DNA of 64,000 bases from Alphaproteobacteria bacterium (GTDB lineage: Bacteria; Pseudomonadota; Alphaproteobacteria; Micavibrionales; UBA2020), in the NCBI GenBank assembly GCA_016794125.1, contig JAEUKT010000002.1:907396-971395 (forward strand). The letters are read 5' to 3'. The translations under genes were made by a program, and so were the position numbers. Under the pieces are notes generated by a model. The model did no database searches, was not told the DNA's origin, and was given only the letters and a program-made list of their open reading frames with translations. Shown here one piece after another: positions 1-64,000 of the stretch (position 1 is the first letter of the stretch; the number at the start of each line of letters is the position of its first letter).

Positions 1-1
1 G

Positions 2-1099
2 ACGAAAGACTTCTTTGAAAAAACCGTCGGCACCGCGCTCGTCACCGAAGTCTCCGGCTTCTCGCGCGGCGGTCAGGGCGGCGGTTCGGGTAAAGCCTAT
101 ATGGATAGCCAGCAGGCGAACGTCCAGCAGCGTGCCCGCGCGTCCTATGACGGGTTGAAAGGTTTCACCGAAGGCCGCGCCGTCGTCGCCTTCGGCAAGA
201 GCGTGGTCGAAATGCAGGTTTATAACTCGCATATCGGCGACGCGAAATCGATGCGCGTCCACCGCTTCCTGCCCATCCCGCCGCCGGCGGAAGAGGCGCT
301 GGAGAGCTTGCGCAACGTCAACGATGTGCTGAAACGCCTGCGCAACCCGAAATGGGATCCCGCCGCGCTGCAGTCAGGCATCAACAATGATATCGAGGCA
401 CTGGCCGCAGGTTTTGCGACGGCCAAGAAAGCGGGCGGCAGCCTGCTGGAATGCGGCATCAACGCCGTCGCGCAGGTAGCCGAAGCACATAGCACGATCA
501 AGCCCGAAGACGCGGCCGCCGTCGATGCGCCCGCCGCCGGCACGGCAGCGCCCGCAACCGCCGCCGTCACATCGCCTGCGGAAAAAGCTGCCGCGGTTGC
601 CGTTGCGCAGGCGACCGGTAACACAGGCCCGCTCAACTGGATGCAGGTGATCGGCGCTGCCGACGCGTCGTCCAGCAGCCTCCGCAAAGATCCGCCCGTC
701 ACCGAGGCACAGGCCGCCGCGCAGGCCGCGCAGCCGCCCAAGCCCGTGTCGTGGGAAGACGTCATCAGCGCCGGCGGCGCGCCCGCCAAGGAAGCGGCGG
801 TCGCAGCATCTGCCGCCGCATTGCCAGCACCGATTTCGTGGATGGATGTCATCGGCGGCGCATCCGCCACCGTTGGCCCGAACGCGGTCGCCGAAGCGCG
901 CAACGAAAAACCAGCCGCCCCGCCCGCAACACCCGTGCAGCCGCCTGTGCAGCAGCAGCCCCCGACGATGTCGCCGCCCTGGGATCCCGCGCCTGCGGTG
1001 GAACAGCTGGCGAAGGCGGCCGACCAGCAAGTTAAGGCCCCCCTCAACTGGGCGGATGTCATCGGCGTCGATGCCGGCAAAAAAGACGGAGAGACCTAA
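2..1099 (+). CDS. 5'-truncated Ala/Pro-rich protein with four short W-x-x-V-I repeats
   Basis: The frame is open to the left edge, so the true start lies outside the window. The ATG at 101 is only the first internal Met. The N-terminal half is a mixed helical region without a family I recognise. From about residue 140 (counted from that Met) it becomes a low-complexity Ala/Pro linker carrying four copies of a short motif: PLNWMQVIG (629-655), PVSWEDVIS (743-769), PISWMDVIG (830-856) and PLNWADVIG (1040-1066). Such spaced copies in a disordered linker look like short linear binding motifs; this is inference. The stop is followed 2 bp later by a small membrane-protein gene, so the two are probably co-transcribed. 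Confidence 0.8.
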   Translation, partial: TKDFFEKTVGTALVTEVSGFSRGGQGGGSGKAYMDSQQANVQQRARASYDGLKGFTEGRAVVAFGKSVVEMQVYNSHIGDAKSMRVHRFLPIPPPAEEALESLRNVNDVLKRLRNPKWDPAALQSGINNDIEALAAGFATAKKAGGSLLECGINAVAQVAEAHSTIKPEDAAAVDAPAAGTAAPATAAVTSPAEKAAAVAVAQATGNTGPLNWMQVIGAADASSSSLRKDPPVTEAQAAAQAAQPPKPVSWEDVISAGGAPAKEAAVAASAAALPAPISWMDVIGGASATVGPNAVAEARNEKPAAPPATPVQPPVQQQPPTMSPPWDPAPAVEQLAKAADQQVKAPLNWADVIGVDAGKKDGET

Positions 1100-1101
1100 C
1101 C

Positions 1102-1422
1102 ATGATGGAATTTTTTCAGGCCGCCAGCAAAATCCTGATGATACCGTCGTTTGTCATGTTCATTTACGACCTGTGCTATTTCTGGTTCGTGAAAAACATG
1201 GTCAAGCTGCAGACGACCAAAGAATGGATCAACAAGATCGCGCCCGGGCTGTACAGCGATTTCCACAGCCTGATGCTGAAGATCGGCCCGACCGGCGGCA
1301 AGATCGAGTCATTGCCGGGCTGTGTGATGTTCTTTGTGCCCGCGCTGACATTCTACCTTATCTACCGCCTGATCTTCGTCCTGCAGGGCGGCAAGGCGGG
1401 CGGGTATAAATCGCGCCATTAA
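1102..1422 (+). CDS. small membrane protein of unknown function
   Basis: 106 residues, starting 2 bp after the preceding stop. Two hydrophobic stretches (about residues 8-32 and 68-94) suggest two membrane helices joined by a polar loop with Lys and Gly. The C-terminus is basic (ending KSRH), as expected for a cytoplasmic tail. I do not recognise a family. Tight linkage to the repeat-bearing protein upstream suggests a shared function, perhaps a membrane anchor for it, which is speculation. Confidence 0.75.
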   Translation: MMEFFQAASKILMIPSFVMFIYDLCYFWFVKNMVKLQTTKEWINKIAPGLYSDFHSLMLKIGPTGGKIESLPGCVMFFVPALTFYLIYRLIFVLQGGKAGGYKSRH

Positions 1423-1439
1423 TATCAGGCCCGTTTATA

Positions 1440-2216
1440 TCAGGCTTGCGCGGCTTCCAGCCGCTTCAGCTGCGACAGTTCCACGACCGTTTCATCGATC
1501 AGCTTCAGGTCTGAATCGCGCGACAGGCGGTGGTCGCCGTCATTGACCCAGATCGCCTTGTAATCGGGCGAACGTAACTTATCCATCAGCGTCACGCTTT
1601 TTTCCCATGGCACGGCGGTGTCTTTCTTGCCGTGGATGATGCGCACCGGCATGGTCAGCACGATCCGGCCGGTCAACAGCAGGTTTTTCTTGCCGTCCTC
1701 GAACAGCTGTTTGGTCAGCGGATACGGGTCGCCGTAATCGCTCGCGCGATAGATGATACCCTTCTGCGCCAGATGGCGGCGTTCTTCTTCGCCGAATTCG
1801 TTGTTATAGATATCCTCCGAAAAATCGGGGGCGGGGGCGAGCAGGACGAGGCCCTTGATGCGCTCCGGCCGGCTGAGGGCCAGCAGCAGGGCAAGCCAGC
1901 CGCCCATCGACGATCCGACGACGATCTGGTCGCCTTCGGTCAGCTTGTCGAACACGGCCTCGCTGTCGCGCAGCCAGCTGCTGATGTTCTGCTCCTCGAA
2001 CACGCCGCCCGATGTGCCATGGCCGGAATAATCGAAGCGCAGATATGACTGGTGGCGGCGCGCGCATTGCGCCTCCAGGAATGTCGCCTTGGTGCCTGTC
2101 ATGTCGGAGCGGAAGCCGCCCATGAACATCACGCCCGGCAGCGTCTTTGATTTGCCGCGGGTGGCGTTATAGCTGAGCGGATTGCCGCCGCGCGGCGTGA
2201 AAGTGCCCTGTTTCAT
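1440..2216 (-). CDS. alpha/beta hydrolase
   Basis: 258 residues with the order of an alpha/beta-hydrolase: an early oxyanion-region segment (MFMGGFRSDM), the nucleophile elbow GSSMGG (Ser about residue 103), an acid in HGKKDTAVPW and the catalytic His in GDHRLS near the C-terminus. No signal peptide is visible, so it is probably cytoplasmic. The substrate is unknown; the family includes serine esterases, lipases and acyl-peptide hydrolases. It is convergent with the upstream membrane-protein gene and lies after the terminator that closes phoH, so it probably has its own promoter. Confidence 0.88.
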   Translation of the reverse strand: MKQGTFTPRGGNPLSYNATRGKSKTLPGVMFMGGFRSDMTGTKATFLEAQCARRHQSYLRFDYSGHGTSGGVFEEQNISSWLRDSEAVFDKLTEGDQIVVGSSMGGWLALLLALSRPERIKGLVLLAPAPDFSEDIYNNEFGEEERRHLAQKGIIYRASDYGDPYPLTKQLFEDGKKNLLLTGRIVLTMPVRIIHGKKDTAVPWEKSVTLMDKLRSPDYKAIWVNDGDHRLSRDSDLKLIDETVVELSQLKRLEAAQA

Positions 2217-2243
2217 GGCATCTACTATCCCATACCTCGCGGC

Positions 2244-2280
2244 ACAAAAAAAGAGCCCGGCTTCAGTGTGAAGCCGGGCT
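2244..2280 (-). terminator. Rho-independent terminator after phoH
   Basis: An 11-bp perfect stem (2254-2264 with 2270-2280) has a 5-nt loop. On the minus strand it is followed by a run of T (the A run at 2246-2252). It lies just downstream of the phoH stop and separates phoH from the hydrolase gene. Confidence 0.9.
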
Positions 2281-2336
2281 TTGCAAGGATAGGAGCCATA
2301 GATAGAAAGGCTAGTGACGTCAGGTGTAAACTTAAA

Positions 2337-3095
2337 TCAGATCACTTCCAGCATCTTGGCCACCAGCGGGTGGCGCACGATGTCGGTCTGGGTCAGGTAT
2401 TCGACGCCGATCCCCTCGACCGTGGAAAGTTTTTTCGACATGTCGCGCAGGCCGGAAATGCCGTCCAGCAAATCCGACTGGTCGGGGTCGCCGGTGATGA
2501 CCATCGTCGATCCCCAGCCAAGGCGCGACACGATCATCTTGATCTGCGCGTAGGTGCAGTTCTGAGCCTCGTCGATCACGACGAAGGCCTTGTTGAGGGT
2601 GCGGCCGCGCATATAACCGATGGGCGCAATCTCGATCTCGCCTGAATCGATGCACTGCTTGAGGCGCTTCAGCCCCATGCGATCCTGCAAAGCGTCGTAA
2701 AGGGGGCGCAGGTAGGGCGCCATCTTGTCCTGCAAGTCGCCCGGCAGGAAGCCGATCTTTTCGCCGGCCTCGACAGCGGGGCGCGACAATATAATTCGGT
2801 CCACCTTGCCGTCCAGAAACGCCTCGACCGCGGCGGTGACGGCAAGATAGGTTTTGCCCGTGCCGGCGGGGCCGATTGCGAAGACAAGGTTATGCTTGTT
2901 GATCGCCTCCATCAGCTTTTTCTGGCCGTCGCTGCGCGGCTTCACTTCCTTGACGAAGCCGTGCGCGCCGTGGCTGCTGCTTTGCTTCTGCATGTTGTCG
3001 AGCGGGTCCCAATGGCCGCCGAACAGCTGGTGTACGCGCTCGATCGACGGGCTGCGGTTCGCGCTGTAGCTTGAAACTTTCGATTTCTTGGCCAT
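2337..3095 (-). CDS. PhoH-family P-loop ATPase
   Basis: 252 residues. Walker A is GPAGTGKT (about residues 76-83), Walker B is VVIDEAQN, and the SRPAVEAGEKIGFLPGD segment between them is characteristic of PhoH/PhoL ATPases. The protein is shorter than YbeZ-type PhoH (usually above 300 residues) and lacks that family's long N-terminal region, resembling the compact PhoH form. The miaB, ybeY and corC neighbours often found beside ybeZ are absent. Family members are linked to phosphate-starvation responses and RNA metabolism, but the substrate is not settled. A minus-strand terminator and a CtrA-type box lie upstream. Confidence 0.92.
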   Translation of the reverse strand: MAKKSKVSSYSANRSPSIERVHQLFGGHWDPLDNMQKQSSSHGAHGFVKEVKPRSDGQKKLMEAINKHNLVFAIGPAGTGKTYLAVTAAVEAFLDGKVDRIILSRPAVEAGEKIGFLPGDLQDKMAPYLRPLYDALQDRMGLKRLKQCIDSGEIEIAPIGYMRGRTLNKAFVVIDEAQNCTYAQIKMIVSRLGWGSTMVITGDPDQSDLLDGISGLRDMSKKLSTVEGIGVEYLTQTDIVRHPLVAKMLEVI

Positions 3096-3187
3096 GGTTA
3101 TTTTCTCCCCTGTGGTTCAGTGTTCTTTTTCGAAGTTTTCTTGTATGGGCGGTAGTGGATGGAAAACTTCCCGGCCTGTTCCGGGCG

Positions 3188-3212
3188 CAAAAAAACCTCC
3201 CAAGGGGAGGTT
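3188..3212 (-). terminator. Rho-independent terminator in the phoH leader region
   Basis: AACCTCC (3194-3200) pairs with GGAGGTT (3206-3212). On the minus strand the hairpin is followed directly by seven T. It sits 93 bp before the phoH start, so it either ends a short transcript from around 3330 or terminates the gene at 3473-3868. Confidence 0.75.
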
Positions 3213-3341
3213 GCTGTCGATTTGACGATGCGCGTGCGGGCCGTTGCGATAATCAGTTGCGGCAGGATTTCGGTGCCGCGCCTGGGTGGGAAGACGTTCA
3301 GTCGAATGAGGTCCAAGTAATCGGTTCTCCCTGAAAAAACC

Positions 3342-3356
3342 TTAACAAAGCCTTAA
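3342..3356. promoter_or_regulatory. CtrA-type box (TTAA-N7-TTAA)
   Basis: Exact TTAA (3342-3345), seven bases, TTAA (3353-3356), matching the full CtrA recognition pattern of alphaproteobacteria. It lies upstream of the minus-strand leader/phoH region. Occupancy is inferred from the pattern only. Confidence 0.45.
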
Positions 3357-3393
3357 TTGAAATATACGCCAAACTGATTCGCCTGTCATCAAG

Positions 3394-3412
3394 ATTTTGC
3401 GCAGCGCAAAAT
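3394..3412. repeat. short perfect palindrome
   Basis: ATTTTGCGC (3394-3402) and GCGCAAAAT (3404-3412) flank one base, with five T following on the plus strand. It may be a weak plus-strand terminator or a protein-binding dyad; nothing on the plus strand needs terminating here. Confidence 0.4.
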
Positions 3413-3472
3413 TTTTCGGCACAAGATGTTGTGAAAAACATTTTCGGAAAACAAAAAATGGAATAAGAAATT

Positions 3473-3868
3473 TCAGATGATGTGTTCGTCCAGCATCACG
3501 GGCGCGGTTTCTTCGCCGCGTTTCTGCGCGTAGTTTTTCAGGTCCTGCACATGCGCGGGAATTTTCTGCATCAGCATATCGGCCAGCGGTGCGTCGCGGC
3601 AGTCGATGGCGAATTTCACCATCGCTTCGTTGGGCAAAACATTTCCGTCTAAACATGCGCGCGTCAGATGCTGGTCGCGGAATCCGATCGCCACTTGCAG
3701 CATCTCGGGCGTGAAGCGCGCGCCCTGCGATGCCAGATGCGTAACGGTGGCATGTTCGCGCCGATAGAATGCCTGCAGCATATCGACACTCAGGGATGCC
3801 GCGCGCAAATCATGCGCGACCTTTGAATTGAATGCGGCGGAAACAAACCCGTCCATCAAGGCTTTCAT
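3473..3868 (-). CDS. hypothetical protein, possibly divergent ankyrin-like
   Basis: 131 residues from the ATG at 3868, chosen because AGGGG lies upstream at normal distance and the longer reading (to 3958) begins with unlikely sequence. The protein is helical, with repeating ~33-residue units of the form 'R..H.T..L.S.GA.F..E.L..A'. This resembles ankyrin-type helix pairs and may relate it to the ankyrin proteins elsewhere in the window. No catalytic motif, signal peptide or membrane helix is seen. Function is unknown. Confidence 0.65.
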   Translation of the reverse strand: MKALMDGFVSAAFNSKVAHDLRAASLSVDMLQAFYRREHATVTHLASQGARFTPEMLQVAIGFRDQHLTRACLDGNVLPNEAMVKFAIDCRDAPLADMLMQKIPAHVQDLKNYAQKRGEETAPVMLDEHII

Positions 3869-4096
3869 CACCCTGAAACTCCCCTGAATTCCCTTGTGCA
3901 TATTATACATAACGCAGGTTAAGGGAGGGTGAAGGCGGGCGTGGCAGGATATTATCAAGCTAATTCAATCTGTTATGAGTGGTTCGTTTTTCTTGACGTT
4001 ACGGAAATACTGGCGTAATCTTCGCATCAACCGCCGATCACAAACGGCGAGTCTTCCCCATACAAATAGAACAGCGTTTTTTTTCAGGAGACATCC

Positions 4097-4546
4097 ATGC
4101 GCGAGATCCAAGGTGAAAAATACAAACTGGCCGGCATTACGGTGCAGCTGCAGGGCACACTGGTAGATACCTTCGCCAAATTCGCGCGCGTCGAAGAAAG
4201 CGTCGATGATATCCTGGCGAACAAGCGCGAGAAGCGCAAAGGCCCGAAGGCAAAACCCGGCACCGTGGGCGCGATGCTGGAAAAGATGGAACCGCTGCCC
4301 CGCGAATTTTCGATGCCCAGCCTGACGGTCGAGGATATCACCAACGCACTGGTCGGCGCGCGCGATTTGCGCGGCAGCAACCGCAGCCAGTTGCAGCTGA
4401 CGGATGTCTCCGGCGTGATCGCCGATCTCGGCCCCGAAAAACTAGCGCAGGTGCTGGTTGAAATGGGCGAAGCGAAACGCGAAGCGCTGAAGCAGGGCCT
4501 CCAGACCTTCGTGCGCGTGAAGCCCGCCGCCGCGGCGAAGCCCTAG
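4097..4546 (+). CDS. hypothetical protein
   Basis: 149 residues from an ATG with AGGAGA upstream. The sequence is charged and probably cytoplasmic, with a basic linker (NKREKRKGPKAKPG, about residues 42-55) between two helical parts and an Ala-rich C-terminus. No family is recognised. Its last four bases overlap the 3' end of the convergent HExxH gene, so the two stops share sequence. Confidence 0.7.
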   Translation: MREIQGEKYKLAGITVQLQGTLVDTFAKFARVEESVDDILANKREKRKGPKAKPGTVGAMLEKMEPLPREFSMPSLTVEDITNALVGARDLRGSNRSQLQLTDVSGVIADLGPEKLAQVLVEMGEAKREALKQGLQTFVRVKPAAAAKP

Positions 4547-5352
4547 GCCGCCATCACCGCTGCCATATCGCGTTTTTCCCAGTACACATCGGCGAATTTC
4601 TCCGCCTCGGTGCGGAAGGGTATGCCGCCCGTGCTGTTTTTATCGAGATATTCCATCAGCTCCAGCAGCGCGGGTTTGCGCTCGCCCGCAAAGGCGCGGC
4701 GGGAAAATTTCTCCATCGCGACCTCCACCGCATCATAGCGCAGCCCCCAGATGCGGAACCATTTGTCGTTCTGCGTCGTGAATCCGTGCAACCACATTTC
4801 GATGGGGTCGTTGCGGTCGGGATAAAACATCGCGTTGCGGCGGCGGAAATATAACTCCTGCACCAATCTGTTCGGATCGTCGCGCCACATCGCCTGTAAT
4901 GCGGGATTGTTCATGAACCGGTCGGCGAAGATCGCGCCGTTAAATGTGCGCGGGCGCAATGTGGGCATGTCGAAATAGGCCACGATTTCGGTCAGCGTGC
5001 TGGCCATCAATTCATTGTCCTGCATCTTGCGGCGGAACCCTTCCGAATGCGCGCCCGCGATATGCACCATATCCGCGCCATGCGCGAATTCATGCAGCAG
5101 GTATAAATCGCTGCAGGTATCCTGATTGTATTGGCGATAGGCCACGCCCGACCACCAGACGGAAAAATGCGCGCGTTCCAGCCGGTCGTCGCTCATATCA
5201 TAGAAAAAGCGCGGCAGGCTGGCGTAGCGGTCGATAATTTGCGACACAAGTCCGCCCGACGCATGTGAATGCTTGAACTCCGGCGTTTTCCACAAGGACC
5301 GGATATGATCGTGGATATCGTTGCGGTCGAAAATCAGCTCGATATTTTTCAT
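4543..5352 (-). CDS. HExxH putative zinc metallopeptidase-like protein
   Basis: 269 residues. The zinc-binding signature HEFAH lies at about residues 87-91, with further conserved-looking His/Asp in HGADMVH. A later Glu in NELMASTLTE (about residue 122) could be the third ligand of a gluzincin-type site. No signal peptide is visible. The rest is rich in aromatic and charged residues and matches no family I can name. Its ATG overlaps the stop of the upstream aminotransferase-like gene in an ATGA arrangement, so the two are translationally coupled. Substrate and actual peptidase activity are unknown. Confidence 0.75.
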   Translation of the reverse strand: MKNIELIFDRNDIHDHIRSLWKTPEFKHSHASGGLVSQIIDRYASLPRFFYDMSDDRLERAHFSVWWSGVAYRQYNQDTCSDLYLLHEFAHGADMVHIAGAHSEGFRRKMQDNELMASTLTEIVAYFDMPTLRPRTFNGAIFADRFMNNPALQAMWRDDPNRLVQELYFRRRNAMFYPDRNDPIEMWLHGFTTQNDKWFRIWGLRYDAVEVAMEKFSRRAFAGERKPALLELMEYLDKNSTGGIPFRTEAEKFADVYWEKRDMAAVMAA

Positions 5353-6476
5353 GCGCGGACCTCACGATTTTTATCGGGCACCCCTTCATGCGCCCGTGCG
5401 CGCACGGTTGAATCGATATCGGGATTGACCAGCGCCGCGATGGTGGGCGTCAGGCACAGGCGCAATTTTTCTTCGCCTGCGCCGCCGCGCACCAGATACT
5501 GCGCCAGCTGATCGCCTTTGCCGTCATAGGGCGCCGCCGCCAGCAGGAACACATCCGCAGGGACAAGGTCAAGGCCAAGCGTTCGCTTGGTTTTCGCAAT
5601 CGCGGGCATCTGCCCGATGGCCGCATATTTACGCGGCAGTTCATGCACGCCGTATTTCTGCATCAGCACCGTGCCCAGTTTCAGCGACAGCAAATTCTTG
5701 AACCATTTATTGCCGAACAGCCCGGGATACGCCCCGCGCGACAGCATGCCGCCCACGCGGTGGTAATAAACGCCCATCGGCTTGCTGAGCGAAAAGAATA
5801 TTGCGCGAATATTTGGCGCGAAGGCCTCCACCGTGAAAGACCGCGCCACGCAGCCGACATAGGTCAGGTCCAGCATAACCTGCGCGGTCGGTCGGTGCTT
5901 GTATAACGTGTTCACGAAGGCCTCGAAATCGCCCCAGACATTGCCGTCGATCGCGGCCGGCTGGCTGATATAAAACTGGTCGCGCGCGCCGATCTTTTCA
6001 ATCGCCGCCTGCCAGTCGCGGCGGTGATGCGCCACAACCGGAATGCCCGCCGCCTGTGCATAGGCCGCGAATCCTTCGTAATCGCCGACAAACACATGAA
6101 TGGTCGGCGTGAAACCCTGCATCCGTGCCTCGTGCCCATAGGCGTAAATGGCTTCGCGCAACGCCTCGCTCGCCCCGCCAGTCGTATAAACCCAGGGGAA
6201 TTCGCTGTCGTTGAATTTTACGACGGGGGACGACCATTTTTTCCATGTCGCGAAGAATTCTTCGTGCATCGCATCCTGCTTTTGCGTCCATGCCTCGCGG
6301 TACATGCCGTGCAGGGCATCGCGGTCGCCATCCAGCAGGGCGTTCAGCGTCGCTTCGGTTTCCGGCATCACATAGCTATAGACCGTTTTCGATACGCCCG
6401 CATTTTCCAGCAGCACGTTCAGGCGTTCATGCGGCGTTAAAACGGGGGATTGCTTGATTTTTACGGCGGATTGCAT
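5349..6476 (-). CDS. PLP-dependent aminotransferase-like (fold type I) protein
   Basis: 375 residues with the order of class I/II aminotransferases: a TTGGASEALREAI phosphate-binding segment (about 98-110), Asn in DGNVWGD (179), Asp in MLDLTY (203), SLSK with the Schiff-base Lys (232) and an Arg eight residues later. The spacing supports an intact PLP site. The C-terminal small domain seems short and divergent, so the substrate cannot be assigned. It leads a two-gene unit with the HExxH protein. A strong promoter and a nested dyad lie immediately upstream (6486-6555), which suggests regulated expression. Confidence 0.8.
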   Translation of the reverse strand: MQSAVKIKQSPVLTPHERLNVLLENAGVSKTVYSYVMPETEATLNALLDGDRDALHGMYREAWTQKQDAMHEEFFATWKKWSSPVVKFNDSEFPWVYTTGGASEALREAIYAYGHEARMQGFTPTIHVFVGDYEGFAAYAQAAGIPVVAHHRRDWQAAIEKIGARDQFYISQPAAIDGNVWGDFEAFVNTLYKHRPTAQVMLDLTYVGCVARSFTVEAFAPNIRAIFFSLSKPMGVYYHRVGGMLSRGAYPGLFGNKWFKNLLSLKLGTVLMQKYGVHELPRKYAAIGQMPAIAKTKRTLGLDLVPADVFLLAAAPYDGKGDQLAQYLVRGGAGEEKLRLCLTPTIAALVNPDIDSTVRARAHEGVPDKNREVRA

Positions 6477-6485
6477 GACACCCTC

Positions 6486-6528
6486 TTATGCTCGATGAGA
6501 TTGTAATATATTCTCAATAAGAGCATAA
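6486..6528. promoter_or_regulatory. nested dyad operator at the aminotransferase-like gene
   Basis: The outer arms TTATGCTC (6486-6493) and GAGCATAA (6521-6528) are perfect inverted repeats. The inner arms TGAGA (6496-6500) and TCTCA (6512-6516) form a second dyad around an AT-rich centre. The right outer arm overlaps the -10 region and the predicted start of transcription, the usual place for a repressor site. Confidence 0.6.
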
Positions 6529-6555
6529 CATATCTAGGTTAAGAGTATATGTCAA
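6527..6555 (-). promoter_or_regulatory. sigma70-type promoter
   Basis: On the minus strand, consensus TTGACA (6550-6555), a 17-bp spacer and TATGTT (6527-6532). Transcription would begin about 6520, giving a leader of roughly 44 nt before the ATG at 6476. Confidence 0.7.
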
Positions 6556-6613
6556 GCGGCTATTTGCAGTAGCGGGTTTTTAACGGTTTGAGGTGTTTTG
6601 ATACCTAATCCGG

Positions 6614-6729
6614 CTGTCATACCGGCGAAAGCCGGTACCCACGGACAGCGTATGCGGTGAAGAGCGGGCTGATAACGGCTATGAACGAAAAGAATCGTCC
6701 GTGGACTCCGGCTTTCGCCGGATTGACAG
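6614..6729. repeat. REP-like inverted pair
   Basis: Two 33-bp imperfect copies in opposite orientation (6614-6646 and 6697-6729) share CTGTCA, the hairpin CCGGC-GAAA-GCCGG and CCACGGAC. Each copy can fold alone with a GNRA loop, and the pair can form a larger cruciform. This is the organisation of paired REP (BIME-type) elements. No transposase is nearby. Confidence 0.7.
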
Positions 6730-6733
6730 CGTT

Positions 6734-8641
6734 TTATTGCGGTGCCAGCAGCACAGTTATTGATGCGCCATCGAACAACAGCTTGTCGCCCTGTTTCTTG
6801 CTGCGCAGTTCAGAGATACGCAGTTCGCCGCGAAAGCCCGAATTTTCGGCTTTTAACACCATTCTTGACGACTGCGCTTCGCTAATGTCTCTGACTTTCT
6901 CGGTAAACAATTGCGTCAGTAACGGCATCACGTCAAAGGTTACGCTCCTGCCATCCTGCAAGGTCGCATTGAACTTACCCTCTTTCGTCATGGTGAACTG
7001 GATGGTTTCTATATCTACACCGTTTTCACGGAAAGTCTTCTTCATTGTCCAGTCGGTCTGGTTATAAGAATAGGTGTAGAAGCGTGCGATATAATCGTAA
7101 TCGGAAACGCGGGTCAGCGCATCGGCCGTCCAGTCAAGGTTGTTGGCACGTACTGTAAAATCTTCTTCAACGTCTTGTTGCGTATAAGGATACACATAGC
7201 GCATCCCCATCGCCTCCATCAGCTTTTCCGCGCGCCCCCAATAATTCCAGCAGCGCGTGAAGCTGCGGCTGCCGCAGCGGGTTCCGGCTTCGTCCATGTC
7301 GTAATTCTTGTCCTTCGCCTTGATCGCGGCGCGGAACGGCGCTTCGATATGGGTGATGTGGTCCTGTTTCTGGTCTTCGTAGAAATAGGACAGGACGGAA
7401 CTGATATCCTTGCGTGTTTCAAACGGCACATCGGCTGTAACCGGCGCATAGGTGCCAGCGGGGGATTTTACGCCCGCTTGCAACAGCAGGCCTTCCAGCC
7501 GCGCCAGCTGGCTGTTTTCCGATACCGCAACTGCGCCCCACGGGCCAAAGGATGCGATGAACATCAGTGCCGCCAGCGCCATCGGCACCTGCTTGATGTG
7601 CTGCGCGCGCGGGCGCGCGATCTGCCATGCCGTCAGCCCCGACAGCCAGACAAGGGCGAGGGCAATCGCGTACCGTTCCTCCGTCACGCCATACTGGCTG
7701 ATGCGCGTGTAAACGCCGAGCGTCAGCAGGGCAAGCGGGATCAGCAACAGGTACGGGAAATACTTATAAAACTGCTGCAGCAATATTGTGCCGGTATGCC
7801 GCATCGGAAACACCGCCAGCCGCGCCGCCACGCCCGCCGCGCCGAAACCCGTCACAAGATATGCAAGATTGCCCTTCGGCAGTTCCCACAGCGCGACGAT
7901 CTTCGCGGAATAGACGTAAAGGATAAACGTGTAAATCAGTACCAGAGGCACGACCAGGAAATTGGCGATAAACGAAACACCCTTTGGCATTTCGCAATCC
8001 ATCGCCAGAAAATCGAACTGGCGCGGAATCTGGTACATAAAGGCGACGGGGCCGAAGAAAAACGCGCCGAAAATCCAGATATCGCCGTAAAGACGCCCGG
8101 GAACGTCGAGGATCGGAAACAGGTAATTCATCGAACCGATAATGGCCGAAAGCCCCGCGCACAGCACAAAGGTCGAAATACCCGCAATCGCCAATCCCAC
8201 GCCGTTCAGGTAATTGAACTGCCACAGGCTTTCCTCCGACGCCTTGCGTCCGATATAGGGCGCGAACATCATCGACAATGCGACCGCAAAGCCGAAAAAC
8301 AGCTGCGCCGACGTGAAATGGTCGGGAATAAAGGCAAACGCCGCTGCCACACCCCCGCCCAGCGCCATCAACAGCCATTTCCGTGTCCTATCAAGGCTGA
8401 CGCTTTCGGCATACAGGCCCGCCGCCGTGAACAGGGCCAAGCCGTTGGCAAAAAACGTCATCAGCCGGTAAATCACATCATCACTCAGGAACGGAGCATC
8501 ATGGGTATCAAGGATGGAAGTAACGGTCGCCCCTGTCGCGCAGAGGACGGAAAGGGGAAAGCGGACAAACGTTTCCTTTAACACGCCATAAACAAACTGG
8601 ATCTGAAACCGCCGGATAAACGCCTTGAAACTGAAACCCAT
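6734..8641 (-). CDS. DUF4153-type polytopic membrane protein
   Basis: 635 residues. The N-terminal two thirds contain about ten to twelve hydrophobic helices; the C-terminal ~230 residues are soluble and rich in aromatic and charged residues. The layout and the IWIFGAFFFGPVAFMYQIP segment resemble DUF4153 membrane proteins, whose function is not established. Two Cys near residue 450 could form a disulfide if that domain is periplasmic. The gene stands alone between the REP-like pair and pyk. Confidence 0.75.
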   Translation of the reverse strand: MGFSFKAFIRRFQIQFVYGVLKETFVRFPLSVLCATGATVTSILDTHDAPFLSDDVIYRLMTFFANGLALFTAAGLYAESVSLDRTRKWLLMALGGGVAAAFAFIPDHFTSAQLFFGFAVALSMMFAPYIGRKASEESLWQFNYLNGVGLAIAGISTFVLCAGLSAIIGSMNYLFPILDVPGRLYGDIWIFGAFFFGPVAFMYQIPRQFDFLAMDCEMPKGVSFIANFLVVPLVLIYTFILYVYSAKIVALWELPKGNLAYLVTGFGAAGVAARLAVFPMRHTGTILLQQFYKYFPYLLLIPLALLTLGVYTRISQYGVTEERYAIALALVWLSGLTAWQIARPRAQHIKQVPMALAALMFIASFGPWGAVAVSENSQLARLEGLLLQAGVKSPAGTYAPVTADVPFETRKDISSVLSYFYEDQKQDHITHIEAPFRAAIKAKDKNYDMDEAGTRCGSRSFTRCWNYWGRAEKLMEAMGMRYVYPYTQQDVEEDFTVRANNLDWTADALTRVSDYDYIARFYTYSYNQTDWTMKKTFRENGVDIETIQFTMTKEGKFNATLQDGRSVTFDVMPLLTQLFTEKVRDISEAQSSRMVLKAENSGFRGELRISELRSKKQGDKLLFDGASITVLLAPQ

Positions 8642-8778
8642 CTGTCACCTGCCGCGTATAATTTTTTTCGATCTTATTCCCCAAAGTAACATGAGGAAAC
8701 GAGTCGAATTATGACGGCGGCGTGGAGAAATTAAGGCATTTTTGTGCAGGGAAAATATGCAGCGATTTGAAGGCGCTG

Positions 8779-10197
8779 TTATTCCACCCACGCGATCCTG
8801 AGCGCGTTGGTCGATCCGGGCGTGCCGAAGGGGACGCCGGCGGTGATGACGAGGCGCTGGCCTTTTTCGGCGATTTTATGTTCGAGCGCCAGCACGGCGG
8901 CTTTTTTCACCATGTCGCTGAAATTATCGACGTCTTCGGTATGGACGGGGTAAACGCCATAGGACAGTTGCAACCGGCGCGCCACCACCAGATCGGATGT
9001 CAGGCACAGCACCGGCACTTCGGGGCGTTCGCGCGCAGTGCGCAGCGCCGTCGTGCCGGAGGTGGTGTAGTTCACAATCGCGGCGGCGGAAATGGTGGCG
9101 GCCACGGTCGATGCGGCGGCGGTGATCGCATCGGGCGATGTCTTGTCGGGGTCGGGGTGTTCCGCGTCCATGATGCGGCGGTACAGGTCGTCGCGCTCCA
9201 CATCCTTGGCGATGCGGTCCATGATGGATACGGCCTCCAGCGGGTATTCGCCGGATGCGGTTTCGGCCGACAGCATCACGGCATCCGTGCCGTCGTAAAT
9301 GGCGGTCGCCACATCCGAAGCTTCCGCGCGGGTCGGACGCGGGGAAGAAATCATCGATTCCAGCATCTGCGTCGCCACGATCACGGGCTTGCCCGCTTTG
9401 CGCGCGGCCAGAATGATATGCTTTTGCACGGCAGGCACTTTTTCCGACGGAATTTCCACGCCCAGATCGCCGCGCGCGACCATGATCGCGTCCGACAATT
9501 CGATGATCGCGTGCAGATGCGTGATGGCCGAGGGTTTTTCGAGTTTTGAAATGATCTTGGCGCGACCGGCGACCAGTTTGCGCGCCTCCGCCACGTCTTC
9601 GGGGCGCTGGACGAAGGACAGGGCGATCCAGTCCGCGCCCATCGTGCAGGCGGCTTCCAGGTCGCGGCGGTCTTTGTCGGTGATGACGTTCGATTTCAGG
9701 ATGACGTTGGGCAGGTTCACGCCCTTGCGGTCGGACAGGCGCTTGCCTGCGATCACTTCTGTTTCGACCCAGTCGGGCCCTTTTTTGACGACATGCAGAT
9801 GCACCTTGCCGTCATCCAGCAGAATGTCGGCACCCTCGACCAGCACTTCCATGACTTCGGCATGGGGCAGGCAGACGCGGTTGATGTTGCCGGGGGCGGG
9901 GTCGGAATCAAGGCGGATGCGCATCCCCTTGGTCACATCGACGAAACTGTTTTCAAAGGTGCCGAGGCGGAGTTTCGGGCCCTGCAAATCGGCGAAAACG
10001 CCGATCGGGCAGCCGCATTCCTTTTCAAGGTCGCGGATGATCTGGATTCTTTTCTGGTGGTCTTCGTGGTTGCCGTGGCTGAAATTCAGGCGGAATACAT
10101 CGACGCCGGTTTCATAGAGGCTCTTGACCATTTCCGGCGTGGAAGAAGCCGGGCCGAGGGTCGCGACGATCTTGGTTTTGCGGGAGCGTTTGGCCAT
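8779..10197 (-). CDS. pyk: pyruvate kinase
   Basis: 472 residues, normal for the family. It catalyses the final step of glycolysis, phosphoenolpyruvate plus ADP to pyruvate plus ATP, in the cytoplasm. The N-terminus has TKIVATLGPASS and FRLNFSHG, the active-site region has MVARGDLGVEIP, and ATQMLESM followed by PTRAEASDVATAIYDG is the family signature. The C-terminal regulatory domain is complete. It is a single-gene unit. Confidence 0.97.
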   Translation of the reverse strand: MAKRSRKTKIVATLGPASSTPEMVKSLYETGVDVFRLNFSHGNHEDHQKRIQIIRDLEKECGCPIGVFADLQGPKLRLGTFENSFVDVTKGMRIRLDSDPAPGNINRVCLPHAEVMEVLVEGADILLDDGKVHLHVVKKGPDWVETEVIAGKRLSDRKGVNLPNVILKSNVITDKDRRDLEAACTMGADWIALSFVQRPEDVAEARKLVAGRAKIISKLEKPSAITHLHAIIELSDAIMVARGDLGVEIPSEKVPAVQKHIILAARKAGKPVIVATQMLESMISSPRPTRAEASDVATAIYDGTDAVMLSAETASGEYPLEAVSIMDRIAKDVERDDLYRRIMDAEHPDPDKTSPDAITAAASTVAATISAAAIVNYTTSGTTALRTARERPEVPVLCLTSDLVVARRLQLSYGVYPVHTEDVDNFSDMVKKAAVLALEHKIAEKGQRLVITAGVPFGTPGSTNALRIAWVE

Positions 10198-10263
10198 CGA
10201 TGAAATCCTTTTAAGTCAAAGGATTCATACTAGGCCAACCCACACCCCGCAAGACCTATATCG

Positions 10264-10479
10264 TTATGCCATGACCATCGCAGGAGCGCGGCCATCGTCG
10301 CGGGGGCCGATGTTGACATGCACGCGGGTGTAATCAAGGCCGTGGCGGGGAGCCTCGACATGATGATGGCGCGCGCGCACGTAATGGCGACCGGCTTCGC
10401 TGGCTTTCGTCGAGGTCGTGAAGGCCGAGACGATCGAGCGGGAGAAGAAGTTGTTCGTGTTCGAGAATTCGTTGTTCAT
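10264..10479 (-). CDS. small hypothetical protein
   Basis: 71 residues from the ATG at 10479, chosen because AGG stands 7 nt upstream. The N-terminus is Asn/Ser/Thr-rich and the middle is His/Arg-rich (RHYVRARHHH). No family is recognised. A candidate promoter lies upstream at 10564-10592. It could be a short basic regulatory or nucleic-acid-binding protein, but nothing proves that. Confidence 0.5.
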   Translation of the reverse strand: MNNEFSNTNNFFSRSIVSAFTTSTKASEAGRHYVRARHHHVEAPRHGLDYTRVHVNIGPRDDGRAPAMVMA

Positions 10480-10563
10480 TTGCACACCTAAAGTCTTTCT
10501 TTTGTTATGTCAGCCGCAGCGTTTTTGCTTTTTCTTAACGGCGACATTTTGTTTCGTGAGCGC

Positions 10564-10592
10564 AATCTGCTTCCGCACTGCAACATTGTCAA
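10564..10592 (-). promoter_or_regulatory. candidate sigma70-type promoter
   Basis: On the minus strand, TTGACA (10587-10592), 17 bp, then CAGATT (10564-10569), a weak -10. It would drive the 71-residue ORF with a leader of about 80 nt. The rest of the 10480-10775 interval shows nothing else I can name. Confidence 0.4.
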
Positions 10593-10775
10593 CAAGGCGC
10601 TGAAAATAAACCGAAAATGACCTTGAACAGCTGTTATTCAGCAAGATTGAAACCCGCCCGAGATTGTGGAGGGTAACTTTATTAGTATTCCGTAATATTT
10701 ACACGGACGAATCATCTATTCGCGCCGGAATTTGCGTGTTATGCAAATGTAAATCACGCCATTCAACGGACATAT

Positions 10776-11600
10776 ATGAAGCAGCCATTCAACAGCCGCA
10801 GCGCCAGACCCACGGGCCCGATTTCGGGCGCGACGCGCAAGCAACTGGTCGCGCGTTTCATGGATGCTGCCGAAAACGGCGACCGCGCGACCGTCGATGA
10901 CATGCTGCGCAACTTCAAAGGCCTTGTGCATTCGGTGCGCAGGAAAGATGCAAACGGCATGATTGCGAATTCCACCGCGCTGCATCTGGCGGCGCGGGGC
11001 GGGCATCTGGGTATCGTGCAGGATCTTGTGCAGGCCAATGCGAAACTGGATGCCGAAGATTTCGTCGGCCAGACACCGCTGATGGAGGCCGCGATGTTCG
11101 CGCGCGGCGATGTGGCGAAATTCCTGCTGGATCGGGGCGCGGATGCCAATCATAAAGCATCGGAGGGTTATACGCCGCTGATGTATGCGGCGCGTAACGC
11201 TTCCCTGGATGTGGCAGGCCACCTGCTGGATCACAAGGCGAAAATCAACGCGCGCAGCGACGCACGCGACACCGCGCTGCATTTTGCCATCCATGCCGAA
11301 CCCTGCCCGCAGCCGGTCATCCAATTCCTGCTGGACCGCGGCATCAACGCAAGCGCGCGCAACCTCGAGGGAAATACGGCGGAGGAGGCGGCGCGGGATG
11401 CGGGAAAAGACGCAACTGCGGATTTTATTAAAGACAAGGCGGCAATTGCCCTGCTGACGCGCCAGCGGCGCGAGGTGGCGACGTATAAGGAATGCTTCGG
11501 CAAACTGGCCGCCCCGTTCGAACACGGCGCGGGCAGGCCGCTGCACGCGCCGGTGACGGCGCATTTCAAGAAGAAACCCAAAACGGGGGCGCAGCCGTAA
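10776..11600 (+). CDS. ankyrin-repeat protein
   Basis: 274 residues with about five ankyrin repeats between residues 25 and 210; NSTALHLAARGGHLGIVQDLV, GQTPLMEAA and GYTPLMYAAR are typical TPLH-type consensus segments. There is no signal peptide. The C-terminal tail after the repeats is basic and ends with APVTAHFKKKP, a motif echoed in two other ankyrin proteins here (11600-12349 and 41323-41997). Its stop overlaps the next ATG (TAATG), so the pair is translationally coupled. Ankyrin repeats bind proteins; the partner is unknown. Confidence 0.88.
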   Translation: MKQPFNSRSARPTGPISGATRKQLVARFMDAAENGDRATVDDMLRNFKGLVHSVRRKDANGMIANSTALHLAARGGHLGIVQDLVQANAKLDAEDFVGQTPLMEAAMFARGDVAKFLLDRGADANHKASEGYTPLMYAARNASLDVAGHLLDHKAKINARSDARDTALHFAIHAEPCPQPVIQFLLDRGINASARNLEGNTAEEAARDAGKDATADFIKDKAAIALLTRQRREVATYKECFGKLAAPFEHGAGRPLHAPVTAHFKKKPKTGAQP

Positions 11601-12349
11601 TGTCGAAACCCGCGCTGTTGGAACAATTCCTCGACCTTGCGTTGCGCGGCCATGACCAGGGCGTGCGCAATATGCTGGCGGCCTATCCGGGGCTTGCGAA
11701 ACAATCGGTCACCGATAAGGCGATGAAGCAGGTGCATGGCACGACCGCGCTGCATCTGGCGGCGCATCACGGGCATGTCAGAGTGATGGAAATATTGCAG
11801 CAGGCGGGTGCCGATATCCATGCGCGCAACATCGTCGGCGAAACCCCGCTGCTGGTGGCCACATCGAAAAAGCATTTGCCTGCCGTCGAATGGTTGTTGG
11901 AGAAGGGCGCGGATGCGAATGCGGGCAACGACCAGCAATACACGCCGCTGATGTCGGCATCGCGTGCGGGCTGCGCCGATTGCGTGAACGCGCTGATGAA
12001 GCACGGCGCGCAAATCAACGCTGTGAACCGCGAGCAGCAAAGCGCGCTGCATTACGCGATCTGGGCGGATGACAAGAATGCGGCGGCCGATGTTGTGCGC
12101 GCGCTGCTGGCGCATGGCATCGATGAAAATTTGCGCGACCGCACGGGAAACACCGCGCTCGACGAAGCGCGCCACATGACGTTCGAAATCGAAACCGTGC
12201 TGGAATCGGAAATCAATATCGTCGTTGAAAAACGTGCGGACGTTGCGCGCAAGGCGGCGGTGGATGCGCAATTCCAGCGCATGAAAAACGGCGCGGGAGA
12301 GAAAATTTCCGCGCCGCGCACGGCGACGTTCAAACCGAAATCGCCGTAA
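11600..12349 (+). CDS. ankyrin-repeat protein
   Basis: 249 residues from the ATG overlapping the previous stop. Four or five clear ankyrin repeats occur between residues 5 and 190 (for example GTTALHLAAHHGHVRVMEIL and GETPLLVATSKKHLPAVEWLL). The tail is helical and charged and ends in APRTATFKPKSP, close to the end of its upstream neighbour. The two genes are probably a tandem duplication, since the first repeat blocks also resemble each other. No membrane or export signal is seen. Confidence 0.88.
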   Translation: MSKPALLEQFLDLALRGHDQGVRNMLAAYPGLAKQSVTDKAMKQVHGTTALHLAAHHGHVRVMEILQQAGADIHARNIVGETPLLVATSKKHLPAVEWLLEKGADANAGNDQQYTPLMSASRAGCADCVNALMKHGAQINAVNREQQSALHYAIWADDKNAAADVVRALLAHGIDENLRDRTGNTALDEARHMTFEIETVLESEINIVVEKRADVARKAAVDAQFQRMKNGAGEKISAPRTATFKPKSP

Positions 12350-12409
12350 ACAAAGCAAATTTTTGAAACATTATTGCGAATTTGCCGCGCCGGACCCCGC
12401 GCCGCGATC

Positions 12410-12424
12410 TTAACACTTGTTTAA
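12410..12424. promoter_or_regulatory. CtrA-type box (TTAA-N7-TTAA)
   Basis: Exact TTAA (12410-12413), seven bases, TTAA (12421-12424). A GANTC methylation site begins two bases later and another lies within 25 bp. This is typical of cell-cycle-controlled alphaproteobacterial promoters; binding is inferred. Confidence 0.5.
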
Positions 12425-12649
12425 CGAGTCAGTGATATTCTGGACCGACTCAAATACTGGAAATTCGCGCCCGTTCTTACCATATCTTTATAACAGTCGG
12501 CATGATTTTTCGCCGCTGCCGTGGATAGGAAAAATGATCGGTTCGCGGCCAAAAATTTTTTTCGTGCGGGAAGACGCGTTTTTCCCAAGCAATGTTGAGG
12601 GTCAAGAAAAAATATGGCCCCAGCTGAAAATTTATCTCGGCCCGATTTC

Positions 12650-12677
12650 TAGACAGACCCCCAAGATGTGGTATGCT
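12650..12677 (+). promoter_or_regulatory. candidate promoter for the nrd genes
   Basis: TAGACA (12650-12655), a 16-bp spacer and TATGCT (12672-12677). The leader to the ATG at 12823 would be about 140 nt. Moderate match only. Confidence 0.45.
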
Positions 12678-12822
12678 TTCTCTTATCAGGTCACAAGGCT
12701 TAGTGCCTTTACCTGTATTTCCAAGGTTCGCTTTTCAATCAATTTGAATGGCTTATCGCGGAGAGTCGAAGCGGAAAATAATAAAAAAAAGCAAAAAGCG
12801 AAGTATTACGGGGAGACGATTC

Positions 12823-14637
12823 ATGTTTGATGTTGCACAAGTGGCGAAGGGCGCCAAGGTTGTTATTGACCGCGCGCGTGATTCCAATTTAACGGAATTC
12901 GGCAAGGCGACGCTGCTGGACCGTTACCTGCTTCCGGGCGAATCTTTCCAGGATCTTTTTGCGCGTGTCGCCATGTCCTATTCGGACGATGCGGCCCATG
13001 CCCAGCGTCTTTATGACTATATCTCGAAACTGTGGTTCATGCCCGCCACCCCCGTTTTGTCGAACGGCGGCACCGATCGCGGCCTGCCCATTTCCTGCTT
13101 CCTGAACGAGACCGATGACAGCCTCAGCGGCATCGTCGATCTTTGGAACGAAAACGTCTGGCTCGCGTCCCGCGGCGGCGGCATCGGTTCCTATTGGGGC
13201 AACCTGCGCTCCATCGGCGAAAAAGTCGGCAAGAACGGCAAGACCTCCGGCATCGTCCCGTTCATCCGCGTGATGGACTCTCTCACCCTTGCAATTTCTC
13301 AAGGCTCGCTGCGCCGCGGTTCCGCCGCCGTGTACCTGCCCGTCTCGCATCCCGAGATCGAGGAATTCATCGAAATGCGCAAGCCTTCGGGCGGCGATCC
13401 CAACCGCAAGGCGCTCAACCTGCACCACGGCGTTGTTATCTCCGACGCGTTCATGCGCGCTGTTGAAAAAGACGAAGAATGGGCGCTGACCTCGGCGAAG
13501 GACGGCTCGGTCATCGAACGCGTCAATGCGCGCGCTCTCTGGATCCGCATCCTGACCGCCCGCATCGAAACCGGCGAGCCCTACTTGCTGTTCTCCGACC
13601 ATGTGAACCGCGCCATTCCGGAGCACCATAAACTGGCCGGTTTGAACGTGAAGATGTCGAACCTCTGCTCCGAAATCACCCTGCCCACCGGCAAGGACCA
13701 TCACGGGCAGGAACGCACGGCGGTCTGCTGCCTGTCCTCCGTCAACCTCGAAATGTTCGAGGAATGGGAAGATCACCCGACCTTCGTCGAAGATATCTGC
13801 CGCTTCCTCGACAACGTGCTGGAAGATTTCATCCGCCGCGCGCCCGACAGCATGATGCGCGCAAAATATGCCGCGATGCGCGAACGCTCGATCGGCCTTG
13901 GCGTGATGGGCTTCCACAGCTTCCTGCAGAACAAGATGATCCCGCTGGAATCCGTGATGGCGAAAGTCTGGAACAAGCGCATGTTCAAGCACCTCAAGGC
14001 TGGTGCGGATGCAGCGTCGGTGAAACTGGCCCATGAGCGCGGCCCGTGCCCCGATGCGAAAGAATACGGCATCATGGAGCGTTTCTCGAACAAGATCGCC
14101 ATCGCGCCCACCGCGTCGATTTCGATCATCACCGGCGGCGCAAGCCCCGGCATCGAGCCGAACTCCGCCAACGCTTACACGCACAAGACCCTGTCCGGCT
14201 CTCACCTCGTGCGCAACAAGGCGCTGGAAGGCGTGCTGGAAGCAAAAGGCATGAACAACGACGATGTGTGGTCGGATATCATTACGCATGAAGGTTCCGT
14301 CCAGCACCTCGATTTCCTGACGCAGGACGAAAAAGATGTGTTCAAGACCGCGTTCGAACTCGACCAGCGCTGGCTGATCGAACACGCGGCCGACCGCACC
14401 CCGTACATCTGCCAGGCGCAGTCGCTGAACGTGTTCCTGCCTGCAGACGTGCACAAGCGCGACCTGCACCAGATTCACTGGATGGCGTGGAAAAAAGGCG
14501 TGAAGTCGCTGTATTACTGCCGCTCGAAATCGATCCAGCGCGCCGAAAACGCGCATGGCGGCGACGGCAAGCTGAAAACAGCAGCACCCGCCGCAGGCAC
14601 CGGCAACAAATACGACGAATGCCTTGCTTGTCAGTAA
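12823..14637 (+). CDS. nrdA: ribonucleoside-diphosphate reductase, alpha subunit (class Ia)
   Basis: 604 residues from the ATG with GGGGAGA 6 nt upstream; the longer reading adds a Lys-rich stretch with no support. It reduces ribonucleoside diphosphates to deoxy forms for DNA synthesis, with NrdB. Active-site cysteines are visible: C92 in PISCFLNE, the thiyl Cys in SNLCSEI, and the partner Cys in AVCCLSSVNLEMF. The C-terminal shuttle pair is CLACQ (C600, C603). No N-terminal ATP-cone is present, so allosteric activity control of the E. coli NrdA type is probably missing, as in other short alphaproteobacterial forms. It is followed by a small ORF and nrdB. Confidence 0.93.
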   Translation: MFDVAQVAKGAKVVIDRARDSNLTEFGKATLLDRYLLPGESFQDLFARVAMSYSDDAAHAQRLYDYISKLWFMPATPVLSNGGTDRGLPISCFLNETDDSLSGIVDLWNENVWLASRGGGIGSYWGNLRSIGEKVGKNGKTSGIVPFIRVMDSLTLAISQGSLRRGSAAVYLPVSHPEIEEFIEMRKPSGGDPNRKALNLHHGVVISDAFMRAVEKDEEWALTSAKDGSVIERVNARALWIRILTARIETGEPYLLFSDHVNRAIPEHHKLAGLNVKMSNLCSEITLPTGKDHHGQERTAVCCLSSVNLEMFEEWEDHPTFVEDICRFLDNVLEDFIRRAPDSMMRAKYAAMRERSIGLGVMGFHSFLQNKMIPLESVMAKVWNKRMFKHLKAGADAASVKLAHERGPCPDAKEYGIMERFSNKIAIAPTASISIITGGASPGIEPNSANAYTHKTLSGSHLVRNKALEGVLEAKGMNNDDVWSDIITHEGSVQHLDFLTQDEKDVFKTAFELDQRWLIEHAADRTPYICQAQSLNVFLPADVHKRDLHQIHWMAWKKGVKSLYYCRSKSIQRAENAHGGDGKLKTAAPAAGTGNKYDECLACQ

Positions 14638-14726
14638 TTTGCTGCCAGTAAAAGATTCCGGACTACAACGATAAAAAAAGTAACTACGCGAAGACTTGTG
14701 AAGCTTTATCATCGGAGAAAACAGAC

Positions 14727-14894
14727 ATGCTGAACACAGCTGAACTGCAGACCCTGCGCGCCGTCAACGATCCCGACAGCTGCGACCGCGTTTCGCGCAC
14801 CCATCTTGAAAAACTCGCCCGTCTTGACCTGATCGAACCCTGCCCGTCGGGCGTTTGCGTGTCGGTCAAGGGCAAGCAGATTTTGGGCAAGTAA
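14727..14894 (+). CDS. 55-residue ORF between nrdA and nrdB
   Basis: Starts at an ATG with GGAG 10 nt upstream and ends 30 bp before nrdB. The protein has three Cys (residues 19, 39, 44) and a segment SRTHLEKLARLDLIEP followed by VSVKGKQIL, which resembles helix-turn-helix plus wing of a small winged-helix domain. Its position inside the nrd unit suggests a role in reductase function or regulation (redox, metal or transcriptional), but I know no counterpart. The codon usage and GC match the flanking genes, supporting real coding. Confidence 0.7.
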   Translation: MLNTAELQTLRAVNDPDSCDRVSRTHLEKLARLDLIEPCPSGVCVSVKGKQILGK

Positions 14895-14924
14895 CTCTAC
14901 CGTCATTTATCTAAGGAATAATCC

Positions 14925-15911
14925 ATGTCGCGTCTCCTGACAGAAAACCACGTCTATAAACCCTTCTACTATCCCTGGGCCTACGAAGCATGGCTGACGC
15001 AACAGCGCGTCCACTGGCTGCCCGAGGAAGTGCCGATGGCCGAAGACGTGCGCGACTGGAAAAAGAAACTGACGCCGGCGGAAAAAAACCTGCTGACGCA
15101 GATCTTCCGCTTCTTCACGCAGGCCGATGTCGAAGTGAACAATTGCTATATGAAACATTACAGCCAGGTGTTCAAGCCGACAGAAGTGCAGATGATGCTC
15201 TGCGCGTTTTCGAACATCGAAACGATCCATATCGCGGCGTATTCGCACCTGCTCGATACGCTGGGCATGCCCGAAGTCGAATATTCGGCCTTCATGAAAT
15301 ACAAGGAAATGAAGGACAAGTTCGATTATATGCAGGGCTTCAACGTCAACGACAAGGCGAACATCGCATTGACGATGGCCGTGTTCGGCGGCTTCACCGA
15401 AGGCCTGCAGCTCTTCGCGTCTTTCGCGATGCTCATGAACTTCCCGCGCTTCAATAAAATGAAGGGCATGGGCCAGATCGTGACATGGTCGGTGCGCGAC
15501 GAAACGTTGCACACCTTGTCGGTCATCCGCCTGTTCAAGACCTTCATCCAGGAAAACCCGGAAGTCTGGACGGATAAACTCCGTGCCGACATCACCGAAG
15601 CCTGCAAGACGATCATCCATCACGAAGACGCTTTCATCGACCTTGCCTTCGGCATGGGCGAAGTCGAAGGCCTCACGCCGCAGGAAGTGAAGGATTACAT
15701 CCGCTATATCGGCGACCGCCGCCTGACGCAGCTGGGCCTGCAGCCCGTTTTCGGCATCGAAAAAAATCCGCTGCCCTGGATGGACGCGATGCTGAACGGC
15801 GCGGAACACGCGAACTTCTTTGAAAACCGCGCGACCGAATATTCGAAAGCATCGACCCAAGGCTCATGGGAAGAAGCGTTCGAGGAAGAAGCCTTCAAGG
15901 GCGCCGCCTGA
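14925..15911 (+). CDS. nrdB: ribonucleoside-diphosphate reductase, beta subunit (class Ia)
   Basis: 328 residues. This is the ferritin-like subunit that holds the diiron-tyrosyl radical cofactor. Metal ligands and radical residue are visible: the Asp/Glu of FFTQADVEVNN, NIETIHIAAYSHLL with Glu, His and the likely radical Tyr, EGLQLFASF, and RDETLH. The Tyr is present, so a tyrosyl radical (not the class Ic Phe form) is expected. The C-terminus is acidic, as needed for docking to NrdA. A Rho-independent terminator follows. Confidence 0.95.
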   Translation: MSRLLTENHVYKPFYYPWAYEAWLTQQRVHWLPEEVPMAEDVRDWKKKLTPAEKNLLTQIFRFFTQADVEVNNCYMKHYSQVFKPTEVQMMLCAFSNIETIHIAAYSHLLDTLGMPEVEYSAFMKYKEMKDKFDYMQGFNVNDKANIALTMAVFGGFTEGLQLFASFAMLMNFPRFNKMKGMGQIVTWSVRDETLHTLSVIRLFKTFIQENPEVWTDKLRADITEACKTIIHHEDAFIDLAFGMGEVEGLTPQEVKDYIRYIGDRRLTQLGLQPVFGIEKNPLPWMDAMLNGAEHANFFENRATEYSKASTQGSWEEAFEEEAFKGAA

Positions 15912-15962
15912 AAGGGTAAGGACGAGCAGAGATAACCTTGATCTCCTTCAAGGCACAGTGAA

Positions 15963-15990
15963 AAGCCCCGGGCGTAACACCGGGGCTTTT
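15963..15990 (+). terminator. Rho-independent terminator after nrdB
   Basis: AGCCCCGG (15964-15971 region) pairs with CCGGGGCT (15981-15988) across an 8- to 9-nt loop, followed by a short T run. It closes the nrd unit 50 bp after the stop. Confidence 0.85.
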
Positions 15991-16033
15991 CTAATTTATA
16001 TTCACATTAAATATCAATGCCTTACAATAAATC

Positions 16034-16062
16034 TTGACCGGTTATGAAAAACTATCTATACT
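16034..16062 (+). promoter_or_regulatory. sigma70-type promoter
   Basis: TTGACC (16034-16039), 17-bp spacer, TATACT (16057-16062). Near consensus; it drives the P-loop kinase at 16128 with a leader of about 60 nt. Confidence 0.7.
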
Positions 16063-16127
16063 GCCCGACAACAAAGAATAAAGGGTGTGGGCAGGGTGTA
16101 TTCTTCATTTAACAAGGTCATTTTCGC

Positions 16128-16751
16128 ATGACATCGCTGGTGCGTCGCAAAGTGCCGGTGATGATCGCGATCGGCGGCATGTCGGGTTCCGGCAAAACGA
16201 CGCTGGCGGAAGAGCTTGGCAAAAAAATGCCGGGCGTCGTCGTGATGGATTCCGATGTCGTGCATAAAAAAATGTACGGTGTCGATCCGAAAACCCCGCT
16301 GCCCGACAGCGCCTATACGCCCGAAAACATCCAGAACTTCATCAAGCATATCCATGCGGAAGCCGAGCGTTTATTGCGCTCCGGCAAGAGCGTTATTGTG
16401 TCGGGCTCGTTCCTCGACACCAATTCGCGCGTCAACCAGGAAGCGCTGGCGCATAAAAACGGCGGCGATTTTATCGGCATATACTTGCACGCATCGGCAT
16501 CGGTCTTGTTCGACCGCGTCAGCAAGCGCAAGGACAGCGCGTCGGATGCCGACAAGAAAGTCCTGCGCCGCCAGATCACGCAGAACCTGCCCAAGGCCTT
16601 CCGCCAGCTCAACTGGCACCTCATCAATGCCGACCAGCCGATGGAAAGCATCGTCCATACCGCGATGTTCCACATCCACCAGAAGAACGAGCGCAACCAG
16701 TTCCGACTTGCGCTGCCGAAAACCAAGAAAAATCAGCCACCTAAGCCATAA
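16128..16751 (+). CDS. P-loop kinase-like ATPase (AAA_33 type)
   Basis: 207 residues. Walker A is GGMSGSGKT (about residues 16-24), followed by VVVMDSDVVHKKMYG, the second conserved block of zeta-toxin/AAA_33-like small-molecule kinases. SVIVSGSFLDTNSRVNQEALA and a lid-type Arg-rich region (DRVSKRKDSAS) complete the fold. It resembles the kinase half of proteins that elsewhere are fused to an aminoglycoside phosphotransferase-like domain; that half is absent here. The substrate is unknown. It has its own near-consensus promoter. Confidence 0.8.
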   Translation: MTSLVRRKVPVMIAIGGMSGSGKTTLAEELGKKMPGVVVMDSDVVHKKMYGVDPKTPLPDSAYTPENIQNFIKHIHAEAERLLRSGKSVIVSGSFLDTNSRVNQEALAHKNGGDFIGIYLHASASVLFDRVSKRKDSASDADKKVLRRQITQNLPKAFRQLNWHLINADQPMESIVHTAMFHIHQKNERNQFRLALPKTKKNQPPKP

Positions 16752-16759
16752 ACTCTGTA

Positions 16760-16789
16760 TTGACAGAATACCGTTATTTGTCGTAAACA
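16760..16789 (+). promoter_or_regulatory. sigma70-type promoter
   Basis: TTGACA (16760-16765), 18-bp spacer, TAAACA (16784-16789), upstream of the ankyrin-like pair beginning at 16815. Confidence 0.6.
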
Positions 16790-16814
16790 TATGCGGCACA
16801 TAAGCGGAGATTCC

Positions 16815-17405
16815 ATGCAGGACGGCAAACCCACGCTCTCGACCGTTTTTTCCGACGCCCTGTCGATTGGCGAAGCGGAACTGCAGGCGCGCGCCGAAGC
16901 CGCAAAAACCCGCGAAGCAAACACGCTGCTGCTCGGCGCGATCGCAGCCAACGACGACGCGATGTTCGACAAGGCGATAAAAGACGGCGCGAATGTGAAC
17001 GCCGATAACGGCAAGCCGCTGGAACACGCCGCCATCGCAAAAAACAACCTGTTCCTTCGAAAGCTGCTGACGCGCGGCGCAGATGTTTCCTACGCCGTCG
17101 CGGCGCTGGAGACGGAACAGGGCGCCATCCCGCGCAAGGAACGCTACGACGATTACTACGAGCGCCGCACCTATACTTATAAATCCAAAGAAGCCGAGCG
17201 CCGCTACAAACAGATCAACGCGATCGTGAAAACGCTGAAAGAATACGAGAAATTCTATCTCGAAAACGTCGCGCCCATCGAAACGGTGCGTTTGCAGCAG
17301 CAGATACTCGATCATGTGCAGCAGCTGAACGGCAACGTCGATGCCGCGCTGAACGGCAAGCCCGTTATCAAGCCGAAACTGAAAGCGCCGGGGGAAAAGC
17401 CATGA
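16815..17405 (+). CDS. ankyrin-like protein with a charged helical tail
   Basis: 196 residues from the ATG with GCGGAGA upstream. Residues 35-90 hold two ankyrin-like helix pairs (NTLLLGAIAANDDAMFDKAI and GKPLEHAAIAKNNLFLRKLL). The second half is Lys/Glu/Tyr-rich, probably helical or coiled-coil, and ends in a basic Pro/Lys tail. It overlaps the next gene by ATGA, so the two are coupled. No catalytic motif or export signal is seen. Confidence 0.75.
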   Translation: MQDGKPTLSTVFSDALSIGEAELQARAEAAKTREANTLLLGAIAANDDAMFDKAIKDGANVNADNGKPLEHAAIAKNNLFLRKLLTRGADVSYAVAALETEQGAIPRKERYDDYYERRTYTYKSKEAERRYKQINAIVKTLKEYEKFYLENVAPIETVRLQQQILDHVQQLNGNVDAALNGKPVIKPKLKAPGEKP

Positions 17406-17929
17406 GCCTGCGCACATTCTTTGGCGGCAAGGACGACCCCATCACCGAATATAAATCGCAGCTGGTGAAAGCGGTGAAGGAAGGCAATATCGAAGGCCTG
17501 CGCATCCTGCTGCAAAAAGACATCGAAGCGCCGCCCGCCGTGTTCGATGCCGCGCTGTCGAAAGCGGTTGCGAACAATCAGGTGCGCATGGCGCGGCTGC
17601 TGATCGAGGCACCGGGCGCGCGCACGCTGGATACCGGCCACCTGCGCACCATCGTCTATGAAGGCAAGACCGAGCTGTTCCGCCTGCTGAAGGACAACGG
17701 CTGGAATTTCGCCGCCGCCGTGCCGTCGGAAAACGGGCAGTCTTACGTCGCGCGCCTGAAATTCATGGACAAGGATTACGAGGCCGACCAGCTGCGCGCC
17801 GAGCTTGCCGCAGTGAAAAAAGAACTGACGCTCCTGAAGGAAAATTGCCAACAGGCGAAGCCGGCTTCCGGCGTTGATACCAGTCCGCTCGACGACACCC
17901 CGCGCCATCCCAGAAATCCCTCGCTATAA
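17402..17929 (+). CDS. ankyrin-like protein with coiled coil
   Basis: 175 residues, translationally coupled to the upstream ankyrin-like gene. Residues 15-105 form helical pairs reminiscent of divergent ankyrin repeats (QLVKAVKEGNIEGLRILLQKD; AALSKAVANNQVRMARLLIE). Residues 118-145 (DQLRAELAAVKKELTLLKE) form a likely coiled coil, and the C-terminus is disordered. The two coupled proteins may assemble together; this is inference from context. Confidence 0.75.
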   Translation: MSLRTFFGGKDDPITEYKSQLVKAVKEGNIEGLRILLQKDIEAPPAVFDAALSKAVANNQVRMARLLIEAPGARTLDTGHLRTIVYEGKTELFRLLKDNGWNFAAAVPSENGQSYVARLKFMDKDYEADQLRAELAAVKKELTLLKENCQQAKPASGVDTSPLDDTPRHPRNPSL

Positions 17930-18048
17930 CAGCCGCTTATGCCTGCTTGCCGCGCGCCGCAAACGCCTTATCTATGTAAACATAAAATTAACTTTATTCA
18001 GGTTTAATAGTCGCATAGGCTAGAAATACCGGAAGGAGCGCAATATCG

Positions 18049-18222
18049 ATGTCCAATCTGTTAAGCAGTGCAGCGGTCGGAGCGAAAACGGGAGCGGATG
18101 CGCAGGAAATCGCGTTTTCGTACCTCGAAACCAACCCCACCATGGCCCTTAACCGTACGCAGGAAGCAGCCGCCAAGCCGAAAGGCATGAACGCCGCCGA
18201 CAGCATCGATCCCACGCGCTGA
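18049..18222 (+). CDS. small hypothetical protein
   Basis: 57 residues. The ATG follows a strong GGAAGGAG at 10 nt spacing. The protein is Ala/Asn-rich with short helices and no Cys or membrane segment. I do not recognise it. It lies 37 bp before another short gene and may share its transcript. Confidence 0.6.
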   Translation: MSNLLSSAAVGAKTGADAQEIAFSYLETNPTMALNRTQEAAAKPKGMNAADSIDPTR

Positions 18223-18259
18223 TCCTGTTCCCGGGGGGAGTTTCTAAGGGGCGCTAATC

Positions 18260-18562
18260 ATGGCTCAGGCCGATAAATCCGTCGTGACCGAGTACGAAGT
18301 TTTCAAGAACGGGCGTAACGCGCTCGCTTTCTTCTTCTACAAACACGCTTCGCTCGACGGCAACCCCGAAGAGGGCCCGTTCTGGTTCACCATTCAGGAA
18401 AACCGCATCGTCGCCGGCACAGAAGCGCATTACGCGATCTTCGAAGACGTCAGCCAGGGCATCATCGACACCGCCCGCCAGCGCGGCGTGCTCATGCTGG
18501 TCGAATTCGAAAACCAGCAACCCGTGCGCTGCACGCCTTGCTATCTCTCCGACAACTTTTAA
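18260..18562 (+). CDS. hypothetical protein
   Basis: 100 residues, probably a compact alpha/beta protein (ALAFFFYKHASLDG, GPFWFTIQENRIVAG, VLMLVEFENQQPVRCTPC). It is acidic and without signal peptide. Two Cys near the C-terminus (CTPC) are in CxxC spacing and could bind metal or be redox active. No family is recognised. Confidence 0.65.
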   Translation: MAQADKSVVTEYEVFKNGRNALAFFFYKHASLDGNPEEGPFWFTIQENRIVAGTEAHYAIFEDVSQGIIDTARQRGVLMLVEFENQQPVRCTPCYLSDNF

Positions 18563-18646
18563 ATCATTCTGCGCGCGCTGCCGCCACACGGAACTTTCAG
18601 ACGCGCTGAAACTTTGCCTGTCACATAAATCAACTGGAGTTTCTCG

Positions 18647-19159
18647 ATGAAAAAATACCTCGCCCTGACCGCTGTCATTCTTGCCCTGTCTGCGCCTGCC
18701 ATGGCGGAGGCGCCGAAGACGGCGGAGGTGAAGCTGCAGGATGTGAAGGGCGCTGATGCGGGCGTTGCGACGTTTACGCAAGGCACGAAGGGGTTGCTGG
18801 TGAAGGTCGAGGCGAAGGGGCTGACGCCTGGCTGGCACGGCGTACATTTCCATGCGATGGGGCATTGCACGCATGATGATGGTTTCAAAAAGGCCGGCAG
18901 CCATGCGGCAAAAGAAGGCGAGAAGCACGGATTCCTGAGTGCCGAAGGCCCGCATATCGGCGACCTGCCGAATTTGTATGTGGCGGCCGATGGCACTGGT
19001 GCGGCGGAATTCTACACCACGACGCTGGATATGGATGCGCTGCATGATGCCGATGGATCTGCGCTGATGATCCATGCCAAGCCGGATGATTTCAAGACCG
19101 ACCCGTCGGGTGATTCAGGTGACCGCGTGGCTTGCGGCGTGATTTCCGAACATAAGTAA
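18647..19159 (+). CDS. sodC: periplasmic Cu/Zn superoxide dismutase
   Basis: 170 residues with a signal peptide cut after about AMA (residue 20). It converts superoxide to hydrogen peroxide and oxygen in the periplasm. Copper ligands are H67 and H69 (VHFHAMG), H86 and H143; zinc ligands are H86, H94, H103 and D106 (HIGDLPNL). Cys74 and Cys163 are placed to form the conserved disulfide. The electrostatic segment DPSGDSGDRVACGVI is present. An inverted-repeat hairpin follows the gene, and a metal/envelope-stress operon is convergent with it. Confidence 0.95.
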   Translation: MKKYLALTAVILALSAPAMAEAPKTAEVKLQDVKGADAGVATFTQGTKGLLVKVEAKGLTPGWHGVHFHAMGHCTHDDGFKKAGSHAAKEGEKHGFLSAEGPHIGDLPNLYVAADGTGAAEFYTTTLDMDALHDADGSALMIHAKPDDFKTDPSGDSGDRVACGVISEHK

Positions 19160-19170
19160 TCTTATAGCAT

Positions 19171-19248
19171 TGTCATCCTGAGCGCAGCGAAGGATCCCCC
19201 CTTTCTTTTGATGGATAAGGGAGATCCTTCGCTGCGCTCAGGATGACA
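19171..19248. repeat. 26-bp perfect inverted repeat (dispersed-repeat type)
   Basis: Arms 19171-19196 and 19223-19248 are perfect reverse complements, beginning TGTCATCCTGAGCGCAGC, separated by 26 bp. This resembles a dispersed repeat found near gene ends in many bacteria. Placed between convergent sodC and the sensor gene, it can act as a bidirectional transcription barrier. Confidence 0.85.
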
Positions 19249-19253
19249 TGGTT

Positions 19254-19889
19254 TTACTGTGGCGGCGTACCCGGATCGAAATCGCCGGGGATCTGGCCTT
19301 GCTGCGGAGGCGGCGCGCGGTCGGGCGGAGGCCCGCGTTTGTCATCGGGCGGAGGCCCGCGTTCCCCATCCGGGGGCGGCCCGCGGAAATCTCCATCAGG
19401 GCCGCTATGCGGGGGCGGGCCGCCGAAACCGGCGGGGCCGTTGCGCCCGTCAGGTGGTGGCGGCGCTTTTTCCATCAGGCGTTTGGCGAATTCAAGACGC
19501 TTGTCGTCGGGCAAATCGGCGATTTTTTTGGCGGCCTTTCCCTGCACCGATTTTTTCACGCCGTCCATTTCGGCATCGATCGCGGCCAGATGCTGCGCCG
19601 CCTGTTCCTCGGTCACCTTGCCCTGCATCAGCGTCTGCGCGAATTCCTTGCGCAGCGCCTGCACTTTTTCAAAACGTCCTTCGATTTCCTTGAAATGCTC
19701 CTTCATTTCATCCGCGCCGAACAGTTCCTGCGGGCCGAACATCGGCGGCGGGGGCGGGCCGTTGCGCTGATCGCCCTTGGTGAAGGCGGGCGCGGGCATC
19801 GATGGCGGCAGCACAGACATGCGTCCTAGCACAAAAGCGGCCAGGAAGACGTTCAGTGCGACAGAGGCAAGCAGGGCTTTGTTGTTCAT
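19254..19889 (-). CDS. membrane-anchored periplasmic sensor, Spy/CnrX (Metal_resist)-like
   Basis: 211 residues from the ATG with AAGGAG upstream; the longer frame has no support. There is one N-terminal membrane helix (about residues 5-24), then a helical periplasmic domain (about 58-143) with the paired-helix pattern of the heavy-metal resistance/CpxP-Spy families. The tail (145-211) is Pro/Gly/Asp-rich with GPPPD repeats. It is third in an operon with an ECF sigma factor and a one-helix anti-sigma-like protein, as CnrX is with CnrY and CnrH. Metal binding is not shown: Cys is absent and His is scarce, so general envelope-stress sensing is as likely. Confidence 0.7.
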   Translation of the reverse strand: MNNKALLASVALNVFLAAFVLGRMSVLPPSMPAPAFTKGDQRNGPPPPPMFGPQELFGADEMKEHFKEIEGRFEKVQALRKEFAQTLMQGKVTEEQAAQHLAAIDAEMDGVKKSVQGKAAKKIADLPDDKRLEFAKRLMEKAPPPPDGRNGPAGFGGPPPHSGPDGDFRGPPPDGERGPPPDDKRGPPPDRAPPPQQGQIPGDFDPGTPPQ

Positions 19890-19902
19890 TGTCGGATGCT
19901 CC

Positions 19903-20169
19903 TTACATCGGCATCTCGGCCACGCTGTCGGGGCCAAGGATGACGCTGTCCATGAAATTATTCTGCGTTGAAACGGCCTGAGCGGCGGGTGTCGCGTTGC
20001 CCAGCCAGAAGCCGGTCGCTGCGACGATCGCGAACATTGCCACTTGCGCGAAGGCATGGCGGCGCGTGCTGCGCGGTTGTGCGGCGGCATCCGCCACGAT
20101 ACGGTCGAGCAATGCGCCGCCGGCGTCGCGCACCTGATAGGCGCTTAAAAATTCGTCAAGCTTGTCCAT
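19903..20169 (-). CDS. putative one-helix anti-sigma factor
   Basis: 88 residues: a short cytoplasmic N-terminus (DKLDEFLSAYQVRD), one membrane helix (about 40-58, FAQVAMFAIVAATGFWLG) and a short periplasmic tail. The size and topology match CnrY-type anti-sigma factors. The start overlaps the sigma-factor gene by 14 nt, so production is coupled. It probably tethers the sigma factor to the membrane until the neighbouring periplasmic protein signals. Confidence 0.7.
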   Translation of the reverse strand: MDKLDEFLSAYQVRDAGGALLDRIVADAAAQPRSTRRHAFAQVAMFAIVAATGFWLGNATPAAQAVSTQNNFMDSVILGPDSVAEMPM

Positions 20170-20746
20170 TTTCCTTCTCCCTCTCCAGCAACGCGTCCTT
20201 CAGGCTCTGGCGTGCGCGGTACAGCAATTGCTGGAACGCGTTCAGCGTCAGGCCGGTTGCGGCCGCTGCCTGTTCGTTGCTGAGTTCTTCGTAATAACTC
20301 AGCACGACAGCGGCGCGCTGGCGCGGCGGCAACCTTCCCAGAGCCGCCTGCACCTGCCGCGACCGTTGCTGCTGCTGCAGCGATAATTCCGGTCCCGGGC
20401 TTGTATCGGGTGTCGTGTCGTTGTCGCCCAGCGGCAGCAGCCGCCGTTTACGCTTGTGGTCGATGCAGGCATTGGTCATCACGCGGTAAAGCCAGGTGGT
20501 GAATTTTGCCTCGGGCTTCCATTTGCCCGCGTCGTTCCAGATGCGCAGGCAAACTTCCTGCGCCACATCCTCGGCATCGGCGCGGCTGCCCAGCATACGC
20601 TCTGCAAACCGCACGCAGAAATTCAGGTGGCGCGCGACCAGCATCCGGTATGCCGCCGCGTCCTGCCGCGCAATGCGCTGCATCAGCGCGTGATCGGTAT
20701 CCGATGCTGGTTCCAAAATCGCCTTCCGGGCTGTCCCGCGATACAC
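20156..20746 (-). CDS. ECF-type RNA polymerase sigma factor
   Basis: 196 residues. Region 2 is visible in YRMLVARHLNFCVRFAERMLGSRADAEDVAQEVCLRIW and FTTWLYRVMTNACIDHKRK; region 4 in LGRLPPRQRAAVVLSYYEELSNEQAAAATGLTLNAFQQLLYRARQSL. The listed start is a GTG; a TTG at 20716 with GGAAGG upstream is an equal alternative and would remove ten residues. It heads the sigma/anti-sigma/sensor operon, and the promoter just upstream matches a second one at 21295-21324, suggesting autoregulation and at least one further target. Confidence 0.9.
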   Translation of the reverse strand: MYRGTARKAILEPASDTDHALMQRIARQDAAAYRMLVARHLNFCVRFAERMLGSRADAEDVAQEVCLRIWNDAGKWKPEAKFTTWLYRVMTNACIDHKRKRRLLPLGDNDTTPDTSPGPELSLQQQQRSRQVQAALGRLPPRQRAAVVLSYYEELSNEQAAAATGLTLNAFQQLLYRARQSLKDALLEREKENGQA

Positions 20747-20749
20747 CTG

Positions 20750-20779
20750 TAACGCAGCGGCTGGACATAAACTTACGCC
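20750..20779 (-). promoter_or_regulatory. ECF promoter, sigma-factor operon
   Basis: On the minus strand, GGCGTAAGTTT (20769-20779), 14 bp, then CGTTA (20750-20754). The same -35 and spacing occur at 21295-21324. The -10 touches the GTG start at 20746, which favours the downstream TTG (20716) as translational start. Confidence 0.6.
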
Positions 20780-20794
20780 GGAATTGAAAAAGAA

Positions 20795-20825
20795 AGAAGC
20801 CCGCCGGGGACCGCGGCGGGCTTCT
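20795..20825 (-). terminator. Rho-independent terminator
   Basis: A 12-bp stem AGAAGCCCGCCG / CGGCGGGCTTCT with a 7-nt loop. On the minus strand it is followed by a T-rich run (20785-20794). It ends the proline-rich protein gene and insulates the sigma operon. Confidence 0.9.
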
Positions 20826-20842
20826 TCCTTGGTAAAGGGTTT

Positions 20843-21262
20843 CTATTCGGTTTTGGCGGGCGGTTTCTGGCCGCCGTTTTGGCCACCCGGGGGCGGGCCG
20901 CCATTACCGCCATCGGGCGGAGGGCCGCCGTGACCGTCACGCGGGGGCGGCGGCGGGCAGGGGGGACGTTCCCCATCCTTGCCTTCCGGCGGCGGACCGG
21001 GGGGAGGGCCCGGGGGCGGGCCGCCTTCTTTTCCATCGGGCGGCGGCGGTGGCGGCGGGCATTTGCCGTCATGGGGCGGGCGTTCGCGCTGTTCACCGCT
21101 TGATGCGCTGTCCGTGCCCTGCTGTTTTTGCGGGGGAGGGCCGCGATGGCCGCTTTGCTGGCCGGACTGCTGCTGGCCGCCGGATTGTTCGGCCGCCGCC
21201 TCCAGCTGCGCCGCCAGAGACAGCGCAAGGATGACGGCAGTCGTCGCGAATAGTTTTTTCAT
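20843..21262 (-). CDS. secreted Pro/Gly-rich low-complexity protein
   Basis: 139 residues with a signal peptide (MKKLFATTAVILALSLAAQ). The mature part is almost entirely Pro, Gly, Gln, Asp and Lys with repeated PPPDG/PPPEG units and two isolated Cys (in GKCPPPP and RPPCPPP). It resembles the C-terminal tail of the sensor at 19254-19889. An ECF-type promoter upstream matches that of the sigma operon, so it is probably a regulon member exported under the same stress. The molecular function is unknown. Confidence 0.75.
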   Translation of the reverse strand: MKKLFATTAVILALSLAAQLEAAAEQSGGQQQSGQQSGHRGPPPQKQQGTDSASSGEQRERPPHDGKCPPPPPPPDGKEGGPPPGPPPGPPPEGKDGERPPCPPPPPRDGHGGPPPDGGNGGPPPGGQNGGQKPPAKTE

Positions 21263-21294
21263 GATAATCCCCTGTATATGAGCCGATGCCTATG

Positions 21295-21324
21295 AAACGG
21301 AAAGGGCGGCTGTAAACTTACGCC
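21295..21324 (-). promoter_or_regulatory. ECF promoter, proline-rich protein gene
   Basis: On the minus strand, GGCGTAAGTTT (21314-21324), 14 bp, then CGTTT (21295-21299). The -35 is identical over 11 bases to that at 20769-20779. A GGGCGGC/GCCGCCC hairpin overlaps it and may also end the upstream protease transcript. Confidence 0.6.
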
Positions 21325-21353
21325 GCCCCTTCGAAGAATTTATGAAAGTAATT

Positions 21354-22379
21354 TTATGCCCGTTTATGCAGCCACCAGCTGTCGCTGTTCAGCGAAAAGA
21401 TGGGTTTATAGCGGCTGACGTTTTCCGCCATGCGCGTCGCTTTGTCCTGGTTGTCCAGCACATAGGTGTTGCCGCCGTCATAAACGATCAGGATGGCATG
21501 GGGCACGTTCTTGATTTTGTCCTGCACGATCGCCACGCGCATCTGGTCGGCCGAAAAGCCGAGCGCGCGCAAGGACGCGTATTTCGCGATTGCGTAATCT
21601 TCGCAGTCGCCGCCGCGGGTCAGGAATTCGATCGGCGTGGACCACTGGTCTGACTTGCCGTAGTTGCGGCTGTCTTCGACGTAGCGCACGCTGTTCATGT
21701 ACTGGTTCACTTCCTTGATCTGCTGTTCGCGCGACATGCCGCGCAGGCCTTCCAGCTGCGCTTTCCAGTTGCGCACGGTCTGGCTGTCGCCTTGCGTCTT
21801 CATCTGGCTGTCAAAACGGGCCATGACGGATGTCCATTTCGGGAACATTGCCACGCCGTTAGATTTCACTTCGGATGTGCCGAACAGGCCGGGCGCGCCA
21901 TGCGGGGTCACCGCGGGGCGGACGGCGGCGGTCGTGAAGGCGGCTGCCATGCGCACGTTCTGCCCGCCCGATCCCTGATCGGCGCTGGCGGCGGAAGGGG
22001 TGACGACCTGCATCATCAGCGCCATGCCGGCGGTCGATGCCTTGATGCACCATTGTTCGGCCAGTTTGCGATACAGCTGCACGGCCGAGAGAGAACCTTG
22101 TTCAACCAGCGCCTTGCCAAGGCGGATACCGGTTTCTTTCTGGGTGGCCAGCGCCTTGTCCAGCTGGCATTTCGTAATCATGCCGCTATTTACAAGGAGG
22201 TCACCGAGTTTATAGCTGCGAACGGTGCAACCGACCGAACGGATGAAGTTCCCGTGGATATCGGGGGTTTTGCAATCGGTTGATTCTGTGCGCTGGTCTT
22301 TTTGTAACTGCATACGATCACTGCCCTTTTTCGTATTTTGTGACGACCTTGTAACAGTTCCATAATACGCAGGTGACAT
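21354..22379 (-). CDS. MshEN (c-di-GMP-type) domain fused to LapG-like cysteine protease
   Basis: 341 residues from the ATG with AGGAG at 7 nt; the two extra residues in the longer frame lack support. Residues 57-80 and 86-109 are two 24-residue units beginning KLGDLLVNSG and RLGKALVEQG, separated by exactly five residues. This is the tandem motif of MshEN domains that bind cyclic di-GMP in type II/IV secretion ATPases. Residues 115-131 are hydrophobic and end with AASA, resembling an internal signal or anchor. Residues 180-341 are a transglutaminase-like cysteine protease of the LapG/BTLCP type: Cys259 in GGDCEDYAIAKY, His294 in NVPHAILIV and Asp309 in YVLDNQ. LapG proteins cut adhesins in the periplasm. 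No LapD or adhesin gene is in the window. Confidence 0.85.
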   Translation of the reverse strand: MSPAYYGTVTRSSQNTKKGSDRMQLQKDQRTESTDCKTPDIHGNFIRSVGCTVRSYKLGDLLVNSGMITKCQLDKALATQKETGIRLGKALVEQGSLSAVQLYRKLAEQWCIKASTAGMALMMQVVTPSAASADQGSGGQNVRMAAAFTTAAVRPAVTPHGAPGLFGTSEVKSNGVAMFPKWTSVMARFDSQMKTQGDSQTVRNWKAQLEGLRGMSREQQIKEVNQYMNSVRYVEDSRNYGKSDQWSTPIEFLTRGGDCEDYAIAKYASLRALGFSADQMRVAIVQDKIKNVPHAILIVYDGGNTYVLDNQDKATRMAENVSRYKPIFSLNSDSWWLHKRA

Positions 22380-22490
22380 TAACAAACTCCTAAAATGGGC
22401 AGCGGGTATGGAACCTTTTTCAACTTGAGGCGCATACCTTATTATGATAAAAATCTTGTAATATTATTATCACCCGTAATTGGCGGTCAT

Positions 22491-23966
22491 ATGCTTGAAA
22501 ATTCAGCCCTTTTTAAAGACCTGACGAAACTTTCCGCCGCGCGCGTACTGTGCCTTGGCGATGTGATGCTCGATCGTTTCATTTACGGCGGCATCGAACG
22601 CATTTCCCCCGAAGCGCCGATTCCGGTGCTGCTGGTCGAGCGGGAAAAGCACATGCTGGGCGGCGCGGGCAACGTGGTCGCCAATATCGCGGCGCTGGGC
22701 GCCAAAGCCGTGCTGGTGGCTGTTGTCGGCAACGATGCCGCAGGTGCGGATGTGGCGAAGCACTTGGGCGAACTGGGCGTAGATGCGCAGCTGGAAACTT
22801 CCTCCGACCGCTTCACGACCGTCAAAAGCCGTTTCGTGTCAGCAGGCCAGCAGATGCTGCGCGTCGACCGCGAGAAAACAGCGAACATCCCCGCCGACGT
22901 CGAAGACCGTGTCATCGCGCGCGCCGAAAAAATCATCCCGACTGTCGGTGCGGTCATTTTGTCCGACTACAAAAAAGGCCTGCTGACTGAACGCGTGGTA
23001 TCGGGCGTGATCGACATCGCGCGCCGCCACAATGTGCCGGTCGTGGTCGATCCCAAGGGCACGGATTTCTCCCGCTACCGCGGCGCATCGGTCATCACGC
23101 CGAACCGCAAGGAACTGGAAACCGCAACGGCGATGAAGGCCGGTACGGATGAAGAAGTGCGCGCGGCGGCGATGAAGATCATCACCGGCTGCGGCGTTCC
23201 CGCCGTGCTGGCGACGCGTTCGCGCGACGGCATGTCGCTGGTCACAAACGATGAAAATCCGCTGCACATTCCCGCCAATATGCGCGAAGTCTTCGACGTA
23301 TCGGGCGCGGGCGATACCGTGATCGCGACCTTTGCATCCGCGATGGCGGCGAAAATCCCGATGCGCAATGCGGCGCTGCTGGCGAACATCGCGGCGGGTA
23401 TCGTGGTCGGTAAGCCCGGCACCGCAACCGCGCGCCCCGAAGAAATCGAAACCGCTATTTCGGGCGGCTATGCGATGGAAAAACAGGCCTATCAGCGCAA
23501 GACGAAATTCGCCACGCGCGACGGCGCGGCCGAACAGGCCGACCGCTGGCGCACGCGCGGGTTCAAGGTCGGCTTCACCAATGGCTGCTTTGACTTGCTG
23601 CATCCCGGCCATGTGGCGACGTTGCGTCAGGCCAAGGCCGCCTGCGATTATCTTGTTGTCGCGATCAACAGCGACGCGTCGGTGAAGCGCCTGAAAGGCC
23701 CCACGCGCCCTGTGCAGGACGAACAGGCGCGCGCCGCGATTTTGTCGGCGCTGGAAATGGTCGATATCGTTGTTGTGTACGACGAAGACACCCCCATCGA
23801 AACGCTGAAGGCCGTGAAGCCCGATGTGCTGGTCAAAGGCGGGCAGTACAAGCTGGAGGAAGTCGTCGGTTACGACCTGATCCAGCAATGGGGCGGCAAA
23901 GTCGTGCGCGCCGACATGGAAGATGGTTTTTCGACCACAAATACCATTGCGAAAATGGCTGGCTAA
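22491..23966 (+). CDS. hldE: bifunctional heptose 7-phosphate kinase / heptose 1-phosphate adenylyltransferase
   Basis: 491 residues; the ATG at 22491 gives the usual length. The N-terminal half is a PfkB/ribokinase-type domain (GGAGNVVANIAALG; the DVSGAGDTVIATF anion hole and catalytic Asp). The C-terminal half is a nucleotidyltransferase (GFTNGCFDLLHPGHVATLRQAK with the HxGH motif). Together they make ADP-heptose precursors for the LPS inner core from sedoheptulose-derived heptose phosphate. The gene is divergent from the protease gene, sharing an AT-rich 110-bp control region. Confidence 0.95.
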   Translation: MLENSALFKDLTKLSAARVLCLGDVMLDRFIYGGIERISPEAPIPVLLVEREKHMLGGAGNVVANIAALGAKAVLVAVVGNDAAGADVAKHLGELGVDAQLETSSDRFTTVKSRFVSAGQQMLRVDREKTANIPADVEDRVIARAEKIIPTVGAVILSDYKKGLLTERVVSGVIDIARRHNVPVVVDPKGTDFSRYRGASVITPNRKELETATAMKAGTDEEVRAAAMKIITGCGVPAVLATRSRDGMSLVTNDENPLHIPANMREVFDVSGAGDTVIATFASAMAAKIPMRNAALLANIAAGIVVGKPGTATARPEEIETAISGGYAMEKQAYQRKTKFATRDGAAEQADRWRTRGFKVGFTNGCFDLLHPGHVATLRQAKAACDYLVVAINSDASVKRLKGPTRPVQDEQARAAILSALEMVDIVVVYDEDTPIETLKAVKPDVLVKGGQYKLEEVVGYDLIQQWGGKVVRADMEDGFSTTNTIAKMAG

Positions 23967-24026
23967 CAAGCCCTTGCCGCGCTAGGATTTCAGCTGTTCA
24001 ACAATAAAAAGACAGCGATTCCGCCC

Positions 24027-24893
24027 GTGGCAAAAAATGTGTTCAGCATTGACCTGCCTTTGACATCCGCATCCTGCGTGGTGGCGGACAGCCCCCATAG
24101 CGGCAAGGATTACCCCGCCGATTTCGATTACACCTGCGACCTGCATAGTTTACGGCAGGCGGAGGATATGGCGGTCGATCAGCTTTACAATTTCATGCCC
24201 GCCATCGGCGTGCCGCTGCTGCAGGCGCAATTTCCGCGCAGCTATATCGATGCCAACCGCGCGGAGCTGCCGGTGCAAAACCTCGAGGGGGAATATGACG
24301 GCGGCGACAGCAGCCTTGTGCGCGGCGTGATATCGCCCCGCCATACGGCGAAAATCTATGACCGCACATTATCCCTCTCCGAAGTGTTCAACCGCGTCGC
24401 CGATTACCACCGCCCTTATCACGACAAGCTGGCGGCGATGATCGACGATGCCCATGCGCGGCACGGCAAATCTGTTCACCTGAATTTGCATTCCATGCCC
24501 TCCACCATCAATCGCGGCACGGGCGTGAACCCGTTTGATATCGCCATCGGCACGCGCGACGGAGACACTTGCGCGCCGCATATCGCGGAAAAGCTGCGCG
24601 CGCTGTTTGCGGCTAAAGGTTACAACGCTGTGATCGATACGCAGGGCTATCGCGGCGCGGAAATCGTGCGACGTCATGGCGACCCCGTGAATGACCGCCA
24701 CAGCGTGCAGGTGGAGGTCAACCGCGCACTGTATATGGATGAAAAAACGCTGCAGCTGAAACCGCAATTCACGGCATTTCAGAATGACCTGCGCGAGATC
24801 ATGTGCGATTTTATCGCATGGTGCGACAGCCCCGCCGTTGCCAGCAGGCCGCAGCCTTCGGCGGGTGCAACGCCGAAACGTCCTGCCGCTTAA
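24027..24893 (+). CDS. N-formylglutamate amidohydrolase family protein
   Basis: 288 residues from a GTG start. The N-terminal DSPHSGKDYP, RSYIDANRAE and HLNLHSMPS segments carry the family's His, Asp and Glu metal-site residues. The family releases formate and glutamate from N-formylglutamate in the histidine pathway (HutG), but no other hut gene is nearby, so a general N-formyl or related amidase role is possible. The Ala/Pro-rich C-terminal tail is probably disordered. It is convergent with a TPR protein gene. Confidence 0.88.
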   Translation: MAKNVFSIDLPLTSASCVVADSPHSGKDYPADFDYTCDLHSLRQAEDMAVDQLYNFMPAIGVPLLQAQFPRSYIDANRAELPVQNLEGEYDGGDSSLVRGVISPRHTAKIYDRTLSLSEVFNRVADYHRPYHDKLAAMIDDAHARHGKSVHLNLHSMPSTINRGTGVNPFDIAIGTRDGDTCAPHIAEKLRALFAAKGYNAVIDTQGYRGAEIVRRHGDPVNDRHSVQVEVNRALYMDEKTLQLKPQFTAFQNDLREIMCDFIAWCDSPAVASRPQPSAGATPKRPAA

Positions 24894-24896
24894 TAT

Positions 24897-25466
24897 TTAT
24901 TCCTTGGAATCTTCTTCGTCGTCTTCAGCGGGCGCTGCTTCCTGCACGCGCTGGCCGCGCTTATAGCGGTTGACCAGCGCTTCCAGTTCGTCCAGTTCTT
25001 CGCAGCTTGAATCGCCGCAGGTCAGGCGGATGACCTGCATCTGCTCGACCGCGCGGGCAAGGTCGCCCATCTCCAGATAGCTTTGCGCGATATAGCGGTT
25101 GGCACCCAGATGTTTCGGGTTGATGCTGATGGCTTTGGCGTAATTCTCCCGCGCCTTTTTCTTGTCGCCGAGGCGGTAATAGGCATAGCCGCGATAGGTA
25201 TAGGCATCCGCCGACATCGGGTGGCGCGACAGCACGGCGTTCAGCACGCTGAGCGCCTGCGAATATTTGCCGGTCGATAGGTAATATTCGGCTGTGATCA
25301 GGCCTGAATCCTCGCGGAACGGTACCTGGTTTTTCTTTTCCTTCATCACCGGTTTTTCGAATGTGTCGGGCGCGTATGGATTGGCATAGGGGTCAGCCGC
25401 CAGCGCTTGTGATGAAAACGCGAAAAGCCCCAGCATCAGGGCGGCGGCGGAAAGTGTCAGGCGCAT
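24897..25466 (-). CDS. exported TPR protein
   Basis: 189 residues with a signal peptide cut after ALA (residue 23). Two or three tetratricopeptide repeats span residues 55-130 (SADAYTYRGYAYYRLGDKKKARENYAKAI and HLGANRYIAQSYLEMGDLARAVEQ). A Cys pair (CGDSSC) follows and the tail is acidic (EDDEEDSKE). TPR units bind proteins; a periplasmic scaffold role is likely. It starts 3 bp after the acylphosphatase stop, so the two form an operon. Confidence 0.85.
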   Translation of the reverse strand: MRLTLSAAALMLGLFAFSSQALAADPYANPYAPDTFEKPVMKEKKNQVPFREDSGLITAEYYLSTGKYSQALSVLNAVLSRHPMSADAYTYRGYAYYRLGDKKKARENYAKAISINPKHLGANRYIAQSYLEMGDLARAVEQMQVIRLTCGDSSCEELDELEALVNRYKRGQRVQEAAPAEDDEEDSKE

Positions 25467-25469
25467 GGT

Positions 25470-25769
25470 TTATACCGGTACAGTTTGCTCGATGCGGAAA
25501 TCTTGGATGCCGTCATACTGTGCTGGTTCGCTATGGAGCTTGTCAACCCTTGCCAGACTGGGGCCGTGGCGGCAGGCGCGCACCATGTCATCGACGGCAT
25601 GCGCTTCGCCGTGCAGCAGCGCTTCCACGCTGCCATCCGACCGGTTGCGCACCCAGCCGTAAATGCCGCGTTCAATGGCCTGCGACTGCAGCCAGCGGCG
25701 ATAGCTCACGCCTTGTACAAAGCCGTGGACGAAGACGCGGATCGTTTCTGTCGGTACGGGCGTATTCAT
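25470..25769 (-). CDS. acylphosphatase
   Basis: 99 residues. It hydrolyses carboxyl-phosphate bonds of acyl phosphates. The signature GFVQGVSYRRW carries the phosphate-binding loop and catalytic Arg, and VRNRSDGSVEALLHGE holds the catalytic Asn. The length is usual for the family. The ATG at 25769 is preferred to the TTG nine bases upstream. It is followed by a TPR protein gene only 3 bp away. Confidence 0.92.
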   Translation of the reverse strand: MNTPVPTETIRVFVHGFVQGVSYRRWLQSQAIERGIYGWVRNRSDGSVEALLHGEAHAVDDMVRACRHGPSLARVDKLHSEPAQYDGIQDFRIEQTVPV

Positions 25770-25793
25770 GGCTGACAAACCCTTTCCAGAAAA

Positions 25794-25819
25794 AATAGTT
25801 CCACAAATAATAGTTCCAC
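25794..25819. repeat. two tandem copies of an 11-bp sequence
   Basis: AATAGTTCCAC occurs at 25794-25804 and 25809-25819 with a 15-bp period, in the short gap between the carboxypeptidase and acylphosphatase genes. It may be a regulatory direct repeat or a slippage product. Confidence 0.45.
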
Positions 25820-25853
25820 GAGAAAAAGACTTTATACGGCGAAAGTCCCGCCG

Positions 25854-27512
25854 TTACTGCACGGCCATCACGATGCAGGCGTGCTGCAGTACCTTGCAGG
25901 CCGATGCCGCTTCGGACTGTTCCAGCCCCGACAGCCGGGCACGGTAAATAACGCCGCGATTGGTCTGCAGCGGCGCAATAATATAACGGGTTTTGGCGGT
26001 CAGCGATGCGGGCAGCTTCTGGTGCGCGGATTTCAGCGCGGTCATGCCGGCATTCTGGTCGGCGAAAGCACCGATCTGCACCGCCCATAAACCGCCCCCC
26101 GCAGATGCCGTCGTGTTCGCGGGCGCGGCTGCGGGCGCGGGTGCCAGCGCGCGCAGGTTGGTGGATTGCAGGGGCATCGGTTTCTGTGTCGACGGCGCCA
26201 GAATGTTGCGGCTGGCGGTTGCCGTTTGCGGTGCGGCGGCGGCAGGTGCCTTACGCGGCAGCGGCGCGGTGACACGCGCGGTCATGGGCGGCAGGGCGGG
26301 TGCGCCCAGCGTCGAAGGTTCGGTCCTGAAGGCGGATCTTGGCGCTGCGCCTTCCGGCATATCCTCGTCGTCAAGGATGTCCTGCGCGGGTGCGGCTGCA
26401 AGCTCTTGCGCGTCGCCCTCTTCGGTGTTCATGCCCATCGATCTGAAGCCGGGTGCCTCAAGGTTGGTCTGCGTGCGCGCGGTGCGCGGCTGCATGCGCG
26501 TGGGTTCGTTTTTGGCGGTCGGCGTTGCAGGCTTGCGCTTGGGCAGCCCGCCGCGCGCGGCCTCAAGCCTCTTGTCGATCGCGGCCAGCACGCGCGGGTC
26601 CTTCATGCGTTCGAAGCCCGCATCCAGCAGGTCGCGCATCGTGCTGTTGCGCGACGCCGATGTGCGCCCGCCGAACACCACGCCGATCAGGCGTTTATTG
26701 TCCTGCACAGCGGAAGCGGTCAGGTTATAGCCGGACGCATAGACATAGCCGGTTTTCAACCCGTCCATGCCGGGATAGGTCGCCATCAGCTTGTTGTGGT
26801 TCAGCGACGTGATGCCGTTATAGGTGAAGCTGGGCGTACTGAAATAGCGGTAATAGCGCGGAAAATCGCGCATCAGGGCCTGCGCCAGAATGGCCATGTC
26901 GCGCGGGGACGAATATTGTTCGGGGTCGTGCAGGCCGGACGCGTTGGCGAAACGCGTGTTGCGCATGCCCAGCTGCTGCGCCTTGAAGGTCATCAGCCGC
27001 GCAAAGCGGGATTCAGATCCGCCCAGCGCCTCGCCCAGCACGACGGCGGCATCGTTGGCGGAACGGGTGACAAGCGCAAGAATGCCGTCCTCCACCCGGA
27101 TCGAATATCCGGCCTCCAGCCCCAGTTTCGACGGGGGCTGGTATTGCGCGTTCGCGGAAACGGGGATGCGCTGGTATTTGGTCAGCGTGCCTTTTTCGAT
27201 CGCTTCGAAGGTCAGGTAGAGCGTCATCATTTTCGTCAGCGACGCGGGGAACAGTTTCTTATCGGGGTTCTTTTCGCTGAGCACATAGCCCGATTGCGCG
27301 TCGATCACGATCGACCCGTAACGGTCGGGTTGCGGCTTGGCCTTGCCCCGGGCGGTTTTTTTCTTTTTCGATTTGCTGTGCTGGCCGGTGTATTTGGTGA
27401 TGCCGGCATAAGACGGCGCGGCGGGCGCGGACATGAAGATGCCGGCGGCCAGAACCGCCATCAACAGCTTTTGCAAAAATCCGAATTTGCGGCTGGTCAA
27501 TCTTGCCTGCAT
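25854..27512 (-). CDS. D-alanyl-D-alanine carboxypeptidase with SPOR domain
   Basis: 552 residues. After a signal peptide (cleavage near SYA, residue 36) comes a class A low-molecular-weight PBP domain with SLTK (Ser91, Lys94), SAN (151-153) and KTG (253-255). It trims the terminal D-Ala from peptidoglycan stem peptides. A long Ala/Pro-rich linker leads to a C-terminal SPOR domain (about residues 472-552, LWAVQIGAFADQ...), which binds denuded septal glycan, suggesting recruitment to the division site. The related gene at 27644 lacks SPOR; the two are paralogues in the same direction. Confidence 0.93.
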   Translation of the reverse strand: MQARLTSRKFGFLQKLLMAVLAAGIFMSAPAAPSYAGITKYTGQHSKSKKKKTARGKAKPQPDRYGSIVIDAQSGYVLSEKNPDKKLFPASLTKMMTLYLTFEAIEKGTLTKYQRIPVSANAQYQPPSKLGLEAGYSIRVEDGILALVTRSANDAAVVLGEALGGSESRFARLMTFKAQQLGMRNTRFANASGLHDPEQYSSPRDMAILAQALMRDFPRYYRYFSTPSFTYNGITSLNHNKLMATYPGMDGLKTGYVYASGYNLTASAVQDNKRLIGVVFGGRTSASRNSTMRDLLDAGFERMKDPRVLAAIDKRLEAARGGLPKRKPATPTAKNEPTRMQPRTARTQTNLEAPGFRSMGMNTEEGDAQELAAAPAQDILDDEDMPEGAAPRSAFRTEPSTLGAPALPPMTARVTAPLPRKAPAAAAPQTATASRNILAPSTQKPMPLQSTNLRALAPAPAAAPANTTASAGGGLWAVQIGAFADQNAGMTALKSAHQKLPASLTAKTRYIIAPLQTNRGVIYRARLSGLEQSEAASACKVLQHACIVMAVQ

Positions 27513-27643
27513 CCGCGCATTTTTCCCCGAAAAAACAACAAATATCCCCTTACTTTTATTATCGGTCGCGGGGGCGTATTTGTCTAGCGAGGTTTCGTAA
27601 AAATAGCGGCAAATGCCAAAAGATACCCACAGGCGGGCATGTT

Positions 27644-28921
27644 TCAGGCAAGCGCCGGAGGCTTCGGGCGGCAGTCGCCGCTGCCGCGCGGTACGATCGC
27701 TTTCGGGCCTTTATCCTCCTCGGGGAGCGGGGGCTGGTCATTGCCGTTGCCGTTGCCCGGCACCAGCAGCCCGCCGTTTTCCGGCTGTGCCGGTTCCGGC
27801 GGCAGGGTGAAGGGCTCGACCGCCGCGTTGAAGGCGGGGGTGAAATACGACCTTGCGACGCGGATCGGGAACAGCGGTTCGCGCTCGGCCGTGTCGGGGG
27901 CGGTATTCGGCTGTGCCTGCAAAATGGTGTCGGGAGAAACAGTCACGGGCGGGGGCAGCAGGACGTAACGGTCGCCGTTCGGCCCATTGTCGCGGCCGAA
28001 GCGGAAACGCGCCGCAGGATTTTCGATTTTCTGGAAGCCGAAATCCAGCAGGCGTTGCATATCAAGACCGCGTTCCGTGGGCGTACGCGCGCCGAACACG
28101 ATGCCGATCACGCGCTCCGACCCGCGCTGGGCGGATGCCGCCAGGTTCCAGCCGGACGCGTTGATAAAGCCGGTCTTCCCCATGTCGAGGCCTTCATAGC
28201 TGCCCAGCAGTTTGTTGGTGTTGTTCCAGGTATAGCCGTTGAAGCTGAAGCGCGGAACGGCGAAATAATGCTGATATTCAGGGAAATCGCGCAAAATCGC
28301 GCGCGCCAGCAATGCCAGGTCCTCGACCGTCGTCGTCTGGCGCGGGTCCGGCAGGCCGTTCGCATTTGTGTAGCGCGTATGGCGCATGCCGAGGCGCTGC
28401 GCCTCGCGCGTCATCATCGTCGCGAAATTATCCTCCGAACCGCCCAGCGCCTCGGCCAGCACGACGGCGGCATCGTTCGCGGAATGGGTCAGCATGCCGG
28501 TCAGGGCGTTTTCGACGCTGATCTGGCGGGTGTTCTGGCGCAGGGTCACGCTGCGGTTGCGCCCGCGCCCGCTGACATTTGCCGTCATCATGGCAAGGTT
28601 GGTGCGCGGCTGGGACGCGGCGTTATACGACACGTCGATCATCTGGTCGGTTGTCAGGCGGCCGTCTTTCAGCGCCTGAAAAACAAGGTATGCCGTCATC
28701 ATTTTGGCGGTCGATGCGGGGTGCAGCGACTGGGTCGCGTCGCGTTCGTACAAAACGCGGCCTGAATTGGCATCGACCACGATCGCGGCATAGCGGTCGG
28801 GGCGCGCATCGGGGGCGGGTTGGCGCTGTGCAAGGGCAGGGGCGGCTGCGGCGGCGTTGAAGGCCAGTGCCAGCACAATATTACGCAGTAATTTGTTCTT
28901 CTTCGGCTTGCCCGGTTTCAT
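27644..28921 (-). CDS. D-alanyl-D-alanine carboxypeptidase
   Basis: 425 residues from an ATG with GGAG 8 nt upstream. There is a signal peptide with cleavage near ALA (residue 31). The serine PBP motifs are STAK (Ser70, Lys73), SAN (147-149) and KTG (249-251). The C-terminal ~120 residues are a low-complexity Pro/Gly region instead of the beta-rich PBP5 domain or a SPOR domain. It is paralogous to the downstream SPOR-bearing carboxypeptidase, and the pair may have divided labour between side wall and septum (inference). Confidence 0.93.
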   Translation of the reverse strand: MKPGKPKKNKLLRNIVLALAFNAAAAAPALAQRQPAPDARPDRYAAIVVDANSGRVLYERDATQSLHPASTAKMMTAYLVFQALKDGRLTTDQMIDVSYNAASQPRTNLAMMTANVSGRGRNRSVTLRQNTRQISVENALTGMLTHSANDAAVVLAEALGGSEDNFATMMTREAQRLGMRHTRYTNANGLPDPRQTTTVEDLALLARAILRDFPEYQHYFAVPRFSFNGYTWNNTNKLLGSYEGLDMGKTGFINASGWNLAASAQRGSERVIGIVFGARTPTERGLDMQRLLDFGFQKIENPAARFRFGRDNGPNGDRYVLLPPPVTVSPDTILQAQPNTAPDTAEREPLFPIRVARSYFTPAFNAAVEPFTLPPEPAQPENGGLLVPGNGNGNDQPPLPEEDKGPKAIVPRGSGDCRPKPPALA

Positions 28922-29081
28922 CCTGCAAACTCCGTCTGTAAATTTATAGCTGGGATATTTTATTACCCAGATTCGTTGTTGATTTATGGACTTTATGGGA
29001 ATCTACGGGGATCGTAAAGCGTTTTTTACCCTTTTTCGACAGGGATACCCTTAAAACGGGGGATGTACTATATTCTAGGGT

Positions 29082-29465
29082 ATGAAATTCAAGGATTCTG
29101 GCGTGCAACGGCTCAAAACCACCCTGACTGCGGGAAATGATGACGATAGAGACACCGGACGGCCCGGCCGCACCGATGTGGGGGTGCTGACGCGTACCCG
29201 CGCAAAGACCAAAAAACCGTCGATGTACAGGGTTCTTCTGTTAAATGACGATTTCACGCCGATGGACTTCGTCGTTCACGTTTTAGAAAAGTTTTTCGGC
29301 AAGAATAAGCAGGAAGCAACCGAAGTGATGCTTCAGGTCCATCGCCGTGGCGTCGGCGTCTGCGGGACCTATACTTATGAAGTGGCGGAAACCAAGGTGA
29401 ACCTCGTCATGGACTACGCCCGCAAAAACGAACATCCATTGCAATGCACGATGGAAAAAGAATAA
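29082..29465 (+). CDS. clpS: ATP-dependent Clp protease adaptor ClpS
   Basis: 127 residues. The conserved core runs from about residue 45: [24 protein letters not shown], then [20 protein letters not shown]. ClpS binds N-degron substrates and hands them to ClpA. The first 40 residues are a variable, charged extension. clpA follows 15 bp after the stop. No strong Shine-Dalgarno stands before the ATG; an in-frame GTG at 29103 is an alternative start. Confidence 0.96.
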
Positions 29466-29480
29466 CAGGGGGATAACGAC

Positions 29481-31784
29481 ATGCTCTCACGCCAGCTGGA
29501 ACAGACTCTCCACCGCGCGCTTGCCCATGCCAATGCGCGCCATCACGAATTCGCGACGCTGGAGCATCTGCTGCTCGCGCTCACCGACGACCAGGACGCG
29601 GTCGCCGTCATGCGTGCCTGCGGCGTCGATCTCGATCTTTTGAAACAGGAAGTGTCGCATTACATCGACACCGAATTGCAGAACCTTGTCCATCCGGCAT
29701 CCGAAGAAGCAAAGCCCACCTCCAGCTTCCAGCGCGTGCTGCAGCGTGCGGCGATCCATGTGCAGTCGTCGGGGCGCGAGGAAGTGACGGGCGCGAACGT
29801 GCTGGTCGCGCTGTTCTCCGAGCGTGAAAGCAACGCCGTGTTCTTCCTGCAAGAACAGGAAATGACGCGTTTCGATGCCGTCAACTATATCTCCCACGGC
29901 ATCGCCAAAGTGCCGGGTCAGACCGAGGCGCGCACGGTGCATGGCGCGAATGACGACGCGCAGGAAGAAAACGTCATTAAAAAAGGCCGCGAAGCGCTGG
30001 ATGCCTATTGCATCAACCTGAACAACAAGGCCATCAACGGCAAGATCGACCCGCTGATCGGCCGCGAAAGCGAAGTGGAACGCACGATACAGGTGCTGTG
30101 CCGCCGCTCCAAAAACAACCCGCTCTATGTCGGCGATCCCGGCGTGGGCAAGACGGCGATTGCCGAAGGCCTTGCGCGCCGCATCACCGAAGGCGATGTG
30201 CCGGAAGTGCTGAAAAACGCCACTATTTACGCGCTCGACATGGGCTCTCTGCTGGCGGGCACCCGCTATCGCGGCGATTTCGAGGAGCGCATCAAGGCCG
30301 TGCTGACCGAATTGCAGGCGATCGAAGGCTCTGTTCTGTTCATCGATGAAATACATACCGTGATCGGCGCGGGTGCGACCTCCGGCGGTGCGATGGATGC
30401 GTCGAACCTGTTGAAACCATCGCTCTCTTCCGGTTCGCTCCGCTGCATCGGCTCGACCACCTACAAGGAATACCGCAACCACTTCGAAAAAGACCGCGCG
30501 CTGGTGCGCCGCTTCCAGAAGATCGATGTCAATGAGCCGAATATCGAAGACGCAATCCGTATTCTCAAAGGCTTGAAGCCTTATTACGAAGAACACCACA
30601 AGGTGACCTATTCCGAAGAAGCCATCCGCGCGGCGGTGGAATTGTCGGCGCGCTATATCGGCGACCGCAAACTGCCCGACAAGGCTATCGACGTGATCGA
30701 CGAAGCGGGTGCCGCGCAAATGCTGCTGCCGGAAGACAAGCGCAAGAAAGTGATCGGCCTTTCCGATATCGAGGCGACAGTGTCGAAAATCGCGCGCATC
30801 CCGCCAAAAACAATCAGCAAGGACGACAAGGAAGCGCTTGCCAATCTGGAGCGCGACCTGCGCACGCTGGTCTTCGGGCAGGATCAGGCGATCGAGGCGC
30901 TGACATCCGCCATCAAGCTCAGCCGCGCCGGATTGCGCGAACCGGAAAAGCCGATTGGTTCCTACCTGTTCTCCGGCCCCACCGGTGTCGGTAAAACCGA
31001 AGTCGCGCGCCAGCTGGCGAAATCGCTGGGCGTGGAACTGACGCGTTTCGACATGTCCGAATACATGGAACGCCATTCGGTCTCGCGCCTTATCGGCGCA
31101 CCTCCCGGCTATGTAGGCTTCGATCAGGGGGGCATGCTGACCGATAAAATCGACCAGCATCCCCATTCGGTCGTGCTGCTTGACGAAATCGAAAAGGCGC
31201 ATCCGGATTTGTTCAATATCCTGTTGCAGGTGATGGACTACGGCAAAATTACCGACAACAACGGCAAGACGGTCGATTGCCGCAACATCATCCTCATCAT
31301 GACCACCAATGCCGGCGCGTCCGACATGGCGAAGGCGACGATGGGCTTCGAGCGCACGGTACGCGAAGGCGACGACGAAGAGGCGATCAACCGCACCTTT
31401 ACGCCCGAATTCCGCAACCGCCTTGATGCCGTGATCCCGTTCAAGGCGCTGTCACCCGCAACCATCGGCCGTGTCGTCGATAAATTCATCATGCAGCTGG
31501 AGGCGCAGCTGGGCGACCGCGGCGTGACGATCGAACTGACATCCGAAGCGCGTCAGTGGCTCGGCAAAAAAGGATATGATCCCGCGATGGGCGCGCGCCC
31601 GCTCGGCCGCGTCATTCAGGAACATGTCAAAAAGCCGCTGGCCGAAGAACTGCTGTTCGGCCGCCTGACCAAGGGCGGCGCGGTCAAGATCGGCGTGAAG
31701 GCTGAAAAGCTTGTCTTTGAATACCCGCCCGCAAAATCCGGCAAAAGCCCCGGCCCCGAACTCGAACACGAGCATGTGAAATAA
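29481..31784 (+). CDS. clpA: ATP-dependent Clp protease ATP-binding subunit ClpA
   Basis: 767 residues, full length. The N domain (1-145) is the ClpS docking site; AAA1 has GDPGVGKT (218-225); AAA2 has GPTGVGKT (about 498-505). It forms a hexameric unfoldase that feeds ClpP. No clpP is in the window. The stop overlaps the start of the receiver/deaminase gene (TAATG), so that fusion protein is translated in step with ClpA. Confidence 0.97.
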
Positions 31785-32683
31785 TGGAAACGACCAAGGG
31801 GCAGGTACTCGTCGTCGATCCCAGCGACATCATGCGCAAGCTGATTTGCGGCATCCTGGTCAAGAGCGGCTATACCGTGCATGATGCGGCGGAGGCCGAC
31901 AAGGGCGTTGAACTGCTCTCGAAGCGCCCGGATCTAGTGATCCTCGACATCGACGATGAAACTTCGGACGAAGTCGCCTTCCTGCGCAAAATGAAGCGCG
32001 ATTACGCATCCACGCCCACCATCGCCCTTGCCGACGACCATGTGCGCGACGAAGTGCAGAAAAAGATCGAGAATATGCCGAAACTTTCTTTCTTCGCCAA
32101 GCCCGTGCGCCCCGACGCGCTGGTGGCGCAGGTGGAGGCGCTGCTGTCGGAAACCGAACAGGCGCGCGCGGCAGCCGAAGCGAAAAAAAGCGGCGCGCAG
32201 ATCGATATCGAACAGCAGCGCATGGGTTTTATGCGCCGCGCCATCGACCTTTCCCAGCAGAAGATGGAAGAAAACTGCGGCGGTCCATTCGGCGCAGTGA
32301 TCGTGCGTCAGGGCAAAATCATCGGCGAAGGCTGGAACTGCGTCACCAGCACGAACGATCCCACCGCCCATGCCGAAATGGTCGCGATCCGCAACGCCAC
32401 CGCCGCCATCAAGGATTTCAAGCTGGAGGGCTGCGATATCTATACAAGCTGCGAGCCCTGTCCGATGTGCCTTGCCGCCATCTACTGGGCGCGCCTTGAT
32501 AAAATTTATTACGCCAATATGCGCGAAGACGCGGAAAAGATCGGCTTTGACGACGCGTTTCTGTACCGCGAAGTCGCGCTGCCGGAAAACAAACGGTCGT
32601 TGCCCGTCTTCCGCCTGCTGCGCGAAGAAGCGAATATCGTCTTCGACAACTGGATGGCGAAGATGGACAAGACTGCTTACTAA
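31784..32683 (+). CDS. receiver domain fused to guanine deaminase-like domain
   Basis: 299 residues. Residues 5-122 are a CheY-like receiver with the phospho-acceptor Asp55 in LVILDID, an acid-pocket Asp12 and Lys106 in FFAKP. The usual Thr/Ser of the switch appears to be Ala83 (IALAD), so signalling may be atypical. A helical linker (123-145) leads to a zinc deaminase (147-299) with HAE (196-198) and PCPMC (225-229), and PFGAVIV, NDPTAHAEM and TSCEPCPMCLAAIYWAR as in guanine deaminase GuaD. The C-terminal Tyr also matches that family. It would convert guanine to xanthine, possibly under phosphorylation control. Translationally coupled to clpA. Confidence 0.85.
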   Translation: METTKGQVLVVDPSDIMRKLICGILVKSGYTVHDAAEADKGVELLSKRPDLVILDIDDETSDEVAFLRKMKRDYASTPTIALADDHVRDEVQKKIENMPKLSFFAKPVRPDALVAQVEALLSETEQARAAAEAKKSGAQIDIEQQRMGFMRRAIDLSQQKMEENCGGPFGAVIVRQGKIIGEGWNCVTSTNDPTAHAEMVAIRNATAAIKDFKLEGCDIYTSCEPCPMCLAAIYWARLDKIYYANMREDAEKIGFDDAFLYREVALPENKRSLPVFRLLREEANIVFDNWMAKMDKTAY

Positions 32684-32716
32684 ATAATTTCAGAAGATCT
32701 CGGGGGAGTTTATTTC

Positions 32717-33406
32717 ATGAAATGCGAAATTATGGGCGACAGCGCGTTTCCGCTGCTGCGCGTCACGTTTTCCGAAGGCGAGAATATCAAGGCTGAATCC
32801 GGCGCGATGGTCGCGATGTCCACGAACATCAAGCTGACCGGCAAGGCCGATGGCGGCATCGGCAAGGCGATCGGCCGCATGTTCTCCGGCGAAAGCTTCT
32901 TTATGCAGCAGCTGGAATCGCAAGGCGGCGCGGGCTGGGCGTTGCTGGCGGCCTCCACCCCCGGCGAAATCGCCACGATCGATTTGCAGCAGGGCGAACA
33001 GCTGTCGGTGCAAAAGGGCGGTTACCTTGCCGCCACCAGCGGCATCCAGGTTTCGACCAAGATGCAGGGCTTGTTCAAGGGCATGCTTTCGGGGCAGGGC
33101 TTCTTCATCGTCAAAATCGGCGGGCAGGGCACGGTGTTCCTGTCCACCTACGGCTCGATCTACCCGATGGTGCTGGGTCAGGGCGAGGTTGTGCATATCG
33201 ACAACGGTCATCTGGTCGCATGGGATTCCCATATGCCCTATGAAATCGTCAAAGGCGGCGCGGGCTGGATTTCATCCATGACCTCGGGCGAAGGCCTCGG
33301 TTGCCGCTTTCAGGGCCCGGGGCGCGTCTGGATCCAGACGCGCAACCCGCAGCAGCTGGTCGGATGGCTCTATCCGATGTTCCCGCAGCGCAGCGGTTCC
33401 GGCTAG
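32717..33406 (+). CDS. AIM24/TIGR00266-family protein
   Basis: 229 residues, beta-rich and full length. The segments ESGAMVAMSTNI, FFMQQLESQGGAGWALLAAS, GEVVHIDNGHLVAWDSH and QGPGRVWIQTRNPQQLVGWL are typical of this conserved family, whose members form a double-stranded beta-helix. The function is not established in bacteria. It has no signal peptide. GGGGGAG-type purine-rich sequence stands upstream of the ATG. Confidence 0.9.
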   Translation: MKCEIMGDSAFPLLRVTFSEGENIKAESGAMVAMSTNIKLTGKADGGIGKAIGRMFSGESFFMQQLESQGGAGWALLAASTPGEIATIDLQQGEQLSVQKGGYLAATSGIQVSTKMQGLFKGMLSGQGFFIVKIGGQGTVFLSTYGSIYPMVLGQGEVVHIDNGHLVAWDSHMPYEIVKGGAGWISSMTSGEGLGCRFQGPGRVWIQTRNPQQLVGWLYPMFPQRSGSG

Positions 33407-33496
33407 GCTTTACCATAGCGGGAGTGCTTATAAGGTTTGATACGGCGCTAACACGCCACTAGAATTGATGCAGGTTTAAATACAAGGATTTCAGCC

Positions 33497-34684
33497 ATGC
33501 GGTATTTGTTTTTTGTTCTTTCGGTTGTGATGTTTGCCGGCACGGCGCAGGCGCAGCCGAAAACAGCGGTGCCCGCAGCACCTGTGGCGGCTGTTCCCGC
33601 GCCGCCCGCCGCTATGGCATCCGATGACGCGCCCGATATCGCGCCTGCGGCAGTCGCCCCGCTGGCAAACCGTTTGCCCGAACGCATCATGCGCCCGATG
33701 CGCGCCGTCGATCCCATGACGCTGCGCGCCGAAGGCGGCACGATCCGTCTTTGGGGCATCAAGCCCGCGCAGAGCGCGGAAACGCCGCTGGAACTGAAAG
33801 CGCTCGACCTGATGGACGGACTTATTCAGGAACAGCAGGTCAACTGCCGCATCATGGGCGGCACGATGCTGGAAATGATCGCGCGCTGCTCCACCGCCAC
33901 CAACCAGGACCTTGCGCTGGAACTGCTGAAAAACGGATTTGTCGTCGTCGACCGCCGCCAGACCTATAACACCGTGTTCGCGACTGCGTATGAAAAGGAA
34001 CAGGAATCCGCGCGCGTCGCCGGCAAGGGCGTCTGGGCGCTGGTGAAGGAAGACGCCAACCAGACCGATTCACGCGGGTTGCCGCGCTGGCTGGAACCCT
34101 ACATGTCGTTCCTGCTGCCGCTGGCGCTGATCTTCGGGCCGTTCGGCGGCTTGCTGATTGTCGGCCTCGTGATGTGGTACTGGCTCAGCCGCATGGCATC
34201 ACTGCAGGAAAAAGAAGCCGAGCAGACCAGCCGCAAGGAAGCGATGCTGCAAAGCCGCGAGCGCCACGTGCTGATCTCCACGCTGGAAGGCGAGTTGATG
34301 GAGAACAAAAACAAGATCGAGGCGTTCCTGGTCATCTATGGCGACATGCTGCGCAGCCTGCAGGACGCGAATGAAGTGCCGAAATACCAGCAGGGCGGCG
34401 ACATCGTGCAAAAACACCCGACCTTCGGCCGCGCCGTGTTCGAGGCGAATGTCAGCAAGCTTTCGTTGCTCGACATCAAGCTGGCGGGACAGATCTCCAA
34501 GCTTTATTCCGCGATGCCCAAGGATCAGGAATACATCAACCTTGAACCGACCGTGCCGCTGGAAACCGCGGTGAAACTGGTGCAAAAAGTACTGAAGGAA
34601 GCCGAAACGCTGATCGACCCGCTCAACAACGTCATTGCGGGGCTTTCGACCGCGACGCAGAAAAAAGGCGATGCGGCGGCATAA
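33497..34684 (+). CDS. membrane protein with N-terminal SNase-like domain
   Basis: 395 residues. A signal peptide (1-20) and an Ala/Pro linker precede a region (about 68-182) shaped like the staphylococcal nuclease fold: GTIRLWGIKPAQ, RCSTATNQDLALELLKNGFVVV and AYEKEQESARVAGKGVWA. The Arg and Glu of the active site are not clearly preserved, so nuclease activity is doubtful. A membrane helix (about 205-230) is followed by a long helical, partly coiled-coil cytoplasmic part. The gene ends at a bidirectional terminator. Confidence 0.7.
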   Translation: MRYLFFVLSVVMFAGTAQAQPKTAVPAAPVAAVPAPPAAMASDDAPDIAPAAVAPLANRLPERIMRPMRAVDPMTLRAEGGTIRLWGIKPAQSAETPLELKALDLMDGLIQEQQVNCRIMGGTMLEMIARCSTATNQDLALELLKNGFVVVDRRQTYNTVFATAYEKEQESARVAGKGVWALVKEDANQTDSRGLPRWLEPYMSFLLPLALIFGPFGGLLIVGLVMWYWLSRMASLQEKEAEQTSRKEAMLQSRERHVLISTLEGELMENKNKIEAFLVIYGDMLRSLQDANEVPKYQQGGDIVQKHPTFGRAVFEANVSKLSLLDIKLAGQISKLYSAMPKDQEYINLEPTVPLETAVKLVQKVLKEAETLIDPLNNVIAGLSTATQKKGDAAA

Positions 34685-34709
34685 CCTGTCATACGCATGA
34701 AATAAAAAA

Positions 34710-34730
34710 GGCCCCGGAACATCCGGGGCC
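34710..34730. terminator. bidirectional Rho-independent terminator
   Basis: A 9-bp perfect stem GGCCCCGGA (34710-34718) / TCCGGGGCC (34722-34730) has a 3-nt loop, with A run before and T run after. It serves the convergent genes at 33497 and 34748. Confidence 0.92.
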
Positions 34731-34747
34731 TTTTTTTATTGCCGGTG

Positions 34748-35395
34748 TTACGCGCGGATCTTGCTGGTCACGGTCGCTTCCGGTGCGGTTTCCTGGTTGG
34801 CGGTGACGGCGGGGCGTTCGCCTGCCGCGCGTTCGATATGCGCCATCAGATCGACCAGATCGACGAAGTGGTCGGCCTGGCGGCGCAGTTCATCGGCCAC
34901 CATCGGGGGCGATGTACGGATGGTGGAAACCACCGTGGTGCGCACGCCTTTGCGCTGCACCGATTCCAGCAGGCGGCGGAAATCGCCGTCGCCCGAGAAC
35001 AGGACGATATGATCGACATGGTCGGCCAGTTCCATCATGTCGATGGCCAGCTCGATATCCATATTGCCCTTCACCTTGCGGCGACCGGTCGCATCCGTGA
35101 ATTCCTTCGCGGGCTTGGTCACCATCGTGTAGCCGTTGTAATCCAGCCAGTCGATCAGGGGGCGAATAGGGGAGTATTCCTGGTCTTCCATCAGCGCCGT
35201 ATAATAGAACGCGCGTACAAGACGGCTTTGGCCCGAGATAAAGGTCAGCAGGCGTTTATAGTCGATATCAAAAGTCAGGCTTTTTGCGGCTGCATACAAA
35301 TTTGCGCCGTCGATGAATACTGCAAGCTTCTCTTCTTTATAGAAAAAATTGAAATTTTGCGAATTACCGTTGGTTTTCAAGATATTGCTCCCCAA
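34748..35395 (-). CDS. NYN-domain (LabA/DUF88-like) protein
   Basis: 215 residues. The PIN-like NYN core carries the acidic residues expected of a metal-dependent nuclease: AVFIDGANLY (Asp), KGNMDIELAIDMM (two Asp) and IVLFSGDGDFRRLLE (two Asp). The protein probably cuts RNA; family members include LabA of cyanobacteria and MARF1-type nucleases. The C-terminal tail is disordered. The gene is divergent from rpoZ and has a promoter of the same architecture as the rpoZ one (35411-35439). Confidence 0.88.
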   Translation of the reverse strand: MGSNILKTNGNSQNFNFFYKEEKLAVFIDGANLYAAAKSLTFDIDYKRLLTFISGQSRLVRAFYYTALMEDQEYSPIRPLIDWLDYNGYTMVTKPAKEFTDATGRRKVKGNMDIELAIDMMELADHVDHIVLFSGDGDFRRLLESVQRKGVRTTVVSTIRTSPPMVADELRRQADHFVDLVDLMAHIERAAGERPAVTANQETAPEATVTSKIRA

Positions 35396-35410
35396 TTCAT
35401 ACGGACGGGT

Positions 35411-35439
35411 TTTTTAACCCCGAAATTTGCCATTGTCAA
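35411..35439 (-). promoter_or_regulatory. sigma70-type promoter for the NYN gene
   Basis: On the minus strand, TTGACA (35434-35439), 17-bp spacer, TAAAAA (35411-35416); the leader is about 10 nt, so the message is short-leadered. Confidence 0.6.
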
Positions 35440-35534
35440 GAATAGTACTAATGCCCCTGAACCGTCTCGCTGGAAATACGTCACGGAATAGAGGGTGACG
35501 GGAGATGCGGTCGAACCTTTTGTACTCAAACTGG

Positions 35535-35563
35535 TTGACAATGTCAAGCTGTTTTATTAAAAA
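35535..35563 (+). promoter_or_regulatory. sigma70-type promoter for rpoZ
   Basis: TTGACA (35535-35540), 17-bp spacer, TAAAAA (35558-35563). The -35 sits in the palindrome TTGACAATGTCAA. The ~113-nt leader contains a hairpin ACGCCGG (35581-35587) / CCGGCGT (35600-35606). Confidence 0.6.
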
Positions 35564-35682
35564 TGAAACATAGGCTGAATACGCCGGAAGGCAAGTGAAC
35601 CGGCGTGATTCCAGTTGCAAAACGGCAGGTAAGGTTGTTATAACAAACCCCTGTTTTAGATATTATTTAAAGGTACAGCACC

Positions 35683-36144
35683 ATGGCACGCGTTACAGTC
35701 GAAGACTGCATCCTGAAAGTTCCCAACAGATTCGAGCTGGTGCTTGTGTCTTCCCAGCGCGCCCGCGAAATCAACGCCGGTTCCGCCCTGCTGGTCGATC
35801 GCGACAACGACAAAAACCCCGTTATTTCTCTCCGCGAAATCGCCGACACCGATATGTCGCTGGACGCGCTGCGCGAAAGCCTCGTCAAGAATCACCAGAA
35901 AGTGATCGAAGTCGAGGAAGAAGGCGAAGACATCATCGACGTGATGGAAGGCGAAGCGGAATGGGCGGCGGTTGCCAACCAGGCTGCCGAAGGCGAAACG
36001 GAAACCGCCGGCATGCACGAAGACACCGGCGAAGACGCAACCGAAGAAGCTGCGGCTGATGCGGATGCCGAAGGCGACGAAGACCTTGAAATGCCTGCCG
36101 GTGAATTCGATGCCGGCGACCTGGGCGACGACGATAACAACTAA
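35683..36144 (+). CDS. rpoZ: RNA polymerase omega subunit
   Basis: 153 residues. The N-terminal ~70 residues are the conserved omega fold ([30 protein letters not shown] and [14 protein letters not shown]), which helps RNA polymerase assembly by clamping beta prime. The rest is a long Asp/Glu-rich tail, typical of alphaproteobacterial omega but long even so. It precedes rsh, as in relatives; a terminator separates the two. Confidence 0.95.
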
Positions 36145-36168
36145 TCGCCAAACCCCTGTTAAAATTTA

Positions 36169-36205
36169 AAAAGCCGCCTATAATTAAACCCTTAGGCGGC
36201 TTTTT
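36169..36205 (+). terminator. Rho-independent terminator after rpoZ
   Basis: AAAAGCCGCCTA (36169-36180) pairs with TAGGCGGCTTTT (36193-36204) over a 12-nt loop, followed by T. It lies 25 bp before rsh and could attenuate read-through into it. Confidence 0.88.
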
Positions 36206-36229
36206 GCTGCCTGAAAAAAGGGTGTTGAT

Positions 36230-38404
36230 TTGATACGGCAATACGAACTGATCGAAATGGTGAAGGCTTACGATCCGGGCATGGACGAAGATATCGTCAA
36301 CCGGGCCTATGTGTATGCCATGAAAATGCATGGCTCGCAGACGCGCGCGTCGGGCGACCTTTATTTCTCCCACCCGCTCGAGGTTGCCGGCATCCTGACG
36401 GAAATGAAGATGGATACGGCATCCGTCTGCACGGCGCTTTTGCACGATACCGTCGAAGATACCGAAGCAACGATCGAGGAAATCCACAAGCTGTTCGGCG
36501 AAGAAATCGCCAAGCTGGTCGACGGCGTGACCAAGCTGTCTAAAATCGAATTCCAGTCGGCGCAGGAAAAACAGGCGGAAAATTTCCGCAAACTTGTATT
36601 GGCCATGTCGGAAGACATCCGCGTGCTGCTGGTAAAACTCAGCGACCGCCTGCATAACATGCGCACGCTATTCCACATCCCGAAACCGGAAAAACGCAAG
36701 CGTATTGCGGTCGAGACAATTGAAATCTACGCGCCGCTGGCGGAACGCATCGGCATCCATAAAATCAAGGAAGAGCTGGAGGATTTGAGCTTCGCTGAAA
36801 TCAACGGCGAAGCACGCGACAGCATCAAGACGCGCCTGAACTTCCTGCGCGCCGAAGGCGGCGAGGCGGTCGTCAGCCGCATCATCGAAGAACTGCAAAA
36901 ACGCCTGAAGGAAGCGGGGCTGGAGGCCACGGTCTACGGCCGCGAAAAGACGCCCTATTCCATCTGGAAAAAGATGCAGCGCAAGAATATCAGCTTCGAA
37001 CAGCTGTCGGATATCATGGCGTTCCGCATCCAGGTGTCGAACGTGTCCGAATGCTATCACGCGCTTGGCATCATTCACGGCCTGTACCCGACCGTGCCGG
37101 GGCGGTTCAAGGATTACATTTCGCTGGCGAAACCGAACGGCTACCGCTCGCTGCACACGACCGTCATCGGCCCCGAAAACCACCGGATCGAGGTGCAGAT
37201 CCGCACCGCCGACATGCACGAGGAAGCCGAGCTTGGCGTTGCCGCCCACTGGTCATACAAACAAGGCGACGGCGGCAAGAACAAAGAAGGCCGCCAGTTC
37301 CGCTGGCTGCGCGAATTGATGGATATCGTCGAGCACGCGCAAAAGCCCGAAGAATTCCTCGAAAACACCAAGCTTGAACTTTATCAGGACCAGGTGTTCT
37401 GCTTTACGCCAAACGGCGACCTGATCGCGCTGCCCAGAGGCGCGACGCCTGTCGATTTCGCCTATGCCGTCCATTCCGACCTTGGCGACAAGACCGTCGG
37501 CGCAAAGGTCAACGGGCGCATCGTGCCGCTCAACACCGCGCTTGGCAACGGCGACCAGATCGAGATCACGACATCAAAATCGCAGACACCCAGCCCCAAC
37601 TGGGAACGCTTCGTCGTCACCGGCAAGGCGAAGTCCCGCATCCGTCGCTTCATGAGGATGCAGCAGCGCGACGAATACATGGATCTTGGCAAAAAAATGC
37701 TGGAGAAGGTGCTCAAGCAGGAAGGCCATGATTTCAACGAACGCGATTTCAGCGGCGAGATTTACCGCCAGTTCAAGACCGAAAACCTCGAAGACCTGCT
37801 GACGGGCGTCGGCTCGGGCAATGTCGCCGCGCGCGAAGTGTTCTATGCCCTGCATCCGGCGCAAAAGCCCAGCAACCTCGGCCCGCCGCCGATGCAGATC
37901 CAGAACTTCGTGGTGCCGGAAAAGAAAACCCACCAGAAGGGCAAAGCGCCGCCGATGCCCATCAAGGGGCTCATCCCCGGCATGGCGCTGCATTTCGCGC
38001 GCTGCTGCCACCCGCTGCCGGGCGACCGCATCGTCGGCATCGTCACGACCGGCAAGGGTGTGACGATCCACACCATCGACTGCGACACGCTTGAATCATT
38101 TGCCGACACGCCGGAACGCTGGCTGGATGTATCGTGGGAAGACGGCGAAGACACGCCGGAATCGCATGTCGGCCGTTTGCTGATCACCATCGCCAATGAA
38201 CCCGGCGCGCTCGGCACGCTGTCGACCGTCATCGGCAAAAACGGCGGCAATATCACGAACCTGAAAATCACCAACCGCTCGCTTGACTTCTGGGACATGA
38301 TCATTGACGTCTGGGTACGCGATACGCGGCATTTGTCCGATATCATCGCGGCATTGCGCGGCACCCCCGAAATCACCACCGTTAACCGCGCGCGGAGCCG
38401 TTGA
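36230..38404 (+). CDS. rsh: bifunctional (p)ppGpp synthetase/hydrolase (RelA/SpoT homologue)
   Basis: 724 residues. The hydrolase domain keeps its HD site (SHPLEVAGIL and LLHDTVEDTEAT), and the synthetase domain has KPNGYRSLHTTVIG and EVQIRTADMHEEAE, so both activities are expected. TGS (about 390-450) and a C-terminal ACT domain (about 645-720) follow. It makes and degrades the alarmone under starvation. The start codon is TTG; ATG is not available at this end. acpS follows one base after the stop. Confidence 0.95.
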   Translation: MIRQYELIEMVKAYDPGMDEDIVNRAYVYAMKMHGSQTRASGDLYFSHPLEVAGILTEMKMDTASVCTALLHDTVEDTEATIEEIHKLFGEEIAKLVDGVTKLSKIEFQSAQEKQAENFRKLVLAMSEDIRVLLVKLSDRLHNMRTLFHIPKPEKRKRIAVETIEIYAPLAERIGIHKIKEELEDLSFAEINGEARDSIKTRLNFLRAEGGEAVVSRIIEELQKRLKEAGLEATVYGREKTPYSIWKKMQRKNISFEQLSDIMAFRIQVSNVSECYHALGIIHGLYPTVPGRFKDYISLAKPNGYRSLHTTVIGPENHRIEVQIRTADMHEEAELGVAAHWSYKQGDGGKNKEGRQFRWLRELMDIVEHAQKPEEFLENTKLELYQDQVFCFTPNGDLIALPRGATPVDFAYAVHSDLGDKTVGAKVNGRIVPLNTALGNGDQIEITTSKSQTPSPNWERFVVTGKAKSRIRRFMRMQQRDEYMDLGKKMLEKVLKQEGHDFNERDFSGEIYRQFKTENLEDLLTGVGSGNVAAREVFYALHPAQKPSNLGPPPMQIQNFVVPEKKTHQKGKAPPMPIKGLIPGMALHFARCCHPLPGDRIVGIVTTGKGVTIHTIDCDTLESFADTPERWLDVSWEDGEDTPESHVGRLLITIANEPGALGTLSTVIGKNGGNITNLKITNRSLDFWDMIIDVWVRDTRHLSDIIAALRGTPEITTVNRARSR

Positions 38405-38405
38405 G

Positions 38406-38816
38406 ATGATCATAGGCATCGGCACAGATATCGCCTCCATCGACCGCATCAGCCGTGTGCTGGGCGATCATGGCGCGCGTTTCACCGAACGCTGCTTCGC
38501 GCCCGAAGAACGCGCGCGCGTGGAAAAACAGACGGACGAAAAATCCCGTGCCTCCGGCTATGCCAAACGCTGGGCAGCAAAAGAGGCCTGTGCAAAGGCT
38601 TTGGGCCTTGGCATCCGCGAACAAATTTATTTGAAGGATATCGCCGTCGTGAATGACGAAGCGGGCCGCCCCTCGATGGCGCTTGCCGGTGGCGCGAAAG
38701 ACAGGCTGGTGGAATTGACACCCGCCGGCATGACACCCCGCATCGACGTCTCGCTCAGTGACGACGGCGGCATGGCGCTGGCTTTCGTCGTTATCTCGGC
38801 GGGGAACGTCGCATGA
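38406..38816 (+). CDS. acpS: holo-[acyl-carrier-protein] synthase
   Basis: 136 residues from the ATG one base after the rsh stop. It transfers 4'-phosphopantetheine from CoA to apo-ACP. The family markers are MIIGIGTDIASIDRI with the metal Asp and AKRWAAKEACAKALG with the second acidic site. A slightly long basic loop (EEKARVEKQ-type, about residues 35-50) separates them. Overlaps lepB by four bases. Confidence 0.95.
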   Translation: MIIGIGTDIASIDRISRVLGDHGARFTERCFAPEERARVEKQTDEKSRASGYAKRWAAKEACAKALGLGIREQIYLKDIAVVNDEAGRPSMALAGGAKDRLVELTPAGMTPRIDVSLSDDGGMALAFVVISAGNVA

Positions 38817-39676
38817 ACACCAATCAGGACAAGAATAAAATGGAACAGGAAAACGCGGCCGACATCACCGTGTCCGCCGATACAGCGGCGCCAAAGCCGA
38901 AGGAAAAAGACGACGCAGTCGAACTTTTGAAGGCGATGGCCTTTGCCGCGGCAATCGCGCTTATCATCCGCTCCTTCCTGTTCGAGCCGTTCAATATCCC
39001 GTCGGGGTCCATGTTCCCGTCGCTGCTGGTCGGCGACTACCTGTTCGTCAAAAAATGGACATACGGGTACAGCCAGTATTCTTTTCCGCTGGATGCCGTT
39101 CCCATGAATGGCCGCATCATGGCAGGTACGCCAGAGCGCGGCGATGTTGTCGTGTTCCGCCAGCCCAAACGCGAAGGCGTCGATTACATCAAGCGCATCA
39201 TCGGCCTGCCCGGCGACAAGATCCAAGTGACCGAAGGGCGGTTGTACATCAACGGCGTGATGGTGCCGCGCCAGAACGAAGGCACGGAAACCTATGAAAC
39301 CGAAGGCCGCCCGTTCCAGTTCACGCGCTATATCGAAACGCTGCCGAACGGCGTGAAGCATTTCATCTATGAGATCTCCGACCATGAATCGCTCGACAAT
39401 ACGCCGGAATTCACGGTGCCGGAGGGGCATTATTTCGCGATGGGCGACAACCGCGACCAGTCGCTCGACAGCCGTGTGGAACAGGAACTGGGCCCCGTCC
39501 CTGCGAAAAACCTGATCGGCCCCGCATCGTTCATCTTCTTCTCGACCGAAGGCATCGGCGATAAATGCGTTTATACCGGTGTGTTTGCCGCGATACAATC
39601 AACTGGCTGCAAGGCCGTCGAATACGTCAAGGCCATCCGCTATGGCCGGATATTCAAAAGTGTCAACTCCCTCTGA
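38813..39676 (+). CDS. lepB: signal peptidase I
   Basis: 287 residues. It cleaves signal peptides on the outer face of the cytoplasmic membrane. A charged 35-residue N-terminus precedes one membrane helix (about 39-58). The catalytic Ser66 is in PSGSMFPS and the general base Lys127 in DYIKRIIG; GDNRDQSLDSR is box E. The 3' end overlaps rnc. Box motifs and length are normal. Confidence 0.95.
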   Translation: MNTNQDKNKMEQENAADITVSADTAAPKPKEKDDAVELLKAMAFAAAIALIIRSFLFEPFNIPSGSMFPSLLVGDYLFVKKWTYGYSQYSFPLDAVPMNGRIMAGTPERGDVVVFRQPKREGVDYIKRIIGLPGDKIQVTEGRLYINGVMVPRQNEGTETYETEGRPFQFTRYIETLPNGVKHFIYEISDHESLDNTPEFTVPEGHYFAMGDNRDQSLDSRVEQELGPVPAKNLIGPASFIFFSTEGIGDKCVYTGVFAAIQSTGCKAVEYVKAIRYGRIFKSVNSL

Positions 39677-40352
39677 CAAGCAGGCCGCCCTGGAGGCGGA
39701 AATCGGGTATAAATTCAAAAACAGCACCCTGCTGGACATGGCGCTGACTCATTCCAGCCTGCCCAAAAGCCAGCATAACAACGAACGCCTTGAATTTCTG
39801 GGTGACCGCGTGCTGGCGCTCGCGATCGCCGAACTGCTTTACACAAATTTCCCCAATGAGCGCGAAGGCGATTTAGCAAAACGCCTGACCGCCGTCGTGC
39901 AGCAGGCCGCATTGGCCGAAGTTGCGGAGGGGTTGAAGCTCAGCAGCTATGTGCGCCTGTCGGTCGGCGAGATCAAGGCCGGCGGCAGCAAGAAAGACGC
40001 GATCATGTCGGACGCGGTCGAGGCGCTGATCGGCGCGATCTACCTCGACGGCGGCTATGATCCCGCCTGCCGTTTCGTGCGGGCGCGGTGGGAACCGATG
40101 CTGGCGACCTTCAACGTGCCGCCCGAGGATGCGAAAACAAGGCTGCAGGAATGGGCGCAGAGCCGCGGCCTGCCCCTTCCCGAATATGTCGTGGTCGCGC
40201 GCGCGGGCGAAGACCACAAGCCGCAGTTTGATGTCGAGGTGCGTGTAAAGGGACTGGAATCCCTGATGGCATCCTCCACCTCCAAGCGCGGCGCGGAAAA
40301 AGCGGCGGCGGCAAAAATGCTGGCGCGCATCGACGCGGGGAGCGCGACATGA
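39642..40352 (+). CDS. rnc: ribonuclease III
   Basis: 236 residues from the ATG at 39642, which has AAGG 9 nt upstream and lies inside the 3' end of lepB; a GTG at 39660 is an alternative. It cuts double-stranded RNA, including rRNA precursors. The signature NERLEFLGDRVLALAIAELLY and the acidic metal site DAVEALIGAIYLDGG are intact. The dsRNA-binding domain occupies the last 70 residues (TRLQEWAQSRGLPLPEY onward). Coupled to era. Confidence 0.95.
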   Translation: MAGYSKVSTPSDKQAALEAEIGYKFKNSTLLDMALTHSSLPKSQHNNERLEFLGDRVLALAIAELLYTNFPNEREGDLAKRLTAVVQQAALAEVAEGLKLSSYVRLSVGEIKAGGSKKDAIMSDAVEALIGAIYLDGGYDPACRFVRARWEPMLATFNVPPEDAKTRLQEWAQSRGLPLPEYVVVARAGEDHKPQFDVEVRVKGLESLMASSTSKRGAEKAAAAKMLARIDAGSAT

Positions 40353-41254
40353 GCGAACAGAAAAGACGCTGCGGTTTTGTCGGCGTTATCGGCGCGCCCA
40401 ATGCCGGAAAATCGACGCTGGTCAACCAGCTGGTCGGCGCAAAGGTATCCATCGTCAGTCCCAAGGTGCAGACGACGCGCACACGCGTGATGGGCATCGT
40501 CAACAAGGACGATACGCAGGTCATCTTCGTCGATACTCCCGGCATTTTCGCGCCCAAGGCGCGGCTGGAAAAGGCGATGGTGGCGGCAGCCTGGGCGGGC
40601 GCGAAAGATTCCGAAGTCGTCGTTGTGCTGATGGATGTCGGCAACGGATACCTGAACGCGGAAACCAAGGCGATCATCGAACGCCTGAAAACCAGCAACC
40701 GCAAGGTGATCGCCGCGCTGAACAAGATCGATATGCTGAAAAAGGAAAAGCTGCTGGCGTTGGCGACTGAAATCAACGACACGGGTGTTTTCTCCGACAT
40801 CTTCATGATCTCCGCGCTGAAGGGTGATGGCGTCGATAAACTGCTGGCTGATATCGCGGCGCGCATGCCCGAAGGACCCTGGATGTTTTCGGAGGACCAG
40901 ATATCCGACATGCCGATGCGCCTGCTGGCGGCTGAAATCACGCGCGAGAAAATCTTCCTGCAGCTGGGCGACGAACTGCCCTATTCCGCCACCGTCGAAA
41001 GCGACAAGTGGGAGGAATTCAAGGACGGGTCGGTGAAAATCTCCCAGACCATTTACGTGCTGCGCGAAACGCAGAAGGCGATTTTTCTGGGCAAGGGCGG
41101 CGCGCGCATCAAGTCGCTGGGCGCTGCGGCGCGCAAGGAACTGGAAGAAATCCTGGAGCGCCGCGTGCATTTGTCGTTGTTCGTGAAGGTGCGTGAAAAA
41201 TGGACGGATGACCCCGAGCGTTACCGCGACTGGGGTCTCGACTTTAACTCCTGA
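40349..41254 (+). CDS. era: GTPase Era
   Basis: 301 residues. Ribosome-associated GTPase for 30S maturation. G1 is GAPNAGKST, G3 is DTPGIF, G4 is NKID; the C-terminal KH domain includes GKGGARIKSLGAAARKELE. It begins in an ATGA overlap with rnc. recO, which often follows era in alphaproteobacteria, is not present here; an ankyrin gene comes next. Confidence 0.96.
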   Translation: MSEQKRRCGFVGVIGAPNAGKSTLVNQLVGAKVSIVSPKVQTTRTRVMGIVNKDDTQVIFVDTPGIFAPKARLEKAMVAAAWAGAKDSEVVVVLMDVGNGYLNAETKAIIERLKTSNRKVIAALNKIDMLKKEKLLALATEINDTGVFSDIFMISALKGDGVDKLLADIAARMPEGPWMFSEDQISDMPMRLLAAEITREKIFLQLGDELPYSATVESDKWEEFKDGSVKISQTIYVLRETQKAIFLGKGGARIKSLGAAARKELEEILERRVHLSLFVKVREKWTDDPERYRDWGLDFNS

Positions 41255-41287
41255 TATCGCAGCGTTTTTCGGGGCAGCCTGAAAACC

Positions 41288-41316
41288 TTGACTTGATTAT
41301 GACAATCATATAAAAC
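41288..41316 (+). promoter_or_regulatory. sigma70-type promoter, probably giving a leaderless message
   Basis: TTGACT (41288-41293), 17-bp spacer, TAAAAC (41311-41316), or TATAAA at 41309. Transcription would start at about 41323, the A of the ankyrin ATG, and there is no Shine-Dalgarno. Confidence 0.5.
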
Positions 41317-41322
41317 ACTTAT

Positions 41323-41997
41323 ATGATGAAATTCAAAGACATCTTTAATTTCCTGACCGGCCAGACGAACCGCAACGAAACGCTGCTGCTTGCGGTTGAG
41401 CGCGGCGATGCGGCGGGCGTCGATGGTGCGCTGAAAAAGGGTGCCAGCCCCGATGCGGGCGAAGGCGATTCATTCGGCCACGCGCTGACCCGCGCGGCGG
41501 CAACCGGCAACCTTGCGATCGTCAAGCTGCTGGTCGAAGCGGGCGCGAAAATCGACGCGCAGAATTACACGCGCCGTACCGCGCTGCATGAAGCTATCTG
41601 GCACCTGAAATCGCCGGTCGCGCTGTATTTGCTGGAACAGGGCGCGAAAACCGATACGCGCGACCGCCCCGGCAAAACGCCGCTGCAGGATGCCATCGAC
41701 AACGACCTGAAACCGCTGGCGCTCGCGCTGATCGACAAAGGTGCCGATACCGGCGCGCTGGACGACAAGGGCAACGATACCATGCGCGCGCTGATCGAGC
41801 GGCGCGGTTGGAACGATGTGGCGCAGGCAATCGATGACGGTGCCGCGCGCCTGAAGCACGAGGCAGAACAGGCGGCGATCGCGGTCGAACAGGAACGCGC
41901 CGCCTTCGAAGACGCGATTTCAAAGGTCGGCACGCTACAGGCACCGGTTGTGGCGGGGCGCACCGCCAGCTTCACAAAACACCGTCATTCCCTGTAA
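41323..41997 (+). CDS. ankyrin-repeat protein
   Basis: 224 residues. Four ankyrin repeats span about residues 18-165 (ETLLLAVERGDAAGVDGALKKGA; GHALTRAAATGNLAIVKLLVEAGA; RRTALHEAIWHLKSPVALYLLEQGA; GKTPLQDAIDNDLKPLALALIDKGA). A charged helical segment and the tail APVVAGRTASFTKHRHSL follow; the TA.F.K part recurs in two other ankyrin proteins here. Promoter position suggests a leaderless transcript. It replaces recO in the usual gene order. Confidence 0.88.
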   Translation: MMKFKDIFNFLTGQTNRNETLLLAVERGDAAGVDGALKKGASPDAGEGDSFGHALTRAAATGNLAIVKLLVEAGAKIDAQNYTRRTALHEAIWHLKSPVALYLLEQGAKTDTRDRPGKTPLQDAIDNDLKPLALALIDKGADTGALDDKGNDTMRALIERRGWNDVAQAIDDGAARLKHEAEQAAIAVEQERAAFEDAISKVGTLQAPVVAGRTASFTKHRHSL

Positions 41998-42100
41998 AAA
42001 CAAGGTTATTTGCCGCATTTAAACCGCTTCATTTCATGCGAATCGGTGCTATATTCATCTCCGGTAGTTGGCCTACTTTATTATGTAATCAGGATATTTC

Positions 42101-42715
42101 ATGAGCTGGACAGACGAACGCATCGCGCTTCTCAAGAAGATGTGGAAAGAAGGCAAGAGCGCCGCAGAAATTGCGAAGATGCTCGGCAAAGGCGTGACCC
42201 GCAACGCCGTCATCGGCAAGGCGCACCGCATGGGCCTGTCCGGCCGCCCCAGCCCGATCAAGAAGCCCGCCGCATCGCCGAAAAAAGAAAAAGAGGCCGC
42301 GCCGAAAAAGGAAGCGGTCAAGGAAACCCGCAGCAGCAAATCCGCCCCCGCGCCCTCCGCCAAAATCAACCCGATGATGGCGAAAGAGGTGGAGGAGCTG
42401 AAGAAGATCGAGAAGGAAGTGCTGCCCCTGAACGGCGGCGTGCCCCTGATCGACCTTACCGAACGCATGTGCAAATGGCCGATCGGCGACCCCAAGGAAG
42501 ACGATTTCACCTTCTGCGGCCGCGGCATCCGCGTCGGCACGCCGTACTGCCCCGACCACGCCGCGATGGCCTACCAGACCTCCAGCCGCAGCCGCAACCC
42601 GATGGCTGCCAATGACCGTTCCCGCAAAGCCCCCGTCAAGGAGGCAGCGCCGGAAGTGGAAGAAGATGAAGTCGAGGATACGGTCGAAGAAGATGACGAG
42701 GAAGTGACGGCATAA
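42101..42715 (+). CDS. gcrA: GcrA cell-cycle regulator
   Basis: 204 residues. The N-terminal 50 residues (SWTDERIALLKKMWKEGKSAAEIAKMLGKGVTRNAVIGKAHRMGL) are the GcrA DNA-binding domain; the C-terminal part has CKWPIGDPKEDDFTFCGRGIRVGTPYCPDHAAMAYQ, the sigma70-binding region. A long Lys/Ala/Pro linker separates them. GcrA stimulates transcription at CcrM-methylated GANTC sites. AGGA lies 6 nt before the ATG. This gene is confined to alphaproteobacteria. Confidence 0.96.
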   Translation: MSWTDERIALLKKMWKEGKSAAEIAKMLGKGVTRNAVIGKAHRMGLSGRPSPIKKPAASPKKEKEAAPKKEAVKETRSSKSAPAPSAKINPMMAKEVEELKKIEKEVLPLNGGVPLIDLTERMCKWPIGDPKEDDFTFCGRGIRVGTPYCPDHAAMAYQTSSRSRNPMAANDRSRKAPVKEAAPEVEEDEVEDTVEEDDEEVTA

Positions 42716-42736
42716 GCCGTAACGGCCCAACAAAAA

Positions 42737-42760
42737 AGCCCCGGTATAAAACCGGGGCTT
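42737..42760. terminator. bidirectional Rho-independent terminator
   Basis: AGCCCCGGT (42737-42745) pairs with ACCGGGGCT (42751-42759), preceded by six A and followed by six T. It serves gcrA (plus) and the NifU-type gene (minus). Confidence 0.92.
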
Positions 42761-42777
42761 TTTTGTTGGCGGGGCGT

Positions 42778-43344
42778 TTAGTTGACCGCACGCACTTCGT
42801 TCACTTCGGGAATGAAATGTTTCAGCAGGTTTTCAATGCCGGATTTCAGCGTCGCGGTCGATGACGGGCAACCTGCACATGCACCGCGCATCGACAGGAA
42901 CACCACGCCGTCGTCGAAGGAATGGAACACGATATCGCCGCCATCCTGTGCCACAACGGGGCGGATGCGGGTGTCCAGCAGTTCCTTGATCTGCTTCACG
43001 ATCTCGGTGTCTTCGCCCGATGCCGACGACGTATGGCCGGTCGTATCGTGCAGGTGTTCGTCATTCATCACGGGGCGGCCGGTTGTGAAATGCTCCATGA
43101 TGACGCCCAAAATCAAGGGCTTCAGCGCGGGCCAGCTGGCGGCTTCCGTCTTGGTAACGGTCACAAAATCATTGCCCAGAAACACGCCCGCAACGCCGTT
43201 CACCTTGAACAGCTGGGTCGCCAGCGGCGATACTTCGGCCTTGTCGGCAGCGGTGAATTCCGCCGTGCCGCTGATCATCACTTCGCAGCCGGGCAGGAAT
43301 TTCAGGCTCGCGGGATTGGGGGTCTGTTCGGTCTGGATGAACAT
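42778..43344 (-). CDS. NifU-family Fe-S scaffold/carrier protein (NfuA-like)
   Basis: 188 residues from the ATG at 43344. The N-terminal domain (MFIQTEQTPNPASLKFLPG...) is the Nfu-N fold; the C-terminal domain has the CxxC cluster site MRGACAGCPSS. It carries [4Fe-4S] clusters to apo-proteins. One base separates its ATG from the stop of the ferredoxin reductase gene (TAAcATG), so the two are co-translated. The longer N-terminal frame is unsupported. Confidence 0.93.
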   Translation of the reverse strand: MFIQTEQTPNPASLKFLPGCEVMISGTAEFTAADKAEVSPLATQLFKVNGVAGVFLGNDFVTVTKTEAASWPALKPLILGVIMEHFTTGRPVMNDEHLHDTTGHTSSASGEDTEIVKQIKELLDTRIRPVVAQDGGDIVFHSFDDGVVFLSMRGACAGCPSSTATLKSGIENLLKHFIPEVNEVRAVN

Positions 43345-43345
43345 G

Positions 43346-44353
43346 TTACGGAACGCCTTTCGTTGTCGAATACACAAAATGGAGCGCCTCACCCGGGAAA
43401 ACAAGGGGGTGGATGGCATGCGCGGCCTGCGCCGCTTCGGCAAATCCGGTCAGGATAAGCTTTAGTTTACGGGGGTATGTGGCGATATCGCCTGCTGCGA
43501 AGATGCCGGGGATGCTGGTCTCGCAGGTCGACTGATCGACGGGAATATGGTGCAGGTCGATCTTCACGCCCCATTCCGCGATATGCCCCAGCTGCGGCGT
43601 GATGCCGAAAAACGGCAGCAGCACATCCGCATCCAGCGTCTTTTCTTTTCCGTCCAGATCGGCGACGGTCACGCCCGTCAGTTTTGCGCCGTCGCCCTGC
43701 AATGAATGGAGCTGATACGGAATGACCATTTCAACCTTGCCGGTTTCAGCAATCTTTTGCAGGCGATCGACGGATTCCGGTGCGGCGCGGAATTTGTCGC
43801 GGCGGTGGACGAAATAGATTTTTTCGGCGAGTTCGGAGAGCGAAATCGCCCAATCCACCGCGCTGTCGCCGCCCCCCGCGATCACCAGTTTCTTGCCGGT
43901 GAAATCCTTGCGGCTTTTGACCATGTAAAAGACGGATTTGCCTTCATATGCCTCCAGCCCCTGCATCGGCGGGCGGTTGGGGCCAAAGGCACCGGCGCCG
44001 GCGGCAATAATAATGGCGCGGCATTCGATGGTGGTGCCCAGCGTCGTGACGACGGTAAAGCCTGTCGCCGTCTGCGTCACATCCTTCGCCATCTGGTTCA
44101 GGTGATAGACGGGCTGGAACGGTTCGGCCTGTTCTTCCAGCCGTGCGATCAATTCGCCCGCCTGCACGCTTGGCAGGGCGGGGATGTCGAAAATCGGCTT
44201 TTCCGGGTAAAGCGCGGTGCATTGGCCGCCGACATGCTCAAGGCTGTCGATGACATGGCATTTCATTTTCAGCATGCCGCATTCAAAGATCGCGAACAGA
44301 CCCACGGGCCCCGCGCCGATAATCACCACATCTGTCTTATGCACCACCGTCAT
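43346..44353 (-). CDS. ferredoxin--NADP reductase, thioredoxin-reductase-like type
   Basis: 335 residues. Two dinucleotide-binding sites are clear: IIGAGPVGLFAIFECG (FAD) and LVIAGGGDSAVDWAISLSE (NADPH). PGIFAAGDIATYP is the FAD ribityl-binding segment. There is no CxxC redox pair, so it is not thioredoxin reductase but fits the YumC-type ferredoxin/flavodoxin reductase. Coupling to the Fe-S carrier gene suggests electron supply for cluster biogenesis. Confidence 0.92.
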   Translation of the reverse strand: MTVVHKTDVVIIGAGPVGLFAIFECGMLKMKCHVIDSLEHVGGQCTALYPEKPIFDIPALPSVQAGELIARLEEQAEPFQPVYHLNQMAKDVTQTATGFTVVTTLGTTIECRAIIIAAGAGAFGPNRPPMQGLEAYEGKSVFYMVKSRKDFTGKKLVIAGGGDSAVDWAISLSELAEKIYFVHRRDKFRAAPESVDRLQKIAETGKVEMVIPYQLHSLQGDGAKLTGVTVADLDGKEKTLDADVLLPFFGITPQLGHIAEWGVKIDLHHIPVDQSTCETSIPGIFAAGDIATYPRKLKLILTGFAEAAQAAHAIHPLVFPGEALHFVYSTTKGVP

Positions 44354-44477
44354 AGGGTGTTTATGTCACGGTCAGGGGGCAGAGTCCAGTTTTGACGCTG
44401 TTTTCGCGGCATGTTCCGGCCTAAATAATTGAATTACCTGTCCTTTCGTGATACAAAAATGCCGAAGGAGAATTCAC

Positions 44478-45017
44478 ATGGGGATGCCAATTCTGATCGT
44501 CCTGCTGCTGGTTCTGGTCGTGCTGGGTTTCATCATTTCCCGCCAGCCCGATACGTTCCGCGTCACGCGCACCATCATCACCCATGCGCAGCCCTTTGCC
44601 GTGTTTTCGGTCGTCGGCGACCTGCAGCGCTGGAACGACTGGTCACCCTGGGCAAAACTGGACCCGAACGCCAAGTATGAATTCGAAGGCCCTACATCCG
44701 GCGTTGGTGCGGTGTTCAAATGGGCGGGCAATAAAAATGTCGGCGAAGGCAAGATGACCATCACCGAAACGCAAAACCCCAACCTTGTCCGCATCAAGCT
44801 GGAATTCTATAAACCGTTCAAGGCCGTCAACGACGTTGAATTCACCTTCCGTCCCGAAACCAGCGGTACGCTGGTCAGCTGGAGCATGTACGGTAAAAAC
44901 ACCTTCCTCTCCAAGGCGATGAGCCTTGTTATCAATTGCGACAGGATGATCGGCAGTTCTTTCGAACAAGGTCTGGCCGCGCTGCGCGAGATCGTTGAAA
45001 AGCCACCCGCGGCCTGA
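44478..45017 (+). CDS. SRPBCC-family membrane-anchored protein
   Basis: 179 residues from the ATG with AAGGAG at 7 nt. An N-terminal membrane helix (about 4-20, ILIVLLLVLVVLGFI) anchors an SRPBCC/START-like domain (about 30-175: FAVFSVVGDLQRWNDWSPW, GTLVSWSMYG). The family binds hydrophobic ligands. Upstream and downstream genes are unrelated, so the ligand is unknown. Confidence 0.85.
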   Translation: MGMPILIVLLLVLVVLGFIISRQPDTFRVTRTIITHAQPFAVFSVVGDLQRWNDWSPWAKLDPNAKYEFEGPTSGVGAVFKWAGNKNVGEGKMTITETQNPNLVRIKLEFYKPFKAVNDVEFTFRPETSGTLVSWSMYGKNTFLSKAMSLVINCDRMIGSSFEQGLAALREIVEKPPAA

Positions 45018-45093
45018 TTTCCACCCCGTATTGACTCTGCCCCCTCCGGCTTATAGCATGGCGGCATCTTCATAATGCCGGAGTGACAACGCC

Positions 45094-45906
45094 TTGCAGC
45101 CTGACAGCAAGCATGGACGCAAAGCCCCTGCCGTCGCGCCTGAGCGCGCGGAGTTTTTTCGCGCACTGCATGGCGGTAACCGCGATTTCATCGGCCTGTT
45201 CCTGGCGCAGCATCCCGATGCCGTGAACTGGCGCACGCCCGATGGCACGCCGCCGCTGGTGCTGGCGATGGGCGCATCCGACCGCGATTTGTGGGAACCG
45301 GCAAGCCGTTCTTATAACCACGAAGAGGTCATTGAACTGCTGCTTGCCTATGGCGCGGATGTGAATGCAAAGGACGCGCAAGGGCGCACCGCGTTGATCG
45401 AGGAATGCCGCCTCGACCGCCGCGAAACGATTATAAATCACCTGCTGAAAAACAACGCCGATGTGAATGCCGCCGATCACCTGAAAACCACAGCGCTGCA
45501 TTTTCTGGCCGCGCAGGATTACGGCGACGACATGATTGCGCCGCTGGTGGCCGCAGGCGCGAACATCAACGCGCAGGACTGGCAGGGCAATACTCCGCTG
45601 CATATCGCAGCGGGCGAGGGCGCGTTCGAATTCACGTCAGGCCATCTGGATGCCGTGCAGCGTTTCCTTGACCTTGGCGCATCGACCGATATCCGCAACA
45701 ATCATTTCCGCACGCCGCTCGACAGCGCCAACATGAACGGCGATTTCCAGGACGACGGCAAGCGCCCGACGGCGGAAATGATTGCGGCTGTTGCGGGCAA
45801 GCAGGCGAAACGCGCGCCTAAGGCGGGCGACAAACCCGATCCCGCACCGGCCAGCAACAGCAACGTAAAAGGCCCGAAACCCCCGCCCGGCAAATTCCGC
45901 CTGTAA
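45094..45906 (+). CDS. ankyrin-repeat protein
   Basis: 270 residues from a TTG, the only start available after the in-frame stop at 45073-45075; GGAG lies 10 nt upstream. Five or six ankyrin repeats occur between residues 25 and 215 (GTPPLVLAMGAS; GRTALIEECRLDRRETIINHLL; KTTALHFLAAQDYGDDMIAPLV; GNTPLHIAAGEG). The tail is Lys/Pro-rich and ends PPPGKFRL. This is the longest-repeat member of the ankyrin set in this window. No export signal. Confidence 0.85.
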   Translation: MQPDSKHGRKAPAVAPERAEFFRALHGGNRDFIGLFLAQHPDAVNWRTPDGTPPLVLAMGASDRDLWEPASRSYNHEEVIELLLAYGADVNAKDAQGRTALIEECRLDRRETIINHLLKNNADVNAADHLKTTALHFLAAQDYGDDMIAPLVAAGANINAQDWQGNTPLHIAAGEGAFEFTSGHLDAVQRFLDLGASTDIRNNHFRTPLDSANMNGDFQDDGKRPTAEMIAAVAGKQAKRAPKAGDKPDPAPASNSNVKGPKPPPGKFRL

Positions 45907-45968
45907 GGCTGTCCTGTCTTTTCGGGCGCGTTTTGGCTATATTGTTCCAAAGATCCGAGGGAACAACC

Positions 45969-46430
45969 ATGCCGCCCACCACCGTCCGCATCGACCATGA
46001 AGAAGACATGCGTGTGCTGGCCGTGCGCCTTGCGCAGATCCTGAAAACCGGCGATGTCATCACCCTCACGGGCGGCCTTGGCGCGGGCAAAACCGTTTTC
46101 GCGCGCGCGCTGGTGAACGCGCTGGCTCCCGCGCCCGAAGAAGTGCCAAGCCCCACATTCACGCTTGTGCAGGTCTACGATAACCAATCCCCCGCCATCT
46201 GGCATTTCGACCTCTACCGGCTCGAGGACGAGGACGAGATTCTGGAATTGGGCTGGGACGAAGCGCGGCGGCAGGGTGTCGCGCTGGTCGAATGGCCGGA
46301 GCGGCTGGGTGGCCTTTTGCCCAAAGATCGGCTAGAAATAAGCATCGAATTTACCGGCGATTCCGACAATGCGCGGCAGGTGACCTTCACCCCGTACGGC
46401 AAATGGGTCGCCCGCCAAAGGGATGAATGA
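45969..46430 (+). CDS. tsaE: tRNA threonylcarbamoyladenosine biosynthesis ATPase TsaE
   Basis: 153 residues from the ATG with GAGGGA upstream. Walker A is GGLGAGKT; PSPTFTLVQVYDN and HFDLYRLEDEDEILELGWDE are family signatures. With TsaB, TsaC and TsaD it makes t6A37 of ANN-decoding tRNAs. Its 3' end abuts the nucleotidyltransferase gene. In relatives a phosphotransferase (AmgK) gene often stands between the two; here it does not. Confidence 0.95.
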   Translation: MPPTTVRIDHEEDMRVLAVRLAQILKTGDVITLTGGLGAGKTVFARALVNALAPAPEEVPSPTFTLVQVYDNQSPAIWHFDLYRLEDEDEILELGWDEARRQGVALVEWPERLGGLLPKDRLEISIEFTGDSDNARQVTFTPYGKWVARQRDE

Positions 46431-46431
46431 C

Positions 46432-47172
46432 ATGGCAGCAGTATTGAAAAAAGCATTCGTACTTGCCGCCGGCCTTGGCCAGCGCATGCGCCCGCTCACC
46501 GATAACTGCCCGAAACCGTTGCTCTATGTCGGCGGCCGCACCATGCTCGACCGCGCGCTCGATGCGCTGGCCGATGCCGGGGTGGAAGAAGCTGTCGTCA
46601 ACGTGCATTACCTGCCGCAGATGATCGAAGAACACCTGAAAACCCGCACCCACCCGAAAATCACCATCGTGCGCGAAGATGTGCTGCTGGATACCGGCGG
46701 CGGCGTGAAACAGATGCTCGATTTTTTCGGCGACGAGCCGTTCTATGTGCTGAACGCCGACGTCGTCTGGACGGACGGCGAAAAAGGCGCGACGCTGACA
46801 CAGATGGCGCAGCAATGGGACGCGTCGAAAATGGATCTGCTGCTGCTGTTGCATACCACCAAGGATTTGCCAAGCTATAACGGCAAGGGCGATTATTACC
46901 TCGCAGACAATACCGACCAGCCGGTGTTCAAGGGCCGCACCAAGGAAGACGCCAATTACATCTTCACAGGCCCGCGCATCGTGCATCCGCGCCTGTTCGA
47001 CGGCGCGCGCGACGGCGCGTTTTCGTTCCTTGAGCTGTTCCACAAGGCGGAACTGAACGGCCGGCTGTATGCGCACCGCCATGACGGCGACTGGCACCAT
47101 GTTGGCACGCCGGAAGCGTTGCAGGAAACCAACCGCATCCTTGCCGCGAAAAGCAAAAAGCGCGCGCCGTGA
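46432..47172 (+). CDS. sugar-1-phosphate nucleotidyltransferase (MurU-like)
   Basis: 246 residues. The start is the ATG at 46432; the one at 46423 overlaps the tsaE stop and is too close to AAAGGG. AFVLAAGLGQRMRPLTDNCPKPLL is the nucleotide-binding signature. The second metal-site region is FYVLNADVVW. It resembles MurU, which converts MurNAc-1-phosphate to UDP-MurNAc in wall recycling, but the AmgK kinase partner is not adjacent, so the substrate is tentative. Overlaps addB by four bases. Confidence 0.88.
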   Translation: MAAVLKKAFVLAAGLGQRMRPLTDNCPKPLLYVGGRTMLDRALDALADAGVEEAVVNVHYLPQMIEEHLKTRTHPKITIVREDVLLDTGGGVKQMLDFFGDEPFYVLNADVVWTDGEKGATLTQMAQQWDASKMDLLLLLHTTKDLPSYNGKGDYYLADNTDQPVFKGRTKEDANYIFTGPRIVHPRLFDGARDGAFSFLELFHKAELNGRLYAHRHDGDWHHVGTPEALQETNRILAAKSKKRAP

Positions 47173-50100
47173 CGGTTTTGCGCGACAGACCTAATGTCGT
47201 CAATATCGCGGCGGGGCAATCCTTTGCCGATGCCTTTGCGCGCGGGATACTGGAACAGGCGGGCGACGATCCGCTGAAACTCTCCGAAACTTTGATCCTG
47301 CTGCCCAGCCGCCGCGCCTGCCGCAATCTGCGCGAGGCGTTTTTGCGCCTGTCGGGCGGCAAGGCATTATTGTTGCCGCAAATGCACCCCGTCGGGGATG
47401 TCGAGGCGGATGATGTCGCGATGCTGTTGGCCGGCGATGACGGCGCGGCTGCCGCGCTTGATATCGCCCCCGCCGTTGCGCCCCTCGAGCGTCAATTGCT
47501 GCTGGCGCAGGCGATCATGAAGGCCGGCATGGCGCAGTCCTTCGATCAGGCGGTGGCGCTGGCCGACGGCCTCGGGCGTTTTCTTGACGAAGTGCAGACG
47601 GAAAATCTCAGTTTCTCCGGCCTTGAAAACCTCGTGCCCGATGAATTCGCGGAGCATTGGCAGAAAACCCTGCAGTTTCTGAAAATCCTGACCGAAGTCT
47701 GGCCGGGCATCCTGAAATCGCGCGGCGTGCTGGATGTGGCGGAGCGGCGCAATATGCTGATCGCGGCGCAGATCGCCGTCTGGAAAAAATATCCGCCCGC
47801 GCATCCGGTGATCGCGGCGGGTTCGACTGCGACGATGCCAGCGGTGCGCGACCTGCTGGCGGTTGTGGCAAGACTGCCGCAGGGGATGATCGTGCTGCCG
47901 GGGCTCGACCGCCATATGGACGAAGAAAGCTGGGATGCGCTGGGCGAAGACCACCCGCAATATAACCTGAAGCTTTTATTGTCTCATTTGGGGCTGCTGC
48001 GCGACAGCGTCGGCAACTGGCAGGTGAAGAAAAATCCCGCCGTCAACGAAGGCCGCGTGAAACTGCTGTCCGAAGCCATGCGTCCCGCTGAAACGACCGA
48101 AAAATGGCGCGAATTGCGTGCCGGCGACATCCCGTCGCAAGCATTGGAAAATTTCACCCGCATCGATTGCGGCGGCCCGCAGGAAGAAGCGGATACAATC
48201 GCGCTTATCATGCGCCACGCGCTGGAAACGCCCGGCAAGACCGCCGCGCTGATTACGCCCGACCGCAGGCTTGCGCGCCGCGTGTCACTGTCCTTGCGCC
48301 GCTGGGGCATCCTGATCGACGATTCCGGCGGCCAGCCGCTGACCGAACTGCCCATCGGCACATGGCTGATGCTGGCGGCGGAAATGGCCGAAGAACAACT
48401 CGCGCCCGTCACGCTGCTGTCATTCCTGAAGCACCCCATGATGGCGCTCAACCTGCCCGCGAACGATTTGCGCGACATGGTGCAGCTGCTGGACGAACTT
48501 GTCTTGCGCGGCCCGCGCCCGACATCAGGTTTCGACGGGCTGCGCGACAAGGTGCTGACCCTGCCCGAAGAAAAAACGGCGCGGGCAAAACTGCTGTCAT
48601 GGCTGGATGCCGTCGAATTGCAGATGCGCCCCTATGTCGAATTAATGGCGCAGCGCGGCAAGCTGCCGTTCCGCACGCTTTTGGAAAAACATATCCGCAT
48701 CGCCGAAACGCTGGCGGCCACGCTGGAAATGAACGGCGCGCAACGCCTCTGGGCGGAAAAATACGCGGGCGACGCCAGCACCTTCCTGAACCAGTTGTGG
48801 GCATCGTCGCGCGATGTGCCGGATATTTCGCCCGGCGATTACGTATCGCTCATGAAATCGCTGATGAAGGCGGTGACGGTGCGCCCGCCGTTTGGCAGCC
48901 ATCCGCGCCTGTCGGTGCTGGGCCAGATCGAAGCGCGGTTGTATAGCGCTGACTTGGTGATATTGGGTGGGCTGAACGAGGGCACTTGGCCGGCGCTGCC
49001 CGCGCATGATCCGTGGATGTCGCGCCCGATGCGCAAGAAATTCGGCCTGCCGTCGCCCGAGCGTTCCATCAGCATCTCGGCGCATGATTTCGTGCAGGCA
49101 ATTACCGCCCCCGAAGTGATTGCCACCCGCGCGACAAAGGTCGACGGCACGCCCACCGTGCCTGCCCGCTGGCTGCTGCGGCTTGAAACCGTGTTGCAGG
49201 CGGCGGGGCTGGAAATGCAGCCCAAACGCGCCGAAACCTATCGCCAGTGGATGAAGGATGTCGATACGCCCGCCGATGTGATCCCCGTAAAGCGGCCGGA
49301 GCCGCGCCCGCCGGTATCCGCGCGCCCGCGCCAGCTCTCGGTCACGCGCATCGAAACGTTGATGCGCGACCCGTACCAGATTTACGCGCAATATGTGCTG
49401 GGCTTGCGCAAGTTCGAGGATATCGACGCCGACCCGGGCGGGGCGGAACGCGGCACGTTCATCCACGCCGCGCTTGAAAAATTCATCAAGTCTTTTCCCG
49501 ATAAACTGCCAGACGACGCATCCGCGCAGCTGCTGGAATTCGGCCGCGCGGCGCTGCGCGACATGCGCATCCCGCAGGAGGTCGAGGCCTTCTGGTGGCC
49601 GCGCTTCGAGCGCGTCGCCGAAAAGTTCGTGTCGGAAGAGCGGGAGTGGCGTAACGAGGCCAAACCCTATGAAAGCGAAGCGGAAGGAAAATGGCAGTTC
49701 GGCACCACGACCGAACCCTTCACGTTGACGGGGAAAGCCGACCGCATCGACAAGAAACAAGACGGCAGCTATGCCATCATCGATTACAAATCCGGCTTTG
49801 TGCCTGCCCCAAAAGATGTCGCGCATGGCATGTCGCCGCAATTGCCGCTCGAGGCGTTGATGCTGCAGCAGGGCGCGTTCCCGAAAATTCCGTCCGGCGA
49901 TGTGACCGACCTTGTCTATTGGCGCGTGACGGGCAGCGGCCAGAAACCGGTCGATCGAAAATCGGTCATCGGGCGCGACCACGATATCAAAACCGTCATC
50001 GAACAGGCAGCGACAGGCTTGATGGAACTCATCGAAAAATTCGACGATCCAGAAACGCCCTATCTCAGCCAGCCGCGCGCGGAAGCGAAAGCGCGCTTTT

Positions 50101-50174
50101 CCGATTACGAACACCTCGCCCGCGTCAAGGAATGGGGCATCGCGGCCGATGAAGACGAGGGGGCTGCGGAATGA
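47169..50174 (+). CDS. addB: double-strand break repair protein AddB
   Basis: 1001 residues. The N-terminal half is a degenerate helicase; the C-terminal ~250 residues are a PD-(D/E)XK nuclease with RGTFIHAALEKF and GKADRIDKKQDGSYAIIDYKSG. The position usually held by the first iron-sulfur Cys reads RDPYQIYAQYVLGL, so the cluster is probably absent, as in other alphaproteobacterial AddB. With AddA it resects DNA ends for RecA loading. ATGA overlap with addA ensures balanced synthesis. Confidence 0.93.
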   Translation: MTVLRDRPNVVNIAAGQSFADAFARGILEQAGDDPLKLSETLILLPSRRACRNLREAFLRLSGGKALLLPQMHPVGDVEADDVAMLLAGDDGAAAALDIAPAVAPLERQLLLAQAIMKAGMAQSFDQAVALADGLGRFLDEVQTENLSFSGLENLVPDEFAEHWQKTLQFLKILTEVWPGILKSRGVLDVAERRNMLIAAQIAVWKKYPPAHPVIAAGSTATMPAVRDLLAVVARLPQGMIVLPGLDRHMDEESWDALGEDHPQYNLKLLLSHLGLLRDSVGNWQVKKNPAVNEGRVKLLSEAMRPAETTEKWRELRAGDIPSQALENFTRIDCGGPQEEADTIALIMRHALETPGKTAALITPDRRLARRVSLSLRRWGILIDDSGGQPLTELPIGTWLMLAAEMAEEQLAPVTLLSFLKHPMMALNLPANDLRDMVQLLDELVLRGPRPTSGFDGLRDKVLTLPEEKTARAKLLSWLDAVELQMRPYVELMAQRGKLPFRTLLEKHIRIAETLAATLEMNGAQRLWAEKYAGDASTFLNQLWASSRDVPDISPGDYVSLMKSLMKAVTVRPPFGSHPRLSVLGQIEARLYSADLVILGGLNEGTWPALPAHDPWMSRPMRKKFGLPSPERSISISAHDFVQAITAPEVIATRATKVDGTPTVPARWLLRLETVLQAAGLEMQPKRAETYRQWMKDVDTPADVIPVKRPEPRPPVSARPRQLSVTRIETLMRDPYQIYAQYVLGLRKFEDIDADPGGAERGTFIHAALEKFIKSFPDKLPDDASAQLLEFGRAALRDMRIPQEVEAFWWPRFERVAEKFVSEEREWRNEAKPYESEAEGKWQFGTTTEPFTLTGKADRIDKKQDGSYAIIDYKSGFVPAPKDVAHGMSPQLPLEALMLQQGAFPKIPSGDVTDLVYWRVTGSGQKPVDRKSVIGRDHDIKTVIEQAATGLMELIEKFDDPETPYLSQPRAEAKARFSDYEHLARVKEWGIAADEDEGAAE

Positions 50175-53100
50175 CGGCGGAAAACCTGAAAGCCAAACCG
50201 CAGCGCTCCGCCAACGAAAACCAGTCGATGGCGGCCGACCCGCTGAAAAGCGTCTGGGTCGGCGCATCCGCCGGTACCGGCAAGACCAAGGTATTGATCG
50301 ACCGCGTGCTGCGCCTCATGCTGCCGCGCGGTGGCGGGACGGGGCAGGAAGCGACACGGCCCGATAAAATCCTCTGCCTCACCTTCACGAAAACGGCGGC
50401 GGCGGAAATGTCGAACCGCATTTATAAAAAGCTCGGCAACTGGGCGGTCATGCCGGATGACGCGCTGAAAACCGATCTTAAAAACCTGATGTGCGAAACG
50501 CCGCCGGAAGCAACCATTCACGCCGCGCGCCGTCTGTTCGCGCGCGTGCTGGATACGCCGGGCGGCCTTAAATTCCTGACCATCCATTCTTTCTGCCAGT
50601 CGGTACTGAAACGCTTTCCGGTAGAAGCGGGGCTGCCGCCGCACTTCGAATTGATGGACGAACAAAGCGCGGTCGAATACCTGACGCGCAGCCTGCACGA
50701 CATCATCGCCGCCACGAAACGCGACCCGGAATCGGCGCTGGCGCAGGCGTTCAACCAGCTGGTGCTGCACCTCGATCCTGATTCAATGAACGACCTGATG
50801 GCGAAAATCATGTCGAAGCGCAGCCACCTTGCCCGCATCCTCGATGCGCATGACGACCGCGACGGCAATGCCGCGAACACGATCCGCGATGTTTACCGCC
50901 ATCTGGGGCTCGACCCTGCCGATACCGAAGAAACGGTGCTGGCAGATGTGGGCAAGCTGCATCCGGGTGACGAGGCGAATTTGCGCCGTGCGCTTCAAGG
51001 GTTACTGGCAGGCGGTAAAAAGGATAGCGACAAGGCCGCGGCGATGCAGCCATGGCTGGAAAATCCAGCTGGTCGTACGGCGCTATTCCACACGTATTGC
51101 GGAGCCTATTTCACGAAGGAAGGCGAATTCTTCAAGACATTTGCCTACAAGGACGCTGTCGCCGCGTGTAACGACATACATGACATCATGCTGCGTGAAG
51201 CGGAGCGGCTGTATGCCATACGCCAGAAGCTGCAAGCCGTGAAGCTTGCAGGCCTGAACGCTTCGCTTTTGACAGTCGCATCCGAAATGGTCGGGCGGTA
51301 CGAGAAATACAAGCGCCAGACCGACCGGCTCGATTACGAAGACCTCATCATCAAGACCAGCGAGCTGCTGGCCGAGAAAAGCATGGTCAGCTGGGTGCTG
51401 TTCAAGCTGGACGAAGGCATCGACCATATCCTTGTCGATGAAGCGCAGGACACCAGCCCGTACCAATGGCGCGTGATCGAGGCGCTGTCGCTGGAATTCT
51501 TCAGCGGCATGGGCACGCGCGGTGATGTACTGCGTACGTTGTTCGTGGTGGGCGACGAAAAACAGTCGATCTACAGCTTTCAGGGAGCGGAGCCGAAAAA
51601 ATTCTTTGAAATGCAGAAATTCTTCGGCGAGCGCGTGCGCGAAGTGCAGGACGGCTGGGAAGTGTTTCTTGAACATTCCTTCCGCTCCACCCGCGCGGTG
51701 CTGGATGTGGTCAATGGCACCTTTGCCGATGAAAACGTGCGGCGCGGCGTGGTCGCCGATGCCGCGCGCGAAGTGCGCCATGTCGCGTTCCGGCAGGGGC
51801 AGGCGGGCATGGTCGAACTCTGGCCGCTCATCCGCCCTGCCGCGCGCGAGGAACAAGAATCGTGGCAGATGCCGGTGGCGGTCGAGCGCGGCGACAATGC
51901 CGCCAGCCAGCTGGCAAAAAAAATCGCGGGCACGGTGCGCGGCTGGATCGACAGCGGCGAAATACTGACATCGAAAAACCGCCCCGTACGCGCGGGCGAT
52001 GTGCTGATCCTTGTCCAGTCGCGCAGCGCGTTGGTTGAAATGCTCATGCGGGCGCTGAAGGAAGCGCAGGTGCCGGTCGCGGGCATCGACCGCATGACGC
52101 TGACGCAGGAAATCGCGGTCATGGACATGATGGCGCTTGCGGGCTTCGCACTGCTGCCGAAGGATGATTTGACGCTGGCGACCTTGCTGAAATCGCCGCT
52201 GGTGGGCCTTGGCGAGGACGACCTTTACACGCTCTGCCACGGGCGCAGCGGCAGCCTGCTGGGAGCGGTGCAGGCGCAGCGCCCCGATATTGCGGCATAC
52301 CTGTATAAATGGGTGAACAAGGCGGGCGAGGCGACACCGTATGAATTTTTCGCCGAAGTCCTGAACACGCCCTGTTTTGCCGATAAAACCAGCGGGCGGC
52401 GCGCCTTCTACGGGCGCCTCGGCGGCGATATCCATGATGCGCTTGATGAATTCCTGAACGCGGCGCTGAATTACGAACAGTCGCATACGCCGTCCTTGCA
52501 GAAATTCACCGACTGGTTCATGCGCGGCGAATCCGACATCAAGCGCGAACAGGAAGCGCATAGCGCCAACCAGGTGCGCATCATGACCGTGCATGCCGCC
52601 AAGGGCTTGCAGGCGCCGATCGTGTTCCTGCCCGATTCCGCAAAAAAATCGCACGACCACAACAAGGCGCGCATCCGCCTGATATGGCCGCCGGAAAACA
52701 CGGGTGCCGAGGGTTTGAATGTGCCGCTCTGGTCGCCACGCCAGGAATTCGATGCCGATATTTATGCCGAACTGCGCGATGCTGCGCGCGAAGGTCAGGA
52801 AGAAGAATACCGCCGCTTGTTATACGTCGCGCTGACGCGTGCGGAAGACCGCCTGTACGTTTGTGGTTTCCAGACGCGCAGACAACCGGCTAAAGATTGC
52901 TGGCACAAGCTGGTCGAGGCGGGATTCCCTGCAACCGCAACACCGCTGCCGTTCCGCGTCGATGGCGAGCCTGTGATCGACAAGGACAGCAAGGCCGAGC
53001 TGTTCACCAAACGTCACGGCTATGCGCAGGAAGCAGCGCATGAAAAATCGGACGACAAAAAGGCCGTCAGCGATGCCTTGCGCGAACCCGTGCCCGCCTG

Positions 53101-53707
53101 GGCGTTCAAGCCGCCGATGGCCGAGCCCGAACCGTCGCTACCGCTCGCACCATCGAAACCCGGCGAAGACGAACCCGCCGTGAAGGGCCCGCTGGCAGAG
53201 GAGGAAGATTACCGTTTCCGCCGCGGTATCCTCGTCCACCAGATACTCGAAATCCTGCCGACCCTGCCGCAATCCGTCTGGGATAAATCGCTGGCCGGTT
53301 ATCTTGCGCGCCCTGCGCTTGGCTTGAAGGAAGCGGAGCAAGCGCAGCTGGCGGCGGAAATCATGGCCGTGCTGCGCCACCCGCAATTCGCGCCCATCTT
53401 CGGCGCGGGCAGCCGCGCGGAAACGCCGGTCGTGGGCATCGCGGGCGTAAACCGCGTGCTGTCGGGGCAGATGGACAGGTTGCTGGTGACGGATGACGAA
53501 GTGCTGGTCATTGACTACAAAACCAACCGCCCGCCGCCCAAACGGGTGGAGGATGTGCATATCGCCTACCTGAAGCAGATGGCGGCCTATCGCGCGGTCA
53601 TGGAGCGGGTCTATCCCGGCCGCCCCGTCAAATGTGCGCTGCTGTGGACGGACGGGCCGACCTTGATGCCACTGCCGGATGATTTGCTGGATAAATACGC
53701 GCCTTAA
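50171..53707 (+). CDS. addA: double-strand break repair helicase-nuclease AddA
   Basis: 1178 residues. UvrD-type helicase motifs are complete: GASAGTGKTKVLIDRV (I), HILVDEAQDTSPYQW (II), VVGDEKQSIYSFQGAEP (III) and RRLLYVALTRAEDRLYVCG (VI). The C-terminal nuclease has GQMDRLLVTDDEVLVIDYKTNRPPP. It uses ATP to unwind and trim DNA ends with AddB. Gene order addB-addA-trxA is typical for alphaproteobacteria. Confidence 0.96.
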   Translation: MTAENLKAKPQRSANENQSMAADPLKSVWVGASAGTGKTKVLIDRVLRLMLPRGGGTGQEATRPDKILCLTFTKTAAAEMSNRIYKKLGNWAVMPDDALKTDLKNLMCETPPEATIHAARRLFARVLDTPGGLKFLTIHSFCQSVLKRFPVEAGLPPHFELMDEQSAVEYLTRSLHDIIAATKRDPESALAQAFNQLVLHLDPDSMNDLMAKIMSKRSHLARILDAHDDRDGNAANTIRDVYRHLGLDPADTEETVLADVGKLHPGDEANLRRALQGLLAGGKKDSDKAAAMQPWLENPAGRTALFHTYCGAYFTKEGEFFKTFAYKDAVAACNDIHDIMLREAERLYAIRQKLQAVKLAGLNASLLTVASEMVGRYEKYKRQTDRLDYEDLIIKTSELLAEKSMVSWVLFKLDEGIDHILVDEAQDTSPYQWRVIEALSLEFFSGMGTRGDVLRTLFVVGDEKQSIYSFQGAEPKKFFEMQKFFGERVREVQDGWEVFLEHSFRSTRAVLDVVNGTFADENVRRGVVADAAREVRHVAFRQGQAGMVELWPLIRPAAREEQESWQMPVAVERGDNAASQLAKKIAGTVRGWIDSGEILTSKNRPVRAGDVLILVQSRSALVEMLMRALKEAQVPVAGIDRMTLTQEIAVMDMMALAGFALLPKDDLTLATLLKSPLVGLGEDDLYTLCHGRSGSLLGAVQAQRPDIAAYLYKWVNKAGEATPYEFFAEVLNTPCFADKTSGRRAFYGRLGGDIHDALDEFLNAALNYEQSHTPSLQKFTDWFMRGESDIKREQEAHSANQVRIMTVHAAKGLQAPIVFLPDSAKKSHDHNKARIRLIWPPENTGAEGLNVPLWSPRQEFDADIYAELRDAAREGQEEEYRRLLYVALTRAEDRLYVCGFQTRRQPAKDCWHKLVEAGFPATATPLPFRVDGEPVIDKDSKAELFTKRHGYAQEAAHEKSDDKKAVSDALREPVPAWAFKPPMAEPEPSLPLAPSKPGEDEPAVKGPLAEEEDYRFRRGILVHQILEILPTLPQSVWDKSLAGYLARPALGLKEAEQAQLAAEIMAVLRHPQFAPIFGAGSRAETPVVGIAGVNRVLSGQMDRLLVTDDEVLVIDYKTNRPPPKRVEDVHIAYLKQMAAYRAVMERVYPGRPVKCALLWTDGPTLMPLPDDLLDKYAP

Positions 53708-53891
53708 ATTCCATAACATACATAAACGATGAGTTTAGAATTAAATGTCGGATAAGCAGGCAGAAAGATAACTTTCCGCAAAACCACCCTTGACCCGCGC
53801 AACCTATGCGTTACGCTCGATACCCGTAGCATTTTGCAGCATCTTTGAACCCGTTTCGATACCGCTTTCGCGCCACCGGAGGGCGCGGATC

Positions 53892-54284
53892 ATGGCAAGA
53901 CGCAAAGGCACATCGCAGGACGCGCTGATCGGCAGGCTCGAGGCATTCACCGAGCCGGGCGACGACGTCACCTTCTGGGCGTTCCGCGAACAGGGCCGCA
54001 TGGGTCATGAGGGTCCGCTGCATCCCTTGCGCAAGGGCGACCTGCTGACCGTGTTCAACGACGCGTCGCGCAACGACCAGATATGGCACGGCGAAATCGA
54101 CCTCGACTTCAAATCCTGCCGCGAACAAAACCCACGTGCGACGCATATCACGGCGCAGCGCGTATCCGGCCACGGCACGGTGCATGGCGTGCAAAAGGAC
54201 GTTAATCCCAAGGATTGGGGCGATATGTTCAGCGCGGAAAAACCCGCGCTGCTGACGCCCCGTGACAAGCGACTGAATTTTTAA
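53892..54284 (+). CDS. hypothetical protein
   Basis: 130 residues from the ATG at 53892 with GGAGGG upstream. Probably a compact alpha/beta protein; GDDVTFWAFREQGRMGHEGPLHPLRKGDLLTVFNDASRNDQIWHGEIDLDF is its most distinctive stretch. There is no Cys pair, signal peptide or membrane helix. No family is recognised. It lies between addA and the thioredoxin genes and begins after a 184-bp gap. Confidence 0.7.
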   Translation: MARRKGTSQDALIGRLEAFTEPGDDVTFWAFREQGRMGHEGPLHPLRKGDLLTVFNDASRNDQIWHGEIDLDFKSCREQNPRATHITAQRVSGHGTVHGVQKDVNPKDWGDMFSAEKPALLTPRDKRLNF

Positions 54285-54322
54285 AAAAACAAACGCGACA
54301 AAAACCGAAAGGAACGCAACAG

Positions 54323-54739
54323 ATGGCATCCCCCAATATCACGGAAGTGAACGAAGCGAATTTCGAGGCCGAAGTGCTGAATTCGGACAAGCTGGTGCTG
54401 ATCGATTTTTATGCCGACTGGTGCGGCCCCTGCAAGGCGCTGGCCCCCACGCTGGAAAAATTCGCGGAAGACAACAAGGACAAGGTGAAGGTCGTCAAGA
54501 TCAACGTCGATGATAACCCGAATCTGGCGGGCGCGTTCGGCGTGCAGTCGATCCCGACGCTGGTGACCATGAAGGGCAACCAGGCGATTTTCGGCGTGAT
54601 GGGCAACCAGCCCCGCAAAGTGCTTGACCAACTGCTGGAACAGTCTTTACAAATCGCCAACGCGAACAATATTACACCTGACGCGAAGAACACACCTCCG
54701 GCGAACCCGCCCGCTGCACCCAAAGGGCCCACGCCGTAA
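54323..54739 (+). CDS. thioredoxin with C-terminal Pro/Ala tail
   Basis: 138 residues. The active site is YADWCGPCKAL and the cis-Pro is in QSIPTLV, so it is a functional dithiol oxidoreductase by sequence. The 25-residue C-terminal tail (Pro/Ala/Asn-rich) is unusual for thioredoxin. It is the first of three thioredoxin-fold genes in a row and follows the addA block, where trxA is expected. Confidence 0.93.
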   Translation: MASPNITEVNEANFEAEVLNSDKLVLIDFYADWCGPCKALAPTLEKFAEDNKDKVKVVKINVDDNPNLAGAFGVQSIPTLVTMKGNQAIFGVMGNQPRKVLDQLLEQSLQIANANNITPDAKNTPPANPPAAPKGPTP

Positions 54740-54761
54740 TAAACTGGAATAGGAGAAAATC

Positions 54762-55085
54762 ATGGGCGCTCAACAAGTTAGCGACAAAGATTTCGAAGCC
54801 GAAGTCCTGAAGGCGAACGGCCCTGTGCTGGTCGATTTCTGGGCGGAATGGTGCGGCCCCTGCCGCGCGCTCGGCCCCAGCCTCGATGCACTGGCGACCG
54901 AAAAAGGCGAGCAGATCAAGGTCGTGAAGGTCAATATCGACGACAACCCGAACGCGCCGTCCAAATACGGCGTCCGTTCCATCCCGACCATGCTGATCTT
55001 TAAAGACGGTCAGGTTGTGGCGCAGACGGTGGGCAGCATGGGCAAATCCGACCTGTTCAAATGGGTCGATACCAGCATCGCCTGA
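54762..55085 (+). CDS. trxA: thioredoxin
   Basis: 107 residues, standard thioredoxin length. WAEWCGPCRALGPSL is the active site and RSIPTMLIF contains the cis-Pro. Very similar to its upstream neighbour over the common 100 residues, suggesting tandem duplication. A terminator follows, ending the unit. Confidence 0.95.
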   Translation: MGAQQVSDKDFEAEVLKANGPVLVDFWAEWCGPCRALGPSLDALATEKGEQIKVVKVNIDDNPNAPSKYGVRSIPTMLIFKDGQVVAQTVGSMGKSDLFKWVDTSIA

Positions 55086-55106
55086 TTGGTTTTTACCAAT
55101 GAAAAC

Positions 55107-55137
55107 AGCGCCCTGCCTTAAAACAGGGCGCTTTTTC
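55107..55137 (+). terminator. Rho-independent terminator after trxA
   Basis: AGCGCCCTG (55107-55115) pairs with CAGGGCGCT (55124-55132), then five T. Confidence 0.9.
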
Positions 55138-55192
55138 ATTGACGGAAACAGGCGCTGGCGGGACAATAATAGGATAGAAGGGAAACCTGACA

Positions 55193-55648
55193 ATGCTCAG
55201 ACGCGCTTTTTGTATCATGGCACTCGGCCTGTTGCTGGCCGCGCCCGCCGTAACATCTTTTGCGGCCGATCCGCTGCCGGGCTCGCAGATACCGCATTTG
55301 ACCACCAATGATTTCCTGCGCCGCGTCGGCGGGTCGGACAAGCCCGTGCTGGTGCAGTTCGATGCCAGCTGGTGCGCGTTCTGCCGCAAGCTGCAGCCCG
55401 TGATGGATAGCTTCCGCAAGGCGAAAGAAGGCGTGGTAGAGGTTTATAAGGTGAATGCCGATGCCGACGGCGACCTGATGCGCAGCTATGAAGTGCGCAC
55501 GCTGCCCACCATGATCGTGTTTTACCAGGGCCGCATCGTCGGCCGCAGCGACGGCGGCATGGGCGAGGCGGAAATGTTCGAATGGATGGAAGCGGTGCAG
55601 GACGACATCCGCGAAATCAAGCGCAAGAAGCTGAAGGACGATTACTGA
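55193..55648 (+). CDS. exported thioredoxin-fold protein
   Basis: 151 residues with a signal peptide (about 1-24, cleavage near SFA). The redox motif is DASWCAFCRKLQPV, a CAFC pair rather than CGPC, and RTLPTMIVFYQGR has the cis-Pro. It probably works in the periplasm as a thiol-disulfide oxidoreductase. Unlike the two cytoplasmic thioredoxins upstream it lies beyond their terminator, so it is a separate transcript. Confidence 0.9.
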   Translation: MLRRAFCIMALGLLLAAPAVTSFAADPLPGSQIPHLTTNDFLRRVGGSDKPVLVQFDASWCAFCRKLQPVMDSFRKAKEGVVEVYKVNADADGDLMRSYEVRTLPTMIVFYQGRIVGRSDGGMGEAEMFEWMEAVQDDIREIKRKKLKDDY

Positions 55649-55668
55649 TCTTCCGCGTGATTAAAAAA

Positions 55669-55697
55669 AGCCCCGCAATTTCTTGCGGGGCTTTTTT
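55669..55697. terminator. bidirectional Rho-independent terminator
   Basis: AAGCCCCGCAA (55668-55678) pairs with TTGCGGGGCTT (55683-55693), with A run before and T run after. It separates the convergent thioredoxin-fold gene and infC. Confidence 0.92.
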
Positions 55698-55714
55698 TAT
55701 TTATGCCGCAGGTG

Positions 55715-56260
<546 letters not shown>

Positions 56261-56344
56261 GGGGCATTCTCCTGTTATCGTTCATACGCAAAAATTGTTT
56301 TCTCCGCAGGATCAAACCCGCAGAAAATAAAGCAGAATCAGACG

Positions 56345-58312
56345 TTATTGCGGCACGGCTGAATCTTCGGTGATTTTACGGATTGCATCGGCAGTTGCAA
56401 GGACTTCTTGCGCTTCCGATCCCAGACGGCGGATGGCCACTTTGCCTTCTTCCGCCTCCCGTTTGCCGATCACCCAGATCTGCGGGGTCTTCACAAGGCT
56501 GTGTTCGCGGATCTTGTAGTTGATCTTTTCGTTCCGCAGGTCGATTTTGACGCGGATACCGGCTTTTTCGAGCTGTTTTTGCACGTCTTTCGCATAATCG
56601 TCGGCATCCGAGGTGATTGTCGCCACTACGACCTGCACAGGGGCGAGCCAGAGCGGGAATTTCCCCGCATGGTGTTCGATCAGGATGCCGATAAAACGCT
56701 CCATCGACCCCAGAATGGCGCGGTGGAGCATGACGGGGCGGTGACGGTGGCTGTCTTCGCCGATATAGGACGCATCAAGGCGTTCCGGCAGGTTGAAGTC
56801 CAGCTGCAGCGTGCCGCATTGCCATGTACGGCCGATCGCGTCCGTCAGGTGGAATTCCACCTTCGGGCCATAGAACGCGCCTTCGCCCGGCAGTTCCTCG
56901 AATTCCAGACCGGCGGCGCGCAGCGAATTGCGCAAACCGTCTTCGGCGCGATCCCAGATTTCATCCGAACCCAGACGCACATTAGGGCCGGGGCGCAGCG
57001 CCAGCTTCACGTTGATCTTGTCGAAACCAAGGTCGCGATAAACGCCCAGCTGCAGCTTGAAGTAATCAAGCGCTTCCTGCTCCACCTGATCGGCGCGGCA
57101 GAAAATATGCGCGTCGTCCTGCGTGAACTGGCGCACGCGCATGATGCCGTGCATCGCCCCCGAAGGCTCGTTCCGGTGGCAGCAGCCGAATTCCGCCATG
57201 CGGATCGGCAGGTCGCGGTATGATTTCAGGCCTTGGTTAAAGATTTGAACATGCGCGGGGCAGTTCATGGGCTTTACGCCGAAAACCTTCTCATCGGCTT
57301 TCGCTTCGACCTTGAACATGTTGTCGCCGTACAAATCCCAATGTCCCGATGCCTTGAACAGCGAGCTGTCGAACAGCTGCGGCGTTTTCACTTCCTGATA
57401 GCCTGCGCGGTGGATGCGGCCGCGGATGAAGTTTTCCAGCGCGCGCCAGATGGTATAGCCCTTGTCGTGCCAGAACACCGAACCGGTCGCTTCTTCCTGC
57501 ATATGAAACAGGTCCATTTCGCGGCCGATTTTGCGGTGATCGCGCTTTTCGGCTTCTTCCAGCATATGCAGGTGCGCGTCCAGTTCTTTCTGGTCGCGCC
57601 ATGCCGTGCCGTAAATACGCTGCAGCATCGCGTTTTTGGAATCGCCGCGCCAATACGCGCCGGCCACCTTCATCAGCTTGAACGCCGTGCCGACCGCGCC
57701 GGTTGCGGGCAGATGCGGGCCGCGGCACAGGTCGTACCACTTGCCCTGTTTATAGACGCTGATCGTTTCGGTCGCGGGCAGGTCGCGGATGATTTCGGCC
57801 TTGTATTTCTCGCCGATGCCTTCGAAATGCTTGATGGCTTCGTCGCGCGGCCATTCTTCGCGCGTGAAGGATTCATTGCGCGCGACGATTTCCTTCATCT
57901 TCGCCTCGATCTTGGCAAGGTCATCCGTCGTGAAGGGGGTGTCGCGGCCAAAGTCGTAGTAAAAGCCGTTTTCAATCGCGGGGCCGATGGTGACCTGCGT
58001 GCCGGGGAACAGCTCCTGCACGGCCTCCGCCATCACATGCGCCGCGTCATGGCGGATGATGTCGAGCGCGTCGGCCGATTTACGGGTCACGATTTCCAAA
58101 GCGCCATCCGCAAACAGCGGGCGGTGCAGGTCGATCACTTCGCCGTTGAGTTTCGCGGCCAGCGCGGCCTTGGCCAAGCCCTCGCCGATGGATTTGGCGA
58201 CGTCATAGCCCGTCACAGGGGTCGCAAAGGTCAGCGCCTTGCCGTCGGGCAGTGTGATCTTGCGTTCTTTCTGTGATGCACTCGAAGCTGCGGCCTGCAT
58301 GTCAAAATCCAT
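56345..58312 (-). CDS. thrS: threonyl-tRNA synthetase
   Basis: 655 residues, complete. Order: TGS domain (about 16-78), editing domain with HDAAH (His88, His92), and the class II catalytic core with [15 protein letters not shown] (zinc Cys), [15 protein letters not shown] (motif 2) and [25 protein letters not shown] (motif 3), then the anticodon-binding domain (about 555-650). The start codon has no strong Shine-Dalgarno; an ATG four codons later is an alternative. infC follows downstream. Confidence 0.96.
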
Positions 58313-58447
58313 TCATAAGTGGTTCAAATCAGTATAATAATGTCGTCTTGGCCTTTGAAACTGTCAAGGGAAAACCCCGCAATTTCGCTGGAAATAAAGC
58401 GTTTTTAAGAGTAAAACCTAATAAAAATGCAGGCCGGATAGGCCTTT

Positions 58448-59707
58448 ATGAAGCGAAAAGCGCAAAAAGAAATGATCAAGTCCAAAGAAACGACCAGCCT
58501 TGCCTTCCGCCAGTTGGTGGACAAAGGCCAGCCGCCCGTGATTATGCAGGTGCTGCCCGCCCTGAATTCCGGCGGGGTGGAGCAGGGCGTGATCGACATC
58601 AATGCCGCTGTCATGCGCGCGGGCGGAAAATCCATCGTCGTGTCGTCGGGCGGTGTGCGCGTCCATGAAATTACCAAGGTCGGCGGCATCCACATCCAGC
58701 TGCCCGTGAATTCCAAAAACCCCTTCACGATGTACACCAATATCGCCAAGCTGAAGCGGATCGTGAAGGAACATAACGTCAGCATCGTACATGCCTGTTC
58801 CCGCGCTCCCGCCTGGAGCGCGCTGCGTGCCGTCGAAGGCACGACCGCCCGCTTCGTCACCAGCTGCCATGCTGCGCACAAGCTGAACGGCGGCGCGCTG
58901 AAGAAGTTTTACAATTCGTCGATCTGCAAGGGCGAACGCGTCATCGCCGTATCGCATTTCCTTGCCGATTATCTTGAACAGAATTACCAATGCGACCCCA
59001 ATATCATCCGCGTCATCCATCGCGGCGTGGCGATTGAACGCTTCCACCCCAATTCCGTGACGCCCGAACGCCTTGTCGCCGTGTCGCGCCAGCTGCGCGT
59101 ACCGGAAGGGGCGGCGATCATCCTGCTGCCCGCGCGCATTTCCCGCATCAAGGGGCATATGTATCTGTTGGACGCGATTGCCGCGCTGAAACGCCGCGAT
59201 GTGTTCTGCGTGTTCCTGGGGTCCGATATCGGCAATGAATCCTACCGCAGGGAACTCGACGATTATATCTCCGCCAAGGAATTGGGCGGGCAGGTGCGCA
59301 TCGAAACGAAATGCGACGACATGCCGGCGGCATACATGATTTCCACCGTCGTCGCCGTGCCGTCGCTGGTGCCCGAAGGTTTCGGGCGCGTGCCGATCGA
59401 GGCGCAGGCCATGGGCCGCCCCTGCATCGCAACCGATCACGGCGGCGTGCGCGAAACGATCGTACGCGACGAAACCGGCTGGCTGGTGCCCGTCGCCGAC
59501 GTTCCCGCGATGACCGAGGCGCTGACCGAGGCCATGAGCCTCGATGCCCGCGGGCGCGCCATGCTGGCAACCGCCGCCATGAGCCATGTGGCCACCCATT
59601 TCACGAACGAACAAATGTGCCGCGCCACGCTGGATGTTTATGCCGAAGTGTTGGGGCAGAGCGTGCTGCAGGCGCAAATGCCCAGAGTTTCAAACGCCGC
59701 AAGGTAA
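58448..59707 (+). CDS. glycosyltransferase family 4 protein
   Basis: 419 residues. The C-terminal GT-B half has LLPARISRIKGH and the EX7E motif SLVPEGFGRVPIEAQAMGRP followed by DHGGVRE. VMQVLPALNSGGVEQG is the N-terminal acceptor-side opening. It transfers a sugar from a nucleotide donor, probably in LPS or surface glycan synthesis given the neighbouring GT9 and hldE. The next gene starts 5 bp after the stop. Confidence 0.92.
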   Translation: MKRKAQKEMIKSKETTSLAFRQLVDKGQPPVIMQVLPALNSGGVEQGVIDINAAVMRAGGKSIVVSSGGVRVHEITKVGGIHIQLPVNSKNPFTMYTNIAKLKRIVKEHNVSIVHACSRAPAWSALRAVEGTTARFVTSCHAAHKLNGGALKKFYNSSICKGERVIAVSHFLADYLEQNYQCDPNIIRVIHRGVAIERFHPNSVTPERLVAVSRQLRVPEGAAIILLPARISRIKGHMYLLDAIAALKRRDVFCVFLGSDIGNESYRRELDDYISAKELGGQVRIETKCDDMPAAYMISTVVAVPSLVPEGFGRVPIEAQAMGRPCIATDHGGVRETIVRDETGWLVPVADVPAMTEALTEAMSLDARGRAMLATAAMSHVATHFTNEQMCRATLDVYAEVLGQSVLQAQMPRVSNAAR

Positions 59708-59712
59708 TCGGA

Positions 59713-60636
59713 ATGCCGCAGCGCATCCTCGTCATCAAGCTCAGCGCCCTTGGCGATTTCATCCTCGCCCTCGGTTCGATGGCGGCCATTCGCCGCACGC
59801 ACAGGGATGCGCATATCACGCTTTTGACGACGCGGCCCTTTGTCGATATCGCGCAGCGTTCCGGTTATTTCAACGAAATCATCGTCGATAGCCGCCCGAA
59901 AATGTTCAATGTATCGGGCTGGCTGTATTTGTTCAGGATGCTCAACCGCGGCAATTTCGACCGCGTGTATGACCTGCAGCTGAATGACCGGTCGTCGGTC
60001 TATTACCGGTTGATGCTGAAAAAGCCGGAATGGTCGGGCGTGGTTAAAGGCGCGTCGCATTTCTACGCCAATCCCGAATGGCGGCAGATGCATGCGTTTG
60101 AACGGCATAAAACCATGCTGGCGGAACTGGGCATCGAGGTTGCCATCCCCGATTTGTCATGGATGAAATCGGATATCGAATTTTTCGGGCTGAAAAAGCC
60201 ATACGTCCTGCTGGTGCCGGGTTCCGCTCCCACCTGGCCGGAAAAACGCTGGCCGGCGATCCGCTACGGCGCGCTGGGTTTCCGTCTTATCAAGGAAGGT
60301 TATAACGTCGCCGTGCTGGGCACCTCGGCGGAGGCCGAAGTGATCGAACGCGTGCTGAAATCCGGCCCCGGTATCATCGACCTCTCTGGCAAAACATCGC
60401 TGTATGATATCGCAACGCTCGCGCGCGGCGCGGCGGCGGCGGTGGGCAATGATACAGGCCCCACGCATTTGATCGCCATGTCCGGCTGCCCCACCATCGC
60501 GCTTTTTTCCGGCGCGTCGCATCCGGAACTTTCCGCGCCTGTTGGCGATGCTGTCACGATCATCCAGTCGGATACGATCGGCGATATCACGCTGGATGAC
60601 GTGATGAAAAACCTGAAACCGCGGGATGCCGCATGA
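59713..60636 (+). CDS. glycosyltransferase family 9 (heptosyltransferase-like) protein
   Basis: 307 residues from the ATG 5 bp after the GT4 stop. RILVIKLSALGDFILALGSM is the N-terminal GT9 signature, YVLLVPGSAPTWPEKRWPAIRYG the ADP-sugar loop, and VGNDTGPTHLIAMSGCPTIALFSGASHPE the C-terminal donor site. GT9 enzymes add heptose to the LPS core, matching HldE in this window. The stop overlaps the TusA gene (ATGA). Confidence 0.92.
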   Translation: MPQRILVIKLSALGDFILALGSMAAIRRTHRDAHITLLTTRPFVDIAQRSGYFNEIIVDSRPKMFNVSGWLYLFRMLNRGNFDRVYDLQLNDRSSVYYRLMLKKPEWSGVVKGASHFYANPEWRQMHAFERHKTMLAELGIEVAIPDLSWMKSDIEFFGLKKPYVLLVPGSAPTWPEKRWPAIRYGALGFRLIKEGYNVAVLGTSAEAEVIERVLKSGPGIIDLSGKTSLYDIATLARGAAAAVGNDTGPTHLIAMSGCPTIALFSGASHPELSAPVGDAVTIIQSDTIGDITLDDVMKNLKPRDAA

Positions 60637-60863
60637 ACCATCTTGATGCGCGCGGGTTGATCTGCCCATTGCCCGTTCTGAAGGCGCGGAAAATTCTGCT
60701 GTCGCTGCCCGCAGGTGCGCTTTTGCGTGTCAGCGTGACGGATGCGAATGCCGAAAAAGACTTCCCGCTTTTCTGCGCCGAAAGCGGCCACCGGCTGGTC
60801 TCTGTCGAATCACATGACGGCTTTACCGACATCACGCTGGAATGCCGCAGGCCCGCCGGCTGA
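60633..60863 (+). CDS. TusA-family sulfur carrier
   Basis: 76 residues, normal for the family. DARGLICPLPVLKARKIL holds the CPxP sulfur-carrying Cys. TusA-like proteins accept persulfide sulfur for tRNA thiolation or molybdenum cofactor work. Its four-base overlap with the GT9 gene makes it part of that transcript, which is an odd pairing with no obvious functional tie. Confidence 0.9.
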   Translation: MNHLDARGLICPLPVLKARKILLSLPAGALLRVSVTDANAEKDFPLFCAESGHRLVSVESHDGFTDITLECRRPAG

Positions 60864-61007
60864 CCCCGATATCTTTTGTTTTCAGTACCTTCGCTAACCC
60901 CTTGATATAAAGGGTTGCAATAGTTTTTCATATTCTATACAAGAAACGGCTTAGCAAGCCATCCGGCTTTACATCCCACCAACAACTTTGAGGTCTCTGC
61001 ATAAATC

Positions 61008-62462
61008 ATGGAAACGAATAATTCGTTCAAAGTCCCTTCGGGCATTCTCGGCCGCGTTACCGGCCCCATCGTCATGATCGGCTTCGGCTCGATCGGTCGC
61101 GGTACGCTCCCCCTTCTCGAACGCCATATTGATTTTGACCGAAAACGTTTCGTCGTGATTGACCCGGACGACACCCACCGCAAGCTGCTCGACGACCGCG
61201 GCATCAAATACATCAAGGCGCATGTCACCGCCGAAAATTACCGCGAACTGCTGACCCCGCTGCTGACCGACGGCGAAGGGCAGGGCTTCTGCGTGAACCT
61301 TTCCGTCGATGTCTCGTCGCTGGATGTGATGAAACTCTGCCGCGAGAAAAACTGCCTTTATGTCGACACCGTCGTCGAACCGTGGCTCGGCTTTTATTTC
61401 GATGAAAAACTGGATACCGGCGACCGCTCCAACTACGCGCTGCGCGAAGCGGTGCTGCAAGAGCGCCGCAACAACCCCGGCGGCGCAACCGCGCTGTCCT
61501 GCTGCGGCGCAAACCCCGGCATGGTGTCGTGGTTCGTGAAACAGGCGCTGGTCAACCTTGCGACCGACATGAAGCTTGAATTCACCACGCCGAAAACCCG
61601 CGAGGACTGGGCGAAGCTGATGCAAAAGGCCGGCGTGAAGGGCATCCATATCGCCGAGCGCGACACGCAGCGCTCCAAAAACCCGAAGCCGATGGGCACG
61701 TTCATTAATACATGGTCGGTCGAAGGTTTCGTGTCCGAAGGCATGCAGCCCGCCGAACTGGGCTGGGGCACACATGAAAAGTGGCTGCCGAAAAGCGCCG
61801 TGAAGCACACGAAAGGCTGCCAGGCCGCGATTTACCTGATGCAGCCGGGCGCGAACACGCGCCTGCACAGCTGGTGCCCGACGCCGGGCCCGCAATATGC
61901 GCTGCTGGTCACGCACAACGAAGCAATCTCCATCTCCGATTACTTCACCGTGGGCGCGGGCGAAAACCCCGAATACCGCCCCACCTGCCATTACGCCTAC
62001 CGCCCGTCGAACGACGCGGTGCTGTCGGTCGATGAAATGTTCGGCTCAGCCGGCAAGGTGCAGGAAAAATTCCACATCCTCGATGAAAAAGAAATCGTGG
62101 ACGGATCGGACGAGCTTGGCGTGCTGCTGTACGGCCATGCGAAAAACGCCTACTGGTTCGGCTCGCAGCTGACGATCGAGGAAGCGCGCGCGCTGGCGCC
62201 GTACCAGAACGCGACCGGCATGCAGGTGACATCCGCCGTGCTGGCGGGCATGGTCTGGGCGCTGGAAAACCCCGCAAAAGGCATCGTGGAATCCGACGAG
62301 ATGGATTACACGCGCTGCCTTGAACTGCAGCTGCCGTATCTGGGCCCCGTGAAGGGCTATTACACAGATTGGAACCCGCTGAAGAACCGCGGCACGCTGT
62401 TCCCCGAGGATCTGGATGAAACAGACCCCTGGCAGTTCAGGAACATCCTGTATCGCACGTAA
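61008..62462 (+). CDS. hss: homospermidine synthase
   Basis: 484 residues, normal for the enzyme. It makes sym-homospermidine from putrescine with NAD. The N-terminal Rossmann site is IVMIGFGSIGRGTLPLLERH; VDTVVEPWLGFY and CCGANPGMVSWFVKQAL are conserved catalytic-domain segments of the saccharopine dehydrogenase-like family. Homospermidine is the typical polyamine of many alphaproteobacteria. The upstream 140 bp carry a promoter-like TTGCAA...TATACA with a short 15-bp spacer. Confidence 0.94.
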   Translation: METNNSFKVPSGILGRVTGPIVMIGFGSIGRGTLPLLERHIDFDRKRFVVIDPDDTHRKLLDDRGIKYIKAHVTAENYRELLTPLLTDGEGQGFCVNLSVDVSSLDVMKLCREKNCLYVDTVVEPWLGFYFDEKLDTGDRSNYALREAVLQERRNNPGGATALSCCGANPGMVSWFVKQALVNLATDMKLEFTTPKTREDWAKLMQKAGVKGIHIAERDTQRSKNPKPMGTFINTWSVEGFVSEGMQPAELGWGTHEKWLPKSAVKHTKGCQAAIYLMQPGANTRLHSWCPTPGPQYALLVTHNEAISISDYFTVGAGENPEYRPTCHYAYRPSNDAVLSVDEMFGSAGKVQEKFHILDEKEIVDGSDELGVLLYGHAKNAYWFGSQLTIEEARALAPYQNATGMQVTSAVLAGMVWALENPAKGIVESDEMDYTRCLELQLPYLGPVKGYYTDWNPLKNRGTLFPEDLDETDPWQFRNILYRT

Positions 62463-62465
62463 ATT

Positions 62466-63386
62466 TTAAAACGGGTTTGCCATCATGGGCGGGTTCGGCA
62501 CGTCGCCGGGCGCGGCGGGCGTATTGTTGTTTGCGGCAACGGGCTTCGGCCGTGTCTCTGTGCTGGCGGCGTAATAATCGTCGCGCAGCAGGCTGCGGTT
62601 GCCCGCCTCCAGCAGGTATGATTTTGCCGATGCGCCGTCCAGCTTTTCGACCCATGACATATCGAGCGGCTTTTCGGCCATGTTGTGGTTCTTGAAAATC
62701 TCGCGGCCTTTGGCCAGGAACGGGATCATGTTGTCTGCCGTCGCCTCGTTATACCCGGCAAGGCGCGACGGGTTGCTGAACCATGTATCAAAAGCGATGC
62801 GTTTTGCAGTGCCGTTATCGATGCTGGCGGGATCGGCTGTTACCATCGCCTCGTATGCGTCGCAGATATCCTTGTATCCCGCGTTGCAGGCGGCGTTCCA
62901 CGGGCCGGCATCACCCATTTGCTTTAGCGCCCATGTTACTTCGGTGCAGAGCGCCTGCGCATCCGCCTCCGCCGCGCGGTAGAACAGGATGTATTCCTTT
63001 TCAGATAGGATGCGGTCGGAGTTGCCGACTTTCGACAGGTGCTGGTTCAGGTGGCCGGTTTCATGCACGATCGCCTACAGCAGGTTGTCATCGGTCAGGC
63101 CGCGCTTCAGGATGATTTTCGGGTTCAGGTAGAAATATTCGCCGTCTTTAACCGATGTAATTGTCAGCGTCGATGCCGCCCAGTTGACGGGGTCGTCGAG
63201 CAGCTCGATTTTGACGTTATTCATCTCGAGAAAGGCGACGACGCTCGCGCCGTCGGGTACCTGCGCCATGCGGGCCTTGATGGCATCAAGCCGCGCCTCG
63301 TCCGCCGCAGCCTGTTGGGCGGTAGTCTTTTCCGGATCGGCAGATGAATTGTTGAATTCTTCTTTCAATCGAGGCTTCCATAACAA
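62466..63386 (-). pseudogene. putative metallopeptidase interrupted by an in-frame TAG
   Basis: Two collinear segments lie in one frame: 63386-63078 and 63074-62466, split only by TAG (63077-63075). Read through, it is about 305 residues: a helical N-terminus, KDGEYFYLNPKIILKRGLTDDNLL, the stop, then AIVHETGHLNQHLS with the zinc motif HETGH, and a C-terminal helical/Pro-rich tail. CAG to TAG is a single transition and would restore Gln. The 5' end lacks an obvious start: the listed one is TTG, and an ATG nearby is in another frame. Decay, a strain-specific mutation or sequencing error are all possible. Confidence 0.75.
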
Positions 63387-63511
63387 AATTTTCTTGCTTG
63401 AGGCATTATATCAATGGATTGATGCGCGCAAAGTTTTTTCTCGTTAAATTCTTGAAATTAACAGGCGATTTCAAACACTTTGCTGCGCTGCAATACGTGA
63501 AAATACGACCA

Positions 63512-63529
63512 TTCCAGTAGAATCTGGAA
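63512..63529. promoter_or_regulatory. perfect dyad TTCCAG-N6-CTGGAA
   Basis: The arms 63512-63517 and 63524-63529 flank TAGAAT, 120 bp upstream of the secreted His/Lys-rich gene. Symmetry and spacing are those of a dimeric regulator's site. No regulator gene is adjacent. Confidence 0.45.
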
Positions 63530-63647
63530 ATGCGCGTAAAGCTCTTTTAAACAGACTCACGCTTATCATCATAACTGGGCAGTCCAGCCCGGGTTCACAA
63601 CCCGAAGCGATTCCGCATTCGGGGTTTCAAATTAAGGGAGTTTAACA

Positions 63648-63935
63648 ATGACCAAGATCAAGATGCTTGTGATGGGCGCGATGATGGCCGGTTTCGTGGC
63701 CGGCGCGGTGCCTGCGGCAATCGCGGATTCCACGCCCGCGCTGCATAGCGAATACGGCTACCAGAACGACCGCTCCGCCAAGAAGCTGGTCGCCAAGCCC
63801 GATATGATGAAGAAAAAGCATCACAAGAAAAAACATCATAAAAAGATGAAAAAGAAAATGAAGAAGGCGGCCGCCAACCACCACAACTATCCCAATGAAT
63901 GCAACAAGCCGCCCTGCCGCGGCACCAGCAACTAA
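63648..63935 (+). CDS. secreted His/Lys/Met-rich small protein
   Basis: 95 residues from an ATG with AAGGGAG upstream. A signal peptide (about 1-26, cleavage near AIA) precedes a 69-residue mature part. It contains a KHHKKKHHKKMKKKMKK cluster, so it is strongly basic and able to bind metal ions or nucleic acid/LPS. Two Cys occur near the end (NECNKPPC). Function unknown; metal binding is a reasonable guess from composition. A minus-strand gene may end 16 bp downstream. Confidence 0.75.
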   Translation: MTKIKMLVMGAMMAGFVAGAVPAAIADSTPALHSEYGYQNDRSAKKLVAKPDMMKKKHHKKKHHKKMKKKMKKAAANHHNYPNECNKPPCRGTSN

Positions 63936-63950
63936 CCGCTGGCGTTTCTT

Positions 63951-64000
63951 CTAGGATTTTTTCTTTAAGGCCCGCGCCGTAATCGCATCCCCCATACAAC
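63951..64000 (-). CDS. possible C-terminal end of a gene entering from the right
   Basis: The minus-strand frame ends in TAG (63953-63951). The last residues read CMGDAITARALKKKS, which looks like a natural C-terminus. Only 16 codons are visible, so this is tentative. Confidence 0.35.
   Translation of the reverse strand, partial: CMGDAITARALKKKS

Follow-up and report, generated by a model that had tools for sequence, protein, structure and literature searches.

A single polypeptide that joins an MshEN domain, predicted to bind c-di-GMP, to a LapG-type protease is found across an order of Micavibrio-like Alphaproteobacteria, and we propose, with a probability of about 0.6, that it functions as a c-di-GMP-controlled, Lap-type adhesin-release protease whose sensor and catalytic modules reside in one chain. 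In many bacteria the choice to stick or to leave is set by c-di-GMP, the Lap pathway being its well understood example, and in other bacteria sensing and adhesin cutting are the tasks of two separate proteins. A Lap-type control of adhesin release with both in one chain is apparently new here. The MshEN-protease fusion itself is apparently undescribed, judging from the genomes and literature searched: as the earlier note had supposed, no description of it was found in the literature on LapG together with MshEN or on BTLCP proteins together with c-di-GMP, as far as the available text of those sources goes. If the proposal is true, an order that includes epibiotic predators runs a Lap-like control on a single chain without LapD, prey attachment and release become open to testing, and a nucleotide-binding domain set directly before a signal-peptide-like segment would represent a new coupling between a second messenger and protein export; should the export gating proposed below also be true, a second messenger would control in cis how its own effector is secreted.

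The fusion gene and its reading frame

The fusion gene occupies positions 21354–22379 of the window, the 64,000-nucleotide stretch of DNA analysed here, and encodes 341 amino acids followed by a stop codon. These boundaries agree with those given in the earlier note, which had left the strand unstated; the gene is on the minus strand, and the plus strand of the same interval contains no open frame. A ribosome-binding site, AGGAG, is predicted from the sequence at 22387–22391 (minus), 7 nt before the ATG at 22379. Substitution patterns among relatives reveal purifying selection on the MshEN part (pN 0.15–0.38 versus pS 0.51–0.81) and no constraint on residues 1–44 in the same comparison, and because these first residues are free to change, the position of the start codon is not as secure as the MshEN domain. 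That freedom is also what favours an artefact, in which the N-terminal part would go untranslated and the protein would be an ordinary periplasmic BTLCP. We consider this highly improbable, as a Shine-Dalgarno sequence precedes the first ATG, purifying selection extends throughout the MshEN domain, the full-length fusion frame is open in about 130 genomes across the order, and no conserved internal start was found among the relatives upstream of the segment that joins the two modules. An internal translation start was ruled out on the latter ground and on that of purifying selection, so that translation of the N-terminal part in this frame, which the earlier note had named among the points on which its reading could fail, is very probable.

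Divergent from the fusion gene lies a frame (22491–23966, plus) that we take, by sequence recognition rather than profile search, to be a bifunctional ADP-heptose gene of the hldE type. It adjoins the fusion gene head-to-head in 19 of the 28 loci compared, and the persistence of this pairing suggests a shared divergent promoter region. An Rfam scan of window positions 20000–25500 returned no match, which argues against a c-di-GMP riboswitch of a known family at the locus. Also beside the fusion gene, on the minus strand, are an ECF-type sigma factor-like frame (20156–20746) and two proline-rich frames (19254–20090 and 20843–21262).

The MshEN module and its predicted c-di-GMP site

Residues 57–109 (22053–22211, minus) correspond to the predicted c-di-GMP-binding MshEN domain, KLGDLLVNSGMITKCQLDKALATQ-KETGI-RLGKALVEQGSLSAVQLYRKLAEQ, with motif I at residues 57–80 (22140–22211, minus) and motif II at residues 86–109 (22053–22124, minus). 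The two 24-residue motifs and the exact five-residue gap recognized at the outset are borne out both by the sequence and by the NCBIfam model NF053729 ('c-di-GMP_motif, MshE-related'), which matches residues 57–109 over all 53 of its positions and scores 63 bits, its cut-off being 38. Searched against the PDB, a profile of 62 relatives retrieves MshE bound to c-di-GMP (5HTL) with an E-value of 6e-18, and a Foldseek comparison with MshE superposes 55 residues at 0.5–0.9 Å with 49% identity.

The combination of Pfam families that had been put forward as a check of the architecture, PF05157 with PF06035, is recovered in its second half, and the MshEN module is detected by NF053729 instead of PF05157, which has no match on the fusion protein. 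This miss is expected because PF05157 describes sequence that follows the 53-residue motif; in the PilB-like ATPase of the same genome, the only other PF05157-type protein there, the profile likewise covers only the part beyond the motif. PF05157 was consequently set aside as a test for MshEN, the region it covers being downstream of the motif. In this ATPase (L002, C2:851857–852123) both motif-end glutamines are lost, with K and T in their places, and it may for that reason not bind c-di-GMP.

To describe the putative ligand site we counted, in VcMshE numbering, the residues of 62 relatives at the contact positions R9, L10, G11, L25, L29, Q32, R38, L39, G40, L54, L58 and Q61. G11, L25, L29, G40, L58 and Q61 are invariant in the 62 sequences, the R9 position is R or K in all of them, the L10, L39 and L54 positions are hydrophobic throughout, and the Q32 position is Q in 54. 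The R38 and G47 positions vary across the order, with canonical R and G kept in the window protein, which retains every listed contact residue except for K in place of R9. Lysine is the natural state at this position in the GSPII-B domain of T. thermophilus PilF, whose affinity for c-di-GMP exceeds that of MshE and is raised by the lysine (PMC11731258); by this analogy, the exchange is presumably a tolerated change. We conclude from the sequence that the module is a canonical c-di-GMP-type MshEN domain, for which ligand binding is predicted.

A LapG-like protease

The C-terminal part of the protein, residues 165–339 (21363–21887, minus), comprises a LapG-type BTLCP (Peptidase_C93) domain together with its N-terminal region. 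PF06035 matches residues 216–320 with an E-value of 6.6e-19 and 68.7 bits against a cut-off of 27, and the top PDB match of the protease is LapG, both by profile (E-value of 3e-33) and by fold. The LapG/BTLCP triad originally assigned by eye, namely Cys259 within G-D-C-E-D (21603–21605, minus), His294 (21498–21500, minus) and Asp309 (21453–21455, minus), is confirmed by the alignment of relatives, in which all three residues are invariant. Furthermore, the calcium-ligand positions of LapG are matched in the window protein by Asp258 and Glu260, the residues that flank the catalytic cysteine of LapG having a role in calcium coordination according to PMC13090378. In one clade (L019, L021–L024 and L044) the glutamate after the catalytic cysteine is replaced by lysine (GGDCKDYA). 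The NCBIfam model NF045674 (CystProtLapG) scores 100.3 bits, below its cut-off of 320, and we classify the predicted protease as LapG-like but not as a LapG equivalog. It is the only BTLCP in the window genome; a second, stand-alone BTLCP gene lies close to the fusion gene in some genomes (L133 and L053).

Distribution and origin of the fusion

Relatives were sought in 142 genomes of the Micavibrio-like order, records named Micavibrio among them. A relative of the fusion is present in 138 genomes, and in about 131 of the 142, as counted among the matches listed, the match starts at or before the MshEN motif. In a class-wide sample of 385 alphaproteobacterial genomes, of which 4 belong to the same order and 381 lie outside it, none of the 381 yielded a match extending into the MshEN region, and a plasmid search returned partial matches only, to the BTLCP part without MshEN. 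In a tree of the BTLCP domains, the stand-alone homologs from outside the order form a single clade with a support of 100/99. Because the MshEN-less L044 and L125 nest among the fusions, the tree fits a single ancient gain followed by later MshEN losses; L124 is a long branch of unsure placement. In L126 (G038:C9) the reading frame is interrupted between the two MshEN motifs, which is either a step toward a pseudogene or an assembly error.

c-di-GMP receptors in the order

The window genome contains 12 GGDEF and 4 EAL domain matches. The search for LapD elsewhere in the genome that the earlier note had recommended was extended to the order: the LapD_MoxY_N domain (PF16448) is found in 0 of the 142 genomes, the window genome included, and as a working positive control the same profile scores above its threshold in 108 of 398 genomes from across the phylum.

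It is nevertheless conceivable that the MshEN domain plays no regulatory part, being a structural relic or serving in targeting, and that the protease answers to another receptor or to transcription only. A candidate for such a receptor may be a 744-residue frame of the same genome (L172, C2:470300–473200), which has a LapD-like layout of a transmembrane segment, a periplasmic stretch, a second transmembrane segment, a HAMP-like region, a GGDEF domain with a degenerate motif (SADEF) and an EAL domain whose motifs look intact. In the same direction point the retention of the protease where MshEN was lost (L044, L124 and L125) and the example of Caulobacter HvyA, which is governed by its abundance in the cell cycle (PMC4241560). 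We nonetheless regard a non-regulatory MshEN domain as improbable: no other positions of the domain are as conserved as its contact residues, which would not be expected of a relic, and the candidate receptor lacks both the LapD domain and the GWxQ motif and retains intact-looking EAL motifs. As a separate observation, three distant members (L043, L054 and L057) have a GGDEF gene of one and the same family near the fusion gene; these genes count as weak evidence since they face the fusion gene and are not co-directional with it.

The segment joining sensor and protease

Residues 110–133 (21981–22052, minus) form a signal-peptide-like segment with K113, an h-region and A131-S132-A133, which reproduces the n-h-c layout typical of cleavable signal peptides: R/K, a short core, a polar stretch and A-x-A. 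In alignment A1, A133 is invariant and A131 nearly so. The core is weak, with a best 19-residue Kyte-Doolittle mean of 0.94 in the window protein against a median of 1.45 among the fusions and of 1.88 for the signal peptides of homologs that stand alone outside the order. Finally, the corresponding stretch of the MshEN-less orthologs (L044/L129, L124 and L125) is an ordinary N-terminal signal peptide. For these reasons, namely the conserved A-x-A, the weak core and the ordinary signal peptide of the MshEN-less orthologs, we judge cleavage of the segment more likely than a stable anchor, at roughly 60 to 40. The internal signal/anchor that had been noticed at residues 115–131 is accordingly upheld as an export-type segment at about 110–133 and weakened as an anchor, and the further idea of proteolysis in the periplasm controlled across one membrane segment is not sustained, given the resemblance to a cleavable signal peptide and the invariant A133.

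Under that idea the segment would be an uncut transmembrane anchor in a ToxR/CadC-like topology, and c-di-GMP-bound MshEN would switch a tethered periplasmic protease through the helix. Structure models are in line with such a route, as helix 4 of the MshEN domain is predicted to continue into the hydrophobic segment both in the window protein (residues 99–125) and in a distant member (residues 63–92), giving one continuous helix in each. The register is also fixed, with R or K four residues past the last contact glutamine (Gln+4) in 62 of 62 sequences, and the LapG-type protease DvhG of D. vulgaris is described as membrane-anchored in PMC13090378. Besides the features that speak for cleavage, the model of the window protein places about 35 low-confidence residues between the segment and the protease, a distance that argues against transmission through the helix, and we find the tethered arrangement, the chief alternative to the proposed mechanism, rather doubtful. 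A cut by signal peptidase would separate sensor and protease and confine any effect of c-di-GMP to the time before or during export; if the cleavage were constitutive, the MshEN domain could be unable to affect the protease.

A giant adhesin with a LapG-type motif

A candidate adhesin with a LapG-type site, for which the earlier note had advised looking elsewhere in the genome, is a giant type-I-secreted protein of 3,124 residues (C2:1355407–1364778), whose gene is followed by a TolC-like gene and then by a LapB/LssB-type ABC gene. Transporters of the LapB/LssB type (TIGR03375) exceed the cut-off in 128 of the 142 genomes of the order, the window genome included. Over its full length the giant protein contains a single [TAP]AAG, at residue 213 within LNAIEPAAGGDGGGG, directly after the N-terminal domain, which closes with IEPAAG and so presents the LapG cleavage consensus (surrounding stretch, GEFGEVLASATQLNAIEPAAGGDGGGG); that consensus is given as a helix, then DP, then [T/A/P]AAG in PMC13090378. 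In the 30 loci examined, [IVL]E[PTA]AAG occurs 45 times against 0.058 expected from shuffles, and all 45 occurrences fall within the first 330 residues; the loci without the motif before the Gly-rich linker are L144 and L158, which have short frames, and L168, which has a different linker. The homologous N-terminal domain is present in 88 of the 142 genomes, less widely than the fusion, and mostly opens long frames, many of 2,000–3,700 residues. The LapA retention module NF033682 has no match on the N terminus of the window genome's own adhesin, where BapA_N matched weakly instead. The protease and adhesin genes are unlinked on contig C2 of the window genome (about 929 kb versus 1,355 kb); no BTLCP other than the fusion occurs in this genome, which leaves it as the only candidate enzyme for the adhesin site.

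The divergent gene in 19 of 28 loci, presumably an hldE-type LPS heptose gene, and the smaller number of genomes with the adhesin domain than with the fusion could both favour a different envelope target for the protease, for instance capsule or LPS export, in place of the giant adhesin. HvyA, itself an alphaproteobacterial BTLCP, prevents capsulation (PMC4241560). We consider such a target unlikely, because the adhesins carry the LapG consensus far above chance and at the expected place, and a second BTLCP able to cut the adhesin is absent from the window genome.

Matches to NF033682 (retention_LapA) occur in 96 genomes, and those inspected are FecR-type proteins; these were dropped as the main substrate, as a conserved AAG site near the N terminus is absent from them. 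A second class of giant proteins (L136, 4700–8257; L085–L090) has a FecR-type N terminus, which in the L136 protein is confirmed as FecR and followed by FG-GAP repeats, likewise confirmed. In several genomes FecR-type giants lie within about 10 kb of an LssB-type T1SS transporter.

Proposed mechanism and comparison with known systems

We infer that the cytosolic MshEN domain binds c-di-GMP and that its last helix enters the export segment without a linker, which places the putative binding site (Gln109) just four positions ahead of the basic residue with which the segment opens. At high c-di-GMP, the bound MshEN domain would restrain the protease, the likeliest means being interference with the export or processing of the chain, and at low c-di-GMP the BTLCP part would reach the periplasm and cut the giant adhesin at (I/V)EPAAG, after its N-terminal retention-like domain, thus releasing the cell. 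The proposed direction, in which high c-di-GMP silences the protease and the cell stays attached, follows the analogy with LapD-LapG, and control before or during export is favoured because the likely cleavage site would split the sensor from the protease. In its most specific form, an order-wide replacement of LapD-LapG by one polypeptide in which c-di-GMP-bound MshEN, set ahead of a signal peptide, gates in cis the protease's export or processing, the proposal is tentative, and we hold it to be possible rather than probable. The single-chain replacement of LapD-LapG originally envisaged thereby keeps its two domains in one chain, the absence of LapD and the adhesin site, and gives up signalling through a membrane segment.

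The proposed system resembles LapD-LapG-LapA of P. fluorescens and CdgS9-LapG of Legionella in its LapG-type BTLCP with a C-H-D triad and calcium-ligand positions, in its LapB-type T1SS and giant protein with [TAP]AAG after the N-terminal domain, and presumably in its link to c-di-GMP. It differs in that LapD is absent, the predicted c-di-GMP module is a cytosolic MshEN domain within the protease's own chain, and the protease gene does not stand beside the adhesin genes. In DvhD-DvhG of Desulfovibrio vulgaris, the Lap logic is likewise rebuilt with a different c-di-GMP receptor and a LapG-type protease with an anchor; unlike in the fusion, DvhD is a separate HD-GYP/dCache protein, and the available text of PMC13090378 describes DvhG without a cytosolic sensor domain. 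With other MshEN proteins (VcMshE, PilB/PilF and NfrB) the fusion shares the two 24-residue motifs, the five-residue spacer and a fold that agrees to 0.5–0.9 Å; PMC5013675 lists ATPases, glycosyltransferases and signalling domains as the partners of MshEN, with no protease among them. Caulobacter HvyA is similarly a BTLCP of an alphaproteobacterium that leaves the cytosol by means of a signal sequence, and differs in having 272 residues and no MshEN domain, in being controlled by abundance and in restraining capsule formation (PMC4241560).

In Micavibrio aeruginosavorus, the 2,892-residue RTX protein GMV0107, encoded just upstream of TolC, HlyB and HlyD genes, has an expression index of 16.9 during attachment as compared with 0.3 in the attack phase (PMC3189940). 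Compared by layout alone, its gene arrangement matches that of the 3,124-residue giant protein, and a link to predation via a GMV0107-like giant protein is possible.
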